DNA of 64,000 bases from Fibrobacter sp. UWB13 (lineage in GTDB: Bacteria; Fibrobacterota; Fibrobacteria; Fibrobacterales; Fibrobacteraceae). Positions 1 to 64,000 of this stretch are shown here, piece by piece. Below the pieces are notes generated by a model that saw only the letters and a program-made list of their open reading frames with translations, made no database searches and was not told the DNA's origin. How positions within the stretch are numbered: position 1 is the first letter of the stretch; every line of letters starts with the position of its first letter. Made by a program: the position numbers and the translations under genes. Location: assembly GCF_900177805.1 (NCBI RefSeq), contig NZ_FXAX01000001.1:992001-1056000 (forward strand). Direction: 5' to 3'.

Positions 1-161
1 GTAAATTGCATTTGTAAAATGCGGCTGCGGGATGCGCGCGGAATGACAAATACAATCGCGCGGAATCTAGTTTAGAAAAATTTACAGAAATTTAGCGGAA
101 TATTTGGAGCAAACTTGCGTGTTATATACGTGTAGGACCAACCATTATATCAGGAGGTTAT

Positions 162-1400
162 ATGAGTCCTACAACAAAAAAACACGTCTGCCGTTGTGCG
201 GCTACGGCTCTTACTGCTCTTGCACTCTGGAATTGCTCTGACGAATCCAAGGCAGAGGCGCCCATCACCATCGAAATCGGCGAAACCGCGAACGTTGCGC
301 TCAAGCTGGACTATACCGAAACACCCTTGCTCGATAGCCTTGTGCTGGACTGCTATGGCACGGATACGGTCCACCTCGTGCATTCCATCGAAAAGAAGTC
401 GTTTAATCTCGACCTTTTCCCGGGTGACGACTGGACTTTTGAAGCGAAGCTCTACGCGAACGGTGCTTTGATGCAGAAAGGCGAAGTCACGACAGCCCTC
501 GAAGCAGGTTCCGCCGTGAACTTGAACATTCCGATGCATGCGCTTGTCGGTTTTGTCTACGTGAAAATTCCTATCGGTTTCGGGAACCCTGCTGGTATCA
601 AGAAAGGCGAAATGAAGCTCACCAGCGGAGACGAAACGTTCACCTACCCCATGGTGTTCGATTCGGACAACGTCACATTCACCAGTGACAACCTCAAGCT
701 CGACCGAGAATACCACATCGCCATCTCGATGCAGGACGAAAGCGGAAAGACTATTTTCAGCATGGAAGACGACTTCACGCTTGACGAAAACACGCCTATT
801 CCGAATTTCCAGATTGAATCGCTCCGCAGCAAGATAGCACTTGCCATCGACATTGCGAAGGACGTGAATTTGCAGGTATCGCTCAAGCTACCCGCCATGA
901 AGCGTTCGCCAACCACAAATGACATCGTGGTCAGCGAGTTCTTTGTGCAGCCCAAGGATTCTACGCAGTACACGTTCGTGGAATTCTACAACGGCAGCAC
1001 GGACACGCTCGTTTTGGACAAATGCACGCTCGGGAAAACTTCGAACGTGAGCGGTGCGGCAGAAATCGCCACCATGACGTTCCCACCCAACGAAGTGCTT
1101 GTCGTTGGTAGTAGAGAAACCGCAGACATTGCAGGCATTTACAGGTACACCGAAAGCATGCCGCAATTCGGCAAGACTTCGGGTTCGATTGTGTTGCAGT
1201 GCAACGGGAACGTTCTCGACTCGCTCTATTACGGCAAGGCGGATACGCTCCACGTGACTCCGCTCCCCATCGGGTCTTCTTCGGCGGCGGTACGCAAGAG
1301 TACACAGCTCAATATCGGGTTGTGGAACAAGCGTAATGAACCGGATTCCTGGTGCACGGACACGCCTACGCCGGGCGTGATTTCCGCCTGCGGGAATTAA
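162..1400 (+). CDS. Probable surface lipoprotein with C-terminal lamin-tail-like domain
   Basis: A 412-residue protein with an excellent Shine-Dalgarno (AGGAGG) before its ATG. The N-terminus has basic residues, a hydrophobic stretch and Cys25 in LWNC, so a lipoprotein signal is likely although the lipobox is not canonical. The middle is rich in beta-strand-type sequence and is not recognised. From about residue 250 the pattern VVSEFF...YTFVEFYNGS...LVLDKC, followed by a late VLVVG, fits a lamin-tail (LTD) domain, a beta-sandwich found on many secreted bacterial proteins. It is probably exported and outer-membrane anchored. Substrate or partner is unknown. It stands alone and is followed by a terminator. 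Confidence 0.6.
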   Translation: MSPTTKKHVCRCAATALTALALWNCSDESKAEAPITIEIGETANVALKLDYTETPLLDSLVLDCYGTDTVHLVHSIEKKSFNLDLFPGDDWTFEAKLYANGALMQKGEVTTALEAGSAVNLNIPMHALVGFVYVKIPIGFGNPAGIKKGEMKLTSGDETFTYPMVFDSDNVTFTSDNLKLDREYHIAISMQDESGKTIFSMEDDFTLDENTPIPNFQIESLRSKIALAIDIAKDVNLQVSLKLPAMKRSPTTNDIVVSEFFVQPKDSTQYTFVEFYNGSTDTLVLDKCTLGKTSNVSGAAEIATMTFPPNEVLVVGSRETADIAGIYRYTESMPQFGKTSGSIVLQCNGNVLDSLYYGKADTLHVTPLPIGSSSAAVRKSTQLNIGLWNKRNEPDSWCTDTPTPGVISACGN

Positions 1401-1408
1401 AAACGCCG

Positions 1409-1429
1409 ATGCCGGAATAAATCCGGCAT
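1409..1429. repeat. REP-like inverted repeat ending in CCGGCATGACA
   Basis: ATGCCGGA and TCCGGCAT form a perfect 8-bp inverted repeat with a 5-nt loop. Variants of the same motif recur at about 1473-1520 and three times at 55385-55475, so this is a dispersed intergenic repeat family of this genome. Confidence 0.5.
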
Positions 1430-1437
1430 GACAAACA

Positions 1438-1465
1438 AGGTCGTCCCGTTTTGGGGCGACCTTTT
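1438..1465 (+). terminator. Intrinsic terminator
   Basis: AAGGTCG and CGACCTT arms with additional C-G pairs, followed by TTTT, downstream of the lipoprotein gene. Confidence 0.6.
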
Positions 1466-1527
1466 ACAAGATGGCGATGCCGGAATGGTTCGGCAGGCTC
1501 ACCAACCTTAGTGCGGCATGACAATGC

Positions 1528-1986
1528 TTAGGCGTGGATTTGGGAGCTGGCGCGTTCGATATCGAACAGGCGACGCAAGTTTTCGGCCTTGGCCGGTTCG
1601 CGTTCTTCCGGGAGCGTGAGCGGACCCATGTTGATGGCAACCAAGATTGAACCCGGATAGTTGTTCACGCGCTTGATGAAATCGCTGACGGAAACACCTT
1701 CGGTGTAGAAGTCCACGACGAACGTATCCCAGTCGTCTTCTTCGAGCTGCTGCAGAGCTTCTTCTTCGGTCTTCACGGCCTTGAAGTAAGCGCCCACGAG
1801 CAAGTCCGAAAGGACTTCGAGGCAGGCTTCACGGCGGACATCGTCTTCTTCCCAAATCAGGATGCGACGGTCGCTGTAGTCACGGACTTGCGGGACAAAG
1901 TTTTCTTCGGCGTTCAATGCATCGAGCATCGCACCGTTGGCTTCGTCCATTTCTTCATCATCAAAATTATCGATTTCTTTAGCCAT
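1528..1986 (-). CDS. Degenerate response-regulator receiver-like protein
   Basis: 152 residues: an acidic, low-complexity N-terminus of about 38 residues and then one CheY-like domain. RILIWEEDD resembles beta1 with the acidic pocket, WDTFVVDFY supplies the phospho-acceptor Asp after beta3, and ILVAIN is beta4. The usual Thr/Ser after beta4 and the Lys of beta5 are not evident, so phosphorylation-dependent switching is doubtful. There is no output domain. It starts 34 nt after the ruvX stop on the same strand and may be co-transcribed, but it also has its own TATATT 6 nt before the ATG, which would give a leaderless mRNA. Role unknown. Confidence 0.6.
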   Translation of the reverse strand: MAKEIDNFDDEEMDEANGAMLDALNAEENFVPQVRDYSDRRILIWEEDDVRREACLEVLSDLLVGAYFKAVKTEEEALQQLEEDDWDTFVVDFYTEGVSVSDFIKRVNNYPGSILVAINMGPLTLPEEREPAKAENLRRLFDIERASSQIHA

Positions 1987-1992
1987 AGTTAA

Positions 1993-1998
1993 AATATA
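1993..1998 (-). promoter_or_regulatory. Possible -10 (TATATT) giving a leaderless mRNA
   Basis: TATATT ends 6 nt before the ATG of the receiver-like gene, which has no Shine-Dalgarno. A start site at or next to the ATG is inferred. No good -35 is visible. Confidence 0.3.
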
Positions 1999-2020
1999 GT
2001 AAAAAGTTGGGTATTAGGTT

Positions 2021-2434
2021 TTATGGGTTTTCGTCGAACCAGCGCTGGAGTATGATCGCGGCGGCGGTACGGTCGATGATTGCCTTGTTCTTCTGCTTTT
2101 TCTTTTTGCTCATGTACGAGGTAAACTCCTGCGCCTGCACACTAGAGTACGATTCGTCCTGCGTATGGATTTTCATCCCCGGGAAGCGCAGCGCCAAATC
2201 CTTGATAAAAGCCTCCACCACCACGTTCTTGCCATCCTTGCGGCCGTCCGGGTGGTACGGCATCCCGACCACGAATTCGTCAATCTTGTTGATGCGCACG
2301 AGCTGGTCCAGACGTTCGAACAGGTTCGTCGTCTTTTGGTCGATCGTCTCGCGCGAAAACGCCATCTTGAGCTCGGAATCGCCAAATGCGACCCCGACAC
2401 GATGCTCTCCGTAATCCAAAGCCAAGTAATTCAC
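2021..2434 (-). CDS. ruvX: RuvX/YqgF-type pre-16S rRNA nuclease (putative Holliday junction resolvase)
   Basis: 137 residues, the usual length for the RuvX/YqgF family. The N-terminal LALDYGEHRVGVAF carries the first catalytic Asp of the RNase H-like fold, FVVGMP is the central strand with the family G-P, and DESYSS and IDRTAAAIIL match the later conserved acidic positions. In Escherichia coli the homologue trims the 5' end of 16S rRNA; a Holliday junction role was first proposed from the fold. The start is GTG, chosen because the family begins directly with this strand. No Shine-Dalgarno is properly spaced. It is divergent from typA, and the two promoters seem to share one -35. Confidence 0.9.
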   Translation of the reverse strand: MNYLALDYGEHRVGVAFGDSELKMAFSRETIDQKTTNLFERLDQLVRINKIDEFVVGMPYHPDGRKDGKNVVVEAFIKDLALRFPGMKIHTQDESYSSVQAQEFTSYMSKKKKQKNKAIIDRTAAAIILQRWFDENP

Positions 2435-2441
2435 GCCTCTA

Positions 2442-2471
2442 AATATAGAATACGAGCGCTAAATATTGCAA
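2442..2471 (-). promoter_or_regulatory. ruvX promoter, sharing its -35 with typA
   Basis: TTGCAA at 2466-2471, 18-bp spacer, TATATT at 2442-2447. The -10 ends 7 nt before the GTG start, so the transcript would be leaderless or nearly so. Confidence 0.45.
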
Positions 2472-2494
2472 TTTTCCACTCATTTTTCTATCTT
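2466..2494 (+). promoter_or_regulatory. typA promoter
   Basis: TTGCAA at 2466-2471, 17-bp spacer, TATCTT at 2489-2494. TTGCAA is its own reverse complement, so the same six bases can serve as the -35 for both divergent genes. Confidence 0.5.
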
Positions 2495-2525
2495 TGCGCC
2501 GAAAATTAAAGCCAAACGGTAAAAT

Positions 2526-4361
2526 ATGGATCAATCAAAAATCAGAAACGTTGCCATCATCGCCCACGTTGACCACGGTAAAACTACCCTGGTGAACCAG
2601 CTCCTCAAACAGTGCGGTACCTTCCATGAAGGTGAAGAAATCGTGGACCGCGTGATGGACTCCGACAACCTCGAACGCGAACGCGGCATTACCATCCTCT
2701 CCAAGAACACGAGCGTGATGTACAAGGGATACCGCGTGAACATCGTCGATACCCCGGGGCACGCCGACTTCGGTGGCCAGGTGGAACGCGTTTTGGGTAC
2801 AGTCGATGGCGTTCTTCTGGTCGTTGACGCATTCGAAGGCCCCATGGCCCAGACCCGCTTCGTGACGAAGAAGGCTTTGGAACTCGGCCTTACCCCGATC
2901 ATCGTCGTGAACAAGATCGACCGTGACGGTTGTAACCCGCTCCTCGCCTTGGACAAGGTCTTTGACTTGTTCTGCGAACTCGATGCAACCGAAGAACAGC
3001 TCGATTTCGACAGAGTTTTTGGCAGTGGCCGTAAGGGCATTTGCCGCGCCGAACTTGAAGACCCGGATGGCGACTTCAGCATCTTGATGGACAAGATCAT
3101 CGAACGCATCCCGGCTCCGAAGGGCGATCCGAACGGCGAACCGCTCCTCCAGATTGCCTCCCTCGAATACTCCAGCTTCCTCGGCCGTTTGGCTGTGGGT
3201 CGCGTGCAGCAGGGCGTGTTCAAGCCGAACCAGACCTACGCTCAGGCATTCCCCGACGGAACCGTCAAGAACGTCCGTCCGCAGAAGATCCTCCGCTACG
3301 AAGGCCTCACCCCGAAGCCGATCGAAGAAGCTGGTCCGGGCGAAATCATCCTCATCGCAGGTCTTGACTACTTCGATATCGGTGATACGCTTTCTTCTAC
3401 GAACAATCCAGTTCACTTGCCGCGTATTCACATTGACCCGCCGACAATCTCCATGCTCTTCACCGTGAACACTTCGCCGCTCGCCGGCAAATACGGTGGA
3501 AAGTTCATGACGGGTAACCAGCTCCAGGAACGTTTGGAACGCGCCCACATGGCTGACCCGGCACTTCTCGTCGAAAAGGCCGAAGGCGCCTCTACGTTCA
3601 AGGTCTCTGGCCGTGGCATTTTGCACCTCACGATTCTCGTCGAAAACATGCGCCGTGAACTTTATGAATTCACCATCGGTTCTCCGCAGGTCATTTTCCA
3701 GAAAGACGAAAGCGGCAAGCTTTTGGAACCGGTCGAAGACTTCAAGGTCGAAGTTCCGAACGAATTCAGCGGCGCCTGCATCCAGGAAATCCAGCAGCGC
3801 AAGGGCGAAATGGTCAACATGACCACCGACGAAAACGACCGCGTTTCTCTCGAATTTATCGTTCCCTCCCGTGGCCTTATCGGTATCCGTCCGAAGCTCC
3901 TCTCCCTTTCCAAGGGTTACGCTGTGACGCAGTCCTTCTTCAAGGAATACCAGCCGTACAAGGGAGAAATTCCGTCTCGTATCAACGGTGTACTCATCGC
4001 CAAGGAACCGGGCGAAGCTGCAAGCTATGCTCTTTCTAACTTGGAAGATCGTGGCTACCTCATCATCGGTCCGGGTGCCGAAGTTTATCCGGGCATGATC
4101 GTGGGTGAACACAACCGCGACGTCGATATCACCGTGAACGTCACGAAGGGCAAGCACCTCACCAACATGCGTTCGAAGTCCGCTGACGACATGATCCAGC
4201 TCACGCCGTACCGCCGCATGACTTTGGAAGAATGCGTGACCTTCATCAATGAAGATGAATGCATCGAAGTCACTCCGGAAGTGCTCCGCATCCGCAAGAC
4301 CGAGCTCGACCCGATCAAGCGTAAGCAGATGTCCAAGAAGCCGGCTGAAGACGACGATTAA
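2526..4361 (+). CDS. typA: Ribosome-associated GTPase TypA/BipA
   Basis: 611 residues, full length for the family. The order is: G1 [10 protein letters not shown] at about residue 13, switch I ERGITI, G3 DTPGHADF, G4 NKID, then an EF-G-like domain II, domains III and V, and the TypA-specific C-terminal region. BipA binds the ribosome at the EF-G site and supports 50S assembly, notably in the cold and under stress. There is little Shine-Dalgarno before the ATG. It is monocistronic, followed at once by a strong terminator. Codon use is GC-rich like the other core genes. Confidence 0.97.
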
Positions 4362-4408
4362 TTAGACGAAAGAACGAACCTTCGGTTCTACAGACGAAAA
4401 ATTAGAGA

Positions 4409-4431
4409 AGCACCCTGCGGGGTGCTTTTTT
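4409..4431 (+). terminator. typA intrinsic terminator
   Basis: Perfect 7-bp stem AGCACCC/GGGTGCT with a TGCG loop and six T residues, 48 nt after the typA stop. Confidence 0.85.
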
Positions 4432-4452
4432 CGATGAACCAGCGTTACCATA

Positions 4453-4753
4453 CTACGCCTTATATTCTGCGGTAGCTTCCATCAGTTTATCAAAATCACT
4501 TTTGTAGGTAGCATCTCGAATCACACGAAATAATAGCTCCGTGCGGAGTGGTTGTTTCCATTTTGGAAACAACCACTTTTTCATCAAGTTCCCCACTTTC
4601 GAAGATGTTCTTCAAATGCTTTGATATAGCCGATTTTTGAACATCAAAAAGATTGGCCATTTTCGCTTGAGTAAGCCAAAGATTTTCGTTATGCAATAAA
4701 ATCTCAACTTTGACTTCTTCGTTTTCGGTCTTGTAAAGCAGAATCTCTTTCAT
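4453..4753 (-). pseudogene. RhuM-family gene with internal deletion
   Basis: The first about 75 codons are a clear RhuM N-terminus: LLHNENLWLTQAKMANLF, SAISKHLKNIF, and ESGELDEKVVVSKMETTTPHGAI. The sequence then changes frame and jumps to the RhuM C-terminal tail (RDATYKSDFDKLMEATAEY, ending at TAG 4455-4453). The central two thirds of the gene are missing. The join lies near 4515-4530. The remaining tail matches the end of the intact RhuM gene at 10866 (KSDFDKFLNEA). It is a relic of a third RhuM copy; its promoter is still present. Confidence 0.75.
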
Positions 4754-4760
4754 ATACACA

Positions 4761-4789
4761 AATGTACACTAAAGTTATAATTCTGTCAA
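4761..4789 (-). promoter_or_regulatory. Promoter of the RhuM remnant
   Basis: TTGACA (4784-4789), 17-bp spacer, TACATT (4761-4766), ending 7 nt before the ATG at 4753. The ACACAAATGTAC around the -10 resembles the inverted-repeat half sites at the two intact RhuM promoters. Confidence 0.5.
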
Positions 4790-4796
4790 GTAATGC

Positions 4797-4820
4797 AAAA
4801 AGGGGCCTTACGCCCCTTTT
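4797..4820 (-). terminator. Terminator of RhuM gene 1
   Basis: AAGGGGC/GCCCCTT stem 8 nt past the stop at 4828. On the minus strand it is followed by a run of T. Confidence 0.7.
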
Positions 4821-4827
4821 CCCCCGC

Positions 4828-5814
4828 CTAAGTTTTTTTCGAAGTCTTTTTCTCAATCGTCTTGATGGAATCCAGGAAAGCCTTCTCTACAGACGAGAGC
4901 GTCTTTTGCTGGTACTTGCGATATTCGCCGGTAGCCTTTTCGACCGCCAGTTCATGGGAAACAGATCCGTTGCCTTTAAGCAACTGTTCTCCGCCAGCCG
5001 TCAGGATCTGGTCCAGGTGCTTAGACCAGTCCGCCATAGTCATCGGTTCATGGCGTTCGGCCTTGCGCTCCGCGAAATCCAGATAACCCGAAACGATTTG
5101 CCCCATGGCGCGCAATTCCTTTTCATCCAGATAATTTTTGGCAATCAACGCCTCTTGAAGGGTCGGCTTGTCCCCGGAAAAAGTCGTAAGCCCCATAAAG
5201 ACCTTCTCGGCATCTGCGCGGCTATAGATGACCTCCGCCGCAGTCTGCCCGTGCACGGCAAAATGCATCTTGTTCTGCACCTTCTTGAAGAACAGGACCG
5301 AAGTATCCGCCTTGGGGTCATAGTCAATACTCGTCGCGTAAATGTCGAGAACCTGACGGTAAAACACCTTCTCGCTGGCACGGATGTCGCGAATCCGCGC
5401 CAGAAGTTCTTGCCAGTAATTGCCTCCGCCCAGCTTTTTCAGGCGATCGTCGTCCATCGTGAAGCCCTTGACGATGTATTCCTTGAGGCGTTTCGTGGCC
5501 CACTGCCTGAACTGGGTGCCTCGCAGGGACTTTACGCGATAGCCCACAGAAATAATGACGTCAAGGTTGTAAAAATTGGTCATTTTCGTCAAATTTTGCG
5601 TAAATTCGGAATTTCCGAATTTTCTCATCACCTGCGATTCAACCAGTTCACCTTCCTGGAAAATATTCTTTATATGCTCATTTATGGTCGATTTCGATTT
5701 ACTAAACAGCACGGACATCTGGTCCTGCGTAAGCCAGGCCGTCTCATCCTCAAAACGGACCTCCACATTGATGGCCTCGTCGTCGGTCTTGAAAATTACA
5801 ATCTCGTCGTTCAT
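4828..5814 (-). CDS. RhuM-family protein, copy 1
   Basis: 328 residues from ATG 5814, preceded by a G-rich ribosome site; a TTG 12 nt upstream is less likely. The winged-helix-like N-terminus WLTQDQMSVLF...STINEHIKNIF is followed by the family signature FYNLDVIISVGYRV...GTQFRQWAT and a helical C-terminal half with FYRQVLDIYATSIDYDP. The family is named after RhuM of a Salmonella pathogenicity island; its molecular function is unknown. Members cluster in genomic islands next to restriction and defence genes, as here. It has a strong own promoter, overlapped by an inverted repeat, and a 136-bp repeat behind it that also occurs behind copy 2. Confidence 0.85.
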   Translation of the reverse strand: MNDEIVIFKTDDEAINVEVRFEDETAWLTQDQMSVLFSKSKSTINEHIKNIFQEGELVESQVMRKFGNSEFTQNLTKMTNFYNLDVIISVGYRVKSLRGTQFRQWATKRLKEYIVKGFTMDDDRLKKLGGGNYWQELLARIRDIRASEKVFYRQVLDIYATSIDYDPKADTSVLFFKKVQNKMHFAVHGQTAAEVIYSRADAEKVFMGLTTFSGDKPTLQEALIAKNYLDEKELRAMGQIVSGYLDFAERKAERHEPMTMADWSKHLDQILTAGGEQLLKGNGSVSHELAVEKATGEYRKYQQKTLSSVEKAFLDSIKTIEKKTSKKT

Positions 5815-5840
5815 ATCGCCCCCCAAAAAAGAAGCCTACA

Positions 5841-5870
5841 CATTTGTTCACCACAAAATATACACAAATG
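5841..5870. promoter_or_regulatory. Inverted repeat over the RhuM-1 promoter (operator candidate)
   Basis: CATTTGT (5841-5847) and ACAAATG (5864-5870) are perfect 7-bp arms separated by 16 bp and they bracket the -10. A related site lies at the same place before RhuM-2. Binding by RhuM itself, which has an HTH-like N-terminus, is an inference. Confidence 0.5.
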
Positions 5871-5885
5871 CATGGCGATTGTCAA
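5857..5885 (-). promoter_or_regulatory. RhuM-1 promoter
   Basis: Perfect -35 TTGACA (5880-5885), 17-bp spacer, TATATT (5857-5862); the leader to ATG 5814 is about 36 nt. Confidence 0.75.
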
Positions 5886-5956
5886 TAGCCCCTCCCCCAT
5901 GTCATCCCGGCCTTGTGCCGGGATTTCATGCAACTATTGTTGACATCAAGAAATCA

Positions 5957-6092
5957 CGGGCGTTCCCTGCTGCGCAGGGGCAGGCTCTCGCGGCATAAAA
6001 TTACGGCCTCACGCCGCAATTTTTCCGCCTAGAGGGCCGAGCGCGGGACACCAGCGGCCCTCCCGGCCCTACGGGCTTCGATCCCTAACGCA
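5957..6092. repeat. 136-bp dispersed repeat, copy A
   Basis: From CGGGCGTTCCCTGC to CCCTAACGCA. It matches 12092-12227 over its whole length without gaps and with 5 differences by eye. It is GC-rich and full of small inverted repeats, with no open frame. It lies 72 bp upstream of the RhuM-1 promoter, and copy B sits 66 bp upstream of the RhuM-2 promoter in the same orientation. The sequence between repeat and promoter is not shared. Confidence 0.85.
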
Positions 6093-6093
6093 G

Positions 6094-6112
6094 AAAGGGG
6101 CCTCGCCCCTTT
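6094..6112. terminator. Hairpin next to repeat copy A
   Basis: AAAGGGGC/GCCCCTTT with a 3-nt loop abuts the repeat. Copy B is likewise followed by a hairpin (12227-12254) of different sequence. Only a short T tract, so terminator function is uncertain. Confidence 0.35.
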
Positions 6113-6168
6113 CGAACGGAGCCTCATTCACCGGCACCGCAACGCCCCGTTTGCTTCTAGAATGTTTG

Positions 6169-6198
6169 TTGACAGATTTGTTCTTGCATTAGTATATT
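6169..6198 (+). promoter_or_regulatory. Promoter of the membrane-anchored gene at 6218
   Basis: TTGACA (6169-6174), 18-bp spacer, TATATT (6193-6198). AAAGGA follows, 8 nt before the ATG. Confidence 0.6.
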
Positions 6199-6217
6199 TC
6201 ATCTAAAGGATAATTCT

Positions 6218-7381
6218 ATGATTGACTACATCATCGCAAACAAGACATGGATTTTTAGTGGTATAGGCATTCTAGTAATTACCGGAATCGGTTCCTTCAT
6301 CGCAATAATCTTCAAGCGTAAAAAGAAAAACAACTCTTCGCAAAATCAATCTTCGGGGAACAATTCCGTCAACATACAAACCAACGGAAATGTCACAGTC
6401 AATCAAACTAGCGCATCCTATACAGAAATCAGAGAAATTGCACTTGATGTTTTCAAAGCAAACTTCATGGTATCGACTGGAAACTCTCAAAAAACAGCGA
6501 ACAAAAGAGCAGAGCATATAACAGAAGAATTTCTTGGCAGATTGCAAGAAGAGAATCCATCGGGATTAGGCGCTGCGGAGGAACCAGATTTCCAGGACGC
6601 ATTGTTTACTGTACAAAAAGAATATGCAAAAAGCGGAGATGCTAAATTAGGCGACATTCTAGTTGATTTGCTCATAAACCGAAGTAAAGAACAGCACCGT
6701 AGCCTAATCCAGCTTGTTCTTAACGAGGCCATAAAAACTGCTCCGAAATTAACACAAGAGCAGCTGGCAATACTTTCCGTGATATTTTTACTTCGGTACA
6801 CAGCACAACTTAACATCACATGCTTAGAAAACCTCGGCGATTATTTAGATAAATACATTCAACAACAAATCCCTCACCTGAACAAAGGGGATGCATATTA
6901 TCAACATTTACAATATGCAGGATGCGGAAACATAGAATTGGGAAGTGTTGAATTATCCAGAATATGGGAATCGCACTATCAGGGGTTGTTTTTTAAAGGG
7001 TTTGATCTATCTCTGGAAGAAAAAACAAGAATCTCTGAAGGATCATTTTCGACATTCATCATACCTTGCTTAAACAACCCTTCGAAATTTCAGGTCAATG
7101 CCCTAACGCAAAAAAATTTAGAAGAAAAACTGTCTAAATCAAATCTCAGAGAATCAGAGAAAACATTTATCAAGGAACTTTTTAACAGGAACAAGATGTC
7201 CTATGATGAAATAAAAACGAAAATAACAGAAATCCGCCCATATATGAGCGATTTCTATAACATTTGGGAAAAATCCTCAATGAAAAAATTTCAACTAACT
7301 AGCGTTGGAATTGCGATTGGACATGCCAACATCAAGAAAACGAACGGAGAATTTACCGACCTTTCGATATGGATAAATTAA
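6218..7381 (+). CDS. Membrane-anchored protein resembling the LPO_1073/Vpar_1526 family
   Basis: 387 residues. One N-terminal transmembrane helix (about residues 10-32, GIGILVITGIGSFIAII) is followed by a basic stop-transfer and an Asn/Ser/Gln-rich linker with the pattern NNSVNIQTNGNVTVNQ. A long cytosolic, mostly helical domain follows. The combination of short anchor, polar G-N-V-T-V linker and helical body is what I recall for the uncharacterised LPO_1073/Vpar_1526 family; this should be checked by profile search. Similar beta-like linkers join effector and sensor parts in bacterial immune proteins. It lies alone between RhuM-1 and the cyclase-like operon. No catalytic motif is seen. Confidence 0.45.
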   Translation: MIDYIIANKTWIFSGIGILVITGIGSFIAIIFKRKKKNNSSQNQSSGNNSVNIQTNGNVTVNQTSASYTEIREIALDVFKANFMVSTGNSQKTANKRAEHITEEFLGRLQEENPSGLGAAEEPDFQDALFTVQKEYAKSGDAKLGDILVDLLINRSKEQHRSLIQLVLNEAIKTAPKLTQEQLAILSVIFLLRYTAQLNITCLENLGDYLDKYIQQQIPHLNKGDAYYQHLQYAGCGNIELGSVELSRIWESHYQGLFFKGFDLSLEEKTRISEGSFSTFIIPCLNNPSKFQVNALTQKNLEEKLSKSNLRESEKTFIKELFNRNKMSYDEIKTKITEIRPYMSDFYNIWEKSSMKKFQLTSVGIAIGHANIKKTNGEFTDLSIWIN

Positions 7382-7498
7382 ACAGGATCTTGCTTGTCGG
7401 GATTTCTTTCTATAGGTTCTTAATGGTTGTTCGGGTCAAAGCAACCCACGGCGGTTCCGAGATAATTGTTGACATCCATATTCTTTGACATTACACAA

Positions 7499-8158
7499 TC
7501 ACTTCACTATGGCAATTTTTCCATCAAACACCAAAGTTCCTCCCTCATAAAAGAGTCCTCCTTCTTTATGGAAACTGCCGGATATCCAACCTTCTCCATC
7601 AAGCGAAAATAAAGTCGATTTCAAGAACGAATGTCCCTCTTTCTTACCTTCCCTTTTTATCAAAGCCCGCAGAACATAGATTTCTAATTGATATAAGCCC
7701 ATTAACGCTTTAATGACATTCCCTTGGTTTGCAAATTTATAATACTCCTGGGTAATATCCTCGATAGTTCCTACTTTGAAGCGTTCGTGTTTTATCTTGT
7801 TATACGCAGTCCACCAACCGGGATTTCGCATGCTCCAATTCTGCCATGGAATTTCATCAAAGGATTCCGACACAACTCGAACACGTTCAAATTCCGGGAC
7901 GTTTGCCAAAATATATGTTTTGTAATCATTAATGTTTGAGACGTTGTTTTGCCTCAACCCCTCCGAGCAAAAATACCTGGCAAGAATATCAATTTCGCTA
8001 CCTATTTCAAGGAGTAATTTCAAGAATGCCGAAGAATAAGTTGTGTAATTACATATATCAAACGCAACAAATCGTTCCGTCTGAATAAATTCTTCTTCTA
8101 TGGAGGTGTAATTCTTCCAATAAAGCTTTCTAAAGGTCTCTGCAGTCATTTCTCCCAT
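7499..8158 (-). CDS. Unknown protein, HEPN-like region, second gene of the cyclase-like operon
   Basis: 219 residues from ATG 8158, chosen because AAAGGA lies 9 nt before it and it starts 1 nt after the TAA of the upstream gene; an ATG 9 nt earlier has no room for a ribosome site. The first two thirds look helical, with SSAFLKLLLEIGSEIDILARYF and WWTAYNKIKHERF, a layout like HEPN-type RNases or AbiU2/AbiV-like proteins, though no exact R-x4-6-H motif is visible. The last 45 residues are Gly-rich beta-type (GGLFYEGGTLVFDG). Tight coupling to the cyclase-like gene suggests they act together. Function not known. Confidence 0.55.
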   Translation of the reverse strand: MGEMTAETFRKLYWKNYTSIEEEFIQTERFVAFDICNYTTYSSAFLKLLLEIGSEIDILARYFCSEGLRQNNVSNINDYKTYILANVPEFERVRVVSESFDEIPWQNWSMRNPGWWTAYNKIKHERFKVGTIEDITQEYYKFANQGNVIKALMGLYQLEIYVLRALIKREGKKEGHSFLKSTLFSLDGEGWISGSFHKEGGLFYEGGTLVFDGKIAIVK

Positions 8159-8159
8159 T

Positions 8160-9182
8160 TTATGCATCCTTTTTTAAAAATTGAACATCGGCTACACCAC
8201 TCTTTTCAGGAGGATCAAGAATTTCCATGTAATCGTCCAGTGTTATTGGATCATAAGTGTATTTGACAAAAACAAGACAATCTTCAAATTTATTCAGGCC
8301 GCACATATAATTATGGAAGACCGCCAGCCATTTATACTTTCGTATGATCTTATTTTTCAGAGCAACAGCATTTTTGTCGTCTTTGTTGACATCGCTATAA
8401 CCACAATACTTCTGAATGCTTCCATATAAAAACTTCTGATGCCTAGCCAAATTGTCGTGAATTTGTTTTTTTACATCCGAAGATATCGCTGTTCGAGTTC
8501 TCTCGTATTCTTCTGGAGAATCCTTTTCAAGTCGTTCCAACACTTCCATGCCACCATTTTTCAAAACGGGATAAACCTTTTCTAATTCGGGAACGGACAA
8601 ATAATTCAGAAAAGGCTTTTTGTCTCCAACAGCACCGAATACCAACGATTCAACCCACGCCAGCATACCGTCCTTTGTAAGAAAATCATTCGGGAATAGA
8701 TTGTTGATTAAAGCAGAAACTGCCTTATCTATTGAATTATCGATAAGAATTCTTGGGTAAATCCCTGTTTCCTCCAGATTTACAGCCTCTATCAGAGCGG
8801 GTCCCATAATCAGCGTTTCGTCCGAATAAAATTTTCCCGCCGTGACCCCTCCTCGCAACAATAACGCATGACCAAACAAAACCTCCCTTTGTAATTCAGC
8901 AATCACCTGAAGGAAAGTCAGCAATCGAATTATTTCCAAAGGAGAATCAGTAATCTTTAGGTACAAGGCAACATTATCCGAAAACAACCTATATTCTATT
9001 TTCATTTCAGGGAGCGTATTCAGAGGCCTTGAATTGTTTATTCCTAGTGCAGCTTTTAGCGAACAAGCAACCATCCCCTTCAATTGGTACAGAAAAGACA
9101 AGGCCGCATTGTCATCATCGGCAAAATAGGATTTGCAGCCAAGAACATCAAAATAGGCTATGTAGTATTCACCAAATTCCAT
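8160..9182 (-). CDS. Class III nucleotidyl-cyclase-like protein
   Basis: 340 residues from ATG 9182, fixed by AAAGGAG 8 nt upstream. YYIAYFDVLGCKSYF provides the first metal-binding Asp in the position of F-x-D-x-x-G-F of class III cyclases. LFSDNVALYL gives the second Asp on the beta2-beta3 hairpin. LLRGGVTAGKFY and GPALIEAVNLEE correspond to the R-x-G-x-H-x-G and G-x-x-V-N-x-A-A-R-L-E segments. The transition-state Asn/Arg pair is not conserved in the usual form, so the product, or activity at all, is open. There is no receptor or membrane part. The C-terminal half is unrecognised. First gene of a two-gene operon under a palindromic operator, inside a defence island. A Pycsar-like or signalling role is inference. 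Confidence 0.6.
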   Translation of the reverse strand: MEFGEYYIAYFDVLGCKSYFADDDNAALSFLYQLKGMVACSLKAALGINNSRPLNTLPEMKIEYRLFSDNVALYLKITDSPLEIIRLLTFLQVIAELQREVLFGHALLLRGGVTAGKFYSDETLIMGPALIEAVNLEETGIYPRILIDNSIDKAVSALINNLFPNDFLTKDGMLAWVESLVFGAVGDKKPFLNYLSVPELEKVYPVLKNGGMEVLERLEKDSPEEYERTRTAISSDVKKQIHDNLARHQKFLYGSIQKYCGYSDVNKDDKNAVALKNKIIRKYKWLAVFHNYMCGLNKFEDCLVFVKYTYDPITLDDYMEILDPPEKSGVADVQFLKKDA

Positions 9183-9219
9183 ATTTGGCACTCCTTTAAA
9201 GGAAAAAAAATCACAGTTA

Positions 9220-9225
9220 AATATA
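9220..9225 (-). promoter_or_regulatory. -10 of the cyclase-like operon
   Basis: TATATT on the minus strand, 37 nt before the ATG. A -35 at 17 bp would fall inside the palindrome 9232-9248 (CATTTT). Confidence 0.4.
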
Positions 9226-9231
9226 CATTCC

Positions 9232-9248
9232 CATTTTGTCACAAAATG
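9232..9248. promoter_or_regulatory. 17-bp perfect palindrome over the -35 (operator candidate)
   Basis: CATTTTGT-C-ACAAAATG, 8-bp arms around one base. Its place over the -35 suggests repression of the cyclase-like operon. The half site resembles CATTTGT of the RhuM inverted repeats. Confidence 0.5.
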
Positions 9249-9535
9249 ACAATACCGCCCCTTTTTCAAGCAAAACATCCCCTTCCGAGTGTGGCGACGG
9301 AGCCGTCACCCTCGGTTTTAGGAAAGTGCATTTGTCTAGATTATCTACTTTTCCTTTCATAAACAACCTTTTTTGTATTATAGCAGACTTGTTACGCATC
9401 CTATCATGGATTTCAACAAAAAAAATTTTTTCACATCAGAAGTTTCCCGCCAGGATTACACGAACCTTAGCAAGGTTTAAACCACCCTCCAACCTTGAAG
9501 AAATGGTTTTCCTATATATTATACGGAGTAACTAG
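9249..9535. other. Gap without a recognisable gene
   Basis: I see no gene here. A short GC-rich patch at about 9270-9330 lies in otherwise AT-rich sequence, and small open frames on both strands lack ribosome sites. Confidence 0.4.
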
Positions 9536-9784
9536 TACATCACCGGGCAAAAATGCAGTTCGGTTGGGATAAAAAAAGTCCATCAGGACCAGATTTGGTT
9601 CGCCGAGAAGGGCAAGCCCCACGAAGCGACTGTGCTAAAGCGGCTTAGCGGAATCGAGATGAGCAACGATTTCGATTTGATCGAGGCAATGAAGGGGGGT
9701 AAGGGAACAGAAAACCGAACCTTCCTGGCTCAAGGAAATGTCCGCTGGAATCGACCGTGTCGAGCCGTTTCACTAGCTGAATAA
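9536..9784 (+). pseudogene. C-terminal remnant of a gene, possibly an AAA15-family ATPase
   Basis: An open frame of about 82 codons without a start codon, following an in-frame TAG at 9533-9535 and ending in TAA. The segment VHQDQIWFAEKG resembles the RRDQIWFVEK motif near the C-terminus of AAA15/Abi-type ATP-binding proteins; what follows (VLKRLSGIEMSNDFDLIEAM) is not distinctive. It ends 5 nt before the convergent gene at 9789. It is most likely gene debris in the island. Family assignment is weak. Confidence 0.3.
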
Positions 9785-9788
9785 AAAA

Positions 9789-10682
9789 TCAGGAATCAAC
9801 CTCATCTATATAATCATACATATCAGGTTCAGATTCATGCATTTTTTCATAATTATCAAAACAAGCCGAAAGTGCATTATACGACATCAAAATAGAACTT
9901 ACCTCATGAGCAGCGTCTTCCGTGCCACCCAAATCAAACCACACCTTATCTTTTAAAATTAAAGAGATGTTGGCTGCAACAAAGGCAATTTGCTTATTCA
10001 CCAAACTTTTCAAAGACTGAATTGAATTATAATTGTATGTACCAAACGGACTTAATGAAAGAAAATTAGGGTCGCCTATGTACGGTTCTATAGGCAATGC
10101 TGAAGACGAATTTGCATGAATAAATTCTGAGAGTTTTGAGCCAATAGGATCTTTAATAAACTCATTATAACAGGTTTCGTCGACATCCTTTAAAACAGTT
10201 TCTATTTTCTTTGCTGCCTTGCCTCGGCCTACATGTTTATTCCAATACTCATTAGCATCCAAGGATTCTCCCATAATAGCTTGAGCTTCATTTTTATCCA
10301 ATATAATCAACAATTCCAGTTGCATTTCTTCGAACGCACGTCTATAAAGAGCCAACCCCATTGAAGAATATCCAGAAAGGAAAAGGATTCTAACAGAATT
10401 CACGTTCTTTATCAAATCCAATACCAGAGTAACAGGGGATTTCGGAGTGTCAATCCTTTCATACAATTTGGACAAGAGCCACATTAGATAAATACTTTCT
10501 TCATATAGCCTAAGCCAAGGTTGCAGCAGTCCATTAAGTTTCTGATCAATTTCACTCCGACGATTCAATTGACGATAAAATTCTTCTCGACGATTAATAT
10601 CTTCTTTTGAAAAATCTTTTTCTTGTTGTTTCAAGTACCGCAAAATAGATAGATCTATTTGATTGTCAATATAATCGTACAT
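9789..10682 (-). CDS. Uncharacterised helical protein (DUF5677/HEPN-like)
   Basis: 297 residues, ATG start, predicted nearly all helical. The region SGYSSMGLALYRRAFEEMQLELLIIL resembles the core of DUF5677/HEPN-like families, in which an arginine-glutamate helix follows a hydrophobic helix; IMGESLDANEYWNKHV follows. No signal peptide or membrane segment is seen. It is a single gene between the AAA debris and RhuM-2, AT-rich like the rest of the island. It could be an RNase-type effector of a lost defence system, but there is no catalytic signature that I can point to. Confidence 0.4.
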   Translation of the reverse strand: MYDYIDNQIDLSILRYLKQQEKDFSKEDINRREEFYRQLNRRSEIDQKLNGLLQPWLRLYEESIYLMWLLSKLYERIDTPKSPVTLVLDLIKNVNSVRILFLSGYSSMGLALYRRAFEEMQLELLIILDKNEAQAIMGESLDANEYWNKHVGRGKAAKKIETVLKDVDETCYNEFIKDPIGSKLSEFIHANSSSALPIEPYIGDPNFLSLSPFGTYNYNSIQSLKSLVNKQIAFVAANISLILKDKVWFDLGGTEDAAHEVSSILMSYNALSACFDNYEKMHESEPDMYDYIDEVDS

Positions 10683-10743
10683 AATTCTCTAACCTTCATA
10701 TTATTTTTTATTTTCGCACACCTGTCTGCAATCCGATCCCGAG

Positions 10744-10763
10744 ACCCTTTCTCCAGAAAGGGT
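10744..10763. terminator. Hairpin downstream of RhuM-2
   Basis: ACCCTTTCT/AGAAAGGGT with a 2-nt loop, about 100 bp beyond the RhuM-2 stop; without a clear T run on the minus strand. Confidence 0.3.
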
Positions 10764-10865
10764 TTCGCACTCTATACGCCCGGTCAAGCCGGGGAAGACA
10801 GGTTGACAACAAAAGGATGATTCACCTGAAACTAGTTCAGGGCAGGCTCTCTCGGCACGAAGTTT

Positions 10866-11930
10866 TCACTTCTTTTCTTCAATCGCTTTCGCTTCATTCA
10901 GGAACTTGTCAAAATCGCTCTTGAACAGTTTGTCCTGGACAACGCGGTATTTTTCGAATTCACTTTCGGCAAAAGCCTTTGCAATTTCAGCCGACACCCG
11001 ACCCTTGTCTGTCAGAATCTCCACCTCGTTGAAATCCAGGAACTTGTTGAGGCGAAGCGCCCAATCTTCCATCGTCATGGGAATCTGCCGTTTCGCCTGA
11101 AATTCCGCATAGTCAAGGTACATTGTCACGAATCGTTCCAGTTGATGCAATTCATCCTTTGAAAGGTAGTTCTTCGCAATGCTGACATCCGACTTCTCGA
11201 TTTTCCCGTCAGGCGCCTTGCGCCAGGTCGTCAAGCCCATGTGCGTCTTTTTCGCATCGGCGCGTTCCATAATGAGTTCGGCAGCCGTATGCCGGTGGAT
11301 AGCCCAGTGCAACTTGTTCTGCACATTTGCGAAAAAATCCCTTGTCGTGACGGCATCCCGGCTGTAATCGACACTCGTCGCGTAGATATCGGTAATCTTC
11401 TGGTAGAATTTCCGCTCCGACATCCGGATTTCCCGGATTTCTTCAAGCAGGTTCTCAAAGTATTCTTCGTCAAAAATCTGGCCGTTTTCCAGGCGTTGTT
11501 TGTCGAGAACATAACCCTTTATCGCGAAATTGCGCAAAACGTTGGTCGCCCATTGCCTGAATTGCGTTGCGCGGATAGAATTCACGCGGTATCCCACCGA
11601 AATTATCGCATCGAGATTGTAGAATTTGGTATTGTAAGTCTTGCCGTCGGCGGCAGTATGTGCAAATTTTGCACATACTGAAATTTCTTCCAACTCGTTG
11701 GTCTCAAAAACGTTCTTTAAGTGCTTGGTGACTACGGACCTATCGACATCGAACAGCCTTGAAATTCCGTCCTGCGTGAGCCACACATTTTCGTCCTGGA
11801 CGCGCACTTCTATCGAATCCTGAGAATTCTGCTTGGTAAACACCAAGAAATCGATGGTACTATTGCGAATCTGCAACATTTTGCTCATTTCTACCTCAGA
11901 ATTCAACACAACAGGCTCTTTTTTGTTCAT
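10866..11930 (-). CDS. RhuM-family protein, copy 2
   Basis: 354 residues from ATG 11930, preceded by GGAG at 6-7 nt. Family layout as in copy 1: WLTQDGISRLF...SVVTKHLKNVF, then FYNLDAIISVGYRVNS...ATQFRQWATNVLRNF, then FYQKITDIYATSVDYS. It differs from copy 1 in the VCAKFAHTAADGKTYN insert. The N-terminus has an extra about 20 residues before the conserved region. Copies 1 and 2 diverge clearly as proteins although promoter and flanking repeat are nearly the same, which argues against a recent tandem duplication of the whole unit. Confidence 0.85.
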   Translation of the reverse strand: MNKKEPVVLNSEVEMSKMLQIRNSTIDFLVFTKQNSQDSIEVRVQDENVWLTQDGISRLFDVDRSVVTKHLKNVFETNELEEISVCAKFAHTAADGKTYNTKFYNLDAIISVGYRVNSIRATQFRQWATNVLRNFAIKGYVLDKQRLENGQIFDEEYFENLLEEIREIRMSERKFYQKITDIYATSVDYSRDAVTTRDFFANVQNKLHWAIHRHTAAELIMERADAKKTHMGLTTWRKAPDGKIEKSDVSIAKNYLSKDELHQLERFVTMYLDYAEFQAKRQIPMTMEDWALRLNKFLDFNEVEILTDKGRVSAEIAKAFAESEFEKYRVVQDKLFKSDFDKFLNEAKAIEEKK

Positions 11931-11981
11931 TTTCAACTCCTTCCTTGCGGACAAGCAAAAACCGCAAGGCACAAAGATACA

Positions 11982-12011
11982 CATTTGTTCACTATTAAAT
12001 ATACACAAACA
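11982..12011. promoter_or_regulatory. Inverted-repeat-like operator at the RhuM-2 promoter
   Basis: CATTTGT (11982-11988) is identical to the RhuM-1 arm, and the distal arm is ACAAACA instead of ACAAATG, with the same 16-bp gap. Confidence 0.4.
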
Positions 12012-12026
12012 CGAGACGGTTGTCAA
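11998..12026 (-). promoter_or_regulatory. RhuM-2 promoter
   Basis: TTGACA (12021-12026), 17-bp spacer, TATATT (11998-12003), the same arrangement as RhuM-1. Confidence 0.75.
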
Positions 12027-12091
12027 TAGGTCCGCCCCGTTTTTTGCTGGAATTTTCTGTCCTTCGCGTAGGCGGCCACCGCATTCGACAC

Positions 12092-12227
12092 CGGGCGTTC
12101 CCTGCTGCGCAGGGGCGGGCTCTCGCGGCATAAAATTGCGGCCTCACGCCGCAATTTTTCAGCCTAGAGGGCCGAGCGCGGGATACGAGCGGCCCTCCCG
12201 GCCCTACGGGCTTCGATCCCTAACGCA
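12092..12227. repeat. 136-bp dispersed repeat, copy B
   Basis: Direct repeat of 5957-6092, equal length, 5 mismatches by eye. Together the two copies flank about 6 kb that includes RhuM-2 and the cargo genes. Confidence 0.85.
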
Positions 12228-12254
12228 AAGAGTCCCGCCATAGCGGGACTCTTT
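12227..12254 (-). terminator. Terminator after the epimerase remnant
   Basis: AAAGAGTCCCGC/GCGGGACTCTTT, perfect 12-bp stem with a CATA loop, 20 nt beyond the stop at 12274. Confidence 0.75.
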
Positions 12255-12273
12255 CAATTTCAAGAGCAAGATT

Positions 12274-12741
12274 CTAGAACTTTCGCCAAACCATCTTGTT
12301 GACGATACCGGTGTAGCTCTGGATGATCTTCACGACCTTGGTCGAGACGTTTTCTTCGATGTAGTCCGGCACGGGGATGCCGTAGTCGCCGTTCTTATTC
12401 ATCGTGACGGCGGTGTCGACGGCCTGCAAGAGGGACTTTTCGTCAATGCCGGCGATAAAGAAGCAGGCTTTGTCAAGCGCTTCGGGGCGTTCCGTGCTGG
12501 TGCGGATGCAGATTGCCGGGAACGGGTGGCCGACGCTTGTGAAGAAGGAACTTTCTTCGGGGAGCGTGCCGCTGTCGCTCACGACGGCGAATGCATTCAT
12601 CTGCAAGCAGTTGTAATCGTGGAATCCGAGCGGTTCGTGCTGAATCACGCGCTTGTCGAGCTTGAAGCCCGAGGCGGCAAGGCGGTTACGGCTGCGCGGG
12701 TGGCAGCTGTACAGAATCGGCATGTCGTACTTTTCGGCCAT
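12274..12741 (-). pseudogene. C-terminal remnant of WbjD/FnlC/Cap5G-type UDP-sugar 2-epimerase
   Basis: 155 residues covering only the C-terminal 40 percent of a UDP-GlcNAc 2-epimerase-fold enzyme (normally about 370). SCHPRSRNRL, VVSDSGTLPEESSF and RTSTERPEAL are the C-terminal domain motifs. The tail ENVSTKVVKIIQSYTGIVNK is characteristic of the WbjD/FnlC/Cap5G branch, which makes UDP-N-acetyl-L-fucosamine. No N-terminal half is present; upstream is unrelated island sequence, so the break is near 12741. It was probably once part of a polysaccharide locus and marks an island junction. An ATG is present by chance. Confidence 0.8.
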
Positions 12742-12804
12742 TTTGTTGTTTTAACGCATTATAACCCGTTGCGCAGAAATATCTAAGAGGTCCCCAAAGC
12801 ACAT

Positions 12805-14682
12805 TCACTTATTCGACACCCTTAATCTAGCGACAGGACTTATTTGGCTTAAAAATCTAGTAGCTTGCTTGTCCATCGGCTTATTTGGATTAATTAAATT
12901 TTCCCTTTCATTCATTTTATTTCTCAAAAAATCATTTTTTTCGATTAATTTACTTCCTCCATATTTGGCCAAAGCAGCAAATGTTCCAATGAATCCAAAA
13001 ATTGCCAAATCACCCAAAGCCTTACCCAGTGCAAAACCAGCCACATCGCAAAGAAGAGATAATTCCAAATCCAAACGTTTCGCCTGTTCATCTCTTTTTA
13101 ATCTTAAATTTCCAAGCGATTTATTATATTCTAATATTTTCGCATTTCGTTCTTCAGGAGTAAAAGAATCCAAGTAAGAGAAAAGCGTATTAAAATTTTT
13201 CGACGTACAATATGTTTCCGAAAACTGCAAAATTTCATGTATTGTGGGGTAATCTTTAACTTCTAATATATCCAAATTAGGAACAAACATTTTCCCATTT
13301 GAATAAGATTTCATCTGTATATTATGCTGTTCTAATTCATCCGCATTCCGACATTTAAACAACTTAATCATATTGTACATAAGCGATGCTTGCGTTTTTG
13401 TTTCATAATCTTTTGCCCAAAAAGGAAAATAGAACGCATTCAAAGCACTTGCAATATGAACATATTCTGAGTTCACAACGAATTCAAATTCTAAAGCATC
13501 TCTATTTGGAACATTATCAGGTATAGAAAAGCAATTGTTAACGCCCAATGCAGAAATACATGAAGAAGAATTAAGTGTCAGCAGCTCAAAAGATTTTCTA
13601 AGTGCTCTTCGAGGCCATGTCGCTAAATTATACAATTTTTTGGACACATCTACTCCCAAACCAGCAAACAAATCAGGCGATAAAACAGGCAAACATTCAT
13701 CTGCAATCAAACAATTTTTATTCATTTCAACCAAATCGGCTATTATAAGAGCGTTCAAACATCGTCTAGAAAGAACTGCTTCGGGTTTCATTTTATATAT
13801 CGAATCAAGAAAACCATAGTCAATCCTATTTGATGGTTGGTTCGTAATAAAAGTTATCCGACTTTGATTAACCAAAGAGATTAACTCATCTTCAGTAACT
13901 TGCTGTTTTAAACAAAAATCTTTAACAGATGTTTCACAGGGTAATTCAACATAAATATGATCAAACATCAATATTCCATTACGAATATTCACATTTGAAA
14001 AACTAGAGTATTTGATATAACAAGAATTTTTTTTACAACGTTGGCCAAGAATAGTTTCCTTAGAAACTGATCCATTGTATATACCCTTTATGTTATCAAA
14101 CCAAAAAGCTTCATCATGTCTTTCGTATTCAACATTTGCCGAATTCCATCTCGTTGGCAAAATTATCAAAACAGGATTCGTGTCGGAGCCCACACTAAAA
14201 CTTCCATCCTCAACCTGATCAAAAACAGCCTTAAACTTGATAACATCACCACTCATTGAGTCTAAAAAAGATGTGAGCTGAGAATTATACAAGCCACTCA
14301 TGTTGTTAGGAAAATGGACCTTGACAACCCTATTTTCAACAGAATCTATCTTAATTGACTTTAGGAAAGAAAACTTAGAATACAATAAATTGTAAAACTG
14401 ATTAACAGTCCATCCTATGCCAGAGAAATTATCCCCTATTTGGGAATCTTCAATAGTAGGGATTTCCCTGACAAAATTTTTGGGCAAATCAAAAGTCAAA
14501 TTAACAGGACTAGTTACAAAACGAATAGAATAATCAAACTCTTTACATAAAGCTACCCTATTCTTAATGGGATTCTGAATATATATCAAAAACTTATTTT
14601 CCGAAACTTCGAAAATTCGCGTTTTGAAAGAAGGATACACACTTCTCAATCTTAAATCATCTCTTCTCACATATTGTTCCAT
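12805..14682 (-). CDS. Large unknown protein divergent from Thoeris
   Basis: 625 residues from ATG 14682, with AAGGA about 8 nt upstream; a TTG 15 nt earlier is less likely. I do not recognise a family. The first 300 residues look like mixed alpha/beta with many aromatic residues. The middle contains LSRRCLNALIIADLVEMNKN and WPRRALRKSFELL. From about residue 520 it is a charged helix, then ALGDLAIFGFIGTFAALAKY, which could be a membrane or amphipathic helix, then a basic tail. No nucleotide-binding motif is visible. It shares a 200-bp divergent control region with the Thoeris genes and is strongly AT-rich. A linked defence function is a guess from position. Confidence 0.4.
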   Translation of the reverse strand: MEQYVRRDDLRLRSVYPSFKTRIFEVSENKFLIYIQNPIKNRVALCKEFDYSIRFVTSPVNLTFDLPKNFVREIPTIEDSQIGDNFSGIGWTVNQFYNLLYSKFSFLKSIKIDSVENRVVKVHFPNNMSGLYNSQLTSFLDSMSGDVIKFKAVFDQVEDGSFSVGSDTNPVLIILPTRWNSANVEYERHDEAFWFDNIKGIYNGSVSKETILGQRCKKNSCYIKYSSFSNVNIRNGILMFDHIYVELPCETSVKDFCLKQQVTEDELISLVNQSRITFITNQPSNRIDYGFLDSIYKMKPEAVLSRRCLNALIIADLVEMNKNCLIADECLPVLSPDLFAGLGVDVSKKLYNLATWPRRALRKSFELLTLNSSSCISALGVNNCFSIPDNVPNRDALEFEFVVNSEYVHIASALNAFYFPFWAKDYETKTQASLMYNMIKLFKCRNADELEQHNIQMKSYSNGKMFVPNLDILEVKDYPTIHEILQFSETYCTSKNFNTLFSYLDSFTPEERNAKILEYNKSLGNLRLKRDEQAKRLDLELSLLCDVAGFALGKALGDLAIFGFIGTFAALAKYGGSKLIEKNDFLRNKMNERENLINPNKPMDKQATRFLSQISPVARLRVSNK

Positions 14683-14716
14683 ACAGGTTTCCTTCAAAAA
14701 AAGCCAAATTCATTAA

Positions 14717-14745
14717 CATATATTTAAAATCAGCAATTGGCACAA
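14717..14745 (-). promoter_or_regulatory. Possible promoter of the unknown gene at 12805
   Basis: TTGTGC (14740-14745), 17-bp spacer, TATATG (14717-14722) on the minus strand. Confidence 0.3.
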
Positions 14746-14821
14746 TTATTTTGAATATAAAAAAATACCTTTTGAGATTTCATCTATAAATCTTCAACAC
14801 GTATACAAAACACTCTATATC

Positions 14822-14850
14822 TTGCACAAACAACTTAACAAATCTATGAA
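14822..14850 (+). promoter_or_regulatory. Possible Thoeris promoter
   Basis: TTGCAC (14822-14827), 17-bp spacer, TATGAA (14845-14850), about 50 nt before the first thsB start. Confidence 0.3.
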
Positions 14851-14903
14851 ACCGTTCTTATATTTCCCCAAAAGAGCCTTGTCCACAAGGAGGAATGAGA
14901 TTT

Positions 14904-15473
14904 ATGGAAGACCATAGAACAGGCAACTACACCGCCTTTTATGTCAGCGAACCTTTCGATTCGTCAAATTTGGGTGCCAACGCGACCAAAGACTTCTGCT
15001 ATTATCGAACAATAACAGCATGGGAAGCAAAAGATCCTGATTTTCACTTCATAGATTCCCATGACAAAACATACAATATTCGCGATGACAGCTCCTGGGA
15101 AGATACATTGAAGCCAAGACTCCACAAACGTCTCAGAAAATCAAAGAACATTATCCTAATCTTGAGCTCCAATACAAAAAACAGCCGAGCTATTCGGGAA
15201 GAATTAGACTACGGGATTAACACCTGCGGTCTGCCCATTATTGTGATTTACCCCGATTTCCCCGAGAAATCAGATATCGTTAATAAAGAAGGTAAAATCC
15301 TCCTCAATATAAAAAAAATGTGGGACAAATTACCGGTTTTCAAAAACAATATGAGCAAAGTCGCTACGATTCATATAACATTCAAACAGGATCTATTAAA
15401 GACGTGTTTGGACGCCCCTGATTTAACCGTACAACATATGACAAAAAAAGGCCGATTCTATTTTCCTATATAA
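14904..15473 (+). CDS. thsB: Thoeris TIR-like protein ThsB, copy 1
   Basis: 189 residues. ATG 14904 has AAGGAGG 10 nt upstream; ATG 14895 lies too close to that site. It has the MTH538/DUF1863 TIR-like fold: FYVSEPF at beta1, KNIILILSSNTKNSRAI at the central strand, and REELDYGI with the expected catalytic Glu, then LPIIVIYPD and HITFKQDLL. In Thoeris, ThsB proteins sense phage infection and use NAD to make a signal for ThsA. This copy is the more diverged of the pair, with YVSEPFDSSN in place of YIAFDGDND. Followed 43 nt later by the second thsB, probably one operon. Confidence 0.8.
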   Translation: MEDHRTGNYTAFYVSEPFDSSNLGANATKDFCYYRTITAWEAKDPDFHFIDSHDKTYNIRDDSSWEDTLKPRLHKRLRKSKNIILILSSNTKNSRAIREELDYGINTCGLPIIVIYPDFPEKSDIVNKEGKILLNIKKMWDKLPVFKNNMSKVATIHITFKQDLLKTCLDAPDLTVQHMTKKGRFYFPI

Positions 15474-15516
15474 AACAAGTCCATATTTGTTATTATATTA
15501 TTCATTGGAGAATAAC

Positions 15517-16020
15517 ATGACCTACAGAAATAGAACATACATTGCTTTTGACGGCGACAATGACATGCCGTATTACAACCTAATGCGAGCATGGAGTGAA
15601 AACGACAATTTCGAGTTTAAATTCTATAATGCCCATGGAATAAACACAGCTCGTGACACCAGCCAAGAAGAATCGATTAAAAAACAATTATTGTATCGTT
15701 TCGAATACACAAAAATATTTGTATTACTTGTAGGAGAGCACACACGGTTTCTATACCGTTTTGTTCGGTGGGAAATAGAGCAAGCCATTCGACTACAGTT
15801 GCCAATAATCGTAGTAAACATAAATGGCACCCGGCATATCGACAGCGAATTTTGTCCACCAATTCTCGAAGACAAGCTAGCCATTCATGTTGCGTTCAAG
15901 CAAAAAATCATCCAGAAAGCTTTAAATGAATGGCCCGCATATCATGAAAAATGCCTGAAGGAAGGAAAAACTGGTCCTTTTTATTATAATGATTCTACAT
16001 ATGAGGGCTTAGGATTATGA
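15517..16020 (+). CDS. thsB: Thoeris TIR-like protein ThsB, copy 2
   Basis: 167 residues from ATG 15517 with GGAG at 7 nt. It is a textbook ThsB of the DUF1863 type: TYIAFDGDNDMPYYNLMRAW, NAHGINTARDTS, IFVLLVGEHTRFLYRFVRWE with the catalytic Glu in RWEIEQAI, LPIIVVNING, and CPPILEDKLAIHVAFKQKII. Tandem thsB genes are common; different copies are thought to recognise different phage triggers. The stop overlaps the thsA start (ATGA), so translation is coupled. Confidence 0.9.
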   Translation: MTYRNRTYIAFDGDNDMPYYNLMRAWSENDNFEFKFYNAHGINTARDTSQEESIKKQLLYRFEYTKIFVLLVGEHTRFLYRFVRWEIEQAIRLQLPIIVVNINGTRHIDSEFCPPILEDKLAIHVAFKQKIIQKALNEWPAYHEKCLKEGKTGPFYYNDSTYEGLGL

Positions 16021-16898
16021 AATATCTCACCAAGCTTTTTTTTGTTAGATATATTGAAACCATTGGAGTTTTCCTATTAATAAACGAATTACTGTGCACG
16101 CTTTTAGGTCCTGACAAATTAGATTTCATTCCAAAACCAATCATTTTCGGCGTACTTCCTGTAATAGTTTGCATCATCGAGTTATTACGCAAGTTATTTT
16201 TCACCGATTATTCAATTAATCAAACGGATTCAAAGATTTCACTATCATTTGGAAATATCTTAAGAAAAAAAGGAATTATCATCATACCTGTAAATCAAGA
16301 ATTTGACACATATGTTGGTGACGGTATCGTTTCCCCAAGATCTTTGCATGGAGAGTTTATAAATAGATTCTATAAAAACGATTTAACTACACTAAACACG
16401 CTCATTGACGCCGAATTACAAAAACAAAAAACATCTTATATAGCAAGACCTAACAAAACAAAAGGCAAGCAAAAAAGTTATCCATTAGGAACATGTGTTA
16501 GAGTTGAAAAGAATGGCATAATCTTTATTCTTGCCGCATTAACAACTTTTGATGATAAATGCCACGCCAAATCAATAGACAGATTTCAACGAAACGAATT
16601 TTTATCAAAAATTTGGGAATGGGTTCGATTAAACGAAGAACCAAGTAACATTCACTTTCCATTAATAGGGGCTGGAAATTCAAGAATGAAAGGAACCTCA
16701 CAAGAAAAATACCGCGCTATAGTTGATTCGGGAATAGCGGAAATTAGCCAAGCAAAATCATTTCAAACATTTGATATAACACTACCATTTTGCAATTTTT
16801 CAAAATATGAGGAATTTGACGAATACATCCGTTTTAAAGCATTGTATAAGGATGTTTCTAATTCGGATCAAACCAATCTAGGAACGGAGACAAATTAG
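16017..16898 (+). CDS. thsA: Thoeris type II effector ThsA (two TM plus macro domain)
   Basis: 293 residues. Two N-terminal membrane helices (about residues 14-30 and 40-60) are followed from about residue 70 by a macro-like domain: KKGIIIIPVNQEFDTYVGDGIVSPRSLHG at the start, and FPLIGAGNSRMKG as the phosphate-binding glycine loop. This is the TM-macro ThsA of type II Thoeris. Known for that type: the TIR product, reported to be a histidine-ADP-ribose, binds the macro domain and the membrane part then damages the membrane. The ATG is shared with the TGA of thsB copy 2. No gene follows on this strand. Confidence 0.88.
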   Translation: MKYLTKLFFVRYIETIGVFLLINELLCTLLGPDKLDFIPKPIIFGVLPVIVCIIELLRKLFFTDYSINQTDSKISLSFGNILRKKGIIIIPVNQEFDTYVGDGIVSPRSLHGEFINRFYKNDLTTLNTLIDAELQKQKTSYIARPNKTKGKQKSYPLGTCVRVEKNGIIFILAALTTFDDKCHAKSIDRFQRNEFLSKIWEWVRLNEEPSNIHFPLIGAGNSRMKGTSQEKYRAIVDSGIAEISQAKSFQTFDITLPFCNFSKYEEFDEYIRFKALYKDVSNSDQTNLGTETN

Positions 16899-16967
16899 TC
16901 TCGCCATACAAGCCGGAAGTGTAAATCAAACTGTGTCATCGTCCGTTGTTTGATCACTTGAGTAAAG

Positions 16968-17195
16968 TTATAAAATTTTAAATCGTTCCTCGAACCTTAT
17001 ACATAGTTGCTGAGCGATTAAGGACCAGTTCGCCAAGGGCATGGTCCATTTCTTTTTTATGTTGCGATAAGCCAGATAGACGAGCTTTAGCAGGGGCTCA
17101 TCTGAACAGAACTCGTCTTTAGTCTTTGTCACTTTGCGGATTTGGCGATGGTAACCTTCGACCGTATTGGTCGTGTAAATCAGCTTGCGACACAG
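16968..17195 (-). mobile_element. C-terminal remnant of an IS256-family transposase
   Basis: About 75 codons, in frame to a TAA: RKLIYTTNTVEGYHRQIRKV, SDEPLLKLVYLAYRNIKKKW and ANWSLIAQQLCIRFEERF match the end of mutator/IS256 transposases (the TTNAIEG-x-HR motif with its conserved Glu). The first four fifths of the gene and both IS ends are missing. It lies between thsA and the toxin gene and is a scar of past transposition. Confidence 0.85.
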
Positions 17196-17201
17196 TTTAT
17201 T

Positions 17202-17714
17202 TTACAGCCTCGCCTCAACTTTGTCTTCGTCTGGCAACACAAAATCATTTATGCCGTAAATTTTCTTTATGTGTTCTTCAATAAAATCGGAATCTTTTAA
17301 TTTTCGCATCATAACGCTTAAGTCATAAGAATTTAAGCGACCTTTCTTTTGTGCGTTTCTAGCAACAATCTTGCGGACTTTTAGTTCCTTGATTTCAAAG
17401 CAATCCAACCAACTGTCGTATTCTAAAATTCCTCTATAATTTTTCTCATACAACAGATATTGTTCATTTTGCCATTCTTTTGATTCTGAAAAATCGTTAT
17501 CCGAATTAATCAAAACTGCAGCAATTTGTTTTCTATCTGATTTTGCACCAGAAACAACAATGTATTTTAGTCGAGTCGGGTAGCCTTTTGTATTTATACC
17601 ATCAGCCGGATCTAGTTCGACATAGATTATGTCGCCAACACACAAATCCTCGGCAGACTTTACAAAACACAATTTTTCATGAAGTTTAGCAAGAACTCCG
17701 CCTTTATCTTCCAC
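17202..17714 (-). CDS. Probable toxin paired with Panacea antitoxin (MazF/PemK-like)
   Basis: 170 residues. The start is GTG 17714, which shares its G with the TAG stop of the antitoxin gene. LCVGDIIYVELDP...GYPTRLKYIVVSG...IAAVLINSD resembles the beta-barrel core of MazF/PemK toxins (GDI-x-x-V-x-L-DP and the P-x-R/V-V-V strand), while the C-terminal 80 residues are a charged helical extension (RKIVARNAQKKGRLNSYDLS). Being overlapped with a Panacea-domain gene makes it the toxin of the pair, because Panacea antitoxins neutralise very varied partners. The MazF likeness is from pattern only. The 3' end abuts the IS256 scar but the frame seems complete. Confidence 0.5.
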   Translation of the reverse strand: MEDKGGVLAKLHEKLCFVKSAEDLCVGDIIYVELDPADGINTKGYPTRLKYIVVSGAKSDRKQIAAVLINSDNDFSESKEWQNEQYLLYEKNYRGILEYDSWLDCFEIKELKVRKIVARNAQKKGRLNSYDLSVMMRKLKDSDFIEEHIKKIYGINDFVLPDEDKVEARL

Positions 17715-18277
17715 TATGCAAACTCCGCTGCAAGAAGTTCCTTTTCGCGGATATATGCAATCATTTTTTCAGAAGCTTGACCGGACCTTGCAATGTCGAT
17801 AAACGTCATTACATCTTGTTGCGGATCTAGCTTAGCCCTTTCGACCACACTTTTGTAAACGGAATCATGCGATTCATCAGACAAAGCATATGATTCTTTG
17901 TCCTTACAGTAGTCAAACCACTTGTCGAGGTATTCCCGTTCTTTTTTAGCTATAAAATCCAAATCAGGTTTCTTTTGAGCAAAAACCTTCTGATCTATAA
18001 CCTTAATAGAATCCATAAATTCTTTCAAATCAGGAAAATTATTATAGGAACCTTCCTCAACATTTTTTATAACCTTATTAGTCAATGTTGGAATAGGGCC
18101 GTGCATTCTAGCTTTAAATGTTTCAGGAACAATAGGTTTTCCAAAACGACTCAAATAATCACGTTGGGCAAAATAAAGAATTTTAAAAAGTTTGATATAA
18201 TCAACGCCATCATCAAACTTCTGTAATATATATAATATTACATTTTCTATTTTTTTTATTTGTTCTTGAGTTTTCAT
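17714..18277 (-). CDS. Panacea-domain (DUF4065, SocA/GepA-like) antitoxin
   Basis: 187 residues. VDYIKLFKILYFAQRDYLSRFGKPIVPETFKARMHGPIP is the DUF4065 (Panacea) signature: the K-L-x-K-x-x-Y-x-A-x-R/W motif, then P-x-x-x-x-x-x-A-x-x-x-G-P-x-x. Known Panacea proteins act as promiscuous antitoxins; SocA of Caulobacter is a proteolysis adaptor for its toxin. It is the first gene of a two-gene operon, antitoxin first, with a one-base overlap to the toxin. Confidence 0.85.
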   Translation of the reverse strand: MKTQEQIKKIENVILYILQKFDDGVDYIKLFKILYFAQRDYLSRFGKPIVPETFKARMHGPIPTLTNKVIKNVEEGSYNNFPDLKEFMDSIKVIDQKVFAQKKPDLDFIAKKEREYLDKWFDYCKDKESYALSDESHDSVYKSVVERAKLDPQQDVMTFIDIARSGQASEKMIAYIREKELLAAEFA

Positions 18278-18368
18278 TTTTTCACTTCAAAAATAGCCAT
18301 TAAAAAAAGCGTTGTCAAGCATCCATTTCATTATTAATATACAAAAACATTACAAAAACGCCAATATA

Positions 18369-19531
18369 TTATTTATTTCTCAAATCAATACAAATAACCG
18401 CAACCTTTTTCTCAAAGCCATATGGAATTTTCTTTTCTATATCCTTTTGCAATGTTTCAGGATCTTTTTTGAAACAGAAAACAAGACATATGCCCAAATA
18501 TATGCCTGACGTAAAATACTTATCAATTAATTGTTCTGTTAAACCACTATAAAGACTTTCTGCATTAAGGTCCCTTTTGCATTCAACCTGAACTGTATAA
18601 TTTCGGCCTTTTTTGTTTACAAGCCTCATATCTACACGATTATGACCTTCATTTCCTTCTTGAATAACATCCAAATCATCCTTGTTTGCACGAATCAAAT
18701 TTCTTAAAATTTCATCTCTACACTCGTGATAATCGGGTTCATCCTTCAAAACATTAATGAAAGGCTCTTTATAAAAATATTCTAACCGTTCATCTTCTAA
18801 GACATCTTTGGCCAATTTCCTTATTTTACCTGACGAACCTAATGTTAGCAAGTCACTTAAAAAGAAAAGATAGTGATTAGGTTCGCTTTTACATTTTCTA
18901 TATTCCGCAATTAGGAAAGTATCTAGTCCCGACTCATAAAAGGATTTTGAGGCGAGCGAAAAGCCCTTTCTATAAAAATATGGATCATTTTGAGAATAAT
19001 CTCGAATAGCTTCAACGACCTGTTTCTTTTGTTGTGTTGAAAAGAAAGAATTGTCTCCATATTGATATTGTAAATACGGATCAATTTTTATCAATTCATC
19101 TTCTTCAAGCAATGTACAGAGCCACGAATATACACCCCGATATTCAGAATACACACAACCACTTTTGCTCATAATTTAGAGGATCAACAGTATAAACCTT
19201 AACAGGCGCATTTACAAAGTTACATAAAGCATCTTCATCTCTATTTCCACACCAATCCATTTCACGACATGCAATTACAACGGCAATTTCTCTTTGTGCA
19301 AAATCACTCAATATCATGGCAAGTTCTTTGACAATTGCGCTTTTAGACTTGCCCGTATTCGAATTTCGATATTCATCAAATCCATCGAGCAACAAGAATT
19401 TTGCTGTCTGAGCTATACTTTTTTTCAATAAAAAATCTTCAACAGAATAATACAGACATTCTTTTGGGTGTCTTTTTTCAAATTCCTGCAAAATCCGTTA
19501 AGGTCAACCCGACAAATGGAATATCACTCAC
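18369..19531 (-). pseudogene. Remnant of a NACHT-type NTPase with C-terminal PD-(D/E)XK-like domain
   Basis: Three pieces in order on the minus strand. (1) GTG 19531, with an AGGGTG ribosome site, encodes VSDIPFVGLTLTDFAGI and then loses frame. (2) 19491-19144 has Walker B KFLLLDGFDEY and sensor VVIACREMDW, but no Walker A anywhere. (3) 19172-18369 begins with SEYRGVYSWLCTLLEEDE, which resembles the end of the NTPase winged helix, and ends with a nuclease-like core VDMRL...YTVQVECKRDL (D...ExK). The Walker A part and the stretch between pieces 2 and 3 seem deleted. NACHT-nuclease proteins are anti-phage sensors; this copy is dead. Confidence 0.65.
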
Positions 19532-19706
19532 AATCACCCTCTTTATTTAACAAACTTTTCAACCAAGTCTACAAGTTGGCTATACGCCCCTTTTATTTTT
19601 GTCAAACTATATTCCAAGACTTAGAAATTGTAATGTTTTTGGGATTAAAAATACATTTTACATCAAAAAAAAATCCAAAAAGGAATATTTGTTTGAAAAA
19701 CGCCCC

Positions 19707-19732
19707 AAAAGAGGGGCGAAGCCCCTCTTTTT
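19707..19732 (+). terminator. Intrinsic terminator in a divergent gap, upstream of the polysaccharide operon
   Basis: AAAGAGGGGC/GCCCCTCTTT with a GAA loop, followed by T residues on the plus strand. No gene reads into it from either side: the NACHT remnant starts at 19531 leftward, degT starts at 19815 rightward. It may be a leader attenuator or an orphan from a deleted gene. Confidence 0.55.
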
Positions 19733-19783
19733 AGGCTTTTTTTCATACATAAATTTGCCGTTTTAGCGGTTTCTCCCCTCCCC

Positions 19784-19810
19784 TACCGCAACTACCCTGA
19801 GGTTGCGGTA
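19784..19810. promoter_or_regulatory. 9-bp inverted repeat in the leader of the plus-strand operon
   Basis: TACCGCAAC (19784-19792) and GTTGCGGTA (19802-19810) with a 9-nt loop; the right arm is inside the 19-nt shared element. Confidence 0.5.
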
Positions 19811-19812
19811 AT
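19794..19812 (+). promoter_or_regulatory. ops/JUMPstart-like element, plus-strand polysaccharide operon
   Basis: ACCCTGAGGTTGCGGTAAT, ending 2 nt before the first ATG. The identical 19 nt stand 3 nt before the first ATG of the minus-strand operon (49703-49721). The GCGGTA core recalls the GGCGGTAG ops site that recruits RfaH. GAGG inside it may also serve as ribosome site. Confidence 0.55.
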
Positions 19813-19814
19813 CC

Positions 19815-21077
19815 ATGACGCGTTTCGAGAAGAAGGTCTGGCTCTCTAGCCCTACTATGCACGGCGACGAGATCAAGTTTGTCACCGAGGCTTACGAAAC
19901 CAACTGGATGAGCACCGTCGGCGCGAACATCAACGAAGTCGAAAGGCTCGCCGCTGAGAAGGTCGGCTGCAAATACGCCGTCGCACTCTCTGCCGGCACC
20001 GCAGCCCTCCATCTCTGCACAAAACTTGCTGGCGAAGCCCTTTACGGCATGCCCAAGGCGGGCGAAGGCTCGCTCCGCGGACACAAAGTGTTCTGCAGCG
20101 ACATGACGTTCGACGCCACCGTGAACCCCATCGCCTACGAGAACGGCGAGGCAGTGTTCATCGACACCGAATACAAGACGTGGAACATGGACCCGGTCGC
20201 CCTCGAAAAGGCATTCGAAATTTACCCGGACGTGCGCCTGGTGGTACTCGTACACCTCTACGGAACCCCGGCCCGTGTTGATGAAATCCGCACCATCTGC
20301 CAAAAACACAACGCCCTCCTTATCGAAGACGCCGCCGAAAGCTTCGGTGCAAGCTACAAGGGCAAGCAGACCGGCAACTTTGGCGACTACAGCGCCATCA
20401 GCTTCAACGGAAACAAGATTATCACCGGCAGTAGCGGCGGCATGTTCCTCACCGACAGCAAGGACGACGCCGAGAAGGTGCGCAAGTGGAGCACCCAGAG
20501 CCGCGAGGCCGCCCCGTGGTACCAGCACGAAGAAATCGGCTACAACTACCGCATGAGCAACGTCATCGCTGGAGTGGTACGCGGCCAGATGCCCTACCTC
20601 GAAGAGCACATCGCCCAGAAAAAGGCCATCTACATGCGCTACAAGGAAGGCCTGAAAGGCCTGCCCGTGCAGATGAACCCCTACGATGCCAACAACAGCG
20701 AACCGAACTTCTGGCTCAGCTGCATGATTATCGACAAAGACGCCATGTGCAAGCAGGTGCGCGGCGAAACTGAAGCCTTGTTCATCCACGAGAAAGGCAA
20801 GAGCTGCCCGACGGAAATCCTCGAGCGCATCGCCGCCATGAACGCCGAAGGACGCCCCATCTGGAAACCGATGCACATGCAGCCCATGTACATGAGCCAC
20901 GCATTCATCACTGCTAACGGAAATGGACGCGCTCGCACGAACGCCTATATCGCAGGTGAAACCCGTGACGTGGGTGCCGACATCTTTGCCCGCGGACTCT
21001 GCCTCCCGAGCGACAACAAGATGACCCCCGAACAGCAGGACGCCATCATTCAGACCATCAAGGAATGCTTCGAGTAA
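19815..21077 (+). CDS. DegT/DnrJ/EryC1-family sugar aminotransferase (PglE-like)
   Basis: 420 residues. A PLP-dependent fold-type I enzyme: AGTAALHLC loop, LLIEDAAESFGA with the PLP-binding Asp, and FNGNKIITG with Lys201 as Schiff base. It transfers an amino group to a nucleotide-linked 4-keto sugar. Length and order fit PglE-like enzymes that make UDP-4-amino sugars. First gene of the operon, directly followed by a phosphoglycosyl transferase and a GNAT acetyltransferase: amination, N-acetylation and lipid-linking of the first sugar would be encoded together. The 4,6-dehydratase needed upstream is not in the window. GC-rich, unlike the AT-rich genes from 22.3 kb onward. Confidence 0.85.
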   Translation: MTRFEKKVWLSSPTMHGDEIKFVTEAYETNWMSTVGANINEVERLAAEKVGCKYAVALSAGTAALHLCTKLAGEALYGMPKAGEGSLRGHKVFCSDMTFDATVNPIAYENGEAVFIDTEYKTWNMDPVALEKAFEIYPDVRLVVLVHLYGTPARVDEIRTICQKHNALLIEDAAESFGASYKGKQTGNFGDYSAISFNGNKIITGSSGGMFLTDSKDDAEKVRKWSTQSREAAPWYQHEEIGYNYRMSNVIAGVVRGQMPYLEEHIAQKKAIYMRYKEGLKGLPVQMNPYDANNSEPNFWLSCMIIDKDAMCKQVRGETEALFIHEKGKSCPTEILERIAAMNAEGRPIWKPMHMQPMYMSHAFITANGNGRARTNAYIAGETRDVGADIFARGLCLPSDNKMTPEQQDAIIQTIKECFE

Positions 21078-21760
21078 TGTACGCTCGTTTCTTCAAACGC
21101 CCACTCGACTTCTTCTGTGCTCTGGTAGCCATTCTCTGCCTGAGCCCGATTCTCGTCGTGCTCACAGTCCTTGGAGCCATCAAGATGAAGGGCAACCCGT
21201 TCTTCACGCAACCGCGTCCGGGCCTTAACGAAAAAATTTTCAGGCTCATCAAGTTCCGCACGATGACGAACGAAAAGGACGCCAACGGCAACTTGCTCCC
21301 GGATGAAGTGCGCCTGAATGCTTACGGCAAGTTCCTCCGCAGCACGAGTCTTGACGAACTCCCGGAACTATTCAACATCCTCAAGGGCGACATGGCAGTA
21401 ATTGGGCCGAGACCGCAACTTGTGCGTGACATGGTCTTCATGACTCCAGAACAGCGCAAGCGCCACACCGTGCGTCAGGGACTTAGCGGGCTTGCACAGG
21501 TGAACGGACGTAATGCCGTAACTTGGGAAAACAAGATTGCTTTTGACTTGAAATATATCGACCATATCACCTTTATCGGGGATGTGATAATCATTCTCGC
21601 AACGCTGGGTAAAGTGTTTAGGCGTGATGGGATCACCGAAGAAGGTTGCGATACAGCTACTGACTTGGGGGACTATCTGCTTTCAAGTGGCAGGATTACC
21701 CGCGAACAGTACGACCGTGGACAAGTTGAAGCGAAAAAACTGATTGCGGAGGCTTTCTGA
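21077..21760 (+). CDS. Initiating phosphoglycosyl transferase (PglC/WcaJ-type)
   Basis: 227 residues. ATG 21077 overlaps the TAA of the aminotransferase (TAATG); an in-frame ATG 12 nt earlier is possible but MYARFFKRPLDFF is the family beginning. One N-terminal hydrophobic (reentrant) helix, then LIKFRTM, the catalytic Asp-Glu pair in SLDELPELFNILKGDM, and IGPRP. It transfers a sugar-1-phosphate to undecaprenyl phosphate and starts the repeat unit at the inner membrane. A 35-residue C-terminal extension with SSGRITREQYDRG is unusual. Confidence 0.9.
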   Translation: MYARFFKRPLDFFCALVAILCLSPILVVLTVLGAIKMKGNPFFTQPRPGLNEKIFRLIKFRTMTNEKDANGNLLPDEVRLNAYGKFLRSTSLDELPELFNILKGDMAVIGPRPQLVRDMVFMTPEQRKRHTVRQGLSGLAQVNGRNAVTWENKIAFDLKYIDHITFIGDVIIILATLGKVFRRDGITEEGCDTATDLGDYLLSSGRITREQYDRGQVEAKKLIAEAF

Positions 21761-22353
21761 TGCTCTACAAGTTGGCGCACATACTCCGCGACAAGTTCGG
21801 GTTCCTTTGGAACATCATTGAATGGTGCAATGCTTTTGTGTTTTCTCTAACCCACAGAAACGCTTTGAAACAGATCCCGGAAATCCTTAAAGAATGCTCT
21901 GGGCAGTTTACACTCCGCATGGCTGCACCAGCCGATGCGGATCCGCTTGCCATATTTTTTGCCGAACAACCTGAAGAAGCCTTTAAGTTCTTTAAGCCTC
22001 ATGCATTCGATGAGAAAACACTTTCGAAAATCATCAGAAACAAGGCATTCCTTACGTTCCTCGTCATCGATGGCGATAAAATTGTCGGATACTTTTTCTT
22101 GCGCTGTTTTGTGAACGGGAAAAGTTTCAGGGGGCGTATTGTCGATTACCGTTGGAGAAACAAAGGTATTGCAAAATTGATGGGCTTAACGATGAACAAA
22201 ATCATCGCGCAACTTCATGTCCGTCTTTTCGGTTCGATTTCACCCGACAATTACGCCTCCTTGCAATCTACAAAGGCCGTTAATGACATTCGCATTATCA
22301 AGACTCTTGATAACGGTTACTACTACATCGAATATTTGCCGAAAAAAGACTAG
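21760..22353 (+). CDS. GNAT-family acetyltransferase
   Basis: 197 residues; the start overlaps the upstream stop (TGATG). After a hydrophobic N-terminus, the GNAT core shows FLVIDGDKIVGYFFL and the acetyl-CoA pyrophosphate loop WRNKGIAKLMG. Position after a sugar aminotransferase and PglC-like enzyme suggests N-acetylation of the amino sugar, the job of PglD in other bacteria, although PglD has a different (left-handed helix) fold. Substrate is inferred. Confidence 0.7.
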   Translation: MLYKLAHILRDKFGFLWNIIEWCNAFVFSLTHRNALKQIPEILKECSGQFTLRMAAPADADPLAIFFAEQPEEAFKFFKPHAFDEKTLSKIIRNKAFLTFLVIDGDKIVGYFFLRCFVNGKSFRGRIVDYRWRNKGIAKLMGLTMNKIIAQLHVRLFGSISPDNYASLQSTKAVNDIRIIKTLDNGYYYIEYLPKKD

Positions 22354-22356
22354 TAT

Positions 22357-23550
22357 ATGAAAGACATCGTTATCATTGCGAATTTTGTAGGTGGATTGCA
22401 CGGGACGGACAATAATCGTTTCCCGTATTTGGCAAGCATGCTGTGCAAAGATAACGATGTGGAACTGGTTGCGTCCGATTTTTGCCATGGGGAAAAGGCT
22501 CGTCGGACAAATATTTATAATTTTCCATTCAAGATAACGCTCTTGAACGAACCGGGATACAAGAAAAACATCTGTTTGAGACGGTTCTGGAGCCATTATG
22601 TCTGGGGCAAGAATGTCGTCAAGTATCTGAAATCTCGAAAGAAACCAGATGTTGTATATTGCGCGGTCCCTTCTTTAACTGCTCCAGCAAAAATTGCTGA
22701 CTATTGTAAAAAAAATGGCATTAGATTTATTATTGATGTGCAGGATCTTTGGCCTGAAGCGTTCCAAATGGTTTTCAAAGTTCCTGTACTCAGTAAACTT
22801 GTTTTCTGTCCATTCAAATACCTGGTAGATAAAGCGTATAAAAATGCAGATGAAATTGTTGCAGTTTCGCAGACTTATGTGGACCGGGCATTGTCGGTGA
22901 ACGAAAAAGGCGCTAAAGGCTATTCTGTTTTCCTTGGTACGAATCTTGAATCATTTGATGAAAATGTAAAGAAAAAGATTGATTGGTGTAAGCTTGTTTT
23001 TCCGAAAGATGATGAAATATGGCTTGGGTATTGTGGAACACTAGGAAAAAGCTACGATATTCCAGCCGTTATAGATGCTTTATACCTGCTTGGTTCAAAA
23101 AACAAATCAGTTCCTAAATTTATTGTTATGGGAGACGGCCCTCAAAAGGCTGAATTTGAGGCTTATTCGAAAATAAAGAATGTAGATGCATTGTTTACAG
23201 GACGAATGCCTTATGAATGTATGTGTGCTCTGTTGTCACTCTGTGATATAGTTGTTAATCCCATTGTAGGTTCATCAGCTGCAAGTATAATTAATAAGCA
23301 TGCAGATTATGCTTCTGTTGGGAAACCTGTTATTAACACACAGAATAGTCCTGAATATAGAAGGCTGATTGATGCGTATGAAATGGGGATTAATTGCGAA
23401 AGTGGAAATGCAATAGAAATAGCCCAAGCGGTAGAGACGTTGTCTGCTGACAAAGGTTTAAGAATTAGGATGGGGAAGAGTGCTCGCAAGTGCGCAGAAG
23501 AAAAGTTTAATCGAGGAAATACATATTTGGCAATTTCAAACATCATCTAG
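22357..23550 (+). CDS. Glycosyltransferase family 4 (WbuB-like)
   Basis: 397 residues, GT-B fold. The N-terminal domain has VQDLWPEA, a motif of WbuB-like GT4 enzymes; the C-terminal domain has LGYCGTLGKSYD, FIVMGDGPQK, LFTGRMPY, and a late E-x7-E-like region (PEYRRLIDAYEMG). It adds a sugar to the lipid-linked repeat unit on the cytosolic face. It starts 3 nt after the acetyltransferase stop. Base composition falls sharply from here. Confidence 0.8.
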   Translation: MKDIVIIANFVGGLHGTDNNRFPYLASMLCKDNDVELVASDFCHGEKARRTNIYNFPFKITLLNEPGYKKNICLRRFWSHYVWGKNVVKYLKSRKKPDVVYCAVPSLTAPAKIADYCKKNGIRFIIDVQDLWPEAFQMVFKVPVLSKLVFCPFKYLVDKAYKNADEIVAVSQTYVDRALSVNEKGAKGYSVFLGTNLESFDENVKKKIDWCKLVFPKDDEIWLGYCGTLGKSYDIPAVIDALYLLGSKNKSVPKFIVMGDGPQKAEFEAYSKIKNVDALFTGRMPYECMCALLSLCDIVVNPIVGSSAASIINKHADYASVGKPVINTQNSPEYRRLIDAYEMGINCESGNAIEIAQAVETLSADKGLRIRMGKSARKCAEEKFNRGNTYLAISNII

Positions 23551-23565
23551 AATTGGAAATATACT

Positions 23566-24345
23566 ATGAGCCAAGTTGAAGTTTTAATATCCGCAATGAA
23601 TCAAAATGGTCCGTCTATTTTTAGACAGACAAACATTCAGTCTAGTGCTTTGATGGTAAATCAATGTGATGTAAATGATTATTGGGAACAAAAGCTAGAA
23701 TTTGGAACAATCAGAATCTTTTCAACAAAAGATCGAGGCTTAAGCAGAAGCCGAAATATGGCTGTAGAAAACGCCTCAAAAAAGTATGCTTTGTTATGCG
23801 ATGATGATGAATATTTATACAAAGATTATCCTCAATTAATCGAAACGGCTTTTGCAGACAATCCCAAAGCAGATGTAATCTGTTTTCAGGTCAAGTGTCC
23901 CGGGAAAAAATATTCAAGTAAAAGCTTTAAACTTGGATACATAACAACTCTTAGAATTGCAAGCTGGCAAATTTGTTTTAGATTAGAATCTGTAAGAAAA
24001 GCAAACATCGTCTTTGATACTCGATTTGGCTCTGGAACTGTGATGGGATCTGGCGAAGAGAACATTTTTTTATATGATTGTTTGAAAAATGGCTTGAACA
24101 TTTACTATGTGCCGATTTGCATTGGTGAAGTGTCTCGTAAAAAATCAAATTGGTTTAAGGGGTTTACACAAACTTATTTTTTTAATCGAGGGAAAATTTT
24201 AAGACGGATGATGGGTTCTTTTTGGGGAGGTGTATATTGTGTGTATTTTGTAATTGCAAAACATCGACGCTATAAAAAGGAAACGAACTTCGCAAACGCC
24301 TGCAAGAACATTGTTAAAGGTTTTTTCTCGTGGTCGGAAAAATGA
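23566..24345 (+). CDS. Glycosyltransferase family 2 (A fold)
   Basis: 259 residues. VEVLISAMNQNG is a variant first strand and LLCDDDEYLY holds the DxD for metal and nucleotide-sugar. GSGEENIFLYDCLKNG matches the acceptor-binding GT2 segment with an acidic pair. The C-terminal hydrophobic stretch with GGVYCVYFVIAK may lie on the membrane. ATGA overlap with the next gene. Confidence 0.75.
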   Translation: MSQVEVLISAMNQNGPSIFRQTNIQSSALMVNQCDVNDYWEQKLEFGTIRIFSTKDRGLSRSRNMAVENASKKYALLCDDDEYLYKDYPQLIETAFADNPKADVICFQVKCPGKKYSSKSFKLGYITTLRIASWQICFRLESVRKANIVFDTRFGSGTVMGSGEENIFLYDCLKNGLNIYYVPICIGEVSRKKSNWFKGFTQTYFFNRGKILRRMMGSFWGGVYCVYFVIAKHRRYKKETNFANACKNIVKGFFSWSEK

Positions 24346-25217
24346 GCCCTTTAGTATCTGTCATTATTCCAACATTCAAAAGATCGGAAATGCTTCCGAG
24401 AGCGATAAATTCTGTATTGTCGCAAACGTATAAAAATGTTCAAGTTGTAGTTGTTGATGACAATAATCCTAATACAGACTACCGCCAATTAACTGAAAAC
24501 AGAATGAAACTTTTCGCAAATGACAATCGTGTAAAGTACATTCTTCATAGTAAAAACAGCAATGGCTCTGTTGCTAGAAATACTGGAATAAAAAATGCAG
24601 ATGGAGAGATTGTTACGTTTTTAGATGATGATGATGTGTATAGGCCGGATAAAATACAAAAACAAGTCGAATTTTTACTTAAGAATAAACGGTACAGAGC
24701 TGTATATTGTGGATGGACTAGAGAAAAAGAATATATTCCATCTCATCAAGGAAACTTGTCATATGATATACTGAGTGGTGACAATATCATTTATACAAAT
24801 GCAATCATGATGTGGAAAAAAGACGCTTTATCATGTGGAGGGTGGGATGAAACTTTTCTACGTCATCAAGAAGCGGCCTTTCTTCTGCGTTTTTTTTCTA
24901 AAGGTGGAGAAATTGGCGTTGTATCAGAATCTTTAATAGATTTTGATGTGTCTGATAGATCAAATGCTCCTCAAAATCCCGACAAAAATAGAGACCATGT
25001 ATTACATTTGCTAAAAAACTATATTGATACAATGGAATGTAGTGAAAATATTGAAATAAAAAAGAAGATTGTTTCTCATAGGTATCGCGGAATTTTGTTA
25101 GGCTATTTGAAAAGACGTTGTTTTATAGGGGGACTATTCTTCTATTTTGGGGCGTTAATTAAAATGCCCATACGATTCAATGTTGATTTAATAATATATA
25201 TTTTGAAACACGTCTAA
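24342..25217 (+). CDS. Glycosyltransferase family 2
   Basis: 291 residues from ATG 24342, in ATGA overlap with the preceding stop; a GTG 12 nt upstream is in frame but less likely. Typical GT2: PLVSVIIPTFKRSEMLPRAINSVLSQTY, VVVDDNN, ARNTGIKNADGEIVTFLDDDDVY with the DxD, and GGWDETFLRHQE near the catalytic base. It builds a linkage in the repeat unit; donor unknown. Confidence 0.88.
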   Translation: MSPLVSVIIPTFKRSEMLPRAINSVLSQTYKNVQVVVVDDNNPNTDYRQLTENRMKLFANDNRVKYILHSKNSNGSVARNTGIKNADGEIVTFLDDDDVYRPDKIQKQVEFLLKNKRYRAVYCGWTREKEYIPSHQGNLSYDILSGDNIIYTNAIMMWKKDALSCGGWDETFLRHQEAAFLLRFFSKGGEIGVVSESLIDFDVSDRSNAPQNPDKNRDHVLHLLKNYIDTMECSENIEIKKKIVSHRYRGILLGYLKRRCFIGGLFFYFGALIKMPIRFNVDLIIYILKHV

Positions 25218-25218
25218 A

Positions 25219-26373
25219 ATGTTAAGATATATAAAGACACCGGAATTTCTTTTCGTTTTGTATGTTTATGGATTTGTTTTATTACGTCCATTGATATATT
25301 TGACACATGATTATTCCACAATGATTATAGGTGGTTATGTATCATTATTGTTGATTTTGCTCACGGTAGTAAACAGATCTTCTAGAATAGACTTGCGAAA
25401 TATTTTTGTATGGTTACTCCTATCATTATTTTTTGGATCTCAACTCGTTTACGCAACTTTGTTTAAGGGGTATGAGACTTCTTATCAATATTCTCTAAAT
25501 TTCATCATATTTGGATTTGTTCCGTTATATTTTTTATTGAATGTCAATAATTTTAAATTATTGATTTATTGTGCCTTTATAATTTCATGTGTAAATGGTT
25601 TGGTTTTATTACTTGATCCTTTGAATGATTATTGTTTGTCTGGTAATTATATGGGGTATGGTTTTGACTTGTTGATGTTTTCGTTTTCAGGGTTACTTTT
25701 TGGTTTTTATGCTTTAAGGAAAAAAATACTGCTTGCTCCAATAATAATAGAATTATCTTTTATAGTTATCTATGGAAATAAGGGCGCTGCGCTGGGTGCT
25801 TTAGCCATGCTGTTGGTGATGTTCTTTTTTCAAATAAAATCCATTTCTAAGTTAATTCTTTCGTTGGTAATCTTTCTTATTTTAGCGAATTGGAAATTGT
25901 TGCTGTCTGCAATTGTTAGTCAACTTATGAAATTCAATCTACCCACGTATTCACTCTTAACATTGCAATTGCTAGTCTTGGATGAATCTGATCAAGTATA
26001 TTCAGCAAGAACAAATATTTGGAATGTTGCAATTGAATGGATTGAACGAAATCCTTTTTGGGGGAATGGAATATGTACTTTTGACGAGTTTAACAATGGC
26101 TATGTTCATAATGTTTTTTTAGAAATAACGCTCGCATATGGGTATATGGGATTAATTGTCTTTGTTGGGTTGTTAGTGCATAGTATTTTTTTGCTTGTGA
26201 AGATGAATGATCCGTATAAAAGGTTCTTTCAATTAATCCTTTTAGTTGGATGGCTTGTTCCGATGCAATTTTCTTTAACCATTTGGAATGTTTCGTTATT
26301 TTGGATTTATATAGGGATATATCTTCTTTCGATTACAGGAAAAAAAGATGAAAGTTTTAGTCAATACGTATGA
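25219..26373 (+). CDS. Wzy-type O-antigen/capsule polymerase
   Basis: 384 residues with about ten hydrophobic helices spread over the chain and little else. The longest periplasmic loop precedes NPFWGNGICTFDEF...YVHNVFLEITLAYGYMGL; the HN-x-FLE plus YG-x-x-G pattern is that of the Wzy_C/O-antigen ligase superfamily. As the only such protein in the plus-strand operon it is expected to polymerise repeat units in the periplasm. Overlaps the next gene by 26 nt. Confidence 0.8.
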   Translation: MLRYIKTPEFLFVLYVYGFVLLRPLIYLTHDYSTMIIGGYVSLLLILLTVVNRSSRIDLRNIFVWLLLSLFFGSQLVYATLFKGYETSYQYSLNFIIFGFVPLYFLLNVNNFKLLIYCAFIISCVNGLVLLLDPLNDYCLSGNYMGYGFDLLMFSFSGLLFGFYALRKKILLAPIIIELSFIVIYGNKGAALGALAMLLVMFFFQIKSISKLILSLVIFLILANWKLLLSAIVSQLMKFNLPTYSLLTLQLLVLDESDQVYSARTNIWNVAIEWIERNPFWGNGICTFDEFNNGYVHNVFLEITLAYGYMGLIVFVGLLVHSIFLLVKMNDPYKRFFQLILLVGWLVPMQFSLTIWNVSLFWIYIGIYLLSITGKKDESFSQYV

Positions 26374-27367
26374 TACGGCTTTTCAAAATATAGCAGGAGG
26401 TGTTCACAAACGAATAGAAAAAACCTCTCGTTTTATAAGGGATCTTGGTTGCCAAATAGATTTCTTTGATAAATTTAGTACAAAAGTTGAAGATTATGAC
26501 ATTCTACATGTTTATATGATTGATGTTGGTAATGTTGAATTGGTAAAGTATGCAAAATCCAAAGGTTTAAAGATTGTTTTGTCGTCTATAGTCAATCTAA
26601 ATCATAGCCTTTCATTAAGATTGTATTGGCTTATTAGAAAAATGCCGATAATGACTACATATAAATTATTTTTCCAAATGTGCTTGTTGGCTGACGTTAT
26701 TGTCGTTGAAACGGAAAAAGAAAGAAAGTTTGTTAGTAGATATTTTCATGTTTCTGAATCAAAAATAACAATTATTCCAAGTGGAGTTGATGAAGTTTGC
26801 TATAAAAAAGATGAACTTATTTTTGAGAAAATAGGGAAAAAATGTGACTATGCAATAGAGGTTGCAAGATTTGATCAAAACAAGAATCAGCTGAATGTAA
26901 TAAAGGCTATGGCAGGTGAAAAGGAAAATGTTGTTTTTGTTGGTGGCGGCGATTCAAAGAATTCCAAATATTATCAGCAATGTTTGGATATTGCAAAGAA
27001 ATGTAAAAATATTCATTTATTAGGTTGGGTTGATGCGAATTCTGATTTGCTGAAATCTGCCTATTCAAATGCAAAAGCTGTCATTTGTTCATCTTATCAG
27101 GAAACTTTTGGCCTTTCAATTTTGGAAGGAATTCAAGCTGGAGCATTCCCTATTCTTTCTAAGACATTACCGATTTTAGATTTTAAAGAAATGAGTGGAT
27201 GTGAAACCTTTGATCCAGATGATTTGATGGATATAAGGGATAAAATTAAGAAAGTTATGAATACTAATAAAGTTTTTGAAAATAGAGATATGGTAAAATC
27301 GTCATTTTCATGGGATGCTGTTGCTAAGAAACATGTTGATATATTTGAAGGCTTGCTGATAAAATGA
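26348..27367 (+). CDS. Glycosyltransferase family 4
   Basis: 339 residues. VNTYDTAFQNIAGGVHKRI is the glycine-rich acceptor loop of GT-B enzymes; YAIEVARFDQNKNQLNVIKAM begins the donor domain; ICSSYQETFGLSILEGIQAG is the E-x7-E region that binds the nucleotide sugar. The start lies within the end of wzy, and the stop overlaps the next start (ATGA). Confidence 0.85.
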   Translation: MKVLVNTYDTAFQNIAGGVHKRIEKTSRFIRDLGCQIDFFDKFSTKVEDYDILHVYMIDVGNVELVKYAKSKGLKIVLSSIVNLNHSLSLRLYWLIRKMPIMTTYKLFFQMCLLADVIVVETEKERKFVSRYFHVSESKITIIPSGVDEVCYKKDELIFEKIGKKCDYAIEVARFDQNKNQLNVIKAMAGEKENVVFVGGGDSKNSKYYQQCLDIAKKCKNIHLLGWVDANSDLLKSAYSNAKAVICSSYQETFGLSILEGIQAGAFPILSKTLPILDFKEMSGCETFDPDDLMDIRDKIKKVMNTNKVFENRDMVKSSFSWDAVAKKHVDIFEGLLIK

Positions 27368-28182
27368 TGCAAAAAAAAATAATTATTAGTTTTTTGTATA
27401 GAATAAAAACCAAATTGTTTTGGACTGTTGATAGAGTTGTTGGTCGACTAAAGTCTGAATATATTGATATTCCTGTACTGAATGCCGATTGTAAAATATT
27501 GATCCTTGCCCCGCATTCCGACGATGAGTGGATAGGTTGCTCACAAATCATCAAAGATAATACAGATGTGTTAATTTGCAACATGGATATGGATGGTGGT
27601 GATACACAAGAAATTCATGCCATTCGTTATCAAGAAATGAAATCTTTGGCAAATAAATATCATCGACCGTTTTCTACCGTTAATGCGAATAATAGGGAAT
27701 GTGGTCTTTTGAAAATAGTTCAAGATTATCGCCCAGAAATTATTTTTCTTCCTTTTTTTATGGATTGGCATGAAGAACACGTTCAGGTAATGAATGTACT
27801 GAAGAGCGTGTCTGCCTCAGTTAAAGGATTTCAAATAGGAATGTACCCCGTATCACTACCAATGTTGCCGAATTTTATTACTCATTTTAGACCTTTGAAT
27901 AAAACAGCATTAAAGGCCAAATGGGATGAGTTCTTGAATGTTTATAAAACGCAAACGTTTATTCCATGGAAGCGCTTCTTGGCAAATGAGCGAATTAATG
28001 GTGCTTATTTAAACCAATATGCGGCTGAAGTTTATTCGATAATTCCTGTAGAGCAGTGGATTAAATTGTTGGATAATCACTTGTTGACTGACGAGCAAAA
28101 AAAATGCTTAAAAGGTAATTTGAATAAAATTTCTAAAGTTCGAAAAATGATGAGTCTGTTTTATGCTGCGAAAGAGGCTTGA
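27364..28182 (+). CDS. PIG-L/LmbE-family deacetylase
   Basis: 272 residues. ILAPHSDDEWIGCS is the zinc site P-H-x-D-D-E of PIG-L deacetylases, and FFMDWHEEHVQVMN provides the second His pair. The family removes acetyl groups from N-acetyl sugars or related small molecules; in this operon it could de-N-acetylate a sugar of the repeat unit. Start in ATGA overlap with the glycosyltransferase. Confidence 0.8.
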   Translation: MMQKKIIISFLYRIKTKLFWTVDRVVGRLKSEYIDIPVLNADCKILILAPHSDDEWIGCSQIIKDNTDVLICNMDMDGGDTQEIHAIRYQEMKSLANKYHRPFSTVNANNRECGLLKIVQDYRPEIIFLPFFMDWHEEHVQVMNVLKSVSASVKGFQIGMYPVSLPMLPNFITHFRPLNKTALKAKWDEFLNVYKTQTFIPWKRFLANERINGAYLNQYAAEVYSIIPVEQWIKLLDNHLLTDEQKKCLKGNLNKISKVRKMMSLFYAAKEA

Positions 28183-28186
28183 TGTT

Positions 28187-28258
28187 ATGAAAAAGATTGG
28201 GCAAGAGACTATGTTTGGCAATAATTACGGAGCTTGTTTGCAGGTGCTTGCTTTGTAA
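28187..28258 (+). pseudogene. N-terminal stub of a polysaccharide pyruvyl transferase
   Basis: 23 codons, then TAA. MKKIGQETMFGNNYGACLQVLAL matches only the start of PS_pyruv_trans proteins (the x-N-Y-G-A-x-L-Q-x-x-A-L motif). The remaining about 330 codons are absent before the next gene at 28321. Confidence 0.65.
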
Positions 28259-28320
28259 CATATATGTTGTGCAAACATTCTTGCTTTAAAAAATATGCAA
28301 GTTGAAATAGGAGAAATACC

Positions 28321-29424
28321 ATGTCTGATGCTAAAATTCTAGCTTATTATCTACCCCAATTTCATCCATTTAAGGAAAATGATGAATGGTGGGGGAAGGG
28401 ATTTACGGAATGGACGAATGTTGGAAAAGCAAAGCCGTTGTTTAGGGGACATTATCAGCCTAAAGTTCCTGCAGATTTAGGGTATTATGATCTTAGGTTG
28501 CCTGTTGTTCGTCAGCAACAGGTTGAGTTGGCCCAAAAAGCTGGCATAGATGGTTTTTGTTATTGGCATTATTGGTTTGGTGGAAAAGGACGTCAGTTAA
28601 TGAACTGTATTATTGATGATGTCCTGGAATCTGGAAAACCTGATTTCCCTTTTTGCCTTGGTTGGGCGAATGAGTCTTGGAAGGCAAAGTTATGGAATAA
28701 GGATGGTAAGGGTGATAAGCTGTTGATGGAACAGCGTTATGAAGGAATAGATGATTATCGTGCACATTTTGAGTATGTATTAAAATTATTCAAAGACCAT
28801 AGATATGTTAGAGTAGATGGGAAACCTTTTTTTCTGATTTATCGCCCACAATTGTTTAGTGAAGTTCAATTGTTTATCAATCTTTGGAATAAATGGATTA
28901 AAGAATCTGGTGTTGCCGATGGAATATATTTTGTTGCGAATCTTGATGATGAAAGTGAATATAAAAAATGGATTTCAATGGGATTTGATGCGGTAACTCC
29001 ATCAATGTGGTCTCGGACAGATCCTTATTTTAATTATTCAAAGCTTGGAAAATATATTATGCAAAAACGGCGGGCACATTGGCCTAGCCCAGTAAGAAAT
29101 GATTATGGATATATTTGTAATCATCTCCTTTGGAAGGATTATATGGATTTTAATGATGATGTAATCCCATTCATAATTCCACAATGGGATCATACACCAA
29201 GAAGTGGGACGAAAGGGCGCGTGTTTGTAAATGTAACACCTGAGCTTTTTGAACAACAGGCAAAAAAAATTCTGCAGAATGTACAAAAAAAGAATAACAA
29301 AATCGTCATGTTGAAATCATGGAATGAATGGGGTGAAGGCAATTATATGGAACCCGATTTAAAATATGGGCATGGTTTTATTGATGCTTTGAGAAACGCT
29401 TTGAACACCATATTGAATAAATAA
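28321..29424 (+). CDS. GH99-like/WbsX-family protein
   Basis: 367 residues. KILAYYLPQFHPFKENDEWWGKGFTEWTNV at the start, GFCYWHYWF, and SWNEWGEGNYMEPD at the end are the hallmarks of the WbsX (glycan-cluster, GH99-like TIM barrel) family. Members sit in O-antigen and capsule loci; they are often called glycosyltransferases, but the fold is that of an endo-acting glycosidase and the role is not settled. Last gene of the plus-strand operon, 62 nt after the pyruvyl transferase stub. Confidence 0.85.
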   Translation: MSDAKILAYYLPQFHPFKENDEWWGKGFTEWTNVGKAKPLFRGHYQPKVPADLGYYDLRLPVVRQQQVELAQKAGIDGFCYWHYWFGGKGRQLMNCIIDDVLESGKPDFPFCLGWANESWKAKLWNKDGKGDKLLMEQRYEGIDDYRAHFEYVLKLFKDHRYVRVDGKPFFLIYRPQLFSEVQLFINLWNKWIKESGVADGIYFVANLDDESEYKKWISMGFDAVTPSMWSRTDPYFNYSKLGKYIMQKRRAHWPSPVRNDYGYICNHLLWKDYMDFNDDVIPFIIPQWDHTPRSGTKGRVFVNVTPELFEQQAKKILQNVQKKNNKIVMLKSWNEWGEGNYMEPDLKYGHGFIDALRNALNTILNK

Positions 29425-29481
29425 TTGGGGGCTGCGAAGCCTGTTGTTTGAAAAAAACGAAAGCCATCTCTTAAGAAAGGA

Positions 29482-29510
29482 ATGAGTCCGGTATAATACC
29501 GGACTCATTG
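29482..29510. terminator. Hairpin between the convergent polysaccharide operons
   Basis: AATGAGTCCGGTA/TACCGGACTCATT, perfect 13-bp stem with a TAA loop. A run of T is lacking on both sides, but the position between converging operons suits a bidirectional terminator. Confidence 0.55.
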
Positions 29511-29559
29511 CGCTTGTTTAATCCTTGCTTCAAATAATCCAACTTTTGGGGCTGCAAAA

Positions 29560-30222
29560 CTAAGCCTGAGAGTCTCTTTGTAATGTTGGTTGCTTTATAA
29601 TTTTCGCCGGATTCCCAGCCGCAACGCTATATGCAGGTACATTTTTTGTTACTACAGCATTTGCGGCGATAATTGCGCCTTTGCCGATATGTACTCCTGA
29701 GAGAATCGTTGCCTTATCTCCAATCCAAACATCATCTTCAATAACAACAGGTCCCTTTGAAATGATAGGTCTTTTTAATGGATGCATTTTCAACATTTCC
29801 ATAGATGAATCTCCATGATTATTGTCTGAAATTGTAACCCACTTACCTGTTAGTACGTTGTTACCTATTGTCATTTTATTAGTACATGTAATATGATTGA
29901 ATGCCCCAAAATCACAATAAGCACCAATCATTAAAGAAGGTTTTTCTTTAACAAGATTGGGCCATGTTGTTAAATAGATATAATCGCTAAAATATGTTTT
30001 TTCTTCAATTGTTATGCATTCTCCACCATGAATGAGTCCAATTTTTCCAAAAGATACCGTTTTGTCGCATTGTTTAAAAATTGGCTGAAGCCAGTAGGAA
30101 CGAATCCTTGTTTTTAAGGATAAATCTACATATTCAAAGGTTTTATAGGAATAGATAAATCTTAATAAAGAAACAATCCTTCTTAACAAAAAAGAAATAA
30201 AACGATGTACTTTTTTTTTCAT
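29560..30222 (-). CDS. Hexapeptide-repeat (left-handed beta-helix) O-acetyltransferase
   Basis: 220 residues. A basic N-terminus, then hexapeptide repeats: [34 protein letters not shown] and the closing [12 protein letters not shown]. The catalytic His is likely in ISDNNHGD. It uses acetyl-CoA to modify a sugar. Last gene of the minus-strand operon; starts in 4-nt overlap with the glycosyltransferase before it. Confidence 0.85.
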
Positions 30223-31193
30223 TTCATTCTCGCTCTAATAAAATTCAATACAGTTTTTGCTAGTTGTTTCGGAATCAGCGTCCAAAAATACAATTCATGA
30301 CCATAATACTTAAGCAATAATTTCCATGCTCCTTTTATCTTGAATCCATTACGGTTGCCAATATTATTCGCATTTTCGCTTTTGACATTTCGGTGAAGCA
30401 ACAATAACATGCAATTGTAATTAATGATAAATTTTGAATAAATATCCCTTTTTATGAATGCATAGCATTTTTTAGAAACAATTCCCTTATCTACATATTC
30501 TTTCCAAATGTTTAGGTAGTTTTCAACAAAAACCTGATAAAAGTTATACCCACCATTACTACTTCCATCGAGTCCATCTTGCATTACAGATTTTCGAACA
30601 AAAAGGTTCTTCTCTCGGAGTGTTGAAGACATTAAATAAAATGGAACCTGCAACAAACGAGTTGGAATGTAGCGTTCACAGTTATCAACAAGATGTACAG
30701 CCTCTTTTAAAAATATACTGCCACTCATGAAGGTCACCCAAAAAGAAATGGCCTTCCAAAAATCATCGCAATCAGAATATTCTTGAGTCTCGGGTAGGTT
30801 GTCTTTATTTTTTAAAACACTTAAATGGATTAATCCATAATCTCCGTTTCGAATTAAATCTAGTATATATGAAATTGAACCATCTTTTAAAAGATCGTCA
30901 TCTCCCAATAACCAGATGTATTTACCTGATGCCCATTGCATACATTTTATAAAATTACCTGCGGCACCAACATTCTCGGGATTCCTATTATATGTAATAG
31001 GTAATCCCTGATCAATAAACGATTGAACAACTTGGGGTGTATCGTCGTCAGAGGCGTTATCAGAAACAAAAATTTCAATTTCTGATGAATCTATTGATGC
31101 AAGCTGTTCACAAAAGCTATTCAATGATATAGATAAAATTTTAGCACGATTCCATGTCGGAATACATATTGAAAGCAAAGGTTGTTTAGTCAT
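30219..31193 (-). CDS. Glycosyltransferase family 2
   Basis: 324 residues. [56 protein letters not shown] and [10 protein letters not shown] with the DxD are the standard GT2 motifs of abequosyl/paratosyl-type transferases, which often carry the NVGA-x-x-N segment. An attractive idea is that it transfers the dideoxy sugar made by the operon; this is inference. Overlaps wzx by 8 nt. Confidence 0.85.
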
Positions 31194-32550
31194 TGTGCCA
31201 TTCCCTCTTTTTATGGCGATATATGTAATTAATCCATGTCAATGAAACAAAACGGAGCAAAGCAAATGCTATTGTAATGCCGTAAACTCCATATAGATTT
31301 CCAAATGTAATTGTTGATATGCAACATAAAATTCCGACAACAACAGAATTAAGTAACAACGGTTCTTTTTTATGGCACCTTAAATATGTAGCCCAGCAAT
31401 TTATAGGGAACATTGTCCATATTGCCCAAGCCATTAGACTTAATGGGAGTATCGGTAAAAATCTATCCCCAATATGAATTCCAAATAGCATAAAGTCCAT
31501 TTTTTGAATAGCATATATAACAACTATAAAGGCAATCAAGCATGAAGTCCCAATTAGCATCATTTGTTTCATAGTTTTGCCAAAAAGCAAATCTAAATTT
31601 TTGTAGTCCTTCTGAGCGATGAATCCAGAAAGTCTCGGAACTTTTGTATTAATCCAACTCTGAGTTAAAGCATGTAAACCATTGAGGGCTGCCATAGTCA
31701 TGCCCATTTGTCCTGCAACCCTTGCACCTTCAGTCGCGAACAACACTGGATTAAATAATTGATAGATAAAATATCCACTAATCCAACTTACAGCAATTCG
31801 CCATTGATATGGGAATATTTCTTTCATATAAAGGACTGCTTCAGATCCAAAATCATTCCAAATATTCTTTAATATTTTGAAGAAGGGAGACTTTGCAATA
31901 ATTATAACGACGATAAAAACCCTTACAAAAGCATCTGCTCCGGATACAAATAATTTTCCACCAATAGATAGGCCTCCCCAGACTACAATCGGATGCACAA
32001 TTTGCTGAACAAAACGCAACTGAGCAACTTCTTTGACTTTCCCAAGCCCCTCCAAAAAAGCTGTAATTGGAGACAGCAGCAAATTAAATGCAGTACCAAC
32101 AGCAAGTAAGATCCACGGCAAGAACCATTCAATGTCCTTGTGTTCAGCACTATATTTAGAGAAGAATATGGATCCAAAAATTCCAAGAGCGATAAACACG
32201 AGAATCGCTATAACAAGATACCATTTTGTACAAAACTTCAAAAGTGAAGAAAGTCTTGATCGATATTTTTCTTCTCCTTCCATTCTGTATTCAGAATTCA
32301 GCTTCAAGTGTGAAGCTTCATGAGCAACAAACTGCGTAATAATGCCTGTCAAGCCAAGCTCAAAGAAAACTTGCAAAGCAACAATGCTGCCAAAAGTATA
32401 GTAGAATCCCTGTTCCTCCGGCGAAAGATTTTTTGCAATGAAAAACACCGTGAATAGGGCTGTCGATATAGACAACCCTCGGCTTAACAAAGTGTAAAAT
32501 ATCGCCTTGTCAACGCCTAGTTTCTGTGTTACAAATGTTTTAAAGCTCAT
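31186..32550 (-). CDS. Wzx-type polysaccharide flippase
   Basis: 454 residues with 12 or so membrane helices over the whole chain: TLLSRGLSISTALFTVFFIAKNLSPEEQGFYYTFGS at the start is typical of the MOP exporter superfamily (PST/Wzx). It moves undecaprenyl-linked repeat units to the periplasmic face. It is the only flippase in either polysaccharide operon, so the plus-strand operon may depend on it. Confidence 0.88.
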   Translation of the reverse strand: MSFKTFVTQKLGVDKAIFYTLLSRGLSISTALFTVFFIAKNLSPEEQGFYYTFGSIVALQVFFELGLTGIITQFVAHEASHLKLNSEYRMEGEEKYRSRLSSLLKFCTKWYLVIAILVFIALGIFGSIFFSKYSAEHKDIEWFLPWILLAVGTAFNLLLSPITAFLEGLGKVKEVAQLRFVQQIVHPIVVWGGLSIGGKLFVSGADAFVRVFIVVIIIAKSPFFKILKNIWNDFGSEAVLYMKEIFPYQWRIAVSWISGYFIYQLFNPVLFATEGARVAGQMGMTMAALNGLHALTQSWINTKVPRLSGFIAQKDYKNLDLLFGKTMKQMMLIGTSCLIAFIVVIYAIQKMDFMLFGIHIGDRFLPILPLSLMAWAIWTMFPINCWATYLRCHKKEPLLLNSVVVGILCCISTITFGNLYGVYGITIAFALLRFVSLTWINYIYRHKKREWHND

Positions 32551-32551
32551 A

Positions 32552-34333
32552 TTACTTTGCTGACACTGACATGATTTCTGCGAGTTCTTCTGGAGGGAGC
32601 AATGGTTTCATGTCCTCTAGTGGGCGTGATGCCATTTGTCCTTCTGGAGTCTTGTAGTTTGCTTGGCGAGGCTGAATCGGTTGCGTTATGCAGACCTTTA
32701 CATCGCAGAGAGCGGGACCATCGTATGTAAGAACCTCTTCAACAACAGAATCAATTTCAGAATTGTTGTTTATAGCAAAAGTCTTTATTCCATACGCTTC
32801 GGCAACGGCTTTGATGTTTCCGATTGCTAGACCTGAATTTTGATTACAGCATACAAAATGCTGATTGAATACATTTGTCTGTGTTGCAACAATTGTGGCG
32901 TAACCATTATTGTTCAAGATAAAGAACTTGATTGGATAGTTATGGTATTTGATTGTTGCCAAGTCCTGAATATTCATGACAAAGCCACCATCACCATTAT
33001 TGCATACAATCTTTTGTCCAGGGTGCGCTACAGCGGCACCAATTGCTGCAGGCAAACCATAGCCCATCGAAGAAAGACCCTTAGTCGCAATGACTGTTTG
33101 GTTCTTTTTTACCTTGAAAGCATGAATCACGGTGTCAACGCAAGTTCCTGCACGACCGCCACAATAAACGTCATTTACGTTCATTTGGCGAGAAATAGAG
33201 TCAACCAAATAATACGAGTTCACGAAATCTGTATTATTCAGCCATTCTGGATTCAGTACTGGGTATTTTTTTGCCCATGTTTTGCCTTGAGCAATCCAAG
33301 CCGAATTATCGTTAGGAATAATATCAAGCGAATTTAACTCTGTAAAAAAAGTCTTTGCATCGCTTTGGATTTTCAAGTGGGGATGCAATTTTTGCTTATC
33401 AAGTTCCGCTTTGTCTATATCAACCATGATTAATTTTGCAAATCTTGCATAGGCATCGTAAGCGAACCCTGTCTGAAGTGGCGCAAGTCGCGTCCCCACA
33501 GTAATCAGCAGGTCTGAATTTTGAAGAACGAAGTTGGCGTGTCTTTGACCAATCGCTCCAGGACGGCCCATATACAGAGGATGGTCATCCCAAATCAAAT
33601 CCATTCCGTTCCAAGTCGTCAATACCGGAATTTGCAATTTCTCAACAAATTGGAGAAACTCTTTTCTAGCATCACCTAGAGCGACTCCTGCCCCCACATA
33701 AATAACGGGGCGTTTCGAGTGTTCAAGCAAAGACTTTATTTCTTTTAAATACTCATTCGGTATTTCATACTTGTCGTATTCAGCGTTAAATCCATCAAGA
33801 GTATTTTCGTCCACACGTGTTGCTTGAACATCTAATGGGATATCCAACAGGACTGGGCCTGGGCGACCATTTTTTGCCATGAATACGCACTTTTCCAACT
33901 CATAGCGAATCTTTAACGGATCGTTCAAAAGAACAGCATACTTTGTTACAGGCTTAGCCATTTCAACGATGTCCACTTCTTGCACACCCATTTGGCGCAC
34001 CCCTGTGCCAATCATAGAATCTCCGCGTTTAACCTGACCGCTAATCACGAAGAGCTGGGTTGATTCAATCCAAGACGCAGCAACAGCTGTAAGTGTATTC
34101 GTTGCCCCGGGGCCCGTAGTAACGATGGCAACGCCAAGTCCGTTCTTGTTTCTTGCATAACTTTCTGCAGCCATGGCACATGTTTGCTCGTGCAGACATG
34201 CCACGCAATTCATATTCGGATTAGCACCTGCAGAATCGTCAAGATGCATGGCTCCGCCACCGACAAACATGAAAACATCGGTTACACCATGCTTTAACAA
34301 AAATTCAATTACGTAATCAGAAACTTTAATCAT
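32552..34333 (-). CDS. ThDP-dependent acetolactate-synthase-like enzyme (YerE-like candidate)
   Basis: 593 residues, full length for the family. N-terminal domain with the activating Glu in ACLHEQTCAMAAESYAR, a central FAD/nucleotide-type domain (VIYVGAGVALGDARKEF), and the C-terminal ThDP motif CNNGDGGFVMN...FILNNNGYATI (GDG...NN). Acetolactate synthases act on pyruvate, but here the gene sits between a short-chain reductase and wzx behind RfbF/RfbG/RfbH. In yersiniose A synthesis the ThDP enzyme YerE adds a two-carbon unit from pyruvate to CDP-4-keto-3,6-dideoxyglucose. Context makes that the best assignment; the reaction is inferred. Confidence 0.8.
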   Translation of the reverse strand: MIKVSDYVIEFLLKHGVTDVFMFVGGGAMHLDDSAGANPNMNCVACLHEQTCAMAAESYARNKNGLGVAIVTTGPGATNTLTAVAASWIESTQLFVISGQVKRGDSMIGTGVRQMGVQEVDIVEMAKPVTKYAVLLNDPLKIRYELEKCVFMAKNGRPGPVLLDIPLDVQATRVDENTLDGFNAEYDKYEIPNEYLKEIKSLLEHSKRPVIYVGAGVALGDARKEFLQFVEKLQIPVLTTWNGMDLIWDDHPLYMGRPGAIGQRHANFVLQNSDLLITVGTRLAPLQTGFAYDAYARFAKLIMVDIDKAELDKQKLHPHLKIQSDAKTFFTELNSLDIIPNDNSAWIAQGKTWAKKYPVLNPEWLNNTDFVNSYYLVDSISRQMNVNDVYCGGRAGTCVDTVIHAFKVKKNQTVIATKGLSSMGYGLPAAIGAAVAHPGQKIVCNNGDGGFVMNIQDLATIKYHNYPIKFFILNNNGYATIVATQTNVFNQHFVCCNQNSGLAIGNIKAVAEAYGIKTFAINNNSEIDSVVEEVLTYDGPALCDVKVCITQPIQPRQANYKTPEGQMASRPLEDMKPLLPPEELAEIMSVSAK

Positions 34334-34336
34334 CTG

Positions 34337-35230
34337 TTATTTCCAACGAGAATCAATCCCTTCAATGTTCAGAGAATCTTTTTGACTTAAATAATAGCGA
34401 TAAACTTTTTCTACAGCGGTCTCAATAGAAGTGAGTGTAATAGGAAATTCCGCCTTCATTCGCTTGTTAGATGCGGTGTATTCTAGATTCAAACCATCCG
34501 TAGCAAAATGAATTGCATTCTTGTTATTGGATAAGTTCAGAATCATTTCTGCAATATCAGACAACAGATAACTATCATCCATTGCAAGATTGTAATCGTG
34601 ATATTTCAGATCCGTTTTTAGTGCGGATTCAATAATTGACACAACATCATCGATATCAATAAAGCTAAACCTGCAATCCTGACGCAATTCCAATGGTTGT
34701 CCTAAAATTGCCTTGACGCATAAATTAGAAATTACATTCTTGGTAAAGCGTTCATACCGGTTTACCGTTCCGAAAAGTCGAAAATTGTATATATTGTCGC
34801 TTTTGAGCGTATGGCAATTCATTAGGTATTTTGCAAGACCATATTTGTTTTTGGGAATAGACCTTCCAAAATCAGTTTCAGCAACATTTACAATCGGTTT
34901 TGACTTATCAAATTCTGCACCGCTACCCATGTAAACCATTTTTTTGAATTTTGATGATTGGGATGCGAGCGCAAAATACATTCGTATGTTACTTTCCAAT
35001 TCCTCGTCAACAAGATGAGAAGCGTCAGCGGATGTCGGTCGAAAAGTTGCACAATGAATAATATAGTCTACACTATTATTAGCAAAAAACGTCCTAACAG
35101 CATCGTCGTTAGTTAGGTCAAGTTCCTTGCTAGACGGGGTAATCAAGCGATACATTGATTGTAGGCGTTCCTTTATTAAACGCCCCGTAACACCTTTAGG
35201 ACCTGCCCCAGTGATAAGAATAGATTCCAC
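34337..35230 (-). CDS. NAD(P)-dependent epimerase/dehydratase or ketoreductase (YerF-like candidate)
   Basis: 297 residues from GTG 35230, whose G is the last base of the TAG of the upstream gene; an earlier in-frame GTG would overlap more. Extended SDR fold: ILITGAGPKGVTGRLI, YIIHCATF, and YGLAKYLMN with the Tyr-x3-Lys. With the ThDP enzyme 3 nt downstream it parallels the YerE-YerF pair, where YerF reduces the side-chain ketone of the branched sugar. It could instead be a plain 4-ketoreductase giving abequose or paratose. Confidence 0.75.
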   Translation of the reverse strand: MESILITGAGPKGVTGRLIKERLQSMYRLITPSSKELDLTNDDAVRTFFANNSVDYIIHCATFRPTSADASHLVDEELESNIRMYFALASQSSKFKKMVYMGSGAEFDKSKPIVNVAETDFGRSIPKNKYGLAKYLMNCHTLKSDNIYNFRLFGTVNRYERFTKNVISNLCVKAILGQPLELRQDCRFSFIDIDDVVSIIESALKTDLKYHDYNLAMDDSYLLSDIAEMILNLSNNKNAIHFATDGLNLEYTASNKRMKAEFPITLTSIETAVEKVYRYYLSQKDSLNIEGIDSRWK

Positions 35231-36204
35231 TATAACCCCACAATCCACTTATATTTTGAATGTTTCAAAGCAACATTAGCTATAGGTAGAATGGCGATAT
35301 TAGAAAGTAACAATAACGCCAAAAGAATCGTTTTTTCAAATTTAAAAACATCATCTACGCAAAGAATAATATCAATAACTATCATGTGCAACACATAGTA
35401 TGTCATGGAATCTTGTCCTATTTTTATTAAAGGAATAAACTGTATGTTAATTTTTTTTAACAAATTGTTAACAAAAATCACAGCACACATTGCATAGACT
35501 ATCCATAAATAAAAATTTCCGTAAATTAGAGAGTTGTTTGCAAAAGATACGGAACTATCCTTAAATACTGCAATAAGAACAAGGACAACAGATGCGATTA
35601 TAAACACACTCCATTTATATTGTTTATCTTTCAATAAATATCCCGCGGAATAGAAAAAAAGACCTAGAGAAACATTTAAAATATACCATGGCCTCGATAT
35701 ATTCAAACAATGGAAAATAATAGAAAATAAAAGACAAACTAATGGACAAAGATATAATGCATATGAAGGCAATTTTATGTTTATATAATTAAAAAGCAAT
35801 CGACAAGCAAACAGAGACAATAAAAACCATAAAGCAAGATTGCCAGGAAAAGCTCCATTAACTAGGAACGTTCCCATGATTTGTTTAAAAGTCGTAAAAA
35901 CATCATTACCAGAAATGAAAACTTTTCTCGCAAAAAAAAAGACAAAACCAAATGAAGAAAAAACGACAAAAGGAACAATTAACCTTTTGTAACTAGAACG
36001 AGCTGTTTCAAGCATATCCTTTTTTTTGTAAAACATTCCTGCTTTAAAGAAAAACCAACTCATTGAAAAAAACAATATGTGAAAATACTTATAAATGGAG
36101 CAATCAGTCATACCCGCAGCTTGGAATATATGACTTACAACAATATGAAGTATGCAAAGACCGCATACCATATCTAAATATTCAGAACGAATCTTCTGTT
36201 CCAT
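35230..36204 (-). CDS. Acyltransferase family 3 membrane protein
   Basis: 324 residues from ATG 36204, with AAAGG 9 nt upstream; an in-frame GTG 6 nt earlier is the alternative. EYLDMVCGLCILHIVVSHIF is the start of the family with the catalytic His in the first helix; about ten membrane helices follow. These proteins O-acylate sugars of lipopolysaccharide or capsule across the inner membrane. One-base stop/start overlap with the reductase gene. Confidence 0.82.
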   Translation of the reverse strand: MEQKIRSEYLDMVCGLCILHIVVSHIFQAAGMTDCSIYKYFHILFFSMSWFFFKAGMFYKKKDMLETARSSYKRLIVPFVVFSSFGFVFFFARKVFISGNDVFTTFKQIMGTFLVNGAFPGNLALWFLLSLFACRLLFNYINIKLPSYALYLCPLVCLLFSIIFHCLNISRPWYILNVSLGLFFYSAGYLLKDKQYKWSVFIIASVVLVLIAVFKDSSVSFANNSLIYGNFYLWIVYAMCAVIFVNNLLKKINIQFIPLIKIGQDSMTYYVLHMIVIDIILCVDDVFKFEKTILLALLLLSNIAILPIANVALKHSKYKWIVGL

Positions 36205-36218
36205 TCTCACATACCTTT

Positions 36219-37301
36219 TTAGGATTTGTCGTTTGTGAAAGTCTCAATTTCTTCTACACAAAGCTTATACACATCTTCATTCTTATAACGCTTATACCAG
36301 TCAGCAACAAGAGCCAAACACTTTTGCATATCCAATCTCGGTTTCCAGCCTAAACGAGTCTTGGCCTTGTTAATGTCAAGCATCAGCAATTGAGCTTCGT
36401 GAACAGAGTTAGGGTTAGAAGAATCTTTCAATTCGCCTTTGCCAAAATTCTTGACCAATTCTGTTGCGACATCCCAAACTGTAGAAACAGATTCCGCTTC
36501 AGGACCAAAATTCCAGCCTTCGCAATATTCTGTCGGTTTATTCCACATTTTCTGAGCAAGCAACAAGTAGCCAGAAAGAGGTTCCAACACATGTTCCCAC
36601 GGGCGTACCGATTTTGGCGAGCGAATGTCGATTGGCTTGTTAGCTTCCAACGCACGAATGCAATCGGGTATGATTCTATCTAAGGACCAATCGCCACCAC
36701 CAATCACATTGCCTGCACGAACAGAGGCTATCGACTTGCCATGTTTTTCGAATTGGTCCGGGTTAAAGTAGCTCCGACGCCATGACTGAATGGCAATTTC
36801 GCAAGCACCCTTCGAAGAACTATACGGATCGTAACCGCCAAACGGATCGTCTTCCTTGTAACCGCAAAGTTGTTCCTTATTGTCGTAGCATTTGTCCGTA
36901 GTAATCATCACACCGACCTTCACGCTTTCAGTGGCGCGAATAGCTTCGAGAATGCTGATTGTCCCCATGACATTTGTTTCATAGGTTTCTACGGGTTTTT
37001 CATAGCTCAGACGGACAAGAGGTTGAGCAGCCAAATGAAAAACAATCTCCGGCTGGAATTCAGCAAAGATATTTTTCATTTTCTGCAGGTCTCGGATATC
37101 CGCACGAATATCGGCCTTAATTTTTGAGCCGATACCGCTCAAAACGAAATTATCCTTTACAGAATACGGTTCAAGACCAACGCCAATCACTTCAGCTCCA
37201 AGTTCATGAAGCCAAATCGAAAGCCAACTACCCTTGAATCCCGTATGACCGGTTACAAGGACTCGCTTGCCTTTATAGAAACCATTGAACAAATCAATCA
37301 T
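36219..37301 (-). CDS. rfbG: CDP-glucose 4,6-dehydratase
   Basis: 360 residues. VLVTGHTGFKGSWLSIWL is the Rossmann loop with the RfbG-specific TGHTGFKGSW. ITTDKCYDNKE, PYSSSKGACE (Tyr-x3-Lys) and RAGNVIGGGDWSLDRIIPD are diagnostic for CDP-glucose 4,6-dehydratases. It converts CDP-D-glucose to CDP-4-keto-6-deoxy-D-glucose using bound NAD. Starts 3 nt after the rfbH stop. Confidence 0.95.
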   Translation of the reverse strand: MIDLFNGFYKGKRVLVTGHTGFKGSWLSIWLHELGAEVIGVGLEPYSVKDNFVLSGIGSKIKADIRADIRDLQKMKNIFAEFQPEIVFHLAAQPLVRLSYEKPVETYETNVMGTISILEAIRATESVKVGVMITTDKCYDNKEQLCGYKEDDPFGGYDPYSSSKGACEIAIQSWRRSYFNPDQFEKHGKSIASVRAGNVIGGGDWSLDRIIPDCIRALEANKPIDIRSPKSVRPWEHVLEPLSGYLLLAQKMWNKPTEYCEGWNFGPEAESVSTVWDVATELVKNFGKGELKDSSNPNSVHEAQLLMLDINKAKTRLGWKPRLDMQKCLALVADWYKRYKNEDVYKLCVEEIETFTNDKS

Positions 37302-37304
37302 AAA

Positions 37305-38639
37305 TTACCGATTGCAAAATTCCCTGATAGAATCGATCATGTACTGGAGCTTTTCCTCGGTCATACCAGGATAGACACCAATCCAGAACGTGTGTTCCAT
37401 GATAAAGTCACTCACTTCAAGTGAGCCCGGCACGCGGTAGTCCACATTCTCGATATATTGCTCAAATGCAGGATGCTTAATCAAATTGCCCGCGAACAGG
37501 TTGCGAGTCTGGATTTTCTTGCTTTCGAGGTAAGTGGTCAAATCGTTGCGCGTGAATCCGGCGTCTTCTTTGACCGTAATCAAGAAACCAAACCACGACG
37601 GATTAGAATTTTTCTGCGGTTCAGGGAGAATAAGCCCCTTGGTTCCTTCAAGTCCTTCGCGGAGAATCTTGAAATTCTCGCGGCGGCGCTGCACAATGGT
37701 GTCAAGTTTTTCAAGCTGAGCGCAGCCGATTGCAGCTTGCATATCAGTAGCCTTGAGATTGAAACCAAGATGGCTGTAAACGTACTTGTGGTCATAACCC
37801 TTGGGAAGCTGACCGAACTGACCCGTAAAGCGTTTGCCGCAGGTGTTATCCACTCCACCCACGCACCAGCATTCACGCCCCCAATCGCGGAAAGATTTCA
37901 CGTACTTGTCGAGTTCGTCGTTGTTGGTATAAACGGCGCCGCCTTCACCCATGGTCATATGGTGCGGCGGATAGAAGGAACTTGTACCGATGTCGCCGAT
38001 GGTGCCCGTCTTTTTCCATTCGCCGTCAATCAAGTATTCGGAACCAAGTGCATCGCAGTTGTCTTCGACCAACCACAAATTGTGCTTGCGGCAAAAATCG
38101 ACAACAGCCTGAAGATTGTATGGGTTGCCCAAAGAATGAGCGATCATCACAGCTTTGCACTTGGGTGAATAAGCGGCTTCAAGCTTTGACACATCGATAT
38201 TGTATTCGGGAATGTTCATGTCCACAAACACGGGAATAGCACCATATTGCACAATTGGGGCGACTGTTGTCGGAAAACCTGCAGCCACAGTAATCACCTC
38301 GTCACCACGCTTGATCTGTCGGTCTCCGAGTTCCTGCGCAGTCAGAGCAAAGAACGCAATCAAGTTCGCCGAAGAACCCGAATTGACCAAACTGCAGTGT
38401 TTGACTCCCAGCCACTTGGCAAAGCGTGTTTCAAACTTGCGAGCCCATGGACCTGCTGTCAGCCAAAAATCCAACGACGAATCCACGAGGTTCACCATTT
38501 CTTCGGCATCAAAGAAACGACCACCATAATTCACATGAGTTTTACCCGGAACAAAATCCGGCTTAGTTTCGTGGACCTCCCTGTAATATTCACGGGTAAG
38601 TTCCAAAATCTGTTGTTTGAGTTCTTCTTTTTTGGACAT
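37305..38639 (-). CDS. rfbH: CDP-4-keto-6-deoxy-D-glucose-3-dehydrase (E1)
   Basis: 444 residues from ATG 38639, with AAGGAA about 8 nt upstream. It has the DegT fold but PPHHMTMGEGG carries His where aminotransferases have the PLP Lys, the mark of E1 dehydrases. The cysteines in ECWCVGGVDNTCG and a later Cys in AAIGCAQLE bind the [2Fe-2S] cluster. With PMP and electrons it removes the 3-OH. The usual partner reductase E3 (DdhD/AscD) is not encoded in this window and must be elsewhere or be replaced. Confidence 0.95.
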   Translation of the reverse strand: MSKKEELKQQILELTREYYREVHETKPDFVPGKTHVNYGGRFFDAEEMVNLVDSSLDFWLTAGPWARKFETRFAKWLGVKHCSLVNSGSSANLIAFFALTAQELGDRQIKRGDEVITVAAGFPTTVAPIVQYGAIPVFVDMNIPEYNIDVSKLEAAYSPKCKAVMIAHSLGNPYNLQAVVDFCRKHNLWLVEDNCDALGSEYLIDGEWKKTGTIGDIGTSSFYPPHHMTMGEGGAVYTNNDELDKYVKSFRDWGRECWCVGGVDNTCGKRFTGQFGQLPKGYDHKYVYSHLGFNLKATDMQAAIGCAQLEKLDTIVQRRRENFKILREGLEGTKGLILPEPQKNSNPSWFGFLITVKEDAGFTRNDLTTYLESKKIQTRNLFAGNLIKHPAFEQYIENVDYRVPGSLEVSDFIMEHTFWIGVYPGMTEEKLQYMIDSIREFCNR

Positions 38640-38653
38640 AAACGTTTCCTTTG

Positions 38654-39430
38654 TTACCATTTTTTCCAAGGAGCCTGACCACAGGCTAATAATTTTTCCA
38701 GCATTGATTTTTCGCGAATGTTGTCCATACACTGCCAAAAACCTGTGTGAGTGTAGGACATCAGCTCTCCATCACTAGCGAGTTTTGCTAGCGGTTCTTT
38801 TTCGAACACGCAAGTATCATCAGTGAGATAATTGAATATCTCGGGCTGCAACACCATGTAACCAGCATTAATTGTAACACCGTCATTCACGCTCTTTTCA
38901 CGGAATGACTTAACTGCGTTATTGCCGCCAATGTTGAGAACGCCCTTGTCTTGAGCCAATTTGACCGCAGTGAGTGTTGCTATTTTGCCATGACTCTTAT
39001 GGAATTCAAGAAGCTTATTGATGTCTACATCGCAAACACCATCACCATAAGTCATAAAAAACGGTTCATTTCCAACATATTCTTGAACGCGCTTAATGCG
39101 CCCACCAGTCATCGTATTGTAACCAGTATCGACTACAGTTACTTTCCACGGTTCAATGTGACTATGGTGAATTGTGATTTCGTTTTTGTTGTTGCTAAAA
39201 TCAAAACTCACATCAGAATTTTGCAAGAAGTAGTTTGAGAACCATTCTTTGATATATTCCTGCTTGTAACCAGCACAGATGATAAACTCCGTATGACCAT
39301 AATAGGCATATTCTTTCATGATGTGCCAAAGAATCGGCTTTCCGCCTATTTCAATCATGGGCTTCGGCTTGAATGCAGATTCCTCTGAAATACGGGAACC
39401 AAAACCACCTGCTAAAAGAACTGTTTTCAT
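38654..39430 (-). CDS. rfbF: Glucose-1-phosphate cytidylyltransferase
   Basis: 258 residues, the family length. TVLLAGGFGSRISEESAFKPKPMIEIGGKPILWH is the nucleotidyltransferase signature in the RfbF form, and YGDGVCDVD holds a metal-binding Asp. It makes CDP-glucose, the first step to 3,6-dideoxyhexoses. 14 nt separate it from rfbH. Confidence 0.95.
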   Translation of the reverse strand: MKTVLLAGGFGSRISEESAFKPKPMIEIGGKPILWHIMKEYAYYGHTEFIICAGYKQEYIKEWFSNYFLQNSDVSFDFSNNKNEITIHHSHIEPWKVTVVDTGYNTMTGGRIKRVQEYVGNEPFFMTYGDGVCDVDINKLLEFHKSHGKIATLTAVKLAQDKGVLNIGGNNAVKSFREKSVNDGVTINAGYMVLQPEIFNYLTDDTCVFEKEPLAKLASDGELMSYTHTGFWQCMDNIREKSMLEKLLACGQAPWKKW

Positions 39431-39589
39431 TAAGAAACCTTACAATATTCTTTTTTATATAGTATTATCAAATTGAAACAAATTTAAAAAAAAATAACAC
39501 ATTGTCAAATATCATTGAAAACAATTGACATTTTACCGCATTCTGGCAATGGTGGTTGATATCTCAATAATGATTTTTTTCAGGTATGA

Positions 39590-40243
39590 CTAAATATCTT
39601 TTTTGGGAAACCAACTAAATTTTTCTTTTATTTTTTCTAGCTCAATTTCATTTATAGAATTATAAAGGTTATCGACGTGAGCTTTTATATGCTCTTTTGT
39701 CAGTTTTTTAAAATCTAAAGATAAAAGATAACCGATTGTTTTTTCGTCGAATCGTTTTTTTATAACTCGAGCAGGAATTCCTCCCACCACCGTATATGGA
39801 GGAATGTCTGAGGTTACTACTGCTCCTGCCGCTATAACTGCGCCCTGTCCTATGTGGACTCCTGATAAAATTGTAGCACCAAAGCCAATCCAAACATCGT
39901 CATCAATTACAATATCGCCCTTACCGATTGGTTCATCAGCGATACCAAGTCGTGCTTTGAATGGATATGTCGATATCGTTGATAAATTGTGCTCAACTTC
40001 TAGCAAAAACTTCACATCATTAGCAATAGAAACGCACGTTCCTATAATTAGCTTATGCTTTCGACCATAAGTTATGAGATGTATAGGACCATATGAAAAC
40101 TTGCCGACAGAAACTAAATTCTGGTTGTAATTATTTTGGGGATAAGTCCAATTTTCAGCATTTTTCTTTCGCCAACGATTATACAACATATTTGTTTTAA
40201 TATGTCTTAACAATTTTCCTAATAAGGTTTGTTTAAAAAACAT
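39590..40243 (-). CDS. CatB-like hexapeptide-repeat acetyltransferase
   Basis: 217 residues. [55 protein letters not shown] is the C-terminal coil of the CatB/Vat branch of left-handed beta-helix enzymes, with the long loop and terminal helix of that branch. In this context it acetylates a polysaccharide sugar rather than an antibiotic (inference). A 159-bp gap without a gene separates it from rfbF; an internal promoter there is possible but I see no good match. Confidence 0.82.
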
Positions 40244-40302
40244 GATTTAGTCTCTTTTTAAACCAACTTCTATCTAATTAAATCCAAGTTTTTTAACAAT
40301 CC

Positions 40303-41217
40303 TTAATACTGATTTGTTAAAATTCGAATCAAATTCTTTATTTTTCTGTCTTGGTCAACTCTGTGCAACTCTCTTCTTATTAATTTTATTTTATCAGAAA
40401 TATTTGTGCGGTAATTTACGGATTTTTCCAAAAGCTTTAAATTGTTATTTGACATATATTCTCTAAAATTTTCAACAATATATTTTCGCATTAAGAAATT
40501 TTTTGAGTTACCATGGTCTTTTAAGATGTCCGTTATTTTTTTGAAAACGCATCTCTTAGCCTTTTTATTACCACTAGCATTCCTATTGTGTTGACGATAA
40601 AGAAGAACCTGCGAGTCATCCCTGTAAAATGTACCTATAAAAGGCGTTAGTACACTCAAAAAATTATCATGTGCAAAGGAATAATATTTTAAATCAATTT
40701 TATGTAAAATGTTATTCAAAGCGTTGTTCCATACAAAGGTGCATCCTAAACCGAAAAATTGGTATCCCAGCGCATCGTCTACATTCATTTTGCCAAAATG
40801 TAAATGATCAACCATAGAGGAACAGCCATTTAGTGGAGATAGTTTTGAATCAACATATTGTGGAAGAGCGCTGTATGCAGCTGGTTCTGTATACTTTTTC
40901 AATCGTTCGCAAGCTTTTTCTAATTTGTTGTTAAGCCAGACATCATCTTGATCGCAAAATGCGTAAAAATCTGCTTTTTCTGCGATCTTATTTGCTAGCC
41001 ACATGAAACTTCTTCCAAATCCTAAATTTTCAGAATGAATAACCGTGATTTTATTATAGCCACAATATTTATCAATATACGCAGCTTCTGTTTCATTAGA
41101 ACCATCGTCTCGAATGTATATATGTACATCTACATTTTTCTGTTTTAACAAACTTGCAATTTGATCATCTATATATTCCGAACCATTATAATAAGATAAA
41201 TAAACATTGACTTTCAT
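40303..41217 (-). CDS. Glycosyltransferase family 2 (RgpB/rhamnosyltransferase-like)
   Basis: 304 residues. VYLSYYNGSEYIDDQIASLLKQ, IYIRDDGSNE, SENLGFGRSFMWL and YAFCDQDDVWLNNKLE (QDD as the metal site) are typical for rhamnosyltransferase-like GT2 enzymes of capsule and O-antigen loci. Confidence 0.85.
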   Translation of the reverse strand: MKVNVYLSYYNGSEYIDDQIASLLKQKNVDVHIYIRDDGSNETEAAYIDKYCGYNKITVIHSENLGFGRSFMWLANKIAEKADFYAFCDQDDVWLNNKLEKACERLKKYTEPAAYSALPQYVDSKLSPLNGCSSMVDHLHFGKMNVDDALGYQFFGLGCTFVWNNALNNILHKIDLKYYSFAHDNFLSVLTPFIGTFYRDDSQVLLYRQHNRNASGNKKAKRCVFKKITDILKDHGNSKNFLMRKYIVENFREYMSNNNLKLLEKSVNYRTNISDKIKLIRRELHRVDQDRKIKNLIRILTNQY

Positions 41218-41259
41218 AGGAATACCTATATTCTTGATTTATATTTCTGAAAATAGATG

Positions 41260-42381
41260 CTATATTAACGCTCCATAATTTATATAATAAATAATGTCGT
41301 GTCTCAACTTCACTATTATAGAGGTTCCCAAAACAAACAATATGGCAAAATATCTGTCAACTTCATTTTTTTCATATCGAATTAATAAATAAAAGAAAAT
41401 TCCTATTGGTACATAAAATAAAGCGGTAAATCTAAACATCCAATACGAAACAATTGAGAATAAATACAAACAAGATCCGATAATCGATAAAAAAAGATAT
41501 TGGTGATAATATGGAATAATTTTCTCAAAATTATTTTTTTTCATTAATCCATAACATGTTATAAAATAAAAAGGAATTCCCTTGATGAATGTCAAAAAAG
41601 AACCATACCCAGTATATTCTTCAAAAAAATAATGAATAATTTTTGCGGATAAAACCGGTATAAAAGATGATGAAAAAGACACTAAAAAAATTAAAATGTG
41701 TTTAAAAAAAAGAAGCATCAATAGCATTAAAAAGAGAATAAATCTTAGAGATACAACCTTTTTTTCAATGAGTTTCATTGCTAAAAAAATTGGGAAAAGA
41801 ATAAAACCTGTTGTATGAAATAATGATGCACTCAAAGCATAAAGTACACAAGCAACATCTCTTTGAACACTACTTTCTTTTAAAATGTTTGCGAAAAATA
41901 AAATACAAAATGCATTTGTATAGCACTGTTTCAGCTGTGCAAAAGTTAAAGAAAAATAATCAGTTACAAGCAAAAAGAATAGAACAAATAACGAAAAATT
42001 TTTTGTTTTTTTTAAACCATAAAAAGTTATTGTGCAACAAATAAACGTTGTTGCGTATAGAACATATAGAAAATCAACATGAAGAAAGCGTGCAGCATTA
42101 AAAATAAGTTCCAAACCGGGCATTTCCACTCGATGGTTAACAAAGCTAACAAAATAATTAAGCCTGTCTCCGCCCAAACCATTAATCCCGCCGGAAAGAT
42201 TAGTGCAGAAAATGTTATAAAAAGTGAATATCAATGAAAATAATATTATGTCAAAATTTGAGAACCTTATTAATGGATATGCGAAAACAGTTGTATTAAC
42301 ATACTTCATTTTTGTATAAGAATATATCAGCACAACCACAAAAAAATACAATAAAATTGTACTTAAAATTTTTACATCCAT
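41260..42381 (-). CDS. EpsG/Wzy-type polymerase membrane protein
   Basis: 373 residues and about ten membrane helices. The early loop SGGINGLGGDRLNYFVSFVNH followed by EMPGLELIFNAARFL matches the EpsG pattern, with D-R-x-x-Y near the first long loop. In the minus-strand operon it is the only polymerase candidate. Very AT-rich. Confidence 0.75.
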   Translation of the reverse strand: MDVKILSTILLYFFVVVLIYSYTKMKYVNTTVFAYPLIRFSNFDIILFSLIFTFYNIFCTNLSGGINGLGGDRLNYFVSFVNHRVEMPGLELIFNAARFLHVDFLYVLYATTFICCTITFYGLKKTKNFSLFVLFFLLVTDYFSLTFAQLKQCYTNAFCILFFANILKESSVQRDVACVLYALSASLFHTTGFILFPIFLAMKLIEKKVVSLRFILFLMLLMLLFFKHILIFLVSFSSSFIPVLSAKIIHYFFEEYTGYGSFLTFIKGIPFYFITCYGLMKKNNFEKIIPYYHQYLFLSIIGSCLYLFSIVSYWMFRFTALFYVPIGIFFYLLIRYEKNEVDRYFAILFVLGTSIIVKLRHDIIYYINYGALI

Positions 42382-42393
42382 ATCATCTCCAAA

Positions 42394-43278
42394 TTATCTT
42401 TTTACCCACATCCTTTTACAAATGTAATATGCTAATAACCCCAATGGGTATAAAATAGCTGTTAAAATAGGTCGTGAAGAGCCATAAACGGGATTCCCTT
42501 TTTTAAGGAATGAACAAGCTATGATATATTTTATGCAATATTCAACACGTTTTTTTAAATATTTGACATGTTTAACATTGTTGTTGTATAGGTCACAATA
42601 TCCATTTAAATTTTTAAACCAATTTTTTCGAACATTTGAAGTGTATCCAGAATCTTGGTATTCAATGTTCGTAGTAAAATCGTTCAGGATGAGGAACGGT
42701 TCGTCCGGTAATTGAAACCACTTATAGCTTTCAGAAACCAATTTCTCATTTGAGTAAACAGGAAATTTATTAGTTTTTTTTATCACATCAGTTCTGATAA
42801 TGATTGCAATATCTCCGTAAACTTTATATTTACAGAACAAATCTTGATAGGAAGATTCTTTAAGTCCAAGAGGAAACTTGGTTTGATTCAGTTTGTTAAC
42901 ATTTCGATCTAAAGCAAAAATTCCAAGATAGGTTCCTTTTTTTTTATTCCATAATGTTTGAACTTTTTCAACGGCATCATTAATTAGCCAATCATCGGAA
43001 TCAACCCCCCATAAAAGTTCTGTTTTAGCAATTTCAAAAGCAATTTCTCGAGCTGTATGAACGCCTCCATTTTCTTTATAAACATATTCTATCTGAAATG
43101 GAGAGCTTTGTTTCCATAGATTGATTAAAGCCCCAGTTCCATCAGATGATCCATCATCGACAACGAGCCAGATAAAATTTTTGCATGTTTGATTGCATAA
43201 GCTATCATACAATCGAGGCAATAAGTTTTTACGATTGTATGTTGGCGTGTAAATTGTGAACAATGGCAAATTAAACAT
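42394..43278 (-). CDS. Glycosyltransferase family 2
   Basis: 294 residues from ATG 43278; a TTG 15 nt upstream is less likely. LFTIYTPTYNRKNLLPRLYDSLCNQT, LVVDDGSSDGT, LLWGVDSDDWL with the DxD, and a C-terminal basic, hydrophobic tail. It assembles the repeat unit; donor not predictable. Confidence 0.88.
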   Translation of the reverse strand: MFNLPLFTIYTPTYNRKNLLPRLYDSLCNQTCKNFIWLVVDDGSSDGTGALINLWKQSSPFQIEYVYKENGGVHTAREIAFEIAKTELLWGVDSDDWLINDAVEKVQTLWNKKKGTYLGIFALDRNVNKLNQTKFPLGLKESSYQDLFCKYKVYGDIAIIIRTDVIKKTNKFPVYSNEKLVSESYKWFQLPDEPFLILNDFTTNIEYQDSGYTSNVRKNWFKNLNGYCDLYNNNVKHVKYLKKRVEYCIKYIIACSFLKKGNPVYGSSRPILTAILYPLGLLAYYICKRMWVKR

Positions 43279-43396
43279 TTTATCTTTTCTCAATTTTCTT
43301 TGTGATTACATTCATTTTTACAGCAGAGAAGTTTGAAAAAAAAATCATATTTTCCCTAAGTATTTTGCAAAATAATTTATTTGTCTAATGGATCTA

Positions 43397-44101
43397 TTAG
43401 TGTCTTGCATAATACATTCCCATCAAAAATTTATCAACTAACGATAGTTTCCTTGTAGATTCTTCAATTGGAAAAATTTCAAATCTGTTTTGCTGTAAGA
43501 ATTTCTCCAAATTAACAAAGCTGCTTTCATTCATCGTATTTGGATGATAGCAGAATGTAACCGTATTAAAAGGCAATTTACGAACACGCCCAGACTGTTG
43601 CGGAACAAAAGTCATTCCGTATTTTGAAAACGGCTTATTTGCTGGTGTGTCTGAAATTATGCGGATGTCCGAAGCATCCTGCAGTGCCTTTATTGTATTT
43701 TCATCAAACGTATGTGCCGGCGCAAAGAATACCTTAGGGTTTATACCATGACTGCGTAGAATGGCGACACCATCAGCAATCATCCGTTTTTGCTCTTCAT
43801 ACGGAAGCCCGGCAAATTCAGAACGATGATTTACAGGGTTAATACCGCCACAATTTGTTTTGAAGATATGGTTATAGCCATGTAATGCCAATTGCCAGCC
43901 TTTTTTTTGCCAAGATGCTATTCGCTTTGTCCAAAAATCTGCATCTTCCGTAAAACAATCCATATCGGGATCTTTGCAATCAGGAATTACACCAACAAGC
44001 GGTTTGACACCATACTTTTCAAGCAAAGCTTCCATTCTATCCCATTTAGCCATATTTCGCTTAGGGCAAGCATCATCAAGACGCATAATGTAGCGTGTCA
44101 T
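43397..44101 (-). CDS. DUF2334-like polysaccharide deacetylase
   Basis: 234 residues from ATG 44101 with GGAGG a few nt upstream and ATGA overlap with the preceding stop. YIMRLDDACP has the catalytic and metal Asp pair of the NodB-type barrel, LALHGYNH supplies the H-x-x-x-H metal site, and FFAPAHTFDENTIKAL follows. It deacetylates a carbohydrate; in a capsule or O-antigen locus it probably trims N-acetyl groups of a precursor. Confidence 0.8.
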   Translation of the reverse strand: MTRYIMRLDDACPKRNMAKWDRMEALLEKYGVKPLVGVIPDCKDPDMDCFTEDADFWTKRIASWQKKGWQLALHGYNHIFKTNCGGINPVNHRSEFAGLPYEEQKRMIADGVAILRSHGINPKVFFAPAHTFDENTIKALQDASDIRIISDTPANKPFSKYGMTFVPQQSGRVRKLPFNTVTFCYHPNTMNESSFVNLEKFLQQNRFEIFPIEESTRKLSLVDKFLMGMYYARH

Positions 44102-45207
44102 GCAGACCTCCAATTTGCTTGATAAAATTCAGCAAGTTTTTTTGAAGATTCCTTAATATCGAACCCATGCTCAACAACAGACTGAATTGGATTCATGGAA
44201 GAATCGGTTCGTTTTGCCCATAGAAGTGCTTGTTCGGCCCATTTTTGTGCGTTGTCGGTTGGCAGAAAGGCACATTGTTCAGTTACTTTGACCAATCGAG
44301 GGATGACATCACTGCAAACACATGGTAATCCTGCAGACTGAGCTTCTACGGCAACCATTCCAAATCCTTCCCAAACAGAAGGAAATAAGAAACAATCTGC
44401 CGCCTGCAAAAGATTTGGAACATCACTCCTGCTTCCTAGCAAAATTACATCGTTTTGCAAATTGAGAGAAGTAATTTGCTTTTCAATCTCTGGGCGTAAT
44501 TCACCATCACCAGCAAGCAATAAGACTGTATTCGAATCAACCTTATGTATCTCGGCAAAAACATTCAGTAAAAATGGATGATTCTTTGCTGGATGAAAAC
44601 GGCCCACATGAATAAATGTTTTCTTGTCACCTAAGCCAAGTTTTTCGCGGTATTCCTTACGAATTTCTGGATCAAATTTGTACTGTTCCGTATCAATGGC
44701 GTTTTGCAAAATATGATACTTCGGACTGTTGACAACATTATTGCCAAACAGCCATGCACCCGCTTCTTTAGAACAACCAAAGAAATACTCGGCCTGCCAG
44801 CGCAAAGGATACTGCATAATACGCTTTACGACAGAACTTAAGCCATTGCCATTAGAAGTGCTGTGGCTATGAATAATTGTTTTCAGTCCAGCTTTTTTTG
44901 CAATAGGCAGATAAAGTGATGCATAGCTGCGAACATGAGAATGAAGAATCTTGTATTCAGGATGTTCTCTGAAGAACTGCTTCCAAAGTTTCTTCATCTT
45001 GAAATAGTTCAAGCCATTAAATGCCGGAAAGCTATAGATTTTGCCACCTAGCGCAATGATTTCGTCATAATAGGCTTGGTGTTTGGTCGTATGAATTATA
45101 AAATCAAACTGTACTTGTGTTCTGTCTATGGCACGGTAGAGGTTCATCACCATTGTTTCTGCGCCACCACGTTCCAAACCACCTAATACATGGAGAATTC
45201 TAATCAT
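44098..45207 (-). CDS. Glycosyltransferase family 4
   Basis: 369 residues. ILHVLGGLERGGAETMVMNLY is the acceptor-side glycine loop, ILHSHVRSYASLYLPIAKKAG follows, FIHVGRFHPAKNHPFLLNVF begins the donor domain, and LFPSVWEGFGMVAVEAQSAG is the E-x7-E motif. Start overlaps the next upstream gene by 4 nt. Confidence 0.9.
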   Translation of the reverse strand: MIRILHVLGGLERGGAETMVMNLYRAIDRTQVQFDFIIHTTKHQAYYDEIIALGGKIYSFPAFNGLNYFKMKKLWKQFFREHPEYKILHSHVRSYASLYLPIAKKAGLKTIIHSHSTSNGNGLSSVVKRIMQYPLRWQAEYFFGCSKEAGAWLFGNNVVNSPKYHILQNAIDTEQYKFDPEIRKEYREKLGLGDKKTFIHVGRFHPAKNHPFLLNVFAEIHKVDSNTVLLLAGDGELRPEIEKQITSLNLQNDVILLGSRSDVPNLLQAADCFLFPSVWEGFGMVAVEAQSAGLPCVCSDVIPRLVKVTEQCAFLPTDNAQKWAEQALLWAKRTDSSMNPIQSVVEHGFDIKESSKKLAEFYQANWRSA

Positions 45208-46328
45208 TGAATATTCTCCATTTCTTGATACCCAATAACATCCCTCATCTGCTTATTGATGATGGAGACTTCGTATTTTTCTTTGCAGATTCTGTATGCG
45301 GCATCGCCCATGGATATGACTTTGTTTCTATCGCAAAGATCAATCATTCTTTCAGCCAAAGCTTTGCTGTTCTTGATCGGTACGAGATATCCATTCACTC
45401 CGTTCACAACAGCCACTCTGCATCCCGTCCAATCTGTTGTAATCACAGGGCGACCACAGGCAAGAGCTTCCAAAATTGTCCTCGGCAGCCCCTCACGATA
45501 ATAGGATGGTAACACAAATACAGATGCTTTGGCGTAAAACGCAATAGGGTCTTTCACTTCGCCCGGATGTTCAATCGTGCCGTCATTGATATAGGCTTGA
45601 ATATCTTCTGACTTCAGGGCTCCAATAGAAGTATCAAACCCACCGAGAAGAATGCATTTTGCTTCTGGATGAACTTTTTTCAATTCTCGGGCAGCTTCAC
45701 AAAATTCAAGGACGCCCTTTTCCTTGATGATGCGCCCCACCATCAAAAACACAGGCTTTTCTGGAATTTCAGTTTTCTTGAAACGATCCAAGTTCACTCC
45801 GGAGCCATTAACAACGGTAGTTTTTTCTTTAGGCAAATAGCCATTGCTTACCAGATACTCTATATCATCGCCATTTTGGAAAATAACCTTGTCACAAGCT
45901 TTGAATGCCTTCTTGTAAAGAGTCTTTGTGATAAGGCGAAGCACCTTGTTTTTCAGTCCGCCTGCACCGTAAACGCGTCCAAGTCCGGTTACCATTGCAT
46001 AGATGTGCGGTACTTTGCAAGATTTTGCAGCAATGCTGCCGTAAATGACAGGCTTGATGTTGTAACTAAATACGATATCTGGCCGAATTTCCTTAATGTT
46101 TTTTTTCAATAGCCTAAGGTAATTCAGATCGTTTTTTACACTTGTATTATCTTTAACCGAAGGAATTTCAATAAATCTCTTAACACCCAACGCCAAGACA
46201 TCGTCTATAAAATCCTTATTCGGACCCGTCACATAAACTTCGTTTCCGTGAGCAATCATATCCTTGACGAGATCACCACGGAAGTTAAATACGGTCTTAT
46301 TTTTTGCAGAAACAATCAGGATTTTCAT
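45204..46328 (-). CDS. Glycosyltransferase family 4 (PglA/CapM-like)
   Basis: 374 residues. FNFRGDLVKDMIAHGNEVYV and VFSYNIKPVIYGSIAAK...HIYAMVTGLG are typical for the PglA/CapM group that adds the second sugar to a bacillosamine- or FucNAc-type first sugar. VFLMVGRIIKEKGVLEF and LPSYYREGLPRTILEALACG form the donor site. The stop abuts the start of the next gene (ATGA). Confidence 0.88.
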   Translation of the reverse strand: MKILIVSAKNKTVFNFRGDLVKDMIAHGNEVYVTGPNKDFIDDVLALGVKRFIEIPSVKDNTSVKNDLNYLRLLKKNIKEIRPDIVFSYNIKPVIYGSIAAKSCKVPHIYAMVTGLGRVYGAGGLKNKVLRLITKTLYKKAFKACDKVIFQNGDDIEYLVSNGYLPKEKTTVVNGSGVNLDRFKKTEIPEKPVFLMVGRIIKEKGVLEFCEAARELKKVHPEAKCILLGGFDTSIGALKSEDIQAYINDGTIEHPGEVKDPIAFYAKASVFVLPSYYREGLPRTILEALACGRPVITTDWTGCRVAVVNGVNGYLVPIKNSKALAERMIDLCDRNKVISMGDAAYRICKEKYEVSIINKQMRDVIGYQEMENIQ

Positions 46329-47249
46329 TTAAGCCAACTCCTTCTTACTCTGCATGTTGTATTCTTCCAAATTTTTCATAATCACATCGCTCATGCGTTT
46401 GCCATTTCCGTTCCCGACAAAGCTATTGTGCGGCGTGACCAAAACATTTTTCATATTCCATAAGGAACTTGTTTCAGACAATGGTTCTTCTTCAAAGACA
46501 TCCAAAACTGCTCCGTACAATTTATTGTCCAAAGCCTCAATCAGAGCGTCCGAATCCACTAGTGCTCCCCTTGCGATATTCACGAGAACAGATTCGTTTT
46601 TCATCGCTTCAAAAAGCTTCTTGTTGAACATATGCCTAGTTTCATCTGTCAGTGGCAAAGTGATGATTACAACATCTGATTGTTTCAGAGCTTCAAAAGA
46701 ATCGTCAGTATGGAAAATGCGGGAGAAATATTTATTTTCTCGAACAAAAGGATCCACCCCAATTACGGAGCAACCCATCGCTTCAAATCTTTTAGCGCAC
46801 TCGGAACCCACAGAACCGCAGCCAAAGACGCAAACAGTCTGACCATGCAGTTCTTTCAGTTCTCTCTCTTTTTTCCATAAGTGACATTTTTGATTTTCGA
46901 AAAAGGAACGTCCTTTTTTATAAAGCGCTAATACGGAATACAGAGCGTATTCCGCCATCGGGATGCTGTAAACGCCTCTAGCATTGCAAATTTTTATGCC
47001 ACGCTCTTTCACGTATTCCATCGGGACACGATCAAAACCTGCTGACGTCAGCTGGATGTATCGGAGATTCGTAAAAGATTCAATAGGGTGAGAAAGGAAT
47101 ATTCCGTTACCAATAATTCCTTCAACCCATGCCGGGTCGCATGGCAACTCATCTTTCTCCCATGCAAGGAACTTGACTGAATGAGTCTTTTCAATCTGTG
47201 CAATATATTCGTTTGCCTGTTGCCAAGCACCAGTTATCAGCAGGTTCAT
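46329..47249 (-). CDS. D-2-hydroxyacid dehydrogenase (SerA/HprA family)
   Basis: 306 residues. VCVFGCGSVGSECAKRF is the NAD loop, NIARGALVDSDAL the catalytic Arg, DVFEEEPL the Glu, and VTPHNSF the His: all catalytic residues are present. It oxidises or reduces a 2-hydroxy/2-keto acid pair. Such a gene is unusual inside a polysaccharide operon; with the HpcH/HpaI-type aldolase at the operon start it may supply or process an acidic substituent (inference). Confidence 0.85.
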   Translation of the reverse strand: MNLLITGAWQQANEYIAQIEKTHSVKFLAWEKDELPCDPAWVEGIIGNGIFLSHPIESFTNLRYIQLTSAGFDRVPMEYVKERGIKICNARGVYSIPMAEYALYSVLALYKKGRSFFENQKCHLWKKERELKELHGQTVCVFGCGSVGSECAKRFEAMGCSVIGVDPFVRENKYFSRIFHTDDSFEALKQSDVVIITLPLTDETRHMFNKKLFEAMKNESVLVNIARGALVDSDALIEALDNKLYGAVLDVFEEEPLSETSSLWNMKNVLVTPHNSFVGNGNGKRMSDVIMKNLEEYNMQSKKELA

Positions 47250-48223
47250 GTATTCCCCCTAAGCATTTTGTCTACAGAACCACTCATCAAGCCCCAAACT
47301 TTGTGCAAGATAAACGCAGACAAAAGAATAGATGACGTCAGAACAAGCCAATTTAACGGGAACATCAAATTAAGGTTCCTAACAGCATCAATAATAACAT
47401 ACTGAACCAAATAAATTTCGAGCGTTATATCAGAAAGCAGTTGTATCATTTTTTTTACACGGATGGGTGCTTTTTCAAGCATTCCGTCTAAGCCACAGAA
47501 TGTTCGGAAAAGGAAAAAGAGAACAAGGAATATTGCAATTTGATTCAAGAATTGAAATGAAGCCAAATTCATCATATGAACAAACAGCAATTTGCTAGCA
47601 AAATAAGCCAAAAAAGACAGAAAAGTTGCAATCGGATAGAACCATTTAAACTTGTTTCTCAGCTTTTGGTCATTTTGCCTAAACCAAGCCCCCAACAGCA
47701 TACTTTCCATAAACAAAAAACGAATCATCGGTTCGCGCACTTTATCTATGTGATAATAACTATGGTCATAAGCAAGCATATAAACAAGCAACCATACAAC
47801 AGCCAAGCCAATCATAATCAATACAAGTCGTTTGTTCAATGCAGGAATCTTAACAATAAAGAACAGCGGAATGTACAATACAATAATAGATGCAACAAAA
47901 TGATAATTCGTTGGGTAAACATACCACCAAGCAGCACCCATTTCTGCACTAAGTGCGTACGCTCCCACAAACATATAGATTGCAGTCATGATAATGACAG
48001 GTGGGTATATGCGCCAAATTCTTCTACCATACCATTGCGCAAAGCCTATGGCGTTTAAATCATACTTCACATTATAAAGGCAAAAACCGGAAACGGCAAA
48101 GAAGAGTACATCACCAATCAAGCCTCCATTAGCAATGAGATCTGTAGGATATATTCCCGTATAATGCGCATTTGTTATAAAACAAGCCGCTAGAGCACGT
48201 AAAAAAGTCACGAAGAATATCAC
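47246..48223 (-). CDS. Acyltransferase family 3 membrane protein
   Basis: 325 residues, GTG start. FLRALAACFITNAHYTGIYP has the catalytic His in the first helix, YGRRIWRIYPPVII is the conserved R-R-x-x-R-x-x-P element, and about ten helices follow. Probable O-acetylation of the polysaccharide. Confidence 0.85.
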   Translation of the reverse strand: MIFFVTFLRALAACFITNAHYTGIYPTDLIANGGLIGDVLFFAVSGFCLYNVKYDLNAIGFAQWYGRRIWRIYPPVIIMTAIYMFVGAYALSAEMGAAWWYVYPTNYHFVASIIVLYIPLFFIVKIPALNKRLVLIMIGLAVVWLLVYMLAYDHSYYHIDKVREPMIRFLFMESMLLGAWFRQNDQKLRNKFKWFYPIATFLSFLAYFASKLLFVHMMNLASFQFLNQIAIFLVLFFLFRTFCGLDGMLEKAPIRVKKMIQLLSDITLEIYLVQYVIIDAVRNLNLMFPLNWLVLTSSILLSAFILHKVWGLMSGSVDKMLRGNT

Positions 48224-48238
48224 AACCGTTTTCCTCGA

Positions 48239-48847
48239 TTACTTTTTAACAAGAGTCTCGCCAATATTTTGATTATCGGCATTCGTAGCGACCTTGAAAA
48301 TGGTCATAAAGAAAATTTTCATGTCAAGCAAAAGTGATACGTGATCAACATACCAGACATTCAGTTCAATTCTCTTGTGCCATTCAACATCTTTACGACC
48401 ATGGACTTGAGCCCACCCCGTAATGCCAGGACGTACATCAAACATGCGCTTCTGCTCTGCGGTGTATTCATTAATTGGCCACGGATGGTAAGTCAGAGGC
48501 GGACGAGGACCAATAAGGCTCATGTCTCCCTTAAGCATGTTCAATGCTTGGGGGAGTTCATCAATCGAAGTCGCTCGAATGATGCGACCAACAGCAGTCA
48601 CTCTTGCATCGCCTTTGCCGCTGTACACGCCCGAACCGGTATGTTCCGCATTTTGCACCATAGAACGGAACTTGTAAATGTCAAATTCTTTGCCTCCGAG
48701 ACCTAAACGACGTTGCTTGAAAATCACGGGGCCCTTGGAATTGAGTTTAATCGCTATAGCCGTAATTAAGAGAACTGGAGACAGAAAAACAAGAACACCG
48801 AGGGACACAACAATATCAAGTAACCGTTTCAAAAAACTCTTATACAT
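48239..48847 (-). CDS. Initiating phosphoglycosyl transferase (WcaJ/PglC-type)
   Basis: 202 residues, a minimal monotopic enzyme: FLKRLLDIVVSLGVLVFLSPVLL as the single hydrophobic helix, IYKFRSM, the catalytic pair in TSIDELPQALNMLKGDMSLIGPRPPL, and PGITGWAQVHGR. It starts the repeat unit of the minus-strand operon, as 21077-21760 does for the plus-strand operon; the two are homologous but clearly different. Confidence 0.92.
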   Translation of the reverse strand: MYKSFLKRLLDIVVSLGVLVFLSPVLLITAIAIKLNSKGPVIFKQRRLGLGGKEFDIYKFRSMVQNAEHTGSGVYSGKGDARVTAVGRIIRATSIDELPQALNMLKGDMSLIGPRPPLTYHPWPINEYTAEQKRMFDVRPGITGWAQVHGRKDVEWHKRIELNVWYVDHVSLLLDMKIFFMTIFKVATNADNQNIGETLVKK

Positions 48848-48859
48848 CAGATTATCCTT

Positions 48860-49699
48860 TTATGCATTTTTTTTCGCACGTTTGATTGCGGCAACAACAT
48901 CGGCAACGGCTGTTGCGACTTCGACTTTGTTTTGTGCAAAATCTTCAGGAGTTTTATTAGCGAGAGAGGCTTCGAATGCACGGAGCGTCTTCAAATTTTC
49001 ACTGAAGGTCTGTTCAATTTCAGTAATGTCCGTAATTTTGGCACAATCGCAGAATGAGCGAGAAAGGATGGCGCGGGTAGAATCGAGCCTGTAATGTTCC
49101 ATGATGACCTTTTCGGCAGGCAACATGCCGCTACCAAGCTTTGCGATACCGCCAAAACCGTATGGAATTTTTGCAGTCTTGAACTTGTCGCAGAGTTTTT
49201 CGACAGTTCCATCCGACAGAAGTTCAAACATGAAAGTCATGCCGTACGAAAGGTGCAGGTCGTTGAGTCCAATATGAATTTCGTCAAAACCGCCTTTCGC
49301 TAGAACTTCGTCTACGCATTCCAAAGCCTCTTTTGTTTCGAGAAGCAGCGTTGTTTTGCAACGTCCATCAACAGCTTTGATAAAATTCGAGACTTCCTCG
49401 GGTGTTTTCCAGTACGGGAGCATAATGATGTCTGCCCCGGCTTCTATTACAGAATCAATTTCAGCAAGGCTACCGTCGTACCATGGGTTTATGCGAACGA
49501 GCATTTCTGAAGTCGTAAGATGCGGCTTTATGCTCCTGATATCTGCAACGGAGTGTTGAGACTTGACCGAATCGTAATTTTTCTGTCGTTCCTCTTTGCC
49601 TCGGGTTTCCAAATCAACCCAAATGCGGTCAACGCCGTATTTCTGGGCAATTTCAGCCACATCAGACCGATTCGTGATGTACATCAGCTTTAGTGGCAT
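48860..49699 (-). CDS. HpcH/HpaI aldolase/citrate lyase-family protein
   Basis: 279 residues. DRIWVDLE, ADIIMLPYWKTPEEV, LLLETKEAL with the metal-binding Glu, and IHIGLNDLHLSYGM fit the HpcH/HpaI TIM-barrel aldolase family, which cleaves or joins 2-keto acids such as pyruvate with aldehydes or CoA esters. First gene of the minus-strand polysaccharide operon, its ATG 3 nt behind the ops-like element. Actual substrate unknown; GC-richer than the following genes. Confidence 0.75.
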   Translation of the reverse strand: MPLKLMYITNRSDVAEIAQKYGVDRIWVDLETRGKEERQKNYDSVKSQHSVADIRSIKPHLTTSEMLVRINPWYDGSLAEIDSVIEAGADIIMLPYWKTPEEVSNFIKAVDGRCKTTLLLETKEALECVDEVLAKGGFDEIHIGLNDLHLSYGMTFMFELLSDGTVEKLCDKFKTAKIPYGFGGIAKLGSGMLPAEKVIMEHYRLDSTRAILSRSFCDCAKITDITEIEQTFSENLKTLRAFEASLANKTPEDFAQNKVEVATAVADVVAAIKRAKKNA

Positions 49700-49702
49700 T
49701 TA

Positions 49703-49721
49703 ATTACCGCAACCTCAGGGT
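49703..49721 (-). promoter_or_regulatory. ops/JUMPstart-like element, minus-strand polysaccharide operon
   Basis: Reverse complement reads ACCCTGAGGTTGCGGTAAT, identical to 19794-19812, ending 3 nt before the ATG of the aldolase gene. Upstream in the leader is a small hairpin TAGCG-GAGGT-CGCTA (minus strand). Confidence 0.55.
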
Positions 49722-49888
49722 TACTCCGGTCATCTTTTGTGTGTAGCGACCTCCGCTATTCCTGGTCAGACCGGACGTGGAACTAATTGTGGCAAATATA
49801 AGTAATATTATTGTAATTTTGTAGGGTTACTGCCCATTTAATGACAGATTTCTTATTTTTTCTTTAAAAGATGACGTTTCGGAAGCAA

Positions 49889-49917
49889 AAAAACGGCCTC
49901 AAAAAGACCGTTTTTTA
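49889..49917 (-). terminator. Terminator after the Rpn nuclease gene
   Basis: AAAAAACGG...CCGTTTTTT with a short loop, 23 nt past the stop at 49940; it insulates the polysaccharide operon from the gene before it. Confidence 0.65.
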
Positions 49918-49939
49918 CGTTTTTTGAATGTTTGAGGGG

Positions 49940-50149
49940 TTATTTGATGGCGAGCATCGCAGCAATCACATCATCCGGAATGTTCTTCGAACGGAGATAC
50001 TCGACCCGTTTGGAATCACGTTCATCGATTTTTTCGCGTTCTTGCTCAACGCCTAACTTTTTCCCACGACGGAGTGCGGCACGTTCTGCGGCACGCAGGC
50101 GATCCCCTGCGGTCTTGATGCCTAAAGCCTGTCCGATACTAATTTGCAT
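49940..50149 (-). CDS. Internal in-frame product of the Rpn gene (candidate intragenic antitoxin)
   Basis: GGAGGAG (50156-50162), 6-nt spacer, ATG 50149-50147, in the frame of the full protein. It would give 69 residues, MQISIGQALGIK through MLAIK: a helical, charged domain without the catalytic residues. Known for RpnA: a small C-terminal product from an internal start inhibits the nuclease. Here it is seen only as a start signal. Confidence 0.5.
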   Translation of the reverse strand: MQISIGQALGIKTAGDRLRAAERAALRRGKKLGVEQEREKIDERDSKRVEYLRSKNIPDDVIAAMLAIK

Positions 50150-50857
50150 ACGCAACTCCTCCACGACATCCTTGTCGAGGTACTCTCCTAAATATACTAC
50201 AATTTTTTCGGCAAGAGTAGCCCTCGCGCTGTTCTCCATCTTCGAGAGCATTTTTACCAACTCGCCACAAATCTTTTTCAAACCGTCGGCATCAAAAGCG
50301 TGTTTCATCACCAAAGCACCCACAGCAGCCTCTATATTTTGCTCCGCAAAGCAGGCCTTGTCAGGGACATCTGCGAGGTTAACGAAGACACATTCAAAAG
50401 GCAACTTCTTGCCACTAAGCTTTCCCCCATGTTTCTTGCGGAACTCCGCCAGCGGATCCCAATTCTTTTGCCCGTTATAGATGACAATAGCCTTCGTATG
50501 AAGCCACCGAAAATCCGTCGCGTTCTTGTTAACCATGACCTGGAAGGTGTATTCGTAAATCTGCGAAAGCACATCCCTTTCACGGTAGGATTTGTGTTCG
50601 AGCAGAATCCCCACAAAAAACTCGGAGCCGTCCTTGTATTTTGCAGTGAAAGCAAGGTCTGAATAGCCCCATTCCTTGACGGAACTAAAGCTGCCAGGAA
50701 TCAACTCAAGGCTCTGCATGTCCACAACGGAAAGCATCTGACGGAGTTCAGCATTCTTAAGCTGAGCAAGTCGCAATAGTGCCCGAGTATTTTCAGGAAC
50801 AGCATAGACATATCGGAAAAACGGATCGTGTTTGCGATTTGTTTTCTTCTTTTTCAT
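49940..50857 (-). CDS. Rpn-family nuclease (Transposase_31/YhgA-like)
   Basis: 305 residues. HDPFFRYVYAVPENTRALLRL is the family N-terminus; SDLAF...FVGILLEHKSYRE gives D...ExK of the PD-(D/E)XK fold. Escherichia coli RpnA-type proteins are DNA endonucleases that promote recombination and can act in phage defence, held in check by a short C-terminal protein made from the same gene. The full-length ATG has only a weak ribosome site. The C-terminal 69 residues have their own strong start at 50149 and a tail (DERDSKRVEYLRSKNIPDD) shared with the nuclease at 52424. Confidence 0.85.
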   Translation of the reverse strand: MKKKKTNRKHDPFFRYVYAVPENTRALLRLAQLKNAELRQMLSVVDMQSLELIPGSFSSVKEWGYSDLAFTAKYKDGSEFFVGILLEHKSYRERDVLSQIYEYTFQVMVNKNATDFRWLHTKAIVIYNGQKNWDPLAEFRKKHGGKLSGKKLPFECVFVNLADVPDKACFAEQNIEAAVGALVMKHAFDADGLKKICGELVKMLSKMENSARATLAEKIVVYLGEYLDKDVVEELRMQISIGQALGIKTAGDRLRAAERAALRRGKKLGVEQEREKIDERDSKRVEYLRSKNIPDDVIAAMLAIK

Positions 50858-51088
50858 TTAAACATGTTTATCTCTCGGGAACGCCCCCGTAAAGCAGTAG
50901 GATTTCCCCATACCACTATATTTAACACGCGATTTTCCCGGAAAAGTTTCGGTTAAATTTTGGATACATTGCAATTAGTCCCAAAAACAACTAATAGCGG
51001 TTTGTCAAAGAAATAAAACATTTATCCGTCTCATTTTATATTAAATTTTCATGAGTACGTAACAGAGACTTTGTTTTCAAGGTTAAGG

Positions 51089-52159
51089 ATGGATTCAGCG
51101 GGACCGCACAAGTGTTTAGAGCGTTCAAGGAACTTGGACATTATCAAGGGCATCGGGATTGTCCTTGTGGTTCTTGGCCATTGCGAATGCGCGGCGAAGC
51201 ATTTTATTTACTTGTTCCACATGCCGATTTTCTTCATGGCTTCGGGCCTTGTCCTGAATTCGGGCTACAGCGATAGCTTCCCCAAGTTTCTGGATTTGCT
51301 CCGGAAGAGGTTCAAGAGCCTGTGGTTGCCGTGTTTCTTTTTCAACACGCTGTTCCTTTTGCTCTCCGGGGCGTTCATCAGGTACGAGATCTACCCCATC
51401 GATGTCAAGACGGCTCCGACTCTTGCAAACGGGATTCTTTTCAACGCGCTTTTGTACATGAAGGGCGGGCCGCTGGCGGGTGCCTGCTGGTTCCTCGGGA
51501 CGTTGTTCGAGGTCACGATTCTTTACGCGTTTGTGGATTATTTGCTCAAGCGTCTGCACGTGCGGTTCCGGGAATTTGTGAACTTTGCGCTGGGGCTCGC
51601 GCTGTTTTTGGTTTCGTTCTACCTGATTCAGCGAGGCATTCGAATTCATAGCATTTTCGAGCACATCGCGGGGGCTTATGTGATGTTTGCCATCGGGGTT
51701 CTGCTGAAAAAATTGCCGTTTAACGCCATTTCGCCACGGATTTGGATGTCGGTTTTCGTGGTGACGCTTGCGATTTTGCTCGTCTGTAACCAGTTCGGGT
51801 CAGTAGAGCTGAGCATGGGGGTCTACACCTCCCCCGCGTTCTATTTGTTATGCGCGGTCGCGGGCTGGTTCCTGATTTACTCCGTTTCGGTCGGGGTGTC
51901 GCATTTTTCGCATGCTTCGAGCTTTTTCAGTTATCTGGGGCAGAATACGGTCTGCATCATTGGGCTGCACTTTTTGACGTTCAAGATTGTGACGTACATC
52001 CAGGTTAGCCTATACAATTTGCCGCACGAGACTCTGAGCGTGTTCCCGGTTTTGGCGGATAGGCCGTTCTGGTGGTTGGCGTACACGGTCGTCGGTGTTG
52101 GGGCGCCGCTGCTAATCAATCAGGGGTACAAAAATGTCAAGAGAAAAGTATTCTCTTGA
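51089..52159 (+). CDS. Acyltransferase family 3 membrane protein
   Basis: 356 residues from ATG 51089; a TTG 18 nt earlier is in frame. RNLDIIKGIGIVLVVLGHCECA has the catalytic His of the family, FHMPIFFMASGLVL follows, then FKSLWLPCFFFN, with about ten helices. It is separate from the polysaccharide operons and GC-rich, so it may serve another cell-surface glycan. A 231-bp upstream gap has no gene; no convincing promoter seen. Confidence 0.85.
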   Translation: MDSAGPHKCLERSRNLDIIKGIGIVLVVLGHCECAAKHFIYLFHMPIFFMASGLVLNSGYSDSFPKFLDLLRKRFKSLWLPCFFFNTLFLLLSGAFIRYEIYPIDVKTAPTLANGILFNALLYMKGGPLAGACWFLGTLFEVTILYAFVDYLLKRLHVRFREFVNFALGLALFLVSFYLIQRGIRIHSIFEHIAGAYVMFAIGVLLKKLPFNAISPRIWMSVFVVTLAILLVCNQFGSVELSMGVYTSPAFYLLCAVAGWFLIYSVSVGVSHFSHASSFFSYLGQNTVCIIGLHFLTFKIVTYIQVSLYNLPHETLSVFPVLADRPFWWLAYTVVGVGAPLLINQGYKNVKRKVFS

Positions 52160-52165
52160 CCCCAC

Positions 52166-52214
52166 AATGATGGTCAAACATGTTAGCCTCCAATGCTTTC
52201 AAAAGTTCTGGTTT
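52166..52214. repeat. 49-bp direct repeat of part of the nuclease gene at 52424
   Basis: Matches 52610-52658 with one mismatch by eye. It corresponds to codons around the internal start (LKALEANMFDHH on the minus strand), so it is a fragment of a second nuclease gene or a partial duplication. Confidence 0.85.
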
Positions 52215-52258
52215 CTTTTTTTCGATTAAGAATATATCTATTCTATATGAACGGCGCA

Positions 52259-52372
52259 AGTGATTGGAGTTTTCAAAGCAAAAGCAGAACGGGTAGAGAT
52301 TCCCTACCAAACGCTTTTAAACTCAATCGTGAAGCGTTACACCGAGAGTATGCTAGACAAAAAAACGATTTA
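52259..52372 (+). pseudogene. C-terminal remnant of a BrnA/CopG-like antitoxin
   Basis: 38 codons to TAA: GVFKAKAERVEIPYQTLLNSI matches the F-K-x-x-A-x-x-x-G-I-P-Y-Q-T-L-I-N segment of BrnA/CopG-type ribbon-helix-helix antitoxins. An in-frame TGA precedes it and no N-terminus or toxin is present. Toxin-antitoxin debris, followed by an intact terminator. Confidence 0.6.
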
Positions 52373-52379
52373 AATTTTC

Positions 52380-52408
52380 AGCTCCTGCAAATTTGCAGGA
52401 GCATTTTT
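52380..52408 (+). terminator. Intrinsic terminator of the antitoxin remnant
   Basis: Perfect 22-bp palindrome GCTCCTGCAAA/TTTGCAGGAGC, then six T. It may also end transcription of the convergent nuclease gene. Confidence 0.75.
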
Positions 52409-52423
52409 TAGGAAGATTTTTAG

Positions 52424-52624
52424 CTACTTCAGGGCAAAACCCTCAGAGATAATATCTTCCGGAACGCCCTTAGAACGGAAATACTCAGCCCTCTTGGAAT
52501 CACGAGCATCACTTTTTTCGCGTTCCTGCTGGGCACCCTTTTCCATACCACTCGCAAGGCCCCGAGCTTCGCCCTTAAGGAAGGCTTCGGCTTCAAGAGC
52601 TTCGTATTCATGATGGTCAAACAT
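52424..52624 (-). CDS. Internal in-frame product of the second nuclease gene (candidate intragenic antitoxin)
   Basis: GGAGG (52630-52634), 5-nt spacer, ATG 52624-52622, same frame. 66 residues from MFDHHEYEALEAEAFLKG to GFALK. It is equivalent in position, size and tail to the internal product at 49940-50149. Not proven; start signal only. Confidence 0.5.
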   Translation of the reverse strand: MFDHHEYEALEAEAFLKGEARGLASGMEKGAQQEREKSDARDSKRAEYFRSKGVPEDIISEGFALK

Positions 52625-53386
52625 GTTAGCCTCCAATGCTTTCAAAAGTTCAGGTTTCATGCGGCTTACGCGCAAACGTTCACGAGCATTCACGAAAATT
52701 GGGTCTTCCGTTTCCGGAACCTGAAGCGGACCTCGAGAAATAAGACGGAGCCAAAAATCCTCGCGGGTTTTCACGCCCTTACGCAAACGCAAAAAATTGG
52801 GCAAGTCCACTACAATATACCTATTTTTCCGAGAAATAGGAAGTGCGTTCCCCGACTTGACCTCATATTCGCTATAAGTGGTCCAAACGTCCTTATAGAT
52901 GTCCTTTGATTGAAGAATCGAACTATTGCAGAGCCAAATAGATACTGTTTCTGGAAGCTCATAATAGCGATACTTACGATCCTCTTCCGACAGTCCTTGA
53001 AAATACGGCGAACGATTATATTCATACTTGCCACGCAGCGTGAGGTACGAATTATAGAGTTGCATGCGGTCAAAGAAGAACGAGTGCACCTTATTCTGCA
53101 TTTCAATATTAAGATACCGATTGTCCTTGGTATGTACCCAGACATCAAGACGCGCAGGGTCATTTTCCGGCATAAAGATGTCAATGGGCTTCTCGAATTC
53201 GTATTCGAGATCAACAATTTCATGGTCATGATCCAGCTGAAGTAAGCTATTAAGGACATCACGAATAGTATCCTTGTCATCCATTAAAATACGGAAGATT
53301 GCCGCGTATTTAGGCAGCAAGAATTCCTCGCCTTGTTCGTTCCTGACTATGTATTTTTTAGTCGATTGATTAGCGTTATTAGACAT
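52424..53386 (-). CDS. Rpn-like PD-(D/E)XK nuclease-family transposase (PDDEXK_2 type)
   Basis: 320 residues from ATG 53386. FLLPKYAAIFRILMDD is the family start; ARLDVWVHTKDNRYLNIEMQNK is the catalytic core with D...ExQ, and FFFDRMQLYNSYLT follows. This is a different Pfam branch from the gene at 49940, yet its last 30 residues (REKSDARDSKRAEYFRSKGVPEDII) are nearly the same as the tail there. The full-length start has a modest site (GGGAA), whereas an internal ATG at 52624 has GGAGG at 5 nt. Confidence 0.85.
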   Translation of the reverse strand: MSNNANQSTKKYIVRNEQGEEFLLPKYAAIFRILMDDKDTIRDVLNSLLQLDHDHEIVDLEYEFEKPIDIFMPENDPARLDVWVHTKDNRYLNIEMQNKVHSFFFDRMQLYNSYLTLRGKYEYNRSPYFQGLSEEDRKYRYYELPETVSIWLCNSSILQSKDIYKDVWTTYSEYEVKSGNALPISRKNRYIVVDLPNFLRLRKGVKTREDFWLRLISRGPLQVPETEDPIFVNARERLRVSRMKPELLKALEANMFDHHEYEALEAEAFLKGEARGLASGMEKGAQQEREKSDARDSKRAEYFRSKGVPEDIISEGFALK

Positions 53387-53517
53387 GTATTTTCCCTTTT
53401 TGTTAAGATATTGCACCCGCCCCTATTACTTAACACGCTTTTTTGCGGAATTTATTCCGCTAAACTTTTGTAAAAAATTTCAAACCCCTAAAATACAAGG
53501 CTTGCCAAAGTTTTCTC

Positions 53518-53546
53518 TTGACACGCGTACAAAAATAGTGTATATT
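53518..53546 (+). promoter_or_regulatory. ruvAB promoter
   Basis: TTGACA (53518-53523), 17-bp spacer, TATATT (53541-53546); leader of about 30 nt to the ruvA ATG. Confidence 0.75.
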
Positions 53547-53584
53547 CGTGCAGTAGCACAAAAGTGCATATTTTTGGAGATTTT

Positions 53585-54193
53585 ATGATTGAGCGGATTC
53601 GAGGCGTTTTGGTGCAGAAATCCCCCACGTTTGTGGTTGTGGAGTGCGCGGGTGTCGGTTACGGCATCAATATTTCGGCTTTTACGGCGGGCAAGCTGCC
53701 CGAAGAAGGTGCCGAAGTCACGCTGCATACAAATCTTGTGGTGCGCGAAGATTCCATGACGCTTTTCGGATTTGCGGACACGACCGAAAAGAACCTGTTT
53801 TTGATGCTTTTGGAGGTCAACGGGGTCGGTCCGAAGCTTGCTCAGCGGATTCTGAGCGGGAGCACGCCTGCGGACTTGCTGAACATGATTGCAAGCGACA
53901 ACAAGGCTTCTCTTGGAAAGATCAAGGGGCTCGGCAAAAAGACTTGCGAACAGATGACGCTTACGCTTAAGGAAAAAGCGGCGAACATGCTGCAGGCGCT
54001 CGGCGATGTCGAGGGCAGCGGGATTACAAGTGTCGGGGCGCTGACGGGAGCAAAGCTCGAGGCTGTTTTGGCACTGCATACGCTCGGGGTGAAGGATCCG
54101 GCGGCGGAAAAGGCTGTTGTAAAGGCGGTCGAGGTTCTTGGGGACGGGGCGGATGCCGCAGCCCTCATACCGGAGGCTTTAAAGTATTTATAA
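53585..54193 (+). CDS. ruvA: Holliday junction branch migration protein RuvA
   Basis: 202 residues from ATG 53585 with GGAG at 6-7 nt. Domain I is an OB fold starting MIERIRGVL; domain II has the helix-hairpin-helix motifs LLEVNGVGPKLAQRIL and IKGLGKKTCEQM; domain III (from about residue 150) binds RuvB. A RuvA tetramer grips the four-way junction and loads RuvB. Followed by ruvB; no ruvC lies next to it here. Confidence 0.97.
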   Translation: MIERIRGVLVQKSPTFVVVECAGVGYGINISAFTAGKLPEEGAEVTLHTNLVVREDSMTLFGFADTTEKNLFLMLLEVNGVGPKLAQRILSGSTPADLLNMIASDNKASLGKIKGLGKKTCEQMTLTLKEKAANMLQALGDVEGSGITSVGALTGAKLEAVLALHTLGVKDPAAEKAVVKAVEVLGDGADAAALIPEALKYL

Positions 54194-54267
54194 ATTGGCG
54201 ACCCCAAAACAAAAAAGCCTCCAATACAATAACTATTGACTACTGACCAATGACTAAGAACTAAAAT

Positions 54268-55305
54268 ATGGAAGATCAGCGTATTATTTCACCGCAGAAG
54301 TGTTCTTTTGACGAGGGCGATACAGACCGCAACTTGCGACCGCCTAGTTTGAGCGAATTTACAGGGCAAGACGACATCAAGGAAAGCCTTTCGATTGCGA
54401 TTGAAGCCGCGAAACAGCGCGGCGATGCGCTCGACCACTGTTTGTTTGCAGGCCCTCCGGGACTCGGAAAGACGACTCTTTCGAGCATTATCGCTAAAGA
54501 AATGGGAGTAAACATCCACATTACAAGCGGTCCCGTGCTCGAGAAGGCAAGCGACCTTGCGGGGCTCCTCACGAGCCTGCAAGAGAACGACATTTTGTTC
54601 ATCGACGAAATCCACCGATTAAACCGCGTGGTCGAGGAGTACCTCTACCCCGCCATGGAAGATTTTCGCCTCGACATTATGTTGGATTCTGGGCCTGCGG
54701 CAAGGAGCGTGAATCTCCCGCTCAAGCATTTTACGCTTGTGGGTGCGACCACTCGCAGCGGGCTTTTGACCGGACCGCTCCGTGACCGCTTCGGGTTGCA
54801 GTACCGCCTGGAGCTGTACAACGAAAAGGACATCGTCAAGATTCTCATGCGTAGCGCTCGCATTTTAGGCGTTGAGCTCTCGGAAGAGGCGGCCAAGATT
54901 CTCGGCGGACGCTGCCGCGGGACGCCACGTGTGGCAAACCGTGTACTCAGGCGTTGTCGAGACGTGGCTCAAGTGCGCGGAACAGGCGTGATTGACGAAC
55001 GCGCCGCACTCAAGACGCTCGAAATGCTCGGAATCGATAGCGAAGGGCTGGACCCGACCGACCGCAAGATTCTCGCGATGATGATCGACAAGTTCAACGG
55101 AGGTCCGGTCGGTCTCGGGACGATCAGTGCTGCCATGGGTGAAGAGCCGGACACGCTCGAAGAGGTCTACGAGCCATACTTGATCCAAAAGGGGCTTATT
55201 TCCAGGACGCCGCGCGGACGCATCGCAACGCCAAACGCGTACAGGATGCTGCACAAGACAATACCAAAATCGCTGATGAGCGAGCAGATGGAATTGCTTC
55301 TGTAA
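54268..55305 (+). CDS. ruvB: Holliday junction branch migration ATPase RuvB
   Basis: 345 residues, full length. [19 protein letters not shown] is the family start, Walker [13 protein letters not shown], Walker [12 protein letters not shown], sensor 1 GATTRSG, arginine finger region GPLRDRFG, and a winged-helix C-terminus with [10 protein letters not shown]. It forms hexamers that pump DNA through the RuvA-held junction. 74 nt after ruvA; it lacks a Shine-Dalgarno (AACTAAAAT before ATG). Confidence 0.98.
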
Positions 55306-55315
55306 AAAATCACTG

Positions 55316-55474
55316 GATCCTTCGACTACGCACCTACGGTGCTTCGCTCAGGATGACGAGAGGGAGGTGCCCGCTCGGTGGCGGGCATGACAGTGTTGCG
55401 ATTCGAGAAAGGCGATGCCGGCACAGTGGTCGGCATGACAGCATTACGGCTCGGTGGCCGGCATGACAGCGTCA
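55316..55474. repeat. Dispersed intergenic repeats after ruvB
   Basis: Two repeat types: CTTCGACTACGCACC-x-GCTTCGCTCAGGATGACGA-like sequence at 55320-55362, then three GGCATGACAG units at about 55384-55468, related to 1409-1520. No coding potential. Confidence 0.5.
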
Positions 55475-56926
55475 TTAACGGAATTCTGGGGCGATGGTGA
55501 AAATAAGGCTGATGCCGTGCCAGCTATGGAAGGCAAACTGCAAGCGGAGCAAGAACATATCGGGCTTACGCACGCGGACACCAAAACCCCACGAGTTGTA
55601 GAGATGGTCCTTTGACCAGCTATTCACCTTATCGCTAATCATTGCATATTCGTCGAACACAACGCCATCCACCAAGCGGTCCACCGGCCAACGGTATTCC
55701 GCCGAAAATCCCATCAAGAACGGAGCCACCCACGCGTTCGTGTAACCACGCAGGGGGAACCTTGCATTCAATGCCGGGAAAGCCGAATACGGCGCGCCGC
55801 CCTTTTCCATTTCCCAAACGCCCTGGAAACGGAACTGGAATGCAAAAACACGGCGTTCAAAAAGTGTTTCCACTAGATTTTCTGGGCGCCACACACGAAG
55901 CGCTTCGCTCCACGAGAAATCTGTATAGAATTTTCTCGTTTTGCGGCCTTCTTTTGCCGTAAGCACATACTTATCCGCACTTCCGATGAAGAAATAGATT
56001 TGATAAAAGGCGTCGATACTGATAAAGTCATGGTTTTTGCCACCATCCTTTAAACCGCCCTCACGTTTCAGACCTACCAACGCAAGGTCATCGGAATTAA
56101 TCCCCTCGTACTCACTTACAGCCACATAAGACGCTCTCAAGCTAAAACGTTGACCTCTCGACGGCGCATACGGGAAATCTAGGTTATCATAAACGAGGTT
56201 CATGAAAATCGGAAATTCATAGTGGGTCTGGTACAAGCCGCGGTCTTCTATCCGGTATTTTGGGTCATCGAGCACGGAGTCCTTTGTATCCGTAAAATCC
56301 GCCCAATGGTAATAGAGTTCGCCTCCAAAGCTAAAGTTCCAATTTCGCGATTCCGTCAACGGAAAACCCAATTGCACGCCCCAATTCAGAGTCGTATCCG
56401 CCTGCTTGAACGATTCCTTTGTCATCGGCAGAACAAATCCATTATCACGGTCCATATAGAGGTTCAAATTCGTCGCTCCGTACAATTTTTTCCCGAAAAG
56501 GGACTGCTTTGAATAGCGCAATTTGACATCGACGTCGCTATTGGCGTAAAAATGCTCCTCAATAACGGTATAGTCGCTCTGCAAAAACAGGTTCCGGTGG
56601 CGGTAGCACACGCCAATCATCGTGGAGCTCCCCGGTTTCAGGTTAAACACCGGGTAAATGAGGATATTGCGCTTGCTTCCGAACGTGATAAGCTCCACCG
56701 CCTTGTCGGCAACGCCATTGTCAATCGCATAAAGCATCGGAGCCGCAATCGGGTAAACGAGCGAGCTAAAAAACGGCTGGATGACATGGACGAAGGGCCA
56801 AGAAATGATCTCGAAGAACGACGAAGAACTCGAAGAAGTGTCCTGCACCGCTTCGCTAGACTCATTTGCACGCGCAGGCAAACACAGCACGCCCACAAGT
56901 ACCAGTAATGTTACCAAACGAATCAT
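55475..56926 (-). CDS. Omp85/BamA-like outer-membrane beta-barrel without POTRA domains
   Basis: 483 residues from ATG 56926; an in-frame GTG 6 nt upstream is possible. A cleavable signal peptide (LVTLLVLVGVLCLPARA) is followed by a short helical segment and then alternating amphipathic strands to the end. FPYAPSRGQRFSLRASY and ARFPLRGY resemble the barrel motifs of the bacterial surface antigen (Omp85) family, and the C-terminus ends in an aromatic-rich strand. POTRA repeats are absent, unlike BamA. It is divergent from the MMPL exporter with under 35 bp between start codons. Confidence 0.65.
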   Translation of the reverse strand: MIRLVTLLVLVGVLCLPARANESSEAVQDTSSSSSSFFEIISWPFVHVIQPFFSSLVYPIAAPMLYAIDNGVADKAVELITFGSKRNILIYPVFNLKPGSSTMIGVCYRHRNLFLQSDYTVIEEHFYANSDVDVKLRYSKQSLFGKKLYGATNLNLYMDRDNGFVLPMTKESFKQADTTLNWGVQLGFPLTESRNWNFSFGGELYYHWADFTDTKDSVLDDPKYRIEDRGLYQTHYEFPIFMNLVYDNLDFPYAPSRGQRFSLRASYVAVSEYEGINSDDLALVGLKREGGLKDGGKNHDFISIDAFYQIYFFIGSADKYVLTAKEGRKTRKFYTDFSWSEALRVWRPENLVETLFERRVFAFQFRFQGVWEMEKGGAPYSAFPALNARFPLRGYTNAWVAPFLMGFSAEYRWPVDRLVDGVVFDEYAMISDKVNSWSKDHLYNSWGFGVRVRKPDMFLLRLQFAFHSWHGISLIFTIAPEFR

Positions 56927-56936
56927 TTCCACCCTA

Positions 56937-56951
56937 ATATATAGTTATATT
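56937..56951. promoter_or_regulatory. Back-to-back -10 elements in a very short divergent gap
   Basis: TATATT occurs on the minus strand at 56937-56942 (4 nt before the GTG, 10 nt before the ATG of the barrel gene) and on the plus strand at 56946-56951 (4 or 7 nt before the two possible ATGs of the exporter). Both would give leaderless mRNAs. Confidence 0.4.
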
Positions 56952-56955
56952 GAGT

Positions 56956-59388
56956 ATGATGTTTTCACTTTTTGCAAAAATTATCAAAAAATTAGCGACT
57001 TACCCAAAGATTATCCTTACGGTGTTCCTTGCGGTAGGCATCTTGAGCATTTACCCCATCATGCACTTGCGCTGGGATTTGCAGCTGCAAGACACGATTA
57101 CGAGTGCGCGTGAACCGAGCAACGTCCAGAAGATTGAAGACGAATTTGGTGGGCTCGGGAGCCTCATCGTCATTTTGCAATCGGCGGATTCGAGCGCGAA
57201 CTATCGCATCGCCAAAGACCTCGCACAAAAGATGCAGACGAGTCCGGCGGTCCATTTTGCGGACTTCGAGACCGACATCGATTATTACAAAAAGAACAAA
57301 TTCTTGTACGCCAGTGAAAACGATATTGACATCATGGTGCATCGTATCGAGCAGCTCAAGCACGACTACATCATGAAGAACAACCCGCTGTTCATCGACC
57401 TCAAGAGCGCGATTGATTCCATCACGCAGACGACTTCGGAACAGCGCGAACAGCTTTTGAGCGACCTCGAAAAGAAGTACTTTGACAAGCTCGCCGTGAG
57501 CCATTCCAACAAGACCGGGACCATCCGCATTGTCGAGATTTACCCGACGCATTCCATCTCGGATTTGCAGGCGAATCGTAACCTGTTCTATGAAGTTACC
57601 GAGCAATTGAAAAACGAAAAAACGCCCAGCGATTTCCAGGTGCATTACGCGGGCAAAGTCTACGAATCTATCCAGACCGGCAAGCGACTTTTGCCCGAAG
57701 CGAAGATGGTGGGCTACGTCACGGCGGGGCTGATCATTCTGCTTTTGATTCTCAACTTCTTTAGGCAGCCGCAATTGATTTTTATTTCGGCACTGCCGAT
57801 TGCAACGCCGATTGTCACGACGATGGCGTGTTCGTACTTGTTCTACGGGCGCATCAACCTGTTTACGCTTTTGCTTGCAATTGTGCTTCCGGGGCAAGCG
57901 CTGCAGATTATCAACCACGTTCTGAACAGATACTTCTTGGAACGCGAACAGAACTTGAGTCCGCAACTTTGCATTGAAAGTGCGCTGCTCGGCATTGGTC
58001 CCTCCACCGCTGTTTCAACTTTTGCATTTGCCACGTTGTTCGCTAGCCTCATCTTGATTCCGCTGCCGGGACTCCAGGAACTCGGCGTGCTCGGATCGAC
58101 GGGCTGCATTTTGAACTGGGCGATTACGCTGCTTTTCTCGACCGCACTTTTGCAGGTGGCACAGCGCAAAAAACCGTTTTCCATCAGGCATTCGCAAATC
58201 CATCCTGAATGCAAAATTTCGATGCTTTCGAACCGTCTGAACTGGACGATTTTCTCGATTATCATCGCGGCAAGTCTTGTCGGACTTTACATCGGCGGCA
58301 CACGCTTGCACATCCGCAACGACTTTTCGGCAACAGAAATCAACTACAAGGACGCGACGATTGATTCCCTGATTGCAGAGACGGGATTCATGAACAAGAC
58401 ACCGGTCATCGTGATGCTCCCGGAAAGTGCCGAAAGCGAGAATCTGCTGGAAGAATTCACCAAGCTTAAGAACGATGGTGAACTTTCGACCGTCAATTCA
58501 CTGTTTACGCTCGCGCAGTTCTCCCCCAACTTGCAGCAGAAGAAAATGGAAAAGCTCCGCCAGTTGCATAGCTTGGTCACAAAGGAATTCCGTGAAGCGC
58601 TCTCCAAGAGCGAACTTGAAAATCTTGAGAAGGTGGAACAAGCTCTAGAATTTGACGAAACGGATGATTTTGAACCGCCCGAGTACATCGCCAAAAAGTT
58701 CCGCGACAAGCACGGCAAGCAAGGGCGTTTTGCGTTCATCTTTACCGACATCAAGGAAAACTATGGTAGTGAATGCGTCAAGCTGTACAAAGAACTTCAC
58801 CAGATTGAAGGAATCGATAGCGGAAAATACTTGGTGGCGGGCATACCGATTACACGCGCTATTTTCTTGGACAGGATTACAAATAACTTTAGTAGGCCCT
58901 TGCAAGTGGGCGGTATTTTGATATTCCTGTTTATCCTCGTTTATTACAACCGCTTTAGCCGTGCGTTGTTTACGGCGCTCCCGGCCGTATTTGCGGCGTG
59001 CTGGTTCGTAGCGTCGCTCAACGCGTTTGACGTACAAATTTCGGCATACAGCGCCCTCGCCTTCCCTATCTTGCTTGGCACAAGCATCGATGGTTCCCTC
59101 CAGTTCTTCACGGCTTATTATGAGAAGCAAAAAGGAACGGCGCTCACCATTCTTAGGGACAAGTTCTTTACGATTTTCCTCTCGCAGATGGCTGCGTTTA
59201 TCGGTACTTACGGCATGCTTGTTTCGTCCCACCCGGGGTTGCGTAGCATGGGTTATGTCTCGTTGACAGGCCTTATCTGCATATTCATTTCTCAATTCAC
59301 CATCTTCCCCCTCATCGCAGGATCGCTCGACCAATACCGTCTGAGACAGAAAAGGAAAAAGGAAGCTAAAAATGAAAACGCTTTCTGA
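56956..59388 (+). CDS. MMPL/RND-superfamily exporter
   Basis: About 810 residues (ATG 56956 or 56959). Two homologous halves: one helix at about residue 15-35, a large periplasmic loop of roughly 200 residues, then five helices including RINLFTLLLAIVLPGQALQI; the pattern repeats in the second half after LNWTIFSIIIAASLVGLYIG with FDVQISAYSALAFPILLGTSIDGSLQFF. The Asp in the GTSIDG segment fits the proton-relay helix. The MMPL group exports lipids or hydrophobic compounds (HpnN-like). The last 17 nt overlap the aminotransferase gene. Confidence 0.85.
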   Translation: MMFSLFAKIIKKLATYPKIILTVFLAVGILSIYPIMHLRWDLQLQDTITSAREPSNVQKIEDEFGGLGSLIVILQSADSSANYRIAKDLAQKMQTSPAVHFADFETDIDYYKKNKFLYASENDIDIMVHRIEQLKHDYIMKNNPLFIDLKSAIDSITQTTSEQREQLLSDLEKKYFDKLAVSHSNKTGTIRIVEIYPTHSISDLQANRNLFYEVTEQLKNEKTPSDFQVHYAGKVYESIQTGKRLLPEAKMVGYVTAGLIILLLILNFFRQPQLIFISALPIATPIVTTMACSYLFYGRINLFTLLLAIVLPGQALQIINHVLNRYFLEREQNLSPQLCIESALLGIGPSTAVSTFAFATLFASLILIPLPGLQELGVLGSTGCILNWAITLLFSTALLQVAQRKKPFSIRHSQIHPECKISMLSNRLNWTIFSIIIAASLVGLYIGGTRLHIRNDFSATEINYKDATIDSLIAETGFMNKTPVIVMLPESAESENLLEEFTKLKNDGELSTVNSLFTLAQFSPNLQQKKMEKLRQLHSLVTKEFREALSKSELENLEKVEQALEFDETDDFEPPEYIAKKFRDKHGKQGRFAFIFTDIKENYGSECVKLYKELHQIEGIDSGKYLVAGIPITRAIFLDRITNNFSRPLQVGGILIFLFILVYYNRFSRALFTALPAVFAACWFVASLNAFDVQISAYSALAFPILLGTSIDGSLQFFTAYYEKQKGTALTILRDKFFTIFLSQMAAFIGTYGMLVSSHPGLRSMGYVSLTGLICIFISQFTIFPLIAGSLDQYRLRQKRKKEAKNENAF

Positions 59389-60562
59389 TAGAACGCAAAA
59401 TATTGCAGCATCGCTCACCGTCGCCATCGACACGATGGCAAAACAGATGATCGCAGACGGCAAGGACGTCGTGAGTCTCGGCGCAGGCGAACCCGACTTT
59501 GGAACGCCCACTCCCATTCAAGATGCGGCTATCGAGGCAATCCGCGCAGGCAAGACGCGCTATACCGCACCCGTCGGGATTTTGGACGTGCGTAAGGCAG
59601 TCGCCAAAAAACTGGAAGACGAAAACGGGCTCCATTACGACGCATCGCAAATCATCATGACTAGCGGTGCAAAGCACGCTGTGTTCAACGCACTCGCCGC
59701 CTTGATTAACCCTGGCGACGAAGTGATTATCCCCGCCCCGTACTGGGTCACGTACCCGGAACTTGTGAAGTGGCTCGGCGGTACGCCGGTGTTTGTTGAA
59801 GCCGGCATTGAAAAGAACTTCAAGATTGATGCCGAAGATTTGCGCAAGGCTTGCACGCCGCGCACGAAGGCAATTCTCTTGAACAACCCGTGCAACCCTA
59901 CTGGCGCCGTTTACAGCAAGAGCGAACTTGAAGCACTCGCCAAAGAAATTGTCGCACAGGACATCTACTGCATCTCGGACGAAGTTTATGAATACTTTGT
60001 CTACGATACAGAATTTACAAGTGCCGCGGTATTCCCCGGCATGGCAGAACGTACAATTGTGATTAACGGTTTCTCGAAATCGCATTGCATGACCGGCTGG
60101 AGAATCGGTTACGATGCTGCCCCCGCTCCTATTGCAAAGATCATCGGCAAAATCCAAGGGCAGGCCACGCACCATCCGAGCAATGTCGCACAGTACGCCG
60201 CCCTCGGCGCACTCAACATGGACAAGAGCAATGTACACGCCATGCAGGCAGCCTTCCGCAAGCGCAGGGCTTACATGCTCGAACGCACTTCGTTCCTCTC
60301 GACCAAGCCGCGCGCCCCCGAAGGTGCATTCTACCTGTTTGCACCGGTGAGCGATTACTACGGCAAAAAGACTCCGGACGGCAAGGTGATTGCAGGCTCG
60401 ATTGATTTTTGCAGCGCACTTTTGGAAAGCAAGGGACTTGCGATTGTGCCGGGAGCCGCCTTTGGCGACGACACATGCGTTCGATTCTCGTACGCCGCAA
60501 GCGACGAAAATCTCGCGAAGGCTTGCGACCGCTTTGAAGCGTTCGTGAAAGAATTACAATAA
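59372..60562 (+). CDS. aspC: Class I PLP-dependent aminotransferase (aspartate aminotransferase-like)
   Basis: 396 residues. LGAGEPDFGTP is the substrate-binding loop, LLNNPCNPTGAVY the conserved Asn-Pro-x-Asn, SDEVYE the PLP Asp, and INGFSKSHCMTGWRIGY carries the Schiff-base Lys and the TGWRIGY motif of subgroup I-gamma aspartate/prephenate aminotransferases. AAGGAAG stands 7 nt before the ATG, which lies inside the exporter gene. Substrate (aspartate, or also prephenate) cannot be fixed from sequence alone. Confidence 0.88.
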   Translation: MKTLSDRTQNIAASLTVAIDTMAKQMIADGKDVVSLGAGEPDFGTPTPIQDAAIEAIRAGKTRYTAPVGILDVRKAVAKKLEDENGLHYDASQIIMTSGAKHAVFNALAALINPGDEVIIPAPYWVTYPELVKWLGGTPVFVEAGIEKNFKIDAEDLRKACTPRTKAILLNNPCNPTGAVYSKSELEALAKEIVAQDIYCISDEVYEYFVYDTEFTSAAVFPGMAERTIVINGFSKSHCMTGWRIGYDAAPAPIAKIIGKIQGQATHHPSNVAQYAALGALNMDKSNVHAMQAAFRKRRAYMLERTSFLSTKPRAPEGAFYLFAPVSDYYGKKTPDGKVIAGSIDFCSALLESKGLAIVPGAAFGDDTCVRFSYAASDENLAKACDRFEAFVKELQ

Positions 60563-60574
60563 CGGACAAACGCG

Positions 60575-62653
60575 ATGTTTCCATTCCGCCTCGTCAATCC
60601 AGACCCATCGAAACCGTTTACCATCGGGCGCAAATCGGATAACGTTTTGCAATTCGACAACCTGATGGTTTCGAGGTATCATGCGGTTCTGAATTTTACG
60701 GACGGCAAATGGATTTTGCAAAGCTTGACCCAGAACAGCATCACGATGCTGAACGGGAAAGACGTGACGACCGCCGTTTTGAATGATGGCGACGTGATTC
60801 TCATTGGGCCAAGGCAGTTGCGAGCAACGCTCCGTGGCGCAGATTTGACGCTTTTGATTATGGAGCGAGAAGCGGAAAGCGATATGCAGACCGTAACGCT
60901 CACGACGGAATGGAGAGAAGTCGAGATTCCGGGAATCGGGAAAGCGAAGTGCCGCAGGATTGTGAGCCGAGATGCGCGCAGTTCTGGAAGTGCCGAGATT
61001 AAATTCGCGAAAGCGATTGTGGACGAGGGCGGCAAGCGCACACGCACGATTTCGATTGCAAGCGGTGACGCCTGTCGATTTGAATCGGCTGTGGTCGGGT
61101 TCCGCAATAACGATTTGCTGATTGAAGCGCAAAATTCGGGCTTTGATGTTTTTGCGCAAAATGTGAATGTTTTTGCTGGTAAAAAGCAATTACTGAAAGG
61201 GATTGATTTCGAGCTCCCCGCAGGTGAAATTCTTGCGATTATCGGGCGTTCCGGTCAAGGTAAATCTTCACTCCTGAAGATGATTCAAGGCATCAACAGT
61301 TGCGACAAGCAAAGCATTGTGCGCATTGGCGGTGTCGATTATCGCAAAAACGAGATTCGCAGGCGCATTGCAATATTGCCGCAAGACCCGCCGCTCCGCC
61401 CGGAGCTGACCGTCGAGGAAACCATCCTCGACGGTGCGCGTTCGTCGATGGACGTGCGGAACTTCAAGCAAGATGCACTCGCGCGACTCGAAAAGTTCTG
61501 CGAACTTTTCGGGCTGAGCGGACGCAAGCATAACCTCGTGAAGACGCTCAGCGGCGGCGAAATGCGCCGCGTCGCGCTCGCACGCGAGCTCATGGGCAAT
61601 CCGGGCCTCGTGATTCTCGACGAACCGCTCTCGGGTCTTGACCCGTACAATTCGAGAATCCTTTGTACGCACTTGAAGCAGCTAGCGTTCCTCGGTCATA
61701 CGATTATCCTCACGACTCACAGCTACGAAGCGTTGCAGATTGCAAATAAAGTTCTCGTACTGCACCTGGGCGAAGAAGCATTCTTCGGTACCGTTCAAGC
61801 AGCATACACGCACTTCAATACGAACGACCCGCAAGCGCTCCTCACGAGCATCACACAAAGCAAGGCAGCGGAATTTCACGAGAACTACAAGCACGAGCAA
61901 AAAGTGCGCGACAGCAAGTATTACTTTGAACGCACGAAGCTCCCCCGCAATTTTGCCTACACCGTACGCCTTACCGCCAAGCAGTGGTTCCGCGACAAGG
62001 GCCGCATTGCCGCACTTTTTGTGCAGCCTGCGATTATCGGATTTTTGCTTTCGCAGATTTTTTCCGATCAAAGTTCGCTTTGGACCGTCGCCTTCGCGAT
62101 TATTCTTTGTGCGAACTGGTTTGCGCTCTCGCTTTCCATCCGTGAAATCGTGCAAGAGAAAGACATTCTCCGCGACAAGTTCCGCCGAGGCGTTTCGGCA
62201 CTTTCGACGCTGACTGCAAAATGCACGCTCCCCATCATTTTCACAATGATGCAGACGGCAATCGTCTATGCGTTTATCAGTAGCCGCATTACCCCCACCC
62301 CCAAAATTACACTTATCGCCTGCGTTTTCGCCTGCATCGCCGTCCCCGCAACCACCGTCGGGCTTTTCACGAGTACGCTCGCCAAGAACACGAGCCAGGC
62401 AAATGCCTTCTTGCCGCTCCTCATCATCCCGCAAGTCGCCCTCGCCGGAGCCCTCGTGCCACTCGACCAAATGCAGCCCATTGGCCGCGCGCTTTCGAGC
62501 GTCATCTGGTCGCGCTACAACCAAGCTTCGCTCCTCAACATTTTGCTGGAACGAAAAGACGACATTTTCAACGCGATTTTCGCCATCGCCATCGCGCTTA
62601 GTTTCTATATTGTAACTGCAATTTTACTACACAAATTAAAGAAGCCAAGATGA
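60575..62653 (+). CDS. FHA domain - ABC ATPase - ABC-2 permease fusion
   Basis: 692 residues. FHA domain at about 1-75 (FTIGRKSDN, SRYHAVL), a beta-rich linker, the ABC ATPase at about 195-410 with Walker A IIGRSGQGKSSLLK, signature KTLSGGEMRRVALAREL, Walker B LVILDEPLSGLDP and H-loop TTHSYE, then six membrane helices of ABC-2 type. It is a half or full transporter with a phosphothreonine-reading domain. The next gene, with ATGA overlap, is a Ser/Thr kinase, so phosphorylation-dependent control of transport is likely (inference). Substrate unknown. Confidence 0.9.
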   Translation: MFPFRLVNPDPSKPFTIGRKSDNVLQFDNLMVSRYHAVLNFTDGKWILQSLTQNSITMLNGKDVTTAVLNDGDVILIGPRQLRATLRGADLTLLIMEREAESDMQTVTLTTEWREVEIPGIGKAKCRRIVSRDARSSGSAEIKFAKAIVDEGGKRTRTISIASGDACRFESAVVGFRNNDLLIEAQNSGFDVFAQNVNVFAGKKQLLKGIDFELPAGEILAIIGRSGQGKSSLLKMIQGINSCDKQSIVRIGGVDYRKNEIRRRIAILPQDPPLRPELTVEETILDGARSSMDVRNFKQDALARLEKFCELFGLSGRKHNLVKTLSGGEMRRVALARELMGNPGLVILDEPLSGLDPYNSRILCTHLKQLAFLGHTIILTTHSYEALQIANKVLVLHLGEEAFFGTVQAAYTHFNTNDPQALLTSITQSKAAEFHENYKHEQKVRDSKYYFERTKLPRNFAYTVRLTAKQWFRDKGRIAALFVQPAIIGFLLSQIFSDQSSLWTVAFAIILCANWFALSLSIREIVQEKDILRDKFRRGVSALSTLTAKCTLPIIFTMMQTAIVYAFISSRITPTPKITLIACVFACIAVPATTVGLFTSTLAKNTSQANAFLPLLIIPQVALAGALVPLDQMQPIGRALSSVIWSRYNQASLLNILLERKDDIFNAIFAIAIALSFYIVTAILLHKLKKPR

Positions 62654-64000
62654 TACGTCCAGAACAACCGCTAAATTTTCCGTACCCCTTTAACGAAAAC
62701 TACGAACTATTGGGAACGCTCGGCAAAGGTGGAATGGGCTATGTCTACAAGGCTCTCGATAAAAGGCTAAACCGCGAAGTAGCCTTCAAGATTCTCGACT
62801 CGACCTCCGATGTCGAAGCTATCAAGCGTTTTTATCTCGAAGCGCAGGCCATGAAGGAACTCGACCACCAGAACATTGTTCACGTGTTCGACTTTGGACA
62901 GCAAGGGAACCAGCTTTTTATCTCGATGACTTACGTGCAAGGTATTTCACTTGCCGAAATTTTGCAGAACAAGAGCAAGCTTTCGTTCGAGGCGATTGAA
63001 GTCATCATCAAGCAAATTGCACGCGGATTACTTTATGCGCACAGCAAGGGCATTGTCCACCGCGACGTGAAGCCCTCGAACATCATGCTCACGCGCGACA
63101 ACCGCGTCTACATCATGGACTTTGGCATTTCGTACATCCAGGAGATGGAAAAGGAACGCCTCACCCGCACCGGCATGACGATGGGTACGCCCGAATACAT
63201 GTCGCCCGAACAGTGCCACGGTGACGAAGTCACGCTCCAGTCCGACATTTACAGCATGGGCGTGATCCTTTACGAAATGACTTGCGGACGTTTGCCCTTC
63301 GAAGGCAGCCGCCCTGTGGAAATTGCGCTCAAGCACGTGCAGGAACCGCCTCCGGCTCCGGAACTTTTCCGCGAAGATATCCCGGACGGACTTTCGGCGC
63401 TGATCCTCAAGTGCCTCAAGAAAAAGCTGAACGAACGCTTCCACGACATGCAGGAATTCTTGGACGAATGCGACCAGGTGTTCCCGCAGCACGACACGCC
63501 TTATCAGAATTCTTCTGTCGGACGAAAGACCGGCAGCCACCGCAGCGTGCCTTCCATTGCAGAAGCAGCCAAGCGATTCAGCAGCAACCTTACTCCGCAC
63601 AAACTCATCATTGTCGCGTTCTCGGTGTTGTTCCCGCTCATCGTAATTTTGCTCATGCTCCTCATGTTCACGCACAAGCCGCAGAATATGTTGCACGAAA
63701 TCGAGTGGAACGAGGTCATCGCAAACTACGAAACGAGAGCGATCGAGCCTGAGATGAAAAAGGGTTACCCGATCGAAAACTTGACCGACGGCGACCTCAC
63801 CACGGCATGGCTCAACAAGATGCCGCTCAAGCCGCTGAACCCGGTGCTCGCCATGTACTTCGACCAGAACACGCTCATCACGAACATCGGCATTGCCGTT
63901 GGCTACCAGAAGTCCGTGGATGACGCATTCGGTGACCGCTTCCGCATTTTCAAGAAACCGCGCACGCTCACCATCGAGACGAAGGATGGGTTCAAACAAC
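62650..64000 (+). CDS. PknB-like serine/threonine kinase, truncated by the window end
   Basis: At least 450 residues; the frame stays open to the last base. Start ATG 62650 overlaps the TGA of the ABC gene. Kinase motifs: Gly loop GTLGKGGMGYVY, Lys47 in VAFKIL, H137-R138-D139 in HRDVKPSN, D157 in MDFGIS, and the activation/P+1 segment MGTPEYMSPEQ; all catalytic residues are present. One membrane helix lies at about 318-338 (IIVAFSVLFPLIVILLMLL). The outer part begins with NLTDGDLTTAWLNK, resembling discoidin-like NADase-type glycan-binding domains. It is a receptor kinase, probably phosphorylating its FHA-ABC neighbour. Confidence 0.9.
   Translation, partial: MIRPEQPLNFPYPFNENYELLGTLGKGGMGYVYKALDKRLNREVAFKILDSTSDVEAIKRFYLEAQAMKELDHQNIVHVFDFGQQGNQLFISMTYVQGISLAEILQNKSKLSFEAIEVIIKQIARGLLYAHSKGIVHRDVKPSNIMLTRDNRVYIMDFGISYIQEMEKERLTRTGMTMGTPEYMSPEQCHGDEVTLQSDIYSMGVILYEMTCGRLPFEGSRPVEIALKHVQEPPPAPELFREDIPDGLSALILKCLKKKLNERFHDMQEFLDECDQVFPQHDTPYQNSSVGRKTGSHRSVPSIAEAAKRFSSNLTPHKLIIVAFSVLFPLIVILLMLLMFTHKPQNMLHEIEWNEVIANYETRAIEPEMKKGYPIENLTDGDLTTAWLNKMPLKPLNPVLAMYFDQNTLITNIGIAVGYQKSVDDAFGDRFRIFKKPRTLTIETKDGFKQ

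Follow-up and report, generated by a model that had tools for sequence, protein, structure and literature searches.

We analyzed a window of 64,000 nucleotides from Fibrobacter sp. UWB13, in which two genes, referred to as genes A and B here, each contain a second, in-frame start signal inside their coding sequence. The features are as follows.

49940..50857, minus strand: gene A, 305 amino acids, predicted RpnL-like full-length nuclease, Transposase_31/YhgA-like (PF04754, 1.7e-18).
50190..50196, minus strand: TATATTT box of gene A, 47 nt upstream of the internal ATG and probable -10 element of a candidate internal promoter.
50156..50162, minus strand: internal Shine-Dalgarno (SD) sequence GGAGGAG of gene A, 6 nt before the ATG at 50149, in the conserved alignment column; duplex energy, -9.3.
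49940..50149, minus strand: predicted RpnS of gene A, 69 amino acids plus stop.
49970..50046, minus strand: distal tail segment of gene A that can be exchanged; central part of its DNA match with gene B (77 nt, 80.5% identical).
52424..53386, minus strand: gene B, 320 amino acids, predicted RpnL-like full-length nuclease, PDDEXK_2 (PF12784, 2.6e-13).
52814..52819, minus strand: TATATT box of gene B with AAAATAG in front of it, 195 nt upstream of the internal ATG.
52630..52634, minus strand: internal SD sequence GGAGG of gene B, 5 nt before the ATG at 52624, in the conserved alignment column; duplex energy, -9.3.
52424..52624, minus strand: predicted RpnS of gene B, 66 amino acids plus stop.
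52454..52530, minus strand: distal tail segment of gene B that can be exchanged; central part of its DNA match with gene A (77 nt, 80.5% identical).
52167..52214, minus strand: 48-bp copy of the SD/internal-start region of gene B, with 1 mismatch, 210 nt past the gene B stop codon and followed by unrelated sequence.

The coordinates, strand, SD spacing, and product sizes (69 and 66 amino acids) agree with the original prediction, as does the common motif D-x-R-D-S-K-R-x-E-Y-x-R-S-K-x-x-P-x-D at both C termini. The internal signals are also, as claimed, stronger than those of the full-length starts: the anti-SD duplex energy is -9.3 at each internal site, while the full-length start is preceded by no SD-like match in gene A and by one of at most 4 nt in gene B.

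By Pfam matches above the curated cut-off (PF04754 and PF12784), both genes encode a PD-(D/E)XK nuclease domain of the Rpn family, the family of COG5464, and these matches bear out the placement of gene A in Transposase_31 and gene B in PDDEXK_2, two different families that the NCBI both names as Rpn. Gene A matches the NCBIfam equivalog of Escherichia coli RpnA, NF007361, weakly, at 22.7 bits (5.7e-05) against a curated cut-off of 583 bits, and is a relative rather than an RpnA ortholog. Gene B reaches 24.6 bits with TIGR01784, below the curated cut-off of 52.1 bits, and was therefore filed under PF12784. Searching PDB sequences with gene A and with its RpnS yielded no relative. An AlphaFold2 model of the gene B product, made with distant relatives (mean pLDDT, 79.6), predicts a single long helix at residues 245-305, plus a short helix, and Foldseek found no significant match to this predicted structure in the PDB. 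PADLOC models gave no Rpn call, and an Rfam search returned nothing useful.

The conservation of the internal SD-ATG among homologues, on which the original prediction had been staked beforehand, is strong. In a sample of about 190 genes from about 80 genomes of the same genus, an ATG occupies the same alignment column in 79/84 genes of family A and 81/106 genes of family B, and a strong SD accompanies it in 99% and 83% of these, respectively; 26 of the 30 genes without an ATG in this column have a start with an SD nearby. As a background, we used the remaining internal ATGs that are in frame within the nuclease portions of the same genes, of which 4.5% (family A) and 2.8% (family B) reach the threshold of -6 kcal/mol. 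With the same score, the internal starts of E. coli rpnA, rpnB, rpnC, and rpnE, which have been demonstrated by experiment (PMC10327210), give -8.5 to -10.8, and the SD strength in families A and B equals that of these four genes. Genes A and B themselves show the in-frame internal start with an SD near the nuclease/tail junction that is characteristic of Rpn. They also share a tail helix that varies by four-residue repeats among close homologues, with insertions visible in the tail alignment. The predicted RpnS lengths are 2 mod 4 in 17/17 relatives with the tail type of gene B (54-86 amino acids), 1 mod 4 in 7/7 relatives with that of gene A, and congruent mod 4 in 8/8 members of a third tail type, with two further tail groups being mixed; length steps of 4 amino acids are the RpnS signature of Zhong et al. 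(PMC10327210).

It is very probable that a second, shorter gene, encoding an inhibitor of the full-length product, lies within each of genes A and B, an arrangement that is already known. The full-length product, RpnL, would be the PD-(D/E)XK nuclease, and translation from the internal start would give RpnS, a separate protein made up of the last 66-69 residues, which would pair with the same helix in RpnL and keep the nuclease inactive. It is by homology that we expect the short products to be made and to act as antitoxins. Alternatively, the internal start could be real and the short protein required for the nuclease to be active, as a subunit or as an assembly partner, comparable to Cas11d for Cas10d, a case that Zhong et al. 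cite themselves (PMC10327210); the sequence evidence consists of conserved internal translation signals, not of inhibition. We consider this unlikely, given that inhibition of RpnL by its RpnS has been shown for E. coli both in vivo and in vitro (PMC10327210) and that intact rpnS copies persist where the nuclease has been lost, which is not favored for an accessory subunit. Examples are L314, L315, L351, L355, and L019, in which the nuclease is deleted or frameshifted and the RpnS frame and SD are intact, often together with the TATATT box. Since such loci were found through the tail, intact tails are overrepresented among them. Protection by RpnS as the reason why loci with a broken nuclease and an intact RpnS outnumber the reverse is an explanation that we do not press, in view of this tail-based set and of the nuclease being the larger mutational target.

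The tails of genes A and B had been described as near-identical; they are indeed shared, but the term is a little strong for an identity of 59% over 37 residues and 80.5% over 77 nt. Across families, tail DNA is as much as 84% identical over 131 nt and, in a match continuing past the stop codon, 80% identical over 218 nt, while blastp between the nuclease parts gave no match or only insignificant ones. The further proposal that the tail is a swappable antitoxin module holds at the DNA level for exchange between families, but not for the antitoxin as a whole: the start codon, the SD, and the first ∼15-25 residues of the antitoxin part follow the nuclease lineage, identity breaks off abruptly 45-75 nt after the internal start, and exchange sets in only after the four-residue repeats. 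What is new here is the exchange of the distal ∼35 residues across the two nuclease families, the breakpoints lying in the four-residue repeats. Shared tails could also be explained, without any exchange, by descent of a single conserved C-terminal domain from a common ancestor, in line with the short helical tail found in both families and with a generic motif (G-x-x-x-E-x-I-x-x-x-T-G-L-S) that recurs in distant relatives. This is highly improbable, and refuted for the tail types named, since tail types differ in 15% of nuclease pairs that are 90-100% identical and in 56% of pairs that are 70-80% identical, and 8 tail types occur in both families; the abrupt stop of identity and the cross-family match beyond the stop codon also argue against it. 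Moreover, replacement is visible at one syntenic locus in three genomes, with the old tail in L143, the new tail plus a displaced orphan rpnS in L095, and the new tail only in L011. This three-state locus, which is new here, is tail replacement seen directly. Behind gene B, the 48-bp copy encodes a 14-amino-acid remnant with its own TATATT at 52231-52236 and is probably the scar of a decayed orphan rpnS.

The internal SD-ATG is more than chance. With residues fixed and synonymous codons drawn at random, the mean SD duplex energy would be about -3.7 in family A and -3.4 in family B, versus the observed -8.4 and -7.1 (Wilcoxon P of ∼1e-12 and 2e-13, from related sequences that are not fully independent). 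The residues under the SD differ widely (LEEL, LRRL, QRRL, LKEL, VKEM, EVKN, IRQAN, and YRSEV), showing that the RNA is kept and not the protein. The SD/ATG might instead follow from constraints on codons and residues in the linker between nuclease and tail, for which one could cite that residues such as L-E-E-L can give GGAGGA by chance and that the single-gene P is only about 0.1. This reading is practically excluded by the pooled null, by the many residue contexts behind the same RNA motif, and by the SD signal moving along with the ATG where the latter has shifted (L128 and L135). In family A, a TATATT box occurs in 77/79 genes versus 6.6 expected from synonymous codons, and in 75/79 at exactly 47 nt before the internal ATG. 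Among B-type genes, the box occurs in 32/33 versus 9 expected, and 30/33 have it at the distance seen in gene B, although in family B this distance is large (195-202 nt). Within the window, the density of the hexamer in front of genes is 3.7 times that in coding sequence. The TATATTT box of gene A is probably the -10 element of an internal promoter; we infer promoter activity of this box, and the internal start of rpnS would probably be served by its own internal promoter.

The original prediction saw the design as now also present on the PDDEXK_2 branch. Internal starts on this branch are not new, and the window holds no novelty in this respect: most PDDEXK_2 genes of the genus have the signal, and a strong internal SD start, at an earlier position, is also found on those of Priestia, Paenibacillus, Metabacillus, and Leptospira; in the Bacillota, this position lies earlier within the domain than in gene B. 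Zhong et al. also report an RpnS from C. difficile, as well as repeats in the tails of Bacteroides fragilis, Bacillus cereus, and Leptospira genes (PMC10327210). Outside the genus, the Bacillota, and Leptospira, a strong SD start where nuclease and tail meet is missing from most PDDEXK_2 relatives, so that the family as a whole does not share the design. We considered whether the internal start characterizes PDDEXK_2 in general and rejected this, as most Bacteroidota and other relatives are without a strong SD there, although Bacteroidota make little use of SD sequences.

Taken together, sequence comparison makes it highly likely that genes A and B are gene-within-gene toxin-antitoxin units of the Rpn (RpnL/RpnS) type, with distal tails exchanged between loci and families. 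The long helix past the internal start lengthens or shortens by four-residue repeats, and the distal ∼35 residues are exchanged from locus to locus and across the two nuclease families, probably by recombination in or near this repeat zone. With the tail sequence common to toxin and antitoxin, one exchange would re-key both at once, presumably altering specificity, and the displaced old antitoxin could remain downstream as an orphan gene. Only tentatively do we propose the full cassette mechanism, in which a new tail and spacer recombine into the conserved internal-start region, change toxin and antitoxin specificity in one step, cross unrelated nuclease families, and leave a working orphan of the old antitoxin that protects against toxins of the previous type. 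This bears on how a toxin-antitoxin pair can change specificity while its host survives: with both partners read from one DNA stretch, a single recombination would change both, and the orphan could cover the switch. The three-state locus makes this re-keying idea directly testable, and with up to 25 PDDEXK_2 paralogues per genome, in addition to Transposase_31 ones, the genus is a natural test bed.

The closest known system is E. coli Rpn (RpnA-E, RpnP2; RpnL/RpnS; COG5464; Zhong et al. 2023, PMC10327210), which has the PD-(D/E)XK nuclease and the internal ribosome-binding site and start for a C-terminal small protein, here predicted. The internal start has the same place relative to the nuclease in RpnA (K-E-S-L-M) and in genes A and B (E-L-R-M), and SD strength, four-residue repeats after the start, and separate rpnS copies are further likenesses. 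Transcription start sites have been reported inside E. coli rpn genes (PMC10327210), whereas here there is only the TATATT box. In contrast to E. coli, gene B belongs to the PDDEXK_2 branch, two families of nucleases exchange their distal tails, and an orphan rpnS can differ in tail from the upstream gene, while E. coli orphans cluster with theirs. Among the PDDEXK_2/TIGR01784 nucleases ("Rpn family recombination-promoting nuclease/putative transposase"), where gene B passes only the PF12784 cut-off, Bacillota and Leptospira members share a strong internal SD start and many members elsewhere do not. In contact-dependent inhibition and Rhs loci, tail exchange leaves orphan immunity modules downstream. 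The likeness to these loci, one of process and not of membership, lies in a front part that is conserved, a C-terminal module that can be exchanged, and old modules displaced downstream; here, however, it is the segment common to toxin and antitoxin that is exchanged, the orphan is the antitoxin alone, and the toxin is intracellular.

The two Rpn-like nuclease genes of the window are as follows.

49940-50857, minus strand: gene A, 305 amino acids, Transposase_31/YhgA-like
52424-53386, minus strand: gene B, 320 amino acids, PDDEXK_2

As predicted originally, each gene carries an in-frame internal start, GGAGGAG-6 nt-ATG at 50149 in gene A and GGAGG-5 nt-ATG at 52624 in gene B, stronger than the signal before the full-length start and predicted to yield a C-terminal short product (RpnS) of 69 or 66 residues alongside the full-length nuclease (RpnL). 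The nuclease parts indeed belong to different families, giving no match in blastp, and the tails match at 59% over 37 residues and 80.5% over 77 nt.

The proposed check, conservation of the internal Shine-Dalgarno (SD)-ATG across same-genus homologues, was run on 190 usable genes aligned by family, including relatives from ∼80 same-genus genomes, partly drafts, so that individual loci are provisional; the window's own genome holds ∼14 PDDEXK_2 and two Transposase_31 matches besides A and B, some partial. The signal proved conserved in both families. Each alignment has a single conspicuous internal Met column, with ATG in 79/84 genes of family A and 81/106 of family B, of which 99% and 83%, respectively, have an anti-SD duplex energy of −6 or below (background for internal ATGs, 4.5% and 2.8%); at the other internal Met positions that are common, signals are weaker. 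Redrawing synonymous codons made the signal much weaker, from a mean of −8.4 to −3.7 in family A (41 nonredundant contexts) and from −7.1 to −3.4 in family B (42 contexts), where P values are not literal because the genes are related. The amino acids under the SD are quite varied among genes, and in the few genes with a shifted ATG the SD shifts along. Even so, such a range of residue contexts would be difficult to account for by chance. As a positive control, the same script was applied to E. coli, where Zhong et al. (PMC10327210) demonstrated internal starts in five rpn genes; four of these score −8.5 (rpnA), −8.7 (rpnB), −10.8 (rpnC), and −8.7 (rpnE), compared with −9.3 for A and B.

The original prediction also held that the tail is a swappable antitoxin module. 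What moves is the distal tail, sometimes with its 3′ flank, whereas the nuclease keeps the internal start together with the ∼20 residues that follow it. We conclude this because, between close genes, identity is kept past the internal start and collapses 45 to 75 nt later, inside the repeat zone, and because tail DNA matches across families (up to 84% over 131 nt, in L053 and L084; in L053 and L141, 80% over 218 nt, extending 86 nt beyond the stop). Clustering of the last 34 residues gave 34 tail types, eight of which, containing 88 of the 186 genes, are common to both nuclease families. Tail type differs in 15% of nuclease pairs at 90 to 100% identity, 34% at 80 to 90%, and 56% at 70 to 80%; by parsimony, 23 changes are needed in family A (14 types, 75 genes) and 30 in family B (12 types, 90 genes).

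We searched the stretch 5′ of the internal start for a promoter, as hexamers exceeding codon expectation. TATATT/ATATTT occurs in 77/79 family A genes (6.6 expected), exactly at −47 in 75; 30/33 B-type genes have AAAATAGGTATATT, its TATATT at −195, and 29/33 genes of a further PDDEXK_2 group have AAAATA at −209 plus GTATAT at −202. Within the window, the density of TATATT over the 120 nt preceding genes is 3.7 times that in coding sequence, as would suit a −10 box; the element is a candidate internal promoter. In several family A genes (L050, L056, L061, L181, L182, and L357), an insert of ∼65 nt, possibly a small mobile repeat, lies between box and internal SD; its ends resemble an inverted repeat (AAAACCTTC...GAAGGTTTTT), and it shifts the nuclease frame while leaving the RpnS start unharmed.

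DISPLACEMENT was caught in the act at one locus shared by L143, L095, and L011 (the last in the window's own genome, outside the window), which align from upstream of the gene to past the internal start and are followed by the same gene. L143 has one tail; L095 has a different tail, a ∼100-nt spacer, and then the internal-start region once more, here continuing into a tail of the L143 kind as a separate 62-amino-acid open reading frame (ORF), an orphan rpnS; L011 has the new tail and spacer without the orphan. A fourth sequence, L091, has this new tail followed by an orphan whose tail is of yet another type, the one found in L094. Among 156 genes scanned, seven have their own start region copied downstream, as six full-length orphans, three with a tail type unlike that of the upstream gene, and one truncated copy, located behind gene B.

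L095, 2571-3351 (reverse complement), and likewise L091 and L064: full-length orphan rpnS of another tail type directly behind an intact rpn gene
52214-52167, minus strand: 48-bp copy of the gene B internal-start region, truncated, 14-amino-acid frame

The latter has TATATT 55 nt 5′ of its ATG (element and box, 52167-52236) and is probably a decayed orphan rpnS. A tail-type profile search returned many short-frame matches, and in most of the ∼29 loci read the nuclease is deleted, frameshifted, or absent, yet the SD, ATG, and open RpnS frame are kept; found via intact tails, these loci attest to the existence of such cases, not to the frequency of their retention. One (L314) lost most of its nuclease by deletion and retains TATATT, and the remnant in another (L315) begins at this box.

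Outside the genus, strong internal starts are present in plasmid PDDEXK_2 genes of Priestia, Paenibacillus, and Metabacillus (−9 to −13, 84 to 99 amino acids), PF12784 being confirmed for two Priestia genes and the Paenibacillus gene. A Leptospira PDDEXK_2 gene has one as well (−11.7, 102 amino acids). Since these starts (L306, L310, L312, and L222) lie earlier in the domain than that of gene B and its genus, they suggest separate origins or relocation. The Clostridiaceae PDDEXK_2 gene tested had no internal start, and many further PDDEXK_2 genes checked were without a strong internal signal. A Leptospira Transposase_31 gene (L224) has an internal start for 54 amino acids and a separate rpnS-like neighbor.

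L224, 2037-2258 (Leptospira interrogans plasmid): 73-amino-acid ORF overlapping the rpn gene end, its second half resembling an rpn tail

Aureibacter plasmid pAT2 (L219) carries three tandem PDDEXK_2 genes with near-identical nuclease parts, differing mostly in tail repeats.

Judging from homology and shared anatomy, RpnS made from the same gene most likely holds the RpnL nuclease. Exchange of the tail would then re-key toxin and antitoxin together, in agreement with RpnC, in which repeat numbers are known to have to match (PMC10327210). We did not find distal-tail exchange between nuclease families, a displaced orphan with a different tail, or the fixed-distance TATATT box described in Zhong et al. 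(PMC10327210). The unit of RpnL and RpnS in one gene is of an already known kind. Zhong et al. report transcription starting inside every E. coli rpn gene (PMC10327210), to which the TATATT box, as a candidate promoter, would be the parallel here. Four-residue steps 3′ of the internal start, the hallmark according to the same study, are also seen in predicted RpnS lengths, which are 2 mod 4 in 17/17 of the B group (54 to 86 amino acids), 1 mod 4 in 7/7 of the A group (69 to 89 amino acids) and 8/8 of another group, and mixed in two more.
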